From a virus, in IMG/VR virus record IMGVR_UViG_3300016457_000644, positions 1 through 21,256 of that record: DNA of 21,256 nucleotides; one strand, given 5' to 3'. The notes beneath the pieces were generated by a model. It did not search any database and was not told the DNA's origin. It saw only the letters and a program-made list of their open reading frames with translations. The position numbers and the translations under genes were made by a program. Below are positions 1-21,256 of the stretch, piece by piece; position 1 is the first letter of the stretch; each line of letters starts with the position of its first letter.

Positions 1-83
1 TCGACCGCTTCAACCCACGTATCACCCTGAGACCAGTATTTTATAGCCAGGAGGTAGATTCTAATCTTTTTTCTTATTACCAT
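1..83 (-). CDS. Small phage protein, N-terminal part only
   Basis: An open frame starts at ATG 83-81 and runs off the left edge, giving 27 residues that begin MVIRKKIRIYLLAIKYW and continue SQGDTWVEAV. A GGAAG ribosome binding site lies 7 bases upstream. The start overlaps the end of the preceding gene by 23 bases, as many genes here overlap. The Tyr/Trp-rich 'YLLAIKYWSQGDTWVEA' pattern resembles short helical phage proteins of unknown function; this is from memory of such proteins, not a database match. No function can be given. Confidence 0.6.
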   Translation of the reverse strand, partial: MVIRKKIRIYLLAIKYWSQGDTWVEAV

Positions 84-231
84 CCCAATACTTCCATTTA
101 CCGCAATAAATAGCACCATGCTTCCCTGTGTGCCCTGATGGACGTTCGCAATATCGCCATTTGTCTTCGAGAAAATGTGCACAGCCACACTTTGAGCTTA
201 TTGGTTCCTTGGCTGGCATTAAACTTTTCAT
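61..231 (-). CDS. 56-residue Cys/His-rich small protein
   Basis: The reading frame starts MKSLMPAKEPISSKCGCAHF and ends GNKKKD. It holds a probable metal-binding set: C15, C17, H19, C28, H34, H38 and C43, with a 'PSGHTGKHG' turn. That layout suggests a small zinc-binding fold. A GAGGA sequence lies about 12 bases before the ATG, a weak but usable ribosome binding site. Its 3' end overlaps the next gene by 23 bases. It probably belongs to the accessory gene set behind promoter A. Function unknown. Confidence 0.6.
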   Translation of the reverse strand: MKSLMPAKEPISSKCGCAHFLEDKWRYCERPSGHTGKHGAIYCGKWKYWDGNKKKD

Positions 232-302
232 TTTACATCTATCATCCTCAAATTTATAATTTCATACTGAGGGAACCCACGTGTTTCAACCGTGGTAGTA
301 TG

Positions 303-488
303 TCAGGTATACCACTTATCAACTTCATCATATATATCTACTACTTCGCCATATCCAAGCTCTCGCAATAAATCGCTGATAATATTATCGGCCTTTAAAT
401 GAGCTAATTCAGTGTTTGGAATATCTACTTGCTCTACTAATAACCTTTTATACCTTATAATCCGTTCTTGCATTTTGGTCGTTTTCAT
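303..488 (-). CDS. 61-residue hypothetical phage protein
   Basis: The start was set at ATG 488-486 because it forms an ATGA overlap with the stop of the preceding gene and has a GAGAGG ribosome binding site 5 bases upstream. A longer in-frame start at 521 would overlap that gene by 37 bases. The protein (MKTTKMQERIIRYKRLLVEQ...) is charged and mostly helical in appearance, with an acidic C-terminal part (VVDIYDEVDKWYT). It has no membrane segment or recognisable motif. It is the second gene behind promoter A. Function unknown. Confidence 0.6.
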   Translation of the reverse strand: MKTTKMQERIIRYKRLLVEQVDIPNTELAHLKADNIISDLLRELGYGEVVDIYDEVDKWYT

Positions 489-736
489 TCCGGCCTCTCT
501 TTTTCCATTCCCCCGGAACAATCTTTCGGCATCTCAGGAGTATCCTCTTCATCGTGAATTTGAAGCATATGGTCAATCCATGTTTTTGCCATTCGAGTCA
601 TAAAAGTTACTTGCCATAGAGAATCTATTTTTATATCAGAAAACTCGATCCCTTCTGGCCATTGGCCTGTTTTCTGGAGATACCGATAAGCTTTGCAATG
701 ATCTATGTTGTGGGGGTCAAACCAAACTTTACTCAT
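485..736 (-). CDS. 83-residue hypothetical phage protein
   Basis: This is the first gene downstream of promoter A (754-791). An AAGGAAA ribosome binding site lies 8-9 bases before ATG 736. The protein begins MSKVWFDPHNIDHCKAYRYL and continues with a 'TGQWPEGI' segment, a style common in phage accessory proteins that have no assigned function. It has one Cys near each end, no zinc cluster and no membrane helix. It overlaps the following gene by ATGA, so the two are probably translationally coupled. Confidence 0.65.
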   Translation of the reverse strand: MSKVWFDPHNIDHCKAYRYLQKTGQWPEGIEFSDIKIDSLWQVTFMTRMAKTWIDHMLQIHDEEDTPEMPKDCSGGMEKERPE

Positions 737-753
737 TTTTCAATTTCCTTATT

Positions 754-791
754 TATCTATATTATACAAAAGTAGGCCTGAAAATTTAAAG
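754..791 (-). promoter_or_regulatory. Promoter A (copy 1 of 4)
   Basis: On the minus strand: -35 box TTAAAT (789-784), 17-base spacer, perfect -10 TATAAT (766-761) inside TTTTGTATAATATAG. The -35 region overlaps the TAA stop of the endonuclease VII-like gene (788-786). Three other sites (7306-7343, 9886-9923, 14981-15018) share CTTTAAATTTT, a 9-base variable middle and TTTTGTATAAT with identical spacing. Conservation outside genes and placement just ahead of a gene with a good ribosome binding site support a promoter read by host-type sigma-A polymerase. Confidence 0.8.
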
Positions 792-1358
792 GAACTTTTC
801 TATTTTTTTGAGTAGTTCCTCAAATTCTTTTGTTATCTTGCCACTCTTTGGAAATTCAGGGAGTTTTGTTCTTCTTGGATACATTTCAAAATAGTGCTTG
901 CAAATTTTATTGTACTGTCTTTTTCCAAGCTTCTTGGCAGGTGGTCGTTCACTGGGGTGGACATATTTAGGTTCCATAATGGGATCTTCGATATATTCAG
1001 CTACGTTTCTTAATAATTCCGGTAACTCAATAAATTTGGCCAGTCCATATCTTTTATATAATCGGACAATTTTACCTTCAAATGTGTTTGCATTTCGGTG
1101 AAGGACACCACGGAGTAAACCTTTCCCATCTTCTCCAATTGTTTCTGTTTTTGTCCGATGCTTATGATCAAATACAGCGTCTTTGTATAAAATCGGTTGT
1201 TTTAATATAGGACAACATTTATTTTGGTTAAGCCATTGCTTTTTTCGTAGGCGTGCAAACATTGACCACGTGATTGTTTTATATTTATCTGGTTTCATTT
1301 CAAACAAAATTTGGGCTGATTTTGATAATATTTCTTGTAATGGATTCTCCGGGACCAA
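786..1358 (-). CDS. Endonuclease VII-like (His-Me finger) nuclease
   Basis: Probable Holliday-junction or branched-DNA nuclease of the T4 gp49/endonuclease VII family. The core is a CCP turn (48-50), then DHKH (64-67) as the His-Me motif and RGVLHRNANTFEGKI (83-97), matching the family's RGLLCxxCNxxxGxI element. The usual zinc Cys pairs are reduced: the second CxxC is replaced by RNAN. The start is uncertain. TTG 1358 has AAGGA 6 bases upstream but overlaps the preceding gene by 59 bases. ATG 1298 falls just after the preceding stop but has no visible ribosome binding site. It closes the recombination block and carries promoter A in its 3' end. Confidence 0.75.
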   Translation of the reverse strand: MVPENPLQEILSKSAQILFEMKPDKYKTITWSMFARLRKKQWLNQNKCCPILKQPILYKDAVFDHKHRTKTETIGEDGKGLLRGVLHRNANTFEGKIVRLYKRYGLAKFIELPELLRNVAEYIEDPIMEPKYVHPSERPPAKKLGKRQYNKICKHYFEMYPRRTKLPEFPKSGKITKEFEELLKKIEKFL

Positions 1359-1542
1359 GAAGGATCCTTAAATCATTTCCAAATTTGTTGGATGTGTCTA
1401 AGTCCACTATTATCGTCCCAGACGAATTGGAAAAACTGACCATCCCTTGCCATTCTTCCCCTCTTGTAAAATCTCCAAGTACTTTTCCATCCATAGTAAT
1501 TTGGTATTTATTTATTTGTTTTATTGTTACTGTTGAATTCAT
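1300..1542 (-). CDS. 80-residue hypothetical protein between flap exonuclease and endonuclease VII
   Basis: ATG 1542 was chosen because it forms an ATGA overlap with the flap exonuclease stop and has a GGGAGGAAG ribosome binding site directly upstream. The sequence (MNSTVTIKQINKYQITMDGK...) alternates hydrophobic and polar residues, as in a small beta-rich domain: 'VLGDFTRGEEWQGMVSF' and 'SGTIIVDLDTS'. There is no Cys cluster, membrane helix or known motif. Its position inside the recombination operon suggests a role there, but this is context only. Confidence 0.65.
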   Translation of the reverse strand: MNSTVTIKQINKYQITMDGKVLGDFTRGEEWQGMVSFSNSSGTIIVDLDTSNKFGNDLRILLGPGESITRNIIKISPNFV

Positions 1543-2390
1543 GTCTTCCTCCCAAAATACAAATTCCAATCATCGAGTTTCGTAGAATCATTGCGTAAGT
1601 GCGAGAATCCTAAAGCGTCACATAATTTTACAAGCTCATCTCTGTTAAAACCAGATTGTTTAATTTCTGGTAATTTAGTTCCTGGTAAGGGTAATCGTAC
1701 AAGCCAATCATTGCGTTTATATAATGCCTCAGTTCCATATTTTTTGATGTCTTGATATTTCTTACTTTCTGGTTTTAATCTACCTGTTAAATACTTGGCG
1801 GCTGTAATTTCTCCAATTCCTTTTATCCCAGGAACAGTATCACTATTACAACCGGCAATTGTTTTCACTTTTATCCACTGTTTAGGAGTTACTCCATATT
1901 CAGTAAATAGATCATCTTTAGTAATGATTCGATTTTCCCCTGGATTGTAAATTATACAGGAACTATCAAGAAGTTGTAAAAAATCATTATCAGAGGATAC
2001 TATTATAAACCTGGATTGAATATCTGTTTGCGCAATCTTTGCAATTAAATCATCGGTTTCATATCCTATTTGCATATAATTATTGCAAAATCCAAGTTGT
2101 GGTAGTATTTCTTTTCTAAGTTCTTTAAATTGGATGAAGGCATCTGTCATATCTCGATCATCAGCTTTTCGTGGTCTGTTTTTATAGAAAGGATAGTGAT
2201 GACGCCTAATAGATTTTTTGCTGTCCCAACAAAAAACAATATTATCAGGATGAAGTGTTTCCCCTATAGTAAATAATTGATTGAGAAAACCGAAAATGAC
2301 ACCAACTGGTTTATCTTTGTATGACAAGCCACCAGTAGTATGCCATGCTTTGTAGCATAGATAATTAGAGTCAATGAGGACGGTTTTCAT
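1539..2390 (-). CDS. 5'-3' flap exonuclease (T5 D15 / Pol I 5'-nuclease family)
   Basis: Structure-specific 5' nuclease that would remove RNA primers and flaps in lagging-strand synthesis. It is a free-standing version of the Pol I N-terminal domain, about the family's usual length. Visible metal ligands are D7, D56 (FCWD), E111/D113/D114 (GYETDD), D134 and D136 (SSDNDFLQLL) and D184. The helix-hairpin-helix DNA-binding element is 'TVPGIKGIGEITAAKYL' (185-201). The ribosome binding site AGGAGG is supplied by the last two Arg codons of the upstream recA gene. It overlaps the next gene by ATGA. Because the polymerase gene in this window lacks a 5'-nuclease domain, this protein probably supplies that activity. 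Confidence 0.95.
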   Translation of the reverse strand: MKTVLIDSNYLCYKAWHTTGGLSYKDKPVGVIFGFLNQLFTIGETLHPDNIVFCWDSKKSIRRHHYPFYKNRPRKADDRDMTDAFIQFKELRKEILPQLGFCNNYMQIGYETDDLIAKIAQTDIQSRFIIVSSDNDFLQLLDSSCIIYNPGENRIITKDDLFTEYGVTPKQWIKVKTIAGCNSDTVPGIKGIGEITAAKYLTGRLKPESKKYQDIKKYGTEALYKRNDWLVRLPLPGTKLPEIKQSGFNRDELVKLCDALGFSHLRNDSTKLDDWNLYFGRKT

Positions 2391-2392
2391 AT

Positions 2393-3457
2393 TTACCTCC
2401 TCTTTTTTACCCTATTTTGTTCGAATTTAGATTCAAGCACTTCCCATAAATTTATCGTTTCTTCTTTCAGTTCCTTTTCAAGTTCATTTTTTTCTACAAC
2501 GCGTATTGCCTTATCCATACTGCTTGCAAGCTTTTTCCCATTGACTGCATAAACGGACGCAGACGTTTGTTCTTTAACGAATTGTAAATTAGCTCTGATA
2601 TCATCGATGCCATAATCGAAAATAATGCAAATTGGTGCTTTGTGATATGGTTTCCATACGGTTGATTTATATATTTCGACGTTAGTTTTTATCCCGACAA
2701 TTCTTGTAACTTTCCTGCTTTTTTCTTTCCCGACATCGATTTCCTTTTTTATCTTGAATGGATTTCCTTTAGATACACGTAAACGCAGACTTGCGTAAAA
2801 TCCAATCGCCTGTCCACCAGGGGAACTGAATTTTTCTTCAAAGGCACCTGCCCCTACATTTGCTCTAAGTTGATTGGAACAACACAACAAAAATTCTTTT
2901 TCTGCAATAACTCGACAAGTTTTTCGCAGTTCTTGACTAAACAATTTTGCCCGTCGAGAATATTCATCTTTTTTATCTTCCAGTTCTAAATCTGAAGCTA
3001 ATGCGGCAAGAGAATCCGCGAATACTCCGTGTATTTTATCCGGTGGCGTTGGATTCCAAGATCTGATTGGTTTAAATATTTCTGGGGGGGTATTTGGTCG
3101 GGAATAATCCTTCTCTTTCAATTCCAAATCAAATAATCTGGCAAATGTTTTATCCAATCTTCCTTCAGGATCGTGGAACTTAATTTTGCCCCCTAAGCGT
3201 TGTACACATCCGGCTAATTCGCAAAGTAATACAGTTTTTCCTGTGCTCGAAGGGCCAAAGATTTCAACGAAAATACCAGCGGGGATTCCACCTCCTCTAA
3301 TACGTCCCCCTGAAATGGCAAGATCTAATAATGTGGAACCTGTCGAAATTACTTTGGTATCCGATCCATTATATTTTTTAGCGTTTTCTATTTTCTTGAT
3401 TGAATGTTCTTTTATCTGATTAGCTAATTGGTGAATATTTGGTTTTCCACGTTGCAT
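2393..3457 (-). CDS. recA: RecA-family recombinase
   Basis: ATP-dependent strand-exchange protein; 354 residues is close to bacterial RecA length. Walker A is GPSSTGKT (68-75), the RecA 'DPE' catalytic segment is FHDPEGRLDKTFARLF (95-109), and the Walker B-like strand is VFADSLAAL (145-153). The DNA-contact region has NQLRANVG (195-202), followed by SPGGQAIGFYASLRLRV (212-228), the signature after loop L2. The C-terminus is basic (KKRR), and its AGG AGG codons form the ribosome binding site of the flap exonuclease. A run of seven C (minus strand) near 3084-3090 encodes the 'TPP' segment. It sits between the SSB/mediator block and the nucleases. It could equally be called a UvsX-type phage recombinase. 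Confidence 0.95.
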   Translation of the reverse strand: MQRGKPNIHQLANQIKEHSIKKIENAKKYNGSDTKVISTGSTLLDLAISGGRIRGGGIPAGIFVEIFGPSSTGKTVLLCELAGCVQRLGGKIKFHDPEGRLDKTFARLFDLELKEKDYSRPNTPPEIFKPIRSWNPTPPDKIHGVFADSLAALASDLELEDKKDEYSRRAKLFSQELRKTCRVIAEKEFLLCCSNQLRANVGAGAFEEKFSSPGGQAIGFYASLRLRVSKGNPFKIKKEIDVGKEKSRKVTRIVGIKTNVEIYKSTVWKPYHKAPICIIFDYGIDDIRANLQFVKEQTSASVYAVNGKKLASSMDKAIRVVEKNELEKELKEETINLWEVLESKFEQNRVKKRR

Positions 3458-3466
3458 TATTCAATC

Positions 3467-3931
3467 CTATTTTACTTTTTCACTGTCATATATTCGCTTG
3501 GATGTTTGATAGTGCTCCACAACAACTTGGCAAATGGGGTTAGTAGTTAAGTCTTGCGCTATTTGAAGTGCTTTTCTTCGTTGTTTCGGTGCTCCGTAAT
3601 GAATAGTCTTTCCCTTCATTATGCTTTTCACTTGCCAAATATCGCATTTTCGTGCTTTAATCATTTCAATTTCTAATGTATTTTTAATACAATTTTTTAT
3701 AAAGGGAGGATCACATGTACGAAAAATCATTTTCGGTTTACGGGGTAATTGAGTGCACCAATAAAGGGTGATCCGGCCTTTTTGTTGTACAGTATGAATC
3801 CAGTTTTTTCTGCAAAATGCTTCTTTTTCCAGACACCATATTTTGAGTTCTTTTTCATTTCTGAAGACACGTGTTTTGCATTCAAAACAAGATATGCATT
3901 TATTTTGTTTTTTAAGTGACATTGGCCGCAT
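3467..3931 (-). CDS. Cys-rich basic protein upstream of RecA, unknown function
   Basis: A protein of about 154 residues, rich in Lys/Arg and Cys. The N-terminus has a CxxCxxC arrangement (CISCFEC) followed by isolated Cys in 'WCLEKEAFC' and 'YWC', consistent with one or two zinc sites. The central part is basic (QLPRKPKMIF, GAPKQRRKALQ). Two in-frame ATGs are possible (3931 and 3922). Neither has a convincing ribosome binding site, and both overlap the preceding gene, so translational coupling is likely. DNA or RNA binding is plausible from charge and Cys pattern, but I do not recognise the family. Confidence 0.6.
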   Translation of the reverse strand: MRPMSLKKQNKCISCFECKTRVFRNEKELKIWCLEKEAFCRKNWIHTVQQKGRITLYWCTQLPRKPKMIFRTCDPPFIKNCIKNTLEIEMIKARKCDIWQVKSIMKGKTIHYGAPKQRRKALQIAQDLTTNPICQVVVEHYQTSKRIYDSEKVK

Positions 3932-4322
3932 TCAATGCATTGCGCCTCTTGTTCATGTGAATAAGAGCGTCTATAATTTGCATAATTACTTCGCTACTTA
4001 CTCCTTTTTTAGTTCTCAATTCATTTCTACATGCGACAATAAAAGCATGCCAATTTTTATATTTTCTCTGTTTTTTTGAAAGCGTTTGATCATCTATATA
4101 ATGCCACATTGCGTTTTTTGCAATTGTAGGAATCGATATTGAATTGGTTAATTCTGTTCTAGTTTTTTGTAGTAATTGACAAAGAATTTCTGTTTTGGAA
4201 ACACCTCTAGTTAATGCGAGGAGAGCAAGTGTTTCAACAAGTGGTAAAGGCAGATACGCACCTACAAACGTATCTGCCCCCATTGGTTTTATTGTCCTCC
4301 TATTTCTTTTAGAGAATATCAT
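3912..4322 (-). CDS. Ribbon-helix-helix DNA-binding protein
   Basis: The N-terminal segment 'TFVGAYLPLPLVETLALLA' followed by 'LTRGVSKTEILCQLLQKT' fits the ribbon-helix-helix (Arc/MetJ) pattern: one beta strand, a helix, a G-V-S/T turn and a second helix. Such proteins bind DNA as dimers and usually repress. The C-terminal ~80 residues are helical and basic and not recognised. ATG 4322 was preferred over a TTG at 4340 because it forms a TAATG junction with the SSB stop. It lies between SSB and the Cys-rich/RecA genes. An autoregulatory or early-operon repressor role is an inference; no operator was identified. Confidence 0.65.
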   Translation of the reverse strand: MIFSKRNRRTIKPMGADTFVGAYLPLPLVETLALLALTRGVSKTEILCQLLQKTRTELTNSISIPTIAKNAMWHYIDDQTLSKKQRKYKNWHAFIVACRNELRTKKGVSSEVIMQIIDALIHMNKRRNALNAANVT

Positions 4323-5473
4323 TATGTTGCTGCGATACAATCATCCCATTTTTCACAATCATCACACTCTTCATGACCGTCTGCTTCCCCCCAGTTGTGT
4401 CCGTATGGACAAGTTGGATTGGAAGTATTTTCCTTTGCCATTTTTGATGGGGTTTCCTCTTCTTTTTCAGATTTAGAAGTTGTGTTTCCGCCGTGCAATT
4501 CTATAATAACCGCATCTCGTAATTCATCTGTGTCATCATAATCTTCTGCGTCAAGTGTATCTAATTTAAATTCCTTGATTACCCCAGCGAGTTTCTTACG
4601 AGACATCTTTTTGATTGCATTTTCTGAAGGCAGTGTAATTGTTTTGGTTTCTTCTTTTGGTTCTTTCGTCTTTTTCTGTCGTTCACTTTTTGTTTCGGAC
4701 TCATGCATGTTTTGTTCTTCTGAGGCTTTTGACATTTCGTCATCGGTATCTTCGTCATCCATTTCGAAGAACTTATTTTGTAATTCCTTGTATGTCTTTA
4801 CATTGAGAACCTTGTCCAAATTGATTGTGTCTTCTAAAATGCTTTCATCAAGATCATCCCTGGAATCAAAGTCAATTCGTTCCGTTTTGGCGAAAGGTTT
4901 TCCTCTTTCACCAAAAGTTTCTGAAGCAAAGCGAATCCTTAAAGAGTGTCCACCTTCCAAATCAGCAAAAGTGAGAAATTCTTCATTTTCCGGATCATTC
5001 AATTCGGCATCAAGTTGTTTTTGAAATAAGTAATAAGAACAGTCCCACACAAGGATTTTGCCCTTATCCGGTCCAGATAATGGTCGCACATTATAAAGTA
5101 CACGATCTTTTGCCTTTAGTGCCTTTGTAATCTCTTCATCCGCATCTTTTGCTGTCAATAATGATTCTCTATGCTCACAAATGGGACACGGTTTCTTTAT
5201 GGATCGCGGACAAATTTCGATGTCCTTTTCAGCACCAACATCCCGATGAATTCGATAAGGACGTTTGTACCAATCGTCTCCCACTTCAAGTCTATCTGGA
5301 TGTTTTGTATCTGTTATGGTATATAACAATATGTCAATTTTACATCTTCCACCAGGTTCAGCAGTAAAATAATTTACACCTTGTGGAAGAGTGAGATAAT
5401 TTCCTCCACTTGCAGAGCGACGTGAATCATTCCTTACCTTGTCTTTCATGCTTTTTCGTTTCTTTTTTGCCAT
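4322..5473 (-). CDS. Single-stranded DNA-binding protein (T4 gp32-like, zinc-containing OB fold)
   Basis: Coats ssDNA at forks and in recombination. The basic N-terminus (KKKRKSMKDK) precedes an OB-fold core. A 3Cys-1His zinc site is visible as H76, C88, C96 and C99 (KPCPICEHR), like T4 gp32. 'VRPLSGPDKGKILVWDCSYY' and 'FADLEGGHSLRIRF' are the conserved core strands. A long acidic, low-complexity linker follows (from about residue 230). The C-terminal tail has a second Cys/His cluster (CPYGHNWGEADGHEECDDCE then DDC), both acidic and possibly metal-binding, where partner proteins would dock. An AGGAG site lies 10 bases upstream. The start overlaps the small membrane-protein gene by 47 bases. 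Confidence 0.9.
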   Translation of the reverse strand: MAKKKRKSMKDKVRNDSRRSASGGNYLTLPQGVNYFTAEPGGRCKIDILLYTITDTKHPDRLEVGDDWYKRPYRIHRDVGAEKDIEICPRSIKKPCPICEHRESLLTAKDADEEITKALKAKDRVLYNVRPLSGPDKGKILVWDCSYYLFQKQLDAELNDPENEEFLTFADLEGGHSLRIRFASETFGERGKPFAKTERIDFDSRDDLDESILEDTINLDKVLNVKTYKELQNKFFEMDDEDTDDEMSKASEEQNMHESETKSERQKKTKEPKEETKTITLPSENAIKKMSRKKLAGVIKEFKLDTLDAEDYDDTDELRDAVIIELHGGNTTSKSEKEEETPSKMAKENTSNPTCPYGHNWGEADGHEECDDCEKWDDCIAAT

Positions 5474-5618
5474 GAGCTTTCTTCTCCTGTATTTTGTTAT
5501 GTTCTTTAATTAAAAATTGTTTAATTGCTTGAAGTGTCCCAAATGTAGCGATTTTACTAGCAAAATAAACCCAAACAAGTAAACCACTGAATAAGAGGAA
5601 CCATTGCCATCCACTCAT
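5427..5618 (-). CDS. 63-residue small membrane protein
   Basis: The N-terminal hydrophobic helix (about residues 4-22, WFLLFSGLLVWVYFAS) is followed by a strongly basic tail full of Lys, Glu and His (EKKAHGKKETKKHERQGKE). This predicts a single-pass protein with the tail in the cytoplasm. ATG 5618 overlaps the stop of the upstream gene by ATGA, and its 3' end overlaps the SSB start by 47 bases, unusually long for this window. It might attach part of the replication machinery to the membrane, but nothing in the sequence demonstrates it. Confidence 0.6.
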   Translation of the reverse strand: MSGWQWFLLFSGLLVWVYFASKIATFGTLQAIKQFLIKEHNKIQEKKAHGKKETKKHERQGKE

Positions 5619-6109
5619 TTTTTTCTTCTTCGCATAGCTTCTTTTACTTTTACATCAGCTTGTTCTCTTTGTCTTTTTACTTCTTGTTCTAAATTTCGGG
5701 GTACTTTTGGCCCCGCAAAATATTGTTGACCATGTAGATTGATTAAGTTTTCTAAAGATGCTTTCCGTTGGAACACAAAAAGATCCTTTCCTTGTTGAAC
5801 CAAATCCGCTTCCAGTTGAGCATCAATCATTTCTGTCTTTGCTGCTTTGTATTGTTTGTGTGTACGATAATACGCCTCAATGTCATGGACGTTCGGTTTT
5901 GCTTTATTCACACACCCTTCTGAATCTTTATTAACTTTTGCTATTAACTCAGAACGGATGGTTTTAAGATATTCTTCAGCTTGTCGTGCTTTCTTTCGTG
6001 CTTGATGTGCTAAATTGATATACTTCCATGCTAAATTTGCTTGATTTAGACATTCAATGTCTAACGCTTCACAATCTATGTGTAAGTCTTTTTCTATCTG
6101 ATTTATCAT
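5615..6109 (-). CDS. Helical protein upstream of SSB, candidate recombination mediator (UvsY-like)
   Basis: A protein of 164 residues that looks almost entirely helical: a long heptad-like stretch ('QARKKARQAEEYLKTIRSEL'), a middle segment 'NVHDIEAYYRTHKQYKAAKT', then 'ASLENLINLHGQQYFAGP' and a basic coiled C-terminus ending in RRRKK. The order (small helical protein, SSB, RecA, nucleases) parallels T4-type recombination modules where UvsY loads the recombinase on SSB-coated DNA. The mediator role is inferred from position and general character, not from a decisive motif. ATG 6109 (GGAAA 7 bases upstream) was preferred over TTG 6121. It starts just after the terminator at 6138-6187, so it needs read-through or another promoter. 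Confidence 0.65.
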   Translation of the reverse strand: MINQIEKDLHIDCEALDIECLNQANLAWKYINLAHQARKKARQAEEYLKTIRSELIAKVNKDSEGCVNKAKPNVHDIEAYYRTHKQYKAAKTEMIDAQLEADLVQQGKDLFVFQRKASLENLINLHGQQYFAGPKVPRNLEQEVKRQREQADVKVKEAMRRRKK

Positions 6110-6137
6110 TATATTTTCCAATTGTATGTGTCTTATT

Positions 6138-6187
6138 TAAAAAAAAAGAAAAAGTGCCAGGGTGAAACTACCCTGTCTCACCCTGGC
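6138..6187 (-). terminator. Rho-independent terminator after the tRNA locus
   Basis: On the minus strand a perfect 10-bp stem (GCCAGGGTGA at 6187-6178 with TCACCCTGGC at 6165-6156, 12-base loop) is followed by a T-rich tract (ACTTTTTC then about nine T, 6154-6139). This is the clearest intrinsic terminator in the window. It would end the transcript from promoter B through the DUF7873-like gene and the tRNA locus. The loop also contains ACAGGGT, which can pair with the same 3' arm (6 bp), so an alternative fold exists. Confidence 0.9.
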
Positions 6188-6267
6188 GATTCTTGGTTTA
6201 TTGATTATCAGTCAAGACCAAATTTGAATGATTTTATTTTTCGTTGAATATTTACCTTCAGGATAAT
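6188..6267 (-). other. Non-coding RNA flank downstream of the tRNA 5' half
   Basis: No gene is seen. Directly after the tRNA 5' half, the transcript can form a 5-bp hairpin: TTATC (6266-6262) with GGTAA (6256-6252), loop CTGAA, containing a U-G pair at T6263/G6255. This resembles the P1 helix of a group I intron, where the splice site follows such a U. Further down, TCTTG...CAAGA and TGAT/ATCA pairings are possible in an otherwise A/T-rich stretch. It would represent the 5' half of a split intron if the permuted tRNA is processed by splicing; this is unproven. Confidence 0.3.
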
Positions 6268-6361
6268 AGTCCATGCTCTACCATTGAGCTACTTGGCCAT
6301 TGGATGTGTTCTCTAAGTTTTTATGGAGGCCAAGGAGGGACTTGAACCCTCAACCTTGGAT
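6268..6361 (-). tRNA. Circularly permuted tRNA locus (3' half precedes 5' half)
   Basis: Read on the minus strand. First come ATCCA (6361-6357, positions 39-43), AGGTT variable loop, T arm GAGGG-TTCAAGT-CCCTC (6351-6335), acceptor CTTGGCC (6334-6328), T and encoded CCA (6326-6324). After 25 bases come acceptor GGCCAAG (6298-6292), TA, D arm GCTC-AATGGTA-GAGC (6289-6275), A26 and TGGAC (6273-6269, positions 27-31). The two acceptor strands pair 7/7. The anticodon stem pairs 4/5 (C31-A39 mismatch). T8-A14, A15-T48, G18G19 and T54-A58 are all in place. No complete tRNA can be made from either half with its own linear neighbours. The anticodon loop is the point of interruption, so the amino acid cannot be assigned. 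Alternative: remnants of two tandem copies of one tRNA. Confidence 0.6.
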
Positions 6362-6506
6362 TTATTTGAGTTAAATATCAATTACTTAATAACCTCACTT
6401 TATAAGTTTGGGACTTCAATATAATAAGTTTAAGCTTAATTTCTTGAACTGATCATCTGACCAACTCAAAAGGTGAGAATAAGTATAAGTTTAAGTCCTA
6501 AAACTG
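6362..6506 (-). other. Structured non-coding flank upstream of the tRNA 3' half
   Basis: There is no gene between the DUF7873-like stop and the tRNA 3' half. On the minus strand GGACTT (6498-6493) can pair with AAGTCC (6416-6411). Enclosed between them is a hairpin TTGAGTTGGT/ATCAGTTCAA (6469-6460 with 6453-6444; 10 bp including G-U pairs, loop CAGATG). A helix enclosing a hairpin in this order resembles P7 and P8 of a group I intron core. TCTCACC (6478-6472) is complementary to GGTGAGA in the terminator stem (6182-6176), a possible P3, though such a short match may be chance. No G precedes the tRNA 3' half within 17 bases, which argues against a standard group I 3' splice site. Confidence 0.3.
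6480..6497. repeat. AAGTTTAAG-type repeat, copy downstream of the DUF7873-like gene
   Basis: Plus-strand TAAGTATAAGTTTAAGT. Related units occur at 6425-6439 (TAAGTTTAAGCTTAA) and upstream of the same gene at 7275-7295 (three tandem AAGTTTAAG-like units). They flank the DUF7873-like gene in direct orientation. A low-complexity AT-rich origin cannot be excluded. Confidence 0.45.
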
Positions 6507-7262
6507 CTAACTATGTATAAAATCAAATATTTGTTGTCCTATGGATAGCCTTGTTACTTCCTGGTTATTTGCTCTTTGCCGTGCCTTTTTGATCGCGCGG
6601 AGCATCTTGTCAATATTACCCAAAAGCTTTGACTTCTCAGCCGGTGGGATCATGCCAGACCATCCTTCTTGTACATATTTGCCAACAGGCCGATCTTCGG
6701 ACCATTCCCTGATCTGTGCTGGGTGTTCCTTTGTAGCAGGAACAATAATCTTCGATTGCACCATCTTTTCTGTTTTGTGTTTCGTAGTTGGATGTGCCGT
6801 TTTCCAGTATCCTTCTCCTTTTTGTGGATCAGGTTGCCACTCTATGCCTGGCTGTAAGGTAGGAATAACATCGTAAATTTTTCGTAACTGCTTGAGCTGG
6901 TCTTCCATTGCCAGCAAAAAAGTCACAGGAACATCTGTTGCAAAAGTAGTACTGTCAATTACAATATCTGCTTTTGCCTTTTGATTGGCAGCCTCTTTCT
7001 GCAACTTAGCATCCCAAAACCTGACAAAAGACTTGGATACATAAGCAAGCTTTTTAGCGACAGTAGTTACGATCTCTTGCCGCTCTTCGCCCGCGGCCTC
7101 TTCTTCTTTTCGGGCATCATCAAACATCTCAAGCACTCTAATCCCGCCCTGGAAAAGATTTTGTTTCTTAGAAAAAACTGTAAGGGCCTCATCCCCTATT
7201 TTGGTTTTTTCTCCCTTCAAATCACCTTCAACGGCCAATAATTCGTGTAATTGTGGTGCCAT
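6507..7262 (-). CDS. DUF7873-family protein, unknown function (cargo-like gene)
   Basis: The 251-residue protein (MAPQLHELLAVEGDLKGEKT...) matches my memory of the family now called DUF7873: conserved 'GEERQEIVTTVAKKL', 'KEAANQKAKADIVIDSTTF', 'IPTLQPGIEW', 'HPAQIREWSE' and a C-terminal 'KKARQRANNQEV'. No catalytic motif, signal peptide or membrane helix is seen; it is charged and largely helical. It has its own promoter (B), a near-perfect AGGAGG site 8 bases before the ATG and a terminator after the tRNA locus. Its DNA looks more GC-rich than its neighbours (for example near 7081-7140), and AAGTTTAAG repeats flank it. These traits suggest a horizontally acquired gene. Confidence 0.8.
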   Translation of the reverse strand: MAPQLHELLAVEGDLKGEKTKIGDEALTVFSKKQNLFQGGIRVLEMFDDARKEEEAAGEERQEIVTTVAKKLAYVSKSFVRFWDAKLQKEAANQKAKADIVIDSTTFATDVPVTFLLAMEDQLKQLRKIYDVIPTLQPGIEWQPDPQKGEGYWKTAHPTTKHKTEKMVQSKIIVPATKEHPAQIREWSEDRPVGKYVQEGWSGMIPPAEKSKLLGNIDKMLRAIKKARQRANNQEVTRLSIGQQIFDFIHS

Positions 7263-7274
7263 AATACTTCCTCC

Positions 7275-7295
7275 TAAGTTTAAGTTTAAGTATAA
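7275..7295. repeat. AAGTTTAAG-type tandem repeat, copy upstream of the DUF7873-like gene
   Basis: Three near-tandem units of TAAGTT/TAAGTA lie between promoter B and the ribosome binding site of the DUF7873-like gene. The same unit recurs in the same orientation at 6480-6497 and 6425-6439, beyond the other end of that gene. They could mark cassette boundaries or RNA structure; which one cannot be told from the sequence. Confidence 0.45.
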
Positions 7296-7305
7296 ATGTT
7301 ATTAT

Positions 7306-7343
7306 TTATTATATTATACAAAAACAAGCATAAAAATTTAAAG
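7306..7343 (-). promoter_or_regulatory. Promoter B (copy 2 of 4)
   Basis: TTAAAT (7341-7336), 17-base spacer, TATAAT (7318-7313) within TTTTGTATAATATAA. It starts 20 bases past the stop codon of the clamp loader gene and drives the DUF7873-like gene and permuted tRNA, which end at the terminator at 6138-6187. Confidence 0.8.
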
Positions 7344-7362
7344 GCTGTTTTTATAAAATATT

Positions 7363-8301
7363 TTAAAATGGAACGTCTGTTTCTTCATCATGAATCACAC
7401 GATAACAGGCAAATGTAAGTTGTGATCTTCCTCCATCGTAAAAATTGTCAATAAATTCTTCAAGAACATTATATGCGTATGGATTTCTACCATTAAGTAA
7501 TACACTATTAGCATATCCTAAAACAGCACGTCTGATTCTTTCAGGATCTTCATTCTTTAATCCCTTTAGAATTTTACAAATTATGGACCAGTCTTTTTTC
7601 TGTAATAAGGCGCGACACAATTCAATTGTTTCACTGTGCGTTTCTGCACTTTGTTTTGCCGCTTTTAATCGTTGCTCTTCTGGCATAGCAATAATCGAAT
7701 CCAATATTTGTAATGCCATACCGGGATGTCCCATACTATCCTGTGCGATTTGTTTACAAACATCCTTACCTAATTTTTCTACGCCTTCAGCTTTCTCTAC
7801 TTTTTTAAGTAACCGAATAATCTCTTTATCTGTAATTGGTTGAACTTCGTGCAAAGAACATCGTCGTTTCAGTGTTATTTTTAATTTATTTGGTTCTGTG
7901 GTGCACAAAATAAAATAAACGTGTTCTGGAGGTTCCTCTAATGCTTTGAGTAAACTCTCCTGCGCATTCGATGATAGCATATGGATCTCATCCATTAACC
8001 ATACTCTTGTTTTTCCTTTCATTGGTCGATACCGCATCTTTTGCCTAATTTCACGCATGGCATCAACTCCGGTGTATTGCGCAGCATCAATTTCCGCCAT
8101 ATCATCGGGATGACAATGAATTAACTCATCTGCTACAATTCTTCCAAATGTAGTTTTGCCACATCCACTTTCACCAACAAATAGAAAAACGTGCGGAATT
8201 TCATCTCTGTTGTCACGCATAGCGATCAAGGAATTGACAACATTTTCATTGCCCGACATGTTTTCAAGTTTAGTTGGTCTATATTTTGTTGCCAGACTCA
8301 T
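7363..8301 (-). CDS. Sliding clamp loader ATPase (DnaX/RFC-small-subunit-like)
   Basis: AAA+ ATPase that would open and load the sliding clamp found at 20047-21066. The order of motifs is typical: 'KYRPTKLENMSGNE' at the N-terminus, Walker A GESGCGKT (43-50), Walker B WLMDEIHML (101-109), 'NAQESLLKALEEPPEH' (112-127), sensor 1 region 'FILCTTEPNKL' (130-140), and the RRC arginine-finger motif (146-148). The C-terminal ~130 residues form the helical collar region. At 312 residues it resembles phage or archaeal small-subunit loaders more than full-length bacterial DnaX. AGAGGAAA lies upstream of ATG 8301. No second loader subunit is recognised in the window. Confidence 0.95.
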   Translation of the reverse strand: MSLATKYRPTKLENMSGNENVVNSLIAMRDNRDEIPHVFLFVGESGCGKTTFGRIVADELIHCHPDDMAEIDAAQYTGVDAMREIRQKMRYRPMKGKTRVWLMDEIHMLSSNAQESLLKALEEPPEHVYFILCTTEPNKLKITLKRRCSLHEVQPITDKEIIRLLKKVEKAEGVEKLGKDVCKQIAQDSMGHPGMALQILDSIIAMPEEQRLKAAKQSAETHSETIELCRALLQKKDWSIICKILKGLKNEDPERIRRAVLGYANSVLLNGRNPYAYNVLEEFIDNFYDGGRSQLTFACYRVIHDEETDVPF

Positions 8302-8313
8302 ATTATTTCCTCT

Positions 8314-8760
8314 TTATTTTACCGGTGTGGGCGGTAGTAAGCTTATGATATCTTTGAATGCAGAATATTCTGGATTGAGTATGTCAAAGAAGTTTGCACA
8401 AAATACAAGACCAGCAATTAAAGTTAGTATCATCAATATACTGTTTGCAGTAATCCAGATAGGTTCGTGGTTTTGATGATAAATGGAATAAGCATATCTC
8501 TTTTCTTTTTCTTGTTTCTCTCCGTTTTTGTAATAGTAAAGATTTTTGTCGTATTTGTTATCTTTTCTCCAAAATTTGATAGTTATTGACAAGAATATAA
8601 TATTTACAGTGATAGCAGTTAGAAAAATGCCGAGGGATACAAAAGCATCAACAAATTGTTGTTTTATAAACCAAGGCCAAATTTGCTGAACGCCAATATT
8701 TAACTTGCGCGCGATCTTGTCTAAATAGGTTAGTATTGTCTGTAATTGTTCTTCATTCAT
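8314..8760 (-). CDS. Two-helix membrane protein, unknown function
   Basis: A 148-residue protein with an amphipathic N-terminal helix (LDKIARKLNIGVQQIWPWF) and two membrane segments at about 38-63 and 101-123. A charged Tyr/Lys/Glu-rich loop separates them (KNLYYYKNGEKQEKEKRYAY). The N-terminus resembles a family of phage membrane proteins seen in early regions; I know no proven function. Holin is possible from size and helix number, but nothing lytic is nearby. ATG 8760 overlaps the stop of a 24-codon gene by ATGA, indicating translational coupling. The clamp loader follows 12 bases after its stop. Confidence 0.7.
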   Translation of the reverse strand: MNEEQLQTILTYLDKIARKLNIGVQQIWPWFIKQQFVDAFVSLGIFLTAITVNIIFLSITIKFWRKDNKYDKNLYYYKNGEKQEKEKRYAYSIYHQNHEPIWITANSILMILTLIAGLVFCANFFDILNPEYSAFKDIISLLPPTPVK

Positions 8761-8831
8761 TGTGAGTCTCCTTGTGCTAACATAACGGTTGCTGATACTT
8801 GCACATCAATACTTTTTGTTTTATCTATCAT
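8757..8831 (-). CDS. 24-residue microprotein coupled to the membrane protein
   Basis: A short frame, MIDKTKSIDVQVSATVMLAQ plus GDSQ, starts at ATG 8831 with an AAAGGAAATAAT ribosome binding site. Its stop overlaps the next ATG (CAATGA), the same junction used by established genes here. It may be a true microprotein or only a leader whose translation couples expression of the membrane protein. Confidence 0.45.
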   Translation of the reverse strand: MIDKTKSIDVQVSATVMLAQGDSQ

Positions 8832-8844
8832 ATTATTTCCTTTT

Positions 8845-9057
8845 TCATAATGTTTTCGATAATTCTATTGCCTGTTTTTCAGTAAATCCCTGTTTTTTAA
8901 GTGCTAAATATTTTACTCGTGTAAGTTTCGCTGCTATTTTAAGATATTCCGTATAGAAAGAAAAACTATTATTTAACTTTTTTAATTCATCTCTCATTTT
9001 GTTTGGTTCTGGAATACCTGGGAGTAAACTAACTTTACCTTTTGTTTTATTTGTCAT
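8845..9057 (-). CDS. 70-residue hypothetical protein
   Basis: ATG 9057 was selected because an AAAGGAGGTAAT ribosome binding site sits directly in front; the longer in-frame start would overlap the upstream gene. The sequence (MTNKTKGKVSLLPGIPEPNK...) has a Pro-rich start and a helical C-terminal half ending 'KKQGFTEKQAIELSKTL', a C-terminal pattern I have seen in short phage proteins of unknown function. It belongs to the group behind promoter C. Confidence 0.7.
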   Translation of the reverse strand: MTNKTKGKVSLLPGIPEPNKMRDELKKLNNSFSFYTEYLKIAAKLTRVKYLALKKQGFTEKQAIELSKTL

Positions 9058-9058
9058 A

Positions 9059-9280
9059 TTACCTCCTTTCCAATGCAAGTTCGACTTTAACATTACCCAT
9101 TCTATATTCCTTTATTGGGCGGTCAAAAGGAGTAGTTTCAACCAGGGAAATGTATATACTATTTGGCGAATACCCTGTTTGCGCTTTAAAGTCATTTATC
9201 AAAGAAGTGAGGGAATCAATAATTTTTATTTCCAATCTCTCTTTTTCTTTGAGTAATTCGTGTACCGTTATATCTTTCAT
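9059..9280 (-). CDS. 73-residue hypothetical protein, helical N-terminus
   Basis: The likely start is ATG 9280 (MKDITVHELLKEKERLEIKI...), just before the upstream gene's end at 9294-9296 with GGAATGGAAA in front; ATG 9307 is an alternative without a site. The protein has a coiled N-terminal helix, 'DSLTSLINDFKAQTGYSP', and a beta-rich end ('NVKVELALERR'). This two-part shape is common among small phage proteins of unknown function. Its last codons supply the AGGAGG site of the next gene. Confidence 0.65.
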   Translation of the reverse strand: MKDITVHELLKEKERLEIKIIDSLTSLINDFKAQTGYSPNSIYISLVETTPFDRPIKEYRMGNVKVELALERR

Positions 9281-9293
9281 TTTCCATTCCGCT

Positions 9294-9860
9294 TTATTCA
9301 ACTTCATATCTTTGTATAACTTCGACTGGTTTTGGAATAACAACTTCCCCTTTGATGATAAACATATCTTGGGTATCCCAATCCCGTAAATATAATTCGT
9401 TTGCATGATTCAAAAAAGTAGGTTCCCCGTGATATTCAGAAAGCATTTTTTTTAAATCTTCCACTGTTTTATATATCTCTACTGAACCCCCATCAGACCC
9501 TTGTATTACAAAGTACATTTCATTTTCTCCTTTTCGCTTTGTCATGTTGAATAGAACTGCAGTAAGTTCAGTTAATGGTGCAAATGGAGCGGCGTTCCCA
9601 ACAAATTCCACGCCGCTTATTAAATTATCTTTTGTTCGTTTCCATTTAGTTATAAAAACATCACCAAATACTTCATTTAAACTAATGGCACAGCCATGCA
9701 GTGGCCCACGATAAACCGCTTTCCCAGTTTTTAATGTTGATTTTGTTATAATTTGGGGATGTTCAAATTCAACGGCACCCGCCCATTCGAATAAAGAACT
9801 ATTCTTTTGTATTCTCGCCCAACCTGATTGACATTTAATATCATCTATTTTTATTTTCAT
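9294..9860 (-). CDS. 188-residue hypothetical protein with an internal start signal (possible gene fusion)
   Basis: This is the first gene behind promoter C, with AAGGAG before ATG 9860. Residues 1-114 form a beta-rich domain ('GDVFITKWKRTKDNLISGVE'). Residues 115-188 begin MYFVIQGSDGGSVEIYKTVE and look like a separate small protein. Directly before codon 115 the DNA reads AAAAGGAGAAAATGAA-ATG, a full ribosome binding site at good spacing inside the gene. Either two formerly separate genes were joined by loss of a stop, or an in-frame shorter product (9294-9518, 74 residues) is also made. The family is not recognised. Confidence 0.65.
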   Translation of the reverse strand: MKIKIDDIKCQSGWARIQKNSSLFEWAGAVEFEHPQIITKSTLKTGKAVYRGPLHGCAISLNEVFGDVFITKWKRTKDNLISGVEFVGNAAPFAPLTELTAVLFNMTKRKGENEMYFVIQGSDGGSVEIYKTVEDLKKMLSEYHGEPTFLNHANELYLRDWDTQDMFIIKGEVVIPKPVEVIQRYEVE

Positions 9861-9885
9861 TTTATTTCTCCTTATTTCCTTTATT

Positions 9886-9923
9886 TATCTATATTATACA
9901 AAATTGCACCTAAAAATTTAAAG
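9886..9923 (-). promoter_or_regulatory. Promoter C (copy 3 of 4)
   Basis: TTAAAT (9921-9916), 17-base spacer, TATAAT (9898-9893), followed by ATAGATAAATAA as in promoter A. It lies 3 bases past the stop of the DNA polymerase gene and precedes the small-gene block that ends in the clamp loader. Confidence 0.8.
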
Positions 9924-9925
9924 GC

Positions 9926-11311
9926 TCACTTAATTTCATAGTCTTCCATTTCATGCCAAGGTCGATCTACTGCGCAAAGTTCCGCATCTATTTTAAGTGG
10001 AACAATAATCCACTTCCAAGCTTCAGGAAGTTCTTTACAAGCAATATGTTGGGTGAGTTTAAAGAATTCTTTTTTTTCCTCTGGTTGAATATCTGCTACG
10101 ACTTCATCATGAATCTGACCAATTGGCACGGTATCCCATTGTTCTGTTCGGTCTGTTAATTCAATAAAAGTCCATAGTAAACAGTGGAATGCAGTACCTT
10201 GAATTGGATAATTAATAACTTGTTTTTTATTCATTATTCCACTACAACGAAATCCCGTTAGTAACTTTACATATCCCCTTTTTTCGTAATATTTCCATTG
10301 TTTCTTTTTCCATTTAGTATATGTTCTATATCGCACATTCCAAAAATCATCTTCTACATTTTTTACATGCTTAATAAATTTGTCTGAATTTTTAATATTT
10401 CCATGTTTATCTAATCGAATAAGCCCTTTATCTTGTAAGTGAATCAACGCAGGAGTGCCATCTTTTAATGTGCCAAGTTTCGCCCATTGCAATAAATTTG
10501 GCACACAATTACCATAATAATCACCATAGAATTCTGGAAAGATAAATCCATTTTTTCCGCCCTGTCGTAAATTAGCTTCTCCTGGATTATGTTTATCAAG
10601 ACTATCCAACATATAAATTTCTACAGCCATATCAAGATGCATATCGCCATGAACAGTATCATAAATTAGACGTTCATCTTGCGTATAACATCCGGCAATT
10701 CGTACTTCCATAGATGAGAAATCAGCTGAACCTAATTGATGCCCTAATCTTGGATATATTGCGGAACGTACTATCTTCTTTATTTCTTTGTCCCGTTTGG
10801 GTTGATTATGAAAATTCGGAGAATTTGAGCTGGAGCGAAAAGTTCTTACCAAATGTAATGGAAAAAATGGGTGTAACGTACCATTTACTTGTTCTCGTAA
10901 AAGCCCTTTTAAATAAGTATCTCTTGCTTTCATGTACTTCCGAACTTTTAAGAGATGCTTAATTTCTGGGAAATCGTTTGCTAAAACACTTAATACTTCA
11001 TTATCTACAGAATTATTTCCCTTGCTGGTTAACTTTGATGATTTTAATTTCATCGTTTTAAAGAGTATCTTTCTGATTTGAAGATCTGAATTTATATTGC
11101 GTTTCACGCCGTATATTTTATTCCATAACTTTCCTGTTTTTGTTTTCCAAAAACGATTATGATGTTTATCAATTATACCAGTCAGTTCTTCAATCTTTTG
11201 TTTACAATAATTGATATTTATCCGCATACCATTTTGACTGGCTTTCTGTAAAGCTAATTCACCTCTATGCATTAACATGTATGCATCTTTAGTTGTTGTT
11301 GTTATTTGCAT
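9926..11311 (-). CDS. polA: Family A DNA polymerase, polymerase domain only
   Basis: Replicative polymerase palm, fingers and thumb; 461 residues with no exonuclease domain. Visible motifs: 'RTFRSSSNSPNFHNQP' (156-171), motif A 'SADFSSMEVRIAGCY' with catalytic D197, a motif B/O-helix region 'RQGGKNGFIFPEFYG' (249-263), 'NYPIQGTA' (367-374) and motif C 'IGQIHDEVVADI' with H401 D402 E403. The O-helix sequence deviates from the usual RxxxKxxxFGxxYG (FIFPEFYG in place of FGxxYG). A segment around 280-340 between motifs B and C is longer than I expect. The matching proofreading domain appears to be encoded separately at 15005-16273. The start overlaps the preceding gene by 10 bases. Confidence 0.93.
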   Translation of the reverse strand: MQITTTTKDAYMLMHRGELALQKASQNGMRININYCKQKIEELTGIIDKHHNRFWKTKTGKLWNKIYGVKRNINSDLQIRKILFKTMKLKSSKLTSKGNNSVDNEVLSVLANDFPEIKHLLKVRKYMKARDTYLKGLLREQVNGTLHPFFPLHLVRTFRSSSNSPNFHNQPKRDKEIKKIVRSAIYPRLGHQLGSADFSSMEVRIAGCYTQDERLIYDTVHGDMHLDMAVEIYMLDSLDKHNPGEANLRQGGKNGFIFPEFYGDYYGNCVPNLLQWAKLGTLKDGTPALIHLQDKGLIRLDKHGNIKNSDKFIKHVKNVEDDFWNVRYRTYTKWKKKQWKYYEKRGYVKLLTGFRCSGIMNKKQVINYPIQGTAFHCLLWTFIELTDRTEQWDTVPIGQIHDEVVADIQPEEKKEFFKLTQHIACKELPEAWKWIIVPLKIDAELCAVDRPWHEMEDYEIK

Positions 11312-11562
11312 ATTTTAATCCAACGATCTTTCTTCCATCTCCAAAGTTCAGTATCAGTCCCATCTTCATTAAATCTAATTATTCTGTCTCGGGAATTTCT
11401 TCCTACTACTTCTAACATGTCTGTTTCGTTTGGAGAGGGGCCTCGCCACATTCCATATTCAACACCATCCTTATTTTTATGTTTAACTCCTATAGCATAA
11501 CATACTTCTCGTTGAGGCGGCTTTGTGTCCTCGCGAATTTCGCTTGGCTGGTATTCTTCCAT
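11302..11562 (-). CDS. 86-residue hypothetical protein upstream of the polymerase
   Basis: The protein starts MEEYQPSEIREDTKPPQREV and holds 'GVEYGMWRGPSPNE' and a basic Trp-rich end ('TELWRWKKDRWIKICK'). There is no zinc cluster or membrane segment. GAGG lies about 11 bases before ATG 11562. Its tail overlaps the polymerase start by 10 bases, so polymerase translation is probably coupled to it. I do not recognise the family. Confidence 0.65.
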   Translation of the reverse strand: MEEYQPSEIREDTKPPQREVCYAIGVKHKNKDGVEYGMWRGPSPNETDMLEVVGRNSRDRIIRFNEDGTDTELWRWKKDRWIKICK

Positions 11563-11564
11563 AT

Positions 11565-11813
11565 TTATTTTACCTCACAAATAACTTGTTCCCGAATCGT
11601 TTGCCAATCAAAGTCAATTAAGTCACACCAATATTCAAAAGAGTCACTAAGAATCCATTTATATGCATGTTTCCAGTTAAGCAAATAAGAAGGAGAATTT
11701 CGTTTTTGTTTAATGTCTTCTAATGCTTGTGTAATCATAATAATAATCATTTTTCTACATCCAATTGCCTCATTATGTATTTTGGATTCTAAGCTTGTAT
11801 GTTTCTTTTTCAT
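11565..11813 (-). CDS. 82-residue hypothetical protein
   Basis: The basic N-terminus (MKKKHTSLESKIHNE) is followed by 'TQALEDIKQKRNSPSYLL' and 'KWILSDSFEYWCDLIDFDWQ'. The 'W-L-S-D-x-F-E-Y-W-C' pattern recurs in small phage proteins, as I recall, without assigned function. An AAGGG sequence lies about 8 bases before the ATG, right after the stem-loop that follows thyX. It ends 2 bases before the next gene begins. Confidence 0.65.
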   Translation of the reverse strand: MKKKHTSLESKIHNEAIGCRKMIIIMITQALEDIKQKRNSPSYLLNWKHAYKWILSDSFEYWCDLIDFDWQTIREQVICEVK

Positions 11814-11831
11814 TTTAAATACCCTTATAAA

Positions 11832-11889
11832 ACTCCGCTCCTAATGTAAGGAGGTGGTGTAGGAGAGATACACCCATTAAGAGCGGAGT
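11832..11889 (-). terminator. Long stem-loop downstream of thyX, probable terminator or processing site
   Basis: Three nested helices: 9 bp (11832-11840 with 11881-11889), one mismatch, 5 bp (11842-11846 with 11875-11879), then an inner 6-bp hairpin (11856-11861 with 11869-11874). A 9-base one-sided bulge lies in between. On the minus strand it begins right after the thyX stop and is followed only by TTTTAT, a weak T tract, so termination would be inefficient. The bulge carries CACCTCCTTA, complementary to a ribosome binding site. Confidence 0.6.
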
Positions 11890-11895
11890 GCGAGT

Positions 11896-13494
11896 TTATT
11901 TACTCAATGGGGTAAGATCCTCAAACATATTTGGGATAATATCCATTAATGTGTCCCATATAGTAAACGCAATGGGTCTAATTTGAGGATGGGCTTCCTT
12001 TGATCCACGCAATTTAATAAAATGTCTCCACTCTCTTAAATTCGCCGTCATTACAATTTCTGTTTTAAGACAATTTGGTAGAACTGATCTAGCAATTTGT
12101 GGAGAACAACCTTTGTCTAAAAGGCTAAAGTAGGCATCTTCTGCATTTACACAAGCAATTCTCCATTCAACCGTTTGTTCATACGTCAAATTTGGAGGTT
12201 GAATAAAAGTACATTCGTTCCCGAACTTGTCTTTGCTATAATTACACCATCGTGTGCTATTATGCACAATAAATCCGTTTGCAACATAGTTATGATGTGG
12301 TGCCTTCATTTCTAAATCATAAACAGGTTCCTTTCCAACTGCTGTTATTTTCGTGATTGTGTCAGGATGTGCCTTTTTCCCGATATACCATCCTCTATGT
12401 ATCTTTTTATGACAATTTATACAGAGTTTGAGCAAATTTTCTTTTTGGTTATTTTTATCATTTCCGTCTATATGACGCACTTCCAGCTTCTCAATACAAC
12501 CACATAGTTCACAATGGGCCACTTCTTCTTTTTTGCGTAAGGCAATTCTGCGGGAAACCCCACCTTTCCAGTTACTGTTTTTATCTCCGTATAAATTATT
12601 ATGGTGATTTCTTCGCAAAGAATCTGCTTGTGATCTGACAGAAGGATTCTCCTCTTCTTTTATTCCTTTATTCCATACTACTCTACCATTATTGTATTGT
12701 TCCAAAATAGTTTGCCTCATCTTTTCTATAGAGAAGGCAGTATGGTTTTTCGTGTATTTCTCTTTGTTTTTATCATTCATACGTTTTACGAATATTCCTA
12801 ATGCTTTTAGTCTTCTTAAAACTGAAGAATAAGGGGCACTAAATGTACTCGCAATTTCTTGCGGGCTTTGTTTCTGCTGTAGATATAAATGTTTTAATTC
12901 ATCATCAGGTATTTTTAATAGACAAGGACGTCCATTCACCATAATAGAATCACCAATACTTAGTTTGTTTAATGAAATAAAAGACCCGTTTGGTAATTGA
13001 AATTCATGGTTTGCGGTTGCTTTAATCCTATACCCAAGTGACGCGTGCACTTCATAAACAGGGGCAATTCCTTTGTAAAAGACAGATTGAATTTTGTTCC
13101 TTATAATATTTCCCCTTTCATCACAGCTTCTCAAGCTAATTGTTTTATTATGCGTTTTTCCTTGGGGAGAAAAAGATCTATCAAACAATTGTTTGATAGT
13201 TTTATCTTTTCGCACTAATGTGTCTCCCGAAACACATTCCTGGGCGAAAGATGCAATCCTATGTCTTACAATTTCGTGAGTTATCCCACGGTCTGTTATT
13301 ATTCGGAAAGAAGCACACGCATGCTCTAACATTGCATGATGCCCTGCTTTTCTCAATGCTTTAACAAACTTTCCTGCTGAGTCTTCCGTTATTTTGTCTT
13401 CAGATTTGTAACAAACTCTACCTGCCTTTTCTATTTGAATTTCGGGATCAATAGTACACCATAATAATTCTACACTTGGTTTTACGATTTTCAT
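11896..13494 (-). CDS. thyX: FAD-dependent thymidylate synthase ThyX, interrupted by an intein
   Basis: Makes dTMP from dUMP using FAD and methylenetetrahydrofolate. The host part is 206 residues (1-86 and 413-532), normal for ThyX. The ThyX motif is RHRIASFAQE before the intein and STRWCNY after it; joined, it gives RHRxxSxxQExxR. The intein therefore sits inside the substrate-binding motif and must be removed for activity. Residues 'HAMLEHACASFRII' and 'LREWRHFIKLRGSKEAHPQI' are also typical. AAGGAG precedes ATG 13494. It is the last gene of the block started by promoter D and is followed by a stem-loop. Confidence 0.96.
   Translation of the reverse strand: MKIVKPSVELLWCTIDPEIQIEKAGRVCYKSEDKITEDSAGKFVKALRKAGHHAMLEHACASFRIITDRGITHEIVRHRIASFAQECVSGDTLVRKDKTIKQLFDRSFSPQGKTHNKTISLRSCDERGNIIRNKIQSVFYKGIAPVYEVHASLGYRIKATANHEFQLPNGSFISLNKLSIGDSIMVNGRPCLLKIPDDELKHLYLQQKQSPQEIASTFSAPYSSVLRRLKALGIFVKRMNDKNKEKYTKNHTAFSIEKMRQTILEQYNNGRVVWNKGIKEEENPSVRSQADSLRRNHHNNLYGDKNSNWKGGVSRRIALRKKEEVAHCELCGCIEKLEVRHIDGNDKNNQKENLLKLCINCHKKIHRGWYIGKKAHPDTITKITAVGKEPVYDLEMKAPHHNYVANGFIVHNSTRWCNYSKDKFGNECTFIQPPNLTYEQTVEWRIACVNAEDAYFSLLDKGCSPQIARSVLPNCLKTEIVMTANLREWRHFIKLRGSKEAHPQIRPIAFTIWDTLMDIIPNMFEDLTPLSK
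12259..13236 (-). mobile_element. ThyX intein with HNH homing endonuclease
   Basis: A 326-residue intein encoded in frame: first residue C (CVSGDTLVRK, block A), block B-like 'IKATANHEFQLPN' (71-83), and C-terminal 'VYDLEMKAPHHNYVANGFIV' ending in HN followed by host Ser. Inserted within it are a helix-turn-helix-like region (112-145, 'QSPQEIASTFSAPYSSVLRR'), a NUMOD-like 'GDKNSNWKGG' and an HNH nuclease: CELC, RHIDGNDKNNQKENL, CINCHKKIH (242-280). All splicing residues look intact, so self-excision and homing are both plausible. Confidence 0.93.
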
Positions 13495-13529
13495 GTAAAT
13501 CTCCTTTTCACTTTCCTTTATTGGTTTCC

Positions 13530-13742
13530 TTAAATTCTATGAGATCTATTCCGGCCTCTGCCGTCAGAGTCCATCGGCTGGTTAACCAATTTAAAATAAT
13601 CTGCATAAGTTAATGGTTTCGGGCACGGCTCACAAGGAATTCTGCCTACCTGAACATCCATTATCGTTTTGCTTCTTGTTTTATATCCAAGCGAACAGTA
13701 ATCGAAATTTAATGCTCGGCATCCATTACATGTCTTTTTCAT
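13530..13742 (-). CDS. 70-residue Cys-rich protein, probable zinc binding
   Basis: ATG 13742 with GGTGAG 5 bases in front was preferred over ATG 13754. Both overlap the preceding gene. The sequence has CNGC, 'FDYCSLGYKTR' and then 'IPCEPCPKPLTYADYFKL'. Five Cys in the form CxxC...C...CxxC suggest a structural zinc site. The 'EPCPKPLTYADYF' ending is one I associate with small phage proteins of unknown function. It lies immediately before thyX. Confidence 0.7.
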   Translation of the reverse strand: MKKTCNGCRALNFDYCSLGYKTRSKTIMDVQVGRIPCEPCPKPLTYADYFKLVNQPMDSDGRGRNRSHRI

Positions 13743-13950
13743 TTGTCTCACCATGTATTATTACATACTCATCCGGCAGATGAGCATACATTCGTTCATC
13801 TTCGAAACTGCTGTGTTCAGACTTGACAATATGTTCAACGGTTTCCACCCAGTCGCATGCCATCCACATAGGTTGGTCAAATAGGGCCATGCCTGCCTCC
13901 AGGTTCTGCGGGAGGGTTTTTAGTTTCTTTATCAACTCTTTAACTGTCAT
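13726..13950 (-). CDS. 74-residue hypothetical protein
   Basis: It begins MTVKELIKKLKTLPQNLEAG, the common opening of small phage proteins that start 'MTVKELIEKLKxLP'; their function is not known. The rest is acidic (SSFEDERMYAHLPDEYVIIH). The ribosome binding site is weak (GAGGG about 15 bases upstream). It overlaps the next gene by 17 bases. Confidence 0.7.
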   Translation of the reverse strand: MTVKELIKKLKTLPQNLEAGMALFDQPMWMACDWVETVEHIVKSEHSSFEDERMYAHLPDEYVIIHGETNEKDM

Positions 13951-13974
13951 TCTGTCGTTTAATCCCTCAGAGCA

Positions 13975-14235
13975 TTATAACCTTAGTGCAAAATTTTCTA
14001 TTGTATACTCATTCCCGATATGCACTATTTTGTCCTCTAATATATTGTATAAACGATCTAAATCATTAGTGGTAAATGGGGCGGTTTTAGGATTAGCTCT
14101 TATACTAACAAGTTTTGTAGCAGCCCAAATGAGATCATCCTTAATTTTGGCTTCTTTTTTAACTCCTTTAAGTTTCATAACCATTGCTATTTCTTGTTGT
14201 CTTGGTAAATCATTTTCAATACAATAATCACACAT
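13975..14235 (-). CDS. 86-residue hypothetical protein
   Basis: The protein opens MCDYCIENDLPRQQEIAMVM with a single CxxC pair, which alone is not enough for a zinc site. It continues as charged helices ('KLKGVKKEAKIKDDLIWAAT') and ends 'YTIENFALRL'. GGGAAA lies upstream of ATG 14235. No motif is recognised; it is part of the block behind promoter D. Confidence 0.6.
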   Translation of the reverse strand: MCDYCIENDLPRQQEIAMVMKLKGVKKEAKIKDDLIWAATKLVSIRANPKTAPFTTNDLDRLYNILEDKIVHIGNEYTIENFALRL

Positions 14236-14266
14236 TTCATTTCCCTATAAACCTTTGAGCTTTTGG

Positions 14267-14449
14267 TCACCAAGCAGAACAGCTTTTTTCAGGACGTTGA
14301 TATTCTAACTCCTCAAGTGTCTCTCCGTCAGTAAATCTTACTATTGTCATGGGAAGCCGACCTTTTTCAGTTCTAGTATAGATTTCTTCTACATTATGCT
14401 TTTTGCATACTGTAGCTAATTCACGTAGAAATAGAAAATAAGATGTCAT
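14267..14449 (-). CDS. 60-residue hypothetical protein
   Basis: ATG 14449 was chosen because GAGGATAATC sits directly in front; it begins 5 bases after the preceding gene's stop. A longer frame to 14518 lies inside that gene. The sequence reads MTSYFLFLRELATVCKKHNV with 'RLPMTIVRFTDGETLEELEY', a helix followed by two strands. Function unknown. Confidence 0.6.
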   Translation of the reverse strand: MTSYFLFLRELATVCKKHNVEEIYTRTEKGRLPMTIVRFTDGETLEELEYQRPEKSCSAW

Positions 14450-14454
14450 TATGA

Positions 14455-14790
14455 TTATCCTCGCAGATTGATCTTCTCCAGCACAATTTTCATTAATTCT
14501 TTGATAGTTTTTGTCCAAACAGGACTGAATTGTTGCTCAAGATTGATTCCAGAGTGCACTTCAATCTCTCCTGTTTTTAAGTATATCTCTGATGTTTGGT
14601 GCCCGGCAATCATGAATGTTTCGCCATACGGATTACTTATTCGTCTAGCATTCGATTGCGTCGTAATCTCTTGTATAAATGGATTATGTATAATGTACGC
14701 TTCTTGAGTACCGTCTGTATTGGAAGCGAGCAAAATTAATTGCTCACCTCCATCACCAAAGATTTTAAATGTAGAACAATTATACAACAT
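14455..14790 (-). CDS. 111-residue hypothetical protein
   Basis: The frame is open further up to a TTG at 14841, but that part lies inside the clear gene 14780-14959. ATG 14790 overlaps that gene's stop by 11 bases, the usual coupling here. The protein is beta-rich: 'MLYNCSTFKIFGDGGEQLIL', 'TDGTQEAYIIHNPF', 'NPYGETFMIAG', 'TGEIEVHSG', ending in a basic helix 'TIKELMKIVLEKINLRG'. I do not recognise it. Confidence 0.6.
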   Translation of the reverse strand: MLYNCSTFKIFGDGGEQLILLASNTDGTQEAYIIHNPFIQEITTQSNARRISNPYGETFMIAGHQTSEIYLKTGEIEVHSGINLEQQFSPVWTKTIKELMKIVLEKINLRG

Positions 14791-14959
14791 CGGACGTATC
14801 TTTTCCCAGTAACGTAGAGAATCGTTTCTTGAGTTCACCAAGAACTTTTTCTGCCATAGTTATTTCACGTAAACGTTCTTTGATAAGTCCAATTGCTTCT
14901 TCTCTGTCCTCGGATTCAATTTCTGCCTTTGCATCTTCAATCAATTCATTTAGTTTCAT
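14780..14959 (-). CDS. 59-residue acidic helical protein, first gene after promoter D
   Basis: The frame starts MKLNELIEDAKAEIESEDRE and continues 'EAIGLIKERLREITMAEKVL', then 'GELKKRFSTLLGKDTSDVV'. AAGGAG lies 9 bases before ATG 14959, and promoter D lies immediately upstream. Heptad-like charged helices indicate a small coiled-coil protein. Similar short proteins sit beside phage replication genes, from memory and without known function. It is real by position, ribosome binding site and overlap with the next gene. Confidence 0.8.
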   Translation of the reverse strand: MKLNELIEDAKAEIESEDREEAIGLIKERLREITMAEKVLGELKKRFSTLLGKDTSDVV

Positions 14960-14980
14960 TTATTTTTCTCCTTTTTCTAT

Positions 14981-15018
14981 TTATTATATTATACAAAATT
15001 CCACTTAAAAATTTAAAG
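14981..15018 (-). promoter_or_regulatory. Promoter D (copy 4 of 4)
   Basis: TTAAAT (15016-15011), 17-base spacer, TATAAT (14993-14988), followed by ATAATAAATAG. The -35 box lies within the last codons of the glycosylase-exonuclease gene (stop 15007-15005). It starts the block 14959 to thyX. Confidence 0.8.
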
Positions 15019-16273
15019 TTTCTGCATACGAATTAAATCCCATCTGTTCCATTTGTAAAAGTGCTAATTTATATTGCCACAATGTATCATATCCACAGTA
15101 AGTAAGCACCTCGTCCTCCCCGTATTTTTTAATAAACTCAAAAATTCTATTCACTGCATTTGCATTATTTTTTTCTACACCTTCTAAATATGGGGCAATG
15201 TGAGAATCGTAATCGCAAACCCCAAAATTCACATACGTTTGAAACTTCAATCCAGTAATTCCAGGACGATTATCAAGTATATGTGCAGCCTGCAAAGAAT
15301 CCCACTTCCAATTTTTTATGATTGTTCTTAGTCGAACTTCTGCCCAAATATGTTCAAAAACCATATTATGCGCCATTTTACCAATGTGTGGGGCAATAAA
15401 TAATTTTCGTATTTTATCTTTTACTTCCCTACTTTTTGGCAGCATAAACACATTACAATGATTTGGCGATGGGGCAATTGACATACAAACTAATCTATGC
15501 CCAATTGCGTGTGGCTTCAGTCCAGTCGTCTCGAAATCGATTGAAAGTAAATCTGTTGTTCTTCGTGTAAAATTTAATATATGGGATAACTCTTTTTCGT
15601 CTTTTATTATATTGATCTGACTCTTTTTATTTTCTGGAAATGGGGCATCTAAACAATCCAACGCCCTCTTTAAGTCCTGTAAATATATTGTAATAATTGC
15701 TGGCATCTTTTCCGCCATTCGATTTACATAGGACGGGTGAAGTGCAGGACAAAGCCATGTTTTAAAGTCTTGATCTGGAATTGTCCAGCCTCTCCATTTT
15801 GTTATTCCCCCAAGATTCTTTTTCCAGCGGTGTCCAATAACAGACTTTACTGCCTCTCCACCTGCTAGAATAATCAATTTTGGTTTATATTGTTCAATCG
15901 CTTTTAGTACTCGTTTTCTACAACAAGCAATTTCGTAGTCCGTTGGTTTTCTATTTGTACCATCTTCATCCACTGGACGACAATTCGTTGCATTCAAACT
16001 GACGCAATCTCTGAATAAATCAATTCCCAATGAAGCGAGTGAATCTTGCTTTCTTTTTCCTGCTTTCCCTTGCCAGGGCTTTCCTTTTCGATCTTCTTCT
16101 TCTCCGGGTGATTGGCCTATTATCATTATTCCCTTTTCGAATTTACCATAAGGTTTGATTTTCGGATGCAATAAATTTCGATAAAGTCCGCAAGAAGCAC
16201 AAGACAATGGTTTTCCCGTCTTGTTTCCAGATGTGTCCTTAAATTTAGCTGCGTTAAAAAAGGTCTGAATCAT
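15005..16273 (-). CDS. Uracil-DNA glycosylase (family 4) fused to a DnaQ-like 3'-5' exonuclease
   Basis: Residues 1-210 are a family 4-type glycosylase that removes uracil from DNA: motif A 'GQSPGEEEDRKGKPWQGKAG' (53-72), HPS (179-181), and Cys 25, 28, 98 and 117/118 placed as [4Fe-4S] ligands. Residues 220-422 match the Pol I-type proofreading exonuclease: Exo I 'LSIDFETTGL' (D246, E248), Exo II 'AHNMVFEHIW' with E307 where Asp is usual, and Exo III 'YCGYDTLW' (Y392, D396). The polymerase lacking this domain is encoded at 9926-11311, so the two probably form one split polymerase. ATG 16273 overlaps the upstream stop (ATGA). Promoter D lies in its 3' end. Confidence 0.93.
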   Translation of the reverse strand: MIQTFFNAAKFKDTSGNKTGKPLSCASCGLYRNLLHPKIKPYGKFEKGIMIIGQSPGEEEDRKGKPWQGKAGKRKQDSLASLGIDLFRDCVSLNATNCRPVDEDGTNRKPTDYEIACCRKRVLKAIEQYKPKLIILAGGEAVKSVIGHRWKKNLGGITKWRGWTIPDQDFKTWLCPALHPSYVNRMAEKMPAIITIYLQDLKRALDCLDAPFPENKKSQINIIKDEKELSHILNFTRRTTDLLSIDFETTGLKPHAIGHRLVCMSIAPSPNHCNVFMLPKSREVKDKIRKLFIAPHIGKMAHNMVFEHIWAEVRLRTIIKNWKWDSLQAAHILDNRPGITGLKFQTYVNFGVCDYDSHIAPYLEGVEKNNANAVNRIFEFIKKYGEDEVLTYCGYDTLWQYKLALLQMEQMGFNSYAETLNF

Positions 16274-16599
16274 TTGTCTATAAAAAGAACTGGCTTATTT
16301 AAGGTTTTTGCAATCTCAATTTCTGCGTTTATGCCTTTGGATTCTTCCCATCCCAAAAGCTTCAAAATCCATATCTCGTCTACCCATTTGATATATTCAG
16401 TATCGTATTTCTTCCAAAATTTCCAGTCCTTTGGCAACGAACACTGAATTGCTATAGGATGATTGTGTATTATAGGGGAATAAACAAAATAACCTTGCTT
16501 CATTAATTCTCCTGCTTTTTTACAAACATCAATAAAACGCTGATGTCTAATTATTGCATCCTTATGTGTGTAAGGACTTGCTAGGTATACTTTCTTCAT
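16270..16599 (-). CDS. DUF1937 / nucleoside 2-deoxyribosyltransferase-like protein
   Basis: A 109-residue protein with the N-terminal pattern 'VYLASPYTHKD' followed by 'MKQGYFVYSPIIHNHPIA' and 'WVDEIWILKLLGWEESKGIN' plus 'AEIEIAKTLNKP'. This order matches small Rossmann-like proteins of the DUF1937 and deoxyribosyltransferase group, where the Glu of the 'ESKGxxxEI' segment is the usual catalytic candidate. It may hydrolyse or exchange the base of deoxynucleotides. That fits its position between a DNA methyltransferase and a uracil-DNA glycosylase but is not shown. ATG 16599 directly follows the methyltransferase stop and has no ribosome binding site of its own. Confidence 0.8.
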   Translation of the reverse strand: MKKVYLASPYTHKDAIIRHQRFIDVCKKAGELMKQGYFVYSPIIHNHPIAIQCSLPKDWKFWKKYDTEYIKWVDEIWILKLLGWEESKGINAEIEIAKTLNKPVLFIDK

Positions 16600-18684
16600 T
16601 TATATATTCAATTTTCTTTGTTCTTGTTTTTCAGCTTGTTTAAGATTTCGCACCATTATTCGATAATACGCTTTTTTTAATTCTATCCCAATAAATTTAC
16701 GTTTCCTTCGGATTGTTTCATACCCCTCAGATCCAATACCACCGAATGGGGATAAAACAATATCTCCAGGATTTGTCCACAGTTCAAGACAACGTGCAAT
16801 TACATCTAATTGTAAAGGACAATTTTTAACAATCGCCCCTTCTGCTGTAAAAGATTCATCTTCATCGACACTAATATCCCAAACTTCTGATTTCCCTTTT
16901 TCTTCAATCTTTCTCACCTTTTTCCAGGCGCCATCTTCCCCAATCCAACCAGATTGTCGATATCCTTTTGAATTGCGAAATGCGAAAACCCAATCTTGAG
17001 AGGTATTAACGATGCGGCCTTGAATTACACACTTTCCTTCAGGTCTTCCAGCATAAACACTTGCAACAAATCCTCTTGCCCTTTGAACTATCAACTCCAT
17101 TCCAAGAAGAAGGGCGCGCGAGATCGACGAAGCAGTCCAACGATCACATTTTTTTACATAGTGCCCATCAGCAGAAAGATAACCAGACAAAAGAGATTCT
17201 GCCCCTTCTTGTGACAATGTAACAGCTTCTCCTGGAAGTTTCTTATTTGCAGCACCATTTCCACAACGATTGAGAACGTCTCTAACATCATGTCTAAGTT
17301 CCTTGAGCGCTATTTGACATGCAGTGTGTTTAGCTACATAACCAGCATGCTTTCCAAGACGTTTGATTAACGATTCAACCTCATCATAAGAGCAAGATAT
17401 AAAAAATTGCCCCATTCCTCCTCGCTTCCCACTGCGGTGATGGCCTCCTCTATGTCCATCTCCAAGCCAACGTCCAACAATCCACCATTCATCAGATGTT
17501 AGAAGAGAATTTTCTATCGGTGGCAATTTCAAATTTAGATAACCGCCTTTTGTATTGCGTGCTGGAACCCACATAGGATCATTTTTCATTGCAGAAGATT
17601 TTTCTTTAAATGCACTCCCTTTCATTCCTGGCCATCGACCTTTTCCTATAGGGCTACGAAACCAAAACTCATGTTCAGGTGTAACCCGCAAATCAGCAAC
17701 ACCATGAGCACATATTAAAATAATAGGTTTTATTCCATTGCATTTTTTCCCTGTAACAGCTCTCCATCTGCCTTTATGCGTTAATACAAAATCTCCAATT
17801 TCAATATTTTCAATTGGAACATATCCCTTTTGCCTTGTGAGAACTAACGCCCCAGAAGCCAAACATATATGTCTCTCATCATCCTTTTCACGGGCCTGTT
17901 TAATATTTAATGTATTTCCTTGACGAATATCCATCCATACAGGGGAAGCGTATCGTTGCCATACATGATGACTATATTTATTTTTTGCTGGATTATCATT
18001 TTTCGGGTTTGATGGTTCCTCTCTTTCCCCTATGTATTCTTCAAATCCACGTCCATGCGGAATTGGTTCTGGATTGTTTCCTGGTTTTACTACCGAAATA
18101 ATATAATCTGCCCCTCCTGCGCCACATCTTGTTGAATCTTTGCTGATTTGTTTATGGGCAAGTCTTAATGCTTTTGTTCTGACTGCTTCAAGCAAGGGAT
18201 CTTTCCAAATAGTAATTCTTGGCGAATGATAAATAAATCCCACTGCCTCAAACTTTCGAAGTAATTTTCCGGGGAAATCTTTTGCCCCCATATATCCGTC
18301 CCGTTCTTTCATAGCGGGAATATCAGAACAATGAAAACTCAGCACCCTTCCTGGTAATAGTACTCTATATAATTCTGGGATGAGAAATTCAAAATGATCA
18401 TAGAACTCTTCATCTGTCGAATTCCCCATATCATGTGCAGATGCTGAATATGTAAAAAGAGAACTAAAAGGAGGGGAAAAGATCGAGTAATGAATTGAAT
18501 TAGATGGAATCCCTTTCAAAACTTCAACGCAATCCCCATGATAAGCGCTCCATTTATCCGTAATTACTTGATGAATAACTCTTGGGAGAAACCTATCCTT
18601 TTTTGATTTCTCGCTATATAATTTTGCTTTTGCTTCTTTTAGTCTTTGTTGATAGAATTCAATTTCGTTTATTATCTGATCCAT
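16600..18684 (-). CDS. DNA (N4-cytosine/N6-adenine) methyltransferase interrupted by an intein
   Basis: The host protein is 346 residues (1-273 and 622-694). Motif IV is 'SIFSPPFSSLF' (SPPF 70-73); motif I is 'LSPFGGIGSEGYE' near the C-terminus (FGGIG 647-651), so the domain order is that of beta-class N4/N6 methylases. The junction, once spliced, reads DERHI-CPLQLDVI, the conserved segment before motif I. The methylated site cannot be predicted. It would protect phage DNA or mark it for regulation; no restriction nuclease is seen. GGAG lies 8 bases before ATG 18684, within the last codons of the helicase, which it overlaps by 13 bases. Confidence 0.93.
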   Translation of the reverse strand: MDQIINEIEFYQQRLKEAKAKLYSEKSKKDRFLPRVIHQVITDKWSAYHGDCVEVLKGIPSNSIHYSIFSPPFSSLFTYSASAHDMGNSTDEEFYDHFEFLIPELYRVLLPGRVLSFHCSDIPAMKERDGYMGAKDFPGKLLRKFEAVGFIYHSPRITIWKDPLLEAVRTKALRLAHKQISKDSTRCGAGGADYIISVVKPGNNPEPIPHGRGFEEYIGEREEPSNPKNDNPAKNKYSHHVWQRYASPVWMDIRQGNTLNIKQAREKDDERHICLASGALVLTRQKGYVPIENIEIGDFVLTHKGRWRAVTGKKCNGIKPIILICAHGVADLRVTPEHEFWFRSPIGKGRWPGMKGSAFKEKSSAMKNDPMWVPARNTKGGYLNLKLPPIENSLLTSDEWWIVGRWLGDGHRGGHHRSGKRGGMGQFFISCSYDEVESLIKRLGKHAGYVAKHTACQIALKELRHDVRDVLNRCGNGAANKKLPGEAVTLSQEGAESLLSGYLSADGHYVKKCDRWTASSISRALLLGMELIVQRARGFVASVYAGRPEGKCVIQGRIVNTSQDWVFAFRNSKGYRQSGWIGEDGAWKKVRKIEEKGKSEVWDISVDEDESFTAEGAIVKNCPLQLDVIARCLELWTNPGDIVLSPFGGIGSEGYETIRRKRKFIGIELKKAYYRIMVRNLKQAEKQEQRKLNI
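16822..17865 (-). mobile_element. Methyltransferase intein with LAGLIDADG endonuclease
   Basis: A 348-residue intein starts CLASGALVLTRQKGYVPIEN, with block B 'VTPEHEFWF' (61-69). Two dodecapeptide motifs of a LAGLIDADG enzyme follow: 'WWIVGRWLGDGHRGG' (127-141) and 'LLSGYLSADGHYV' (225-237). The end is 'EVWDISVDEDESFTAEGAIV' then K-N before host Cys. The usual penultimate His is Lys, a known type of natural variant that can still splice but may be slower. Confidence 0.92.
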
Positions 18685-20054
18685 TTAGGTAACTCCATAT
18701 CAACTTCCGGTTTGTATTCAACAAATGTTCTTTTCGTTTGTTTTAGTTCTTTTTTTGTTAAATCTTTCGTATGTTTAACCATATTTTGAAGCATTAGTTG
18801 TGCTTGTTTGTCTTTGCGTTGAATATTTTTAAGAACACCCCCCTCTCGTTCTTCAATAAAAATATGAATTTCTACTTTCTTCTTTTGTCCAAATCTCCAT
18901 ATTCTACGAACTGCTTGGTAGAACTGTTCCCACGAATCATTTAATCCAATAAAAGCGGCTTTATTGCATATTTGCCAATTTACTCCGAGTCCTGCTATTT
19001 TTGGTTTTGTTATGATCCTTTTTATATCACCCGCGGCAAATCCAAGCATTCTGTCAACCTTTGTTGCATTAGAGTGTTTGCCCGCTATTTCAATTGCCCC
19101 ATCAATCTTTTTTGTCATGGCTGCGCTTTCCGCATTCAAATTACACCAACATACCCAGCTATCCTTTGTTTTATTGATCAAGTTCGAAGCTGCATTACTT
19201 CTAACTTCTACTGTTTCTTGTCTGACTTTTCGCCTTTCGTTTAGATCACTTGCTGGCATTAAAAGCAGTCGATTTTTTGGTTTTACTCTTGATTTAAGAA
19301 TGTGCTCATGATATTCTATATCAGGAAGTAAAAAATCCTTATCCTCAAACCCAATGTCAGAGGGTTTACTTATCATAACTGCCCAAGACGATACCCATTT
19401 CCAAAATATATTATCCTTTACATGCCCTTTTAATCTCCAGGTTCCTGTATCTTTTGTATCATTAATGAAGAAAGTAGCCAACATCTCTGAACGTGTCATT
19501 ACTCCTAAAAACTCTGAATGGTTACCTAATTCGATATAATCATTAGGAGCCGGGGTTGCTGTACAGGCAAGACGATATGGAGTGGTTTGAAATGCGTTTA
19601 TTATTTCATTTCTTGTAGTCCCCGCAAAATTTTTCAGAATTCCTGATTCATCCAGGACTACTCCAATAAATTTATTCAAATCAAACTTATGTAATTTTTC
19701 ATAGTTAGTAATGTTAATCCCGTTACAAACATCTGAATGAGAAGTACAAAGATTCACTTTAATATCAAATTTTTCCCCTTCCCCACAAGTCTGTTCCGAA
19801 ACAGCCAATGGAGCTAATATTAAAACAGGCTCCTTTTCTTTTTTATGGGTTTGATTTGCCCATTCAAGTTGTTGAAGTGTTTTTCCAAGTCCACAACTTT
19901 CAAACAAAGCAGCTCTGCCTCTATGGATAGACCACTGTGTTATTACTTTTTGCCAATCAAAAAGGGCGGAGTTCAATTCTGATAATGAAATTTGAAATCC
20001 ACTCTTTTGGTCAACAATTTGCTTCGTTTCAAGGAACTCTTTGTATTTATTCAT
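18672..20054 (-). CDS. SNF2-type DEAD/DEAH helicase/translocase
   Basis: Superfamily 2 ATPase that would translocate on or unwind DNA. Walker A is SCGLGKT (53-59), motif II is LDES (134-137, Ser in place of the usual Ala/His), motif III 'CTATPAPND' (164-172), then 'KPKIAGLGVNWQ' (350-361) and motif VI 'QAVRRIWRFGQ' (380-390). About 460 residues, with no accessory nuclease domain. ATG 20054, overlapping the clamp stop, was preferred over TTG 20066. It overlaps the methyltransferase by 13 bases. Such a helicase next to a DNA methylase recurs in phages. A joint role in modification or replication start is inference. Confidence 0.92.
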   Translation of the reverse strand: MNKYKEFLETKQIVDQKSGFQISLSELNSALFDWQKVITQWSIHRGRAALFESCGLGKTLQQLEWANQTHKKEKEPVLILAPLAVSEQTCGEGEKFDIKVNLCTSHSDVCNGINITNYEKLHKFDLNKFIGVVLDESGILKNFAGTTRNEIINAFQTTPYRLACTATPAPNDYIELGNHSEFLGVMTRSEMLATFFINDTKDTGTWRLKGHVKDNIFWKWVSSWAVMISKPSDIGFEDKDFLLPDIEYHEHILKSRVKPKNRLLLMPASDLNERRKVRQETVEVRSNAASNLINKTKDSWVCWCNLNAESAAMTKKIDGAIEIAGKHSNATKVDRMLGFAAGDIKRIITKPKIAGLGVNWQICNKAAFIGLNDSWEQFYQAVRRIWRFGQKKKVEIHIFIEEREGGVLKNIQRKDKQAQLMLQNMVKHTKDLTKKELKQTKRTFVEYKPEVDMELPKWIR

Positions 20055-21066
20055 TACAAAGCACAATTGCGTGTTTAAACGCTTTACTGGAAAATAAAAT
20101 TAGTTGTTCTCCTACCACACAAGCAGTGGTTTCCTTTAGTATTTGTTGTAGAAAAATGGGATTAATAACAAAATTGATTTCCTTTTTCACTGTGTTTGAA
20201 ACACTCATCTTTTCTTTTATCCATCCAGAATCCCCTTGACCTGAAACAGTTAGTCTTTTCCCTTTAATATTAATTTGTACCTCTTGATCTAACGGGGTCT
20301 CTCTCTTTGCAAATATTTCTGAGCGTTCAAGCACTTCCCCCATTTCTGAAGGAAAGTGGATTTTTTCCCCTGAAACATTTAAATTTTCTTCACAAGCCTC
20401 TACTGGAAACTCGCCTTCTATTGTTCTAAAGGAGAATAAAATTCCATCTTCCCCTTTAAAATGTATCCAATTTGGTTTTACTTGATAATGACTAAAATTG
20501 TACTTAACCAGCTCATTGATTATCGTTGCGGGAATAGAAAATCCCTGTTTTATTCCTGCAACGTTTGCTTTTGATATGCGATAACTATCTGAAGCATACA
20601 CGGCTTCTTTCGATTCACTGCAATGTAAACAAGTCAGAATTGGACGGGACATATCTCTTGAAGCGGTAAACACACACAATTTTAAAGCAGAAAATAATTC
20701 TTTCGGTACTTCCTCCCAATTATCGCCCATTTCGTCTATTTCATCTAAGGGAAGATTAATCTCACTTTGCAACTTAATTCCAGCAATGATTTTTTTGCCT
20801 GTAATCCGAATTTCATTTTCCTCTTGAGTAAGTTCAATTTCATCATCTTTTTTTGTTTTGATTTTGTTTAGAAGTGAATAAAATTCTTCTGCGCGAACGG
20901 CCCCTTCAATTCCAATATCAATAGGATATGAAACACTGATTTCATCATTGAAAGTAACAACTCGATTTTTCATAAAGGCAAAAGATGTTGATTGCTCAAT
21001 TAGATCTTTATGTGCAAGTCCTGGTTTTACAGCCTCAAGTGCTTTTAGTATTTCCTGTTTTTTCAT
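20047..21066 (-). CDS. dnaN: DNA polymerase sliding clamp (DnaN-like)
   Basis: A 339-residue beta-clamp relative, slightly shorter than bacterial DnaN. 'KALEAVKPGLAHKDLIEQST' and 'FAFMKNRVVTFNDEISVSYP' are the first clamp-domain strands. 'ASRDMSRPILTCLHC' and 'VYASDSYRISKANVAG' correspond to the second domain, and 'FRTIEGEFP' to its end. The C-terminus lacks a clear MPM-L-type ending. It would ring DNA and tether the polymerase, loaded by the ATPase at 7363-8301. AAGGAAG lies 8 bases before the ATG. Only a degenerate promoter-like stretch is seen upstream. Confidence 0.9.
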   Translation of the reverse strand: MKKQEILKALEAVKPGLAHKDLIEQSTSFAFMKNRVVTFNDEISVSYPIDIGIEGAVRAEEFYSLLNKIKTKKDDEIELTQEENEIRITGKKIIAGIKLQSEINLPLDEIDEMGDNWEEVPKELFSALKLCVFTASRDMSRPILTCLHCSESKEAVYASDSYRISKANVAGIKQGFSIPATIINELVKYNFSHYQVKPNWIHFKGEDGILFSFRTIEGEFPVEACEENLNVSGEKIHFPSEMGEVLERSEIFAKRETPLDQEVQINIKGKRLTVSGQGDSGWIKEKMSVSNTVKKEINFVINPIFLQQILKETTACVVGEQLILFSSKAFKHAIVLCNE

Positions 21067-21087
21067 TTTGATCTTCCTTATCTATTA

Positions 21088-21228
21088 TTATTTTCCAAGT
21101 AGCTTTTCTAAAAGGCAAAGTGGATATATATATATATCATAGTAAGATAAAAGCAAGTGAGAATGCTTACTTACAGTTTGTGTTAGTTTTAAACCATGTG
21201 ATCCCAATCCTGCTAGATATATTTTCAT
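21088..21228 (-). CDS. 46-residue protein, possibly a truncated gene
   Basis: The frame starts MKIYLAGLGSHGLKLTQTVS and continues 'KHSHLLLSYYDIYIYP' to LLGK. 'MKIYLAG...LLLSYYD' resembles the start of longer phage proteins I know that open with 'MKIYLAG' and then a 'LESYYYI' element, so this may be a shortened copy. AAAGAGAAAC lies before ATG 21228. An (AT)7 tract encodes DIYIY, followed soon by tandem stop codons. Loss or gain of one AT unit would shift the frame. Confidence 0.5.
   Translation of the reverse strand: MKIYLAGLGSHGLKLTQTVSKHSHLLLSYYDIYIYPLCLLEKLLGK
21124..21137. repeat. (AT)7 dinucleotide tract
   Basis: Fourteen bases of alternating A and T within the 46-codon gene. Such tracts are prone to replication slippage; here a 2-base change would alter the reading frame. 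Confidence 0.9.
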
Positions 21229-21256
21229 TGTTTCTCTTTCTGGACAGTTTTAAAAA
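21225..21256 (-). CDS. C-terminal end of an upstream gene (partial)
   Basis: An open frame enters from the right edge, reads FKTVQKEKQ and stops at TGA 21227-21225, overlapping the next ATG in the ATGA manner used repeatedly in this window. Only nine codons are visible, so this rests mainly on the overlap pattern. Confidence 0.4.
   Translation of the reverse strand, partial: FKTVQKEKQ

Follow-up and report, generated by a model that had tools for sequence, protein, structure and literature searches.

In permuted two-piece tmRNA (beta_tmRNA, RF01850, and its alphaproteobacterial kin), an acceptor piece with the T arm and CCA comes first, an intervening segment follows and the 5' piece comes last; the spacer is removed and a CCA end is left. 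Circularly permuted tRNA genes are known from algae and Thermofilum, with no phage case in a review of the subject (Soma 2014, PMC3978253). They likewise place the 3' half first with an intervening segment between the acceptor ends, and the archaeal ones encode CCA. YrlA, a bacterial Y RNA, mimics a tRNA: it has D, T and acceptor arms together with a Ro-binding stem at its base. Its ends lie at the would-be anticodon loop, where a long stem serves as the Ro60 binding site in bacteria (PMC8394870), and this position of the ends puts the tRNA-like arms of YrlA in permuted order. YrlA has been reported in phages (PMC7765460) and in one prophage (PMC8190616). GOLLD and ROOL are phage RNAs of large size that contain tRNAs or lie near them (PMC12286853).

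The window, the whole stretch analyzed here, comprises positions 1 to 21,256 of the IMG/VR virus record IMGVR_UViG_3300016457_000644. On its minus strand, at 6361-6268, the 3' half of a tRNA precedes the 5' half, and direct reading of the sequence agrees with the initial annotation on this order as well as on an acceptor stem paired 7/7, an anticodon stem paired 4/5 and a Levitt pair A15-T48. Read on this strand, the module begins with the 3' strand of the anticodon stem (ATCCA, A39-A43, 6361-6357) and the variable loop (AGGTT, nt 44-48, 6356-6352, with nt 48 at T6352), both of which are also supported by covariation in relatives. The T arm (GAGGG-TTCAAGT-CCCTC, 6351-6335) has a fully paired stem (5/5), as it does in 45 of 46 relatives, and is followed by the acceptor 3' strand (CTTGGCC, 6334-6328), the discriminator N73 (T6327) and an encoded CCA (6326-6324). 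A 25-nt intervening segment (6299-6323), which in relatives varies freely in length and sequence, separates CCA from G1. The acceptor 5' strand (GGCCAAG, 6298-6292), whose pairing recurs in relatives, is joined through T8 and A9 to a D arm with a 4/4 stem (GCTC-AATGGTA-GAGC, 6289-6275), which carries G18G19 and, at 6284, the A15 that covaries with position 48. A26 (6274) and the 5' strand of the anticodon stem (TGGAC, nt 27-31, 6273-6269) complete the module. Standard annotation misses it, since ARAGORN predicts no tRNA anywhere in the window and the normal-order Rfam tRNA match from the module's D arm scores 24.7 bits, below the threshold of 29.

The module lies directly 3' of a gene encoding a 251-aa DUF7873 protein (PF25283; 6507-7262, minus strand; Pfam 248 bits, E 1.3e-73). 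Elsewhere in the window, a ThyX thymidylate synthase gene is interrupted by an intein with an HNH endonuclease (11896-13494), a DNA methyltransferase gene is interrupted by an intein-like region (16600-18684), and DNA polymerase is split between two genes with some 3.7 kb between them (9926-11311 and 15005-16273), which match consecutive parts of phrog_17 (positions 834-1237 and 478-827).

The first two DUF7873 relatives each have an adjoining permuted module with an acceptor sequence different from that of the window. We assembled 56 distinct DUF7873 loci, mostly of phages, from IMG/VR, GenBank phages and, in one case, a genome bin; the isolates among them include Rhizobium, Klebsiella, Gordonia and Vibrio phages. 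A search for the same half order, as the initial annotation had proposed, found a same-strand module no more than 1.1 kb downstream in 52 of the 56 loci, at a median of 175 nt after the DUF7873 gene. Among the remaining four are L184, with its module upstream, and L185 and L191, where it lies somewhat farther off; in L216, the T arm and its matching D arm are 230 nt apart. The downstream stretch has 1.12 modules per kb, the rest of the same strand has 0.034 per kb, and the opposite strand of the DUF7873 loci contains a single module in 354 kb. In many loci there is a further permuted module, whose D arm is mostly Leu-like (L163, L164, L202, L206, L213, L215, L217, L224 and L191), and L188 has a phage-encoded tmRNA gene (2158-2527) about 1.4 kb from its permuted module. 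The module is thus a conserved companion of DUF7873, and the expectation that a phage case would be unusual does not hold. Modules are also present in some viral contigs that have no detected DUF7873 gene (L055, L112, L096, L150 and L144), where the split points differ, with the anticodon arm beside the T arm in some of the first four and after the D arm in L144. When the RNA was searched against phages at the nucleotide level, only ordinary tRNA-half matches came up, and annotation at the module regions of the phage records read is blank.

Phage tRNA arrays are common and their junctions give this half order, so that the module might be what a deletion of the outer halves of two tandem tRNA genes has left behind. 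As a control, 100 pairs of canonical tRNAs in tandem were taken from viral contigs; the acceptor strands at their junctions were never complementary at 7/7 Watson-Crick positions and only once at 6/7. In the 46 B modules compared, by contrast, the acceptor pairs 7/7 in every case and each position shows all four Watson-Crick pair types, so that pairing persists between acceptors of completely different sequence, whereas acceptor halves re-paired between members give about one full match. Because acceptor pairing of at least 6/7 was itself a criterion of the module search, the argument for a single fold rests on features outside the search. Of 61 modules, 30 have G-C as the Levitt pair 15-48, 30 have A-U and one has G-U (Fisher p 1e-16, a value that overstates the number of events, since related sequences are not independent). 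The anticodon stem has at least 4/5 pairs in 39 of 46 relatives and 5/5 in 20 of 46, levels that halves swapped between members reach in 37% and 5%. Such compensatory changes in acceptor and Levitt pairs across dozens of phages imply selection on the joined fold and refute the tandem relic, which we regard as scarcely credible. The same module search in 400 first-order Markov versions of the window, on both strands, returned none; chance is rejected by these versions, by the tandem control and by covariation. Covariation and the tandem control together indicate that the halves fold together as one tRNA core kept by selection. Moreover, the recurrence of the same RNA next to the same protein gene in more than 50 phages argues for a real and widespread RNA and not a broken tRNA.

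A single tRNA fold with reversed halves in a phage is therefore the part of the permuted tRNA reading that stands; a permuted tRNA gene in the algal or archaeal sense is not. Although the module shares the half order, the intervening segment and the encoded CCA with such genes, no anticodon loop is apparent when its halves are joined, no anticodon is visible at their junction, and the anticodon stem instead extends as part of a longer helix. The strict 3-4-3 bulge-helix-bulge is absent from the window and present in one of 45 relatives, compared to 0.6 in the control, and the best family match is to YrlA and not to tRNA. The permuted tRNA reading is right about the fold and putative as to function.

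Maturation of the module could nonetheless involve removal of the segment between CCA and G1. If RNase P and 3' trimming excised it, the product would be a two-piece, CCA-ended, chargeable RNA, or the halves could be joined into a true tRNA. N-CCA is found in 32 of the 46 B modules and C at +2 in 44, despite diverged acceptors and spacers, and the bases before G1 include a purine at -2 in 44 of 46 and T at -1 in 23 of 46. A comparison set of 1014 canonical phage tRNAs has similar values (T at -1 in 59%, A at -2 in 56% and CCA in 54%), so that spacer removal leaving a CCA end is possible. A pure Y RNA-like mimic would have no need of an encoded CCA and a tRNA-like leader, features that point to a free acceptor end. 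The Levitt pair spanning both halves and weak matches to permuted beta_tmRNA in two relatives agree with such a two-piece or circular tRNA. However, besides the lack of a visible anticodon and of a strict bulge-helix-bulge, the discriminator varies (T in 18, G in 17, A in 7 and C in 4), which argues against a single amino-acid identity. In L184, L205 and L210, a spacer hairpin takes the place of CCA, and such a hairpin, predicted in several relatives, would bury or replace the CCA. Nor does the locus fit tmRNA, whose permuted two-piece form it resembles in the order of its pieces: ARAGORN and Rfam find no tmRNA in the window, tmRNA model matches in relatives are weak and partial, the D arm here is canonical and has a stem, and the frames after it show no evident tag. 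We therefore consider a chargeable two-piece or joined tRNA rather unlikely.

The best Rfam match of the window is YrlA (RF02553), which aligns over its full length (1-114) with 43.4 bits and an E value of 8.5e-7, and a YrlA match at E<=0.01 was found in the records of 18 of 20 relatives, mostly at the module. The module has the same permuted order of T arm, acceptor and D arm as YrlA, and its domain is likewise closed by a helix of the RNA ends. This raises the question of whether the RNA is a true YrlA Y RNA that binds a host- or phage-encoded Ro60 and tethers it to PNPase, a reading that gains from the presence of TROVE, the Ro60 domain, in the related Rhizobium phage Y65. Nevertheless, neither the window nor any of 20 related records reaches the YrlA gathering score of 69 bits. 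The Ro60-binding motif of YrlA (AUGC / AcUuG in the model) is mismatched in the window alignment, and its ACUUG part occurs in only one of 45 3' flanks. TROVE is absent from the phage contigs of the window, whose record is incomplete, from five other viral contigs and from five of six cultured DUF7873 phages, Y65 being the exception, with the domain several kb away. YrlA goes with Ro60, whereas the linkage here is to DUF7873. Furthermore, in the YrlA model a short loop joins the acceptor halves, while here the spacer is variable, often long, and in most cases preceded by an encoded CCA; an anticodon-arm or tRNA element and a CAGGNUAG hairpin are additional to the YrlA design. The window RNA thus resembles YrlA in shape and fails as a member of the family, and the Ro60-binding reading appears quite improbable.

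Besides its DUF7873 RNA, phage Y65 has at another site a series of permuted modules that lies immediately upstream of a TROVE/Ro60 gene, so that the permuted design occurs with either protein. This array is an unannotated 1.2-kb stretch (L231 490-1690; RHph_Y65, MN988525, 138389-139589) in which at least four modules were recognized by eye, with a copy of a repeated GTTGCGA...CTTCG element before each of them. Vibrio phage pir03, for which its authors reported TROVE, gave no match to PF05731 and no YrlA, and therefore provided no positive control. Deinobacterium chartae was the only control genome that matched both TROVE and DUF7873.

Beyond the module, an outer helix is predicted between UUGAUAUUUA (6372-6381, minus strand) and UAAAUAUUCAA (6244-6254, minus strand) in both MFE and centroid folds of the window; it is weak when a longer stretch is folded. 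In relatives, flank pairing has a mean of -27.6 kcal/mol, and in 28 of 45 it is clearly better than that of re-paired flanks. An unbiased k-mer search found no universal motif in the flanks, the 3' flanks of 12 of 45 containing UUAAAYG. Downstream lies an anticodon-arm-like hairpin (6193-6222, minus strand; stem UUGA/UCAA), present in the centroid fold, with a 7-nt loop (CUGAUAA, 6211-6205) containing U33 and a GAU triplet. Many loci have at this place either a normal-order tRNA without CCA (L160, L169, L174, L180 and L208) or a bare anticodon arm (L177 and L227), and the anticodons of these downstream elements vary. In L179, a normal-order tRNA at about 4160-4232 has the anticodon UUA and would read the stop codon UAA.

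The RNA appears to end at a 3' hairpin followed by a T run (6156-6187, minus strand) with the loop CAGGGUAG, in relatives CAGGNUAG. A CAGGNUAG-loop hairpin, often with T's after it, closes many DUF7873 loci, and it recurs together with the anticodon-arm element, for example in L227, L177, L160 and L169. The suggestion that the locus is bounded by a promoter and a terminator has support on the terminator side only: the hairpin at 6187-6156 has 13 pairs and is terminator-like, but one promoter site was found where 2.0 are expected by chance. Taken alone, the window RNA is only moderately more stable than shuffled sequences (z -1.25 for 6240-6385 and -3.5 for 6150-6385). No other Rfam family matched the remainder of the RNA, at gathering scores for 20 relatives and at E<=0.01 for 10. 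A permuted intron or known ribozyme was rejected for want of any Rfam intron or ribozyme match, and GOLLD and ROOL were rejected in the window and in the same sets of relatives. The locus shares with these two large RNAs a position near, or the content of, tRNAs; unlike in them, the tRNA domain here is itself permuted and integral.

The AlphaFold2 model of DUF7873 (pLDDT 91.5) consists of helices and a long beta hairpin. Foldseek searches of PDB and BFVD returned nothing at E<=0.001 and no recognizable RNA-binding fold, and TROVE was absent among the Foldseek and VIA-align matches. One BFVD match, the crAss-like phage protein A0A7M1RW91, has a probability of 1.00 but an rmsd of 11.7. RNA binding by DUF7873 is suggested by its linkage to the RNA, of which it is probably the protein partner.

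Overall, the explanation we favor on balance is a YrlA-like phage tRNA-mimic RNA that probably has DUF7873 as its partner and may act as a decoy or hijack host machinery. The best reading of the structure is a new YrlA-like class of phage RNA, with an additional anticodon-arm hairpin as well as a conserved 3' hairpin. The RNA would be a structured non-coding molecule of about 230 nt, from about 6385 to 6156 on the minus strand, with the module as its tRNA-like domain, and we infer that it is transcribed with or just after the DUF7873 mRNA. Its own 5' and 3' ends would lie at the would-be anticodon loop, which would explain why the domain is circularly permuted, while its T arm, acceptor and D arm make up a canonical tRNA core. 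As in bacterial YrlA, the anticodon stem would extend into a helix closed by the RNA flanks; the separate anticodon-arm hairpin, a whole tRNA in some relatives, and then the conserved 3' hairpin would follow. DUF7873 may hold the RNA by its internal loops or flanking helices, much as Ro60 holds a Y RNA, and the tRNA-like parts may engage host tRNA-binding machinery, such as a nuclease, a modification enzyme, PNPase or the ribosome. One conceivable role is that of a decoy against tRNA-cutting defenses. More tentatively, a fuller version seems possible, in which tailed phages make a ribonucleoprotein of DUF7873 and an RNA that combines one or two permuted tRNA cores with an anticodon arm of the decoding type and a signature 3' hairpin. 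This RNA would mature to a two-piece CCA-ended mimic and intercept host tRNA-directed defenses or the translation machinery.

We found no description of the RNA-DUF7873 pair in the open literature searched, which leaves out most subscription journals, and this phage RNA is apparently both widespread and so far undescribed. Since the module accompanies DUF7873 across very different hosts, and several of the phages are cultured, the proposal is directly testable. If true, tRNA-mimicking Y RNA-like molecules would extend beyond Ro60, DUF7873 would gain a function as a so far unassigned phage protein family, and an RNA player would be added to the contest between phages and bacteria over tRNA.
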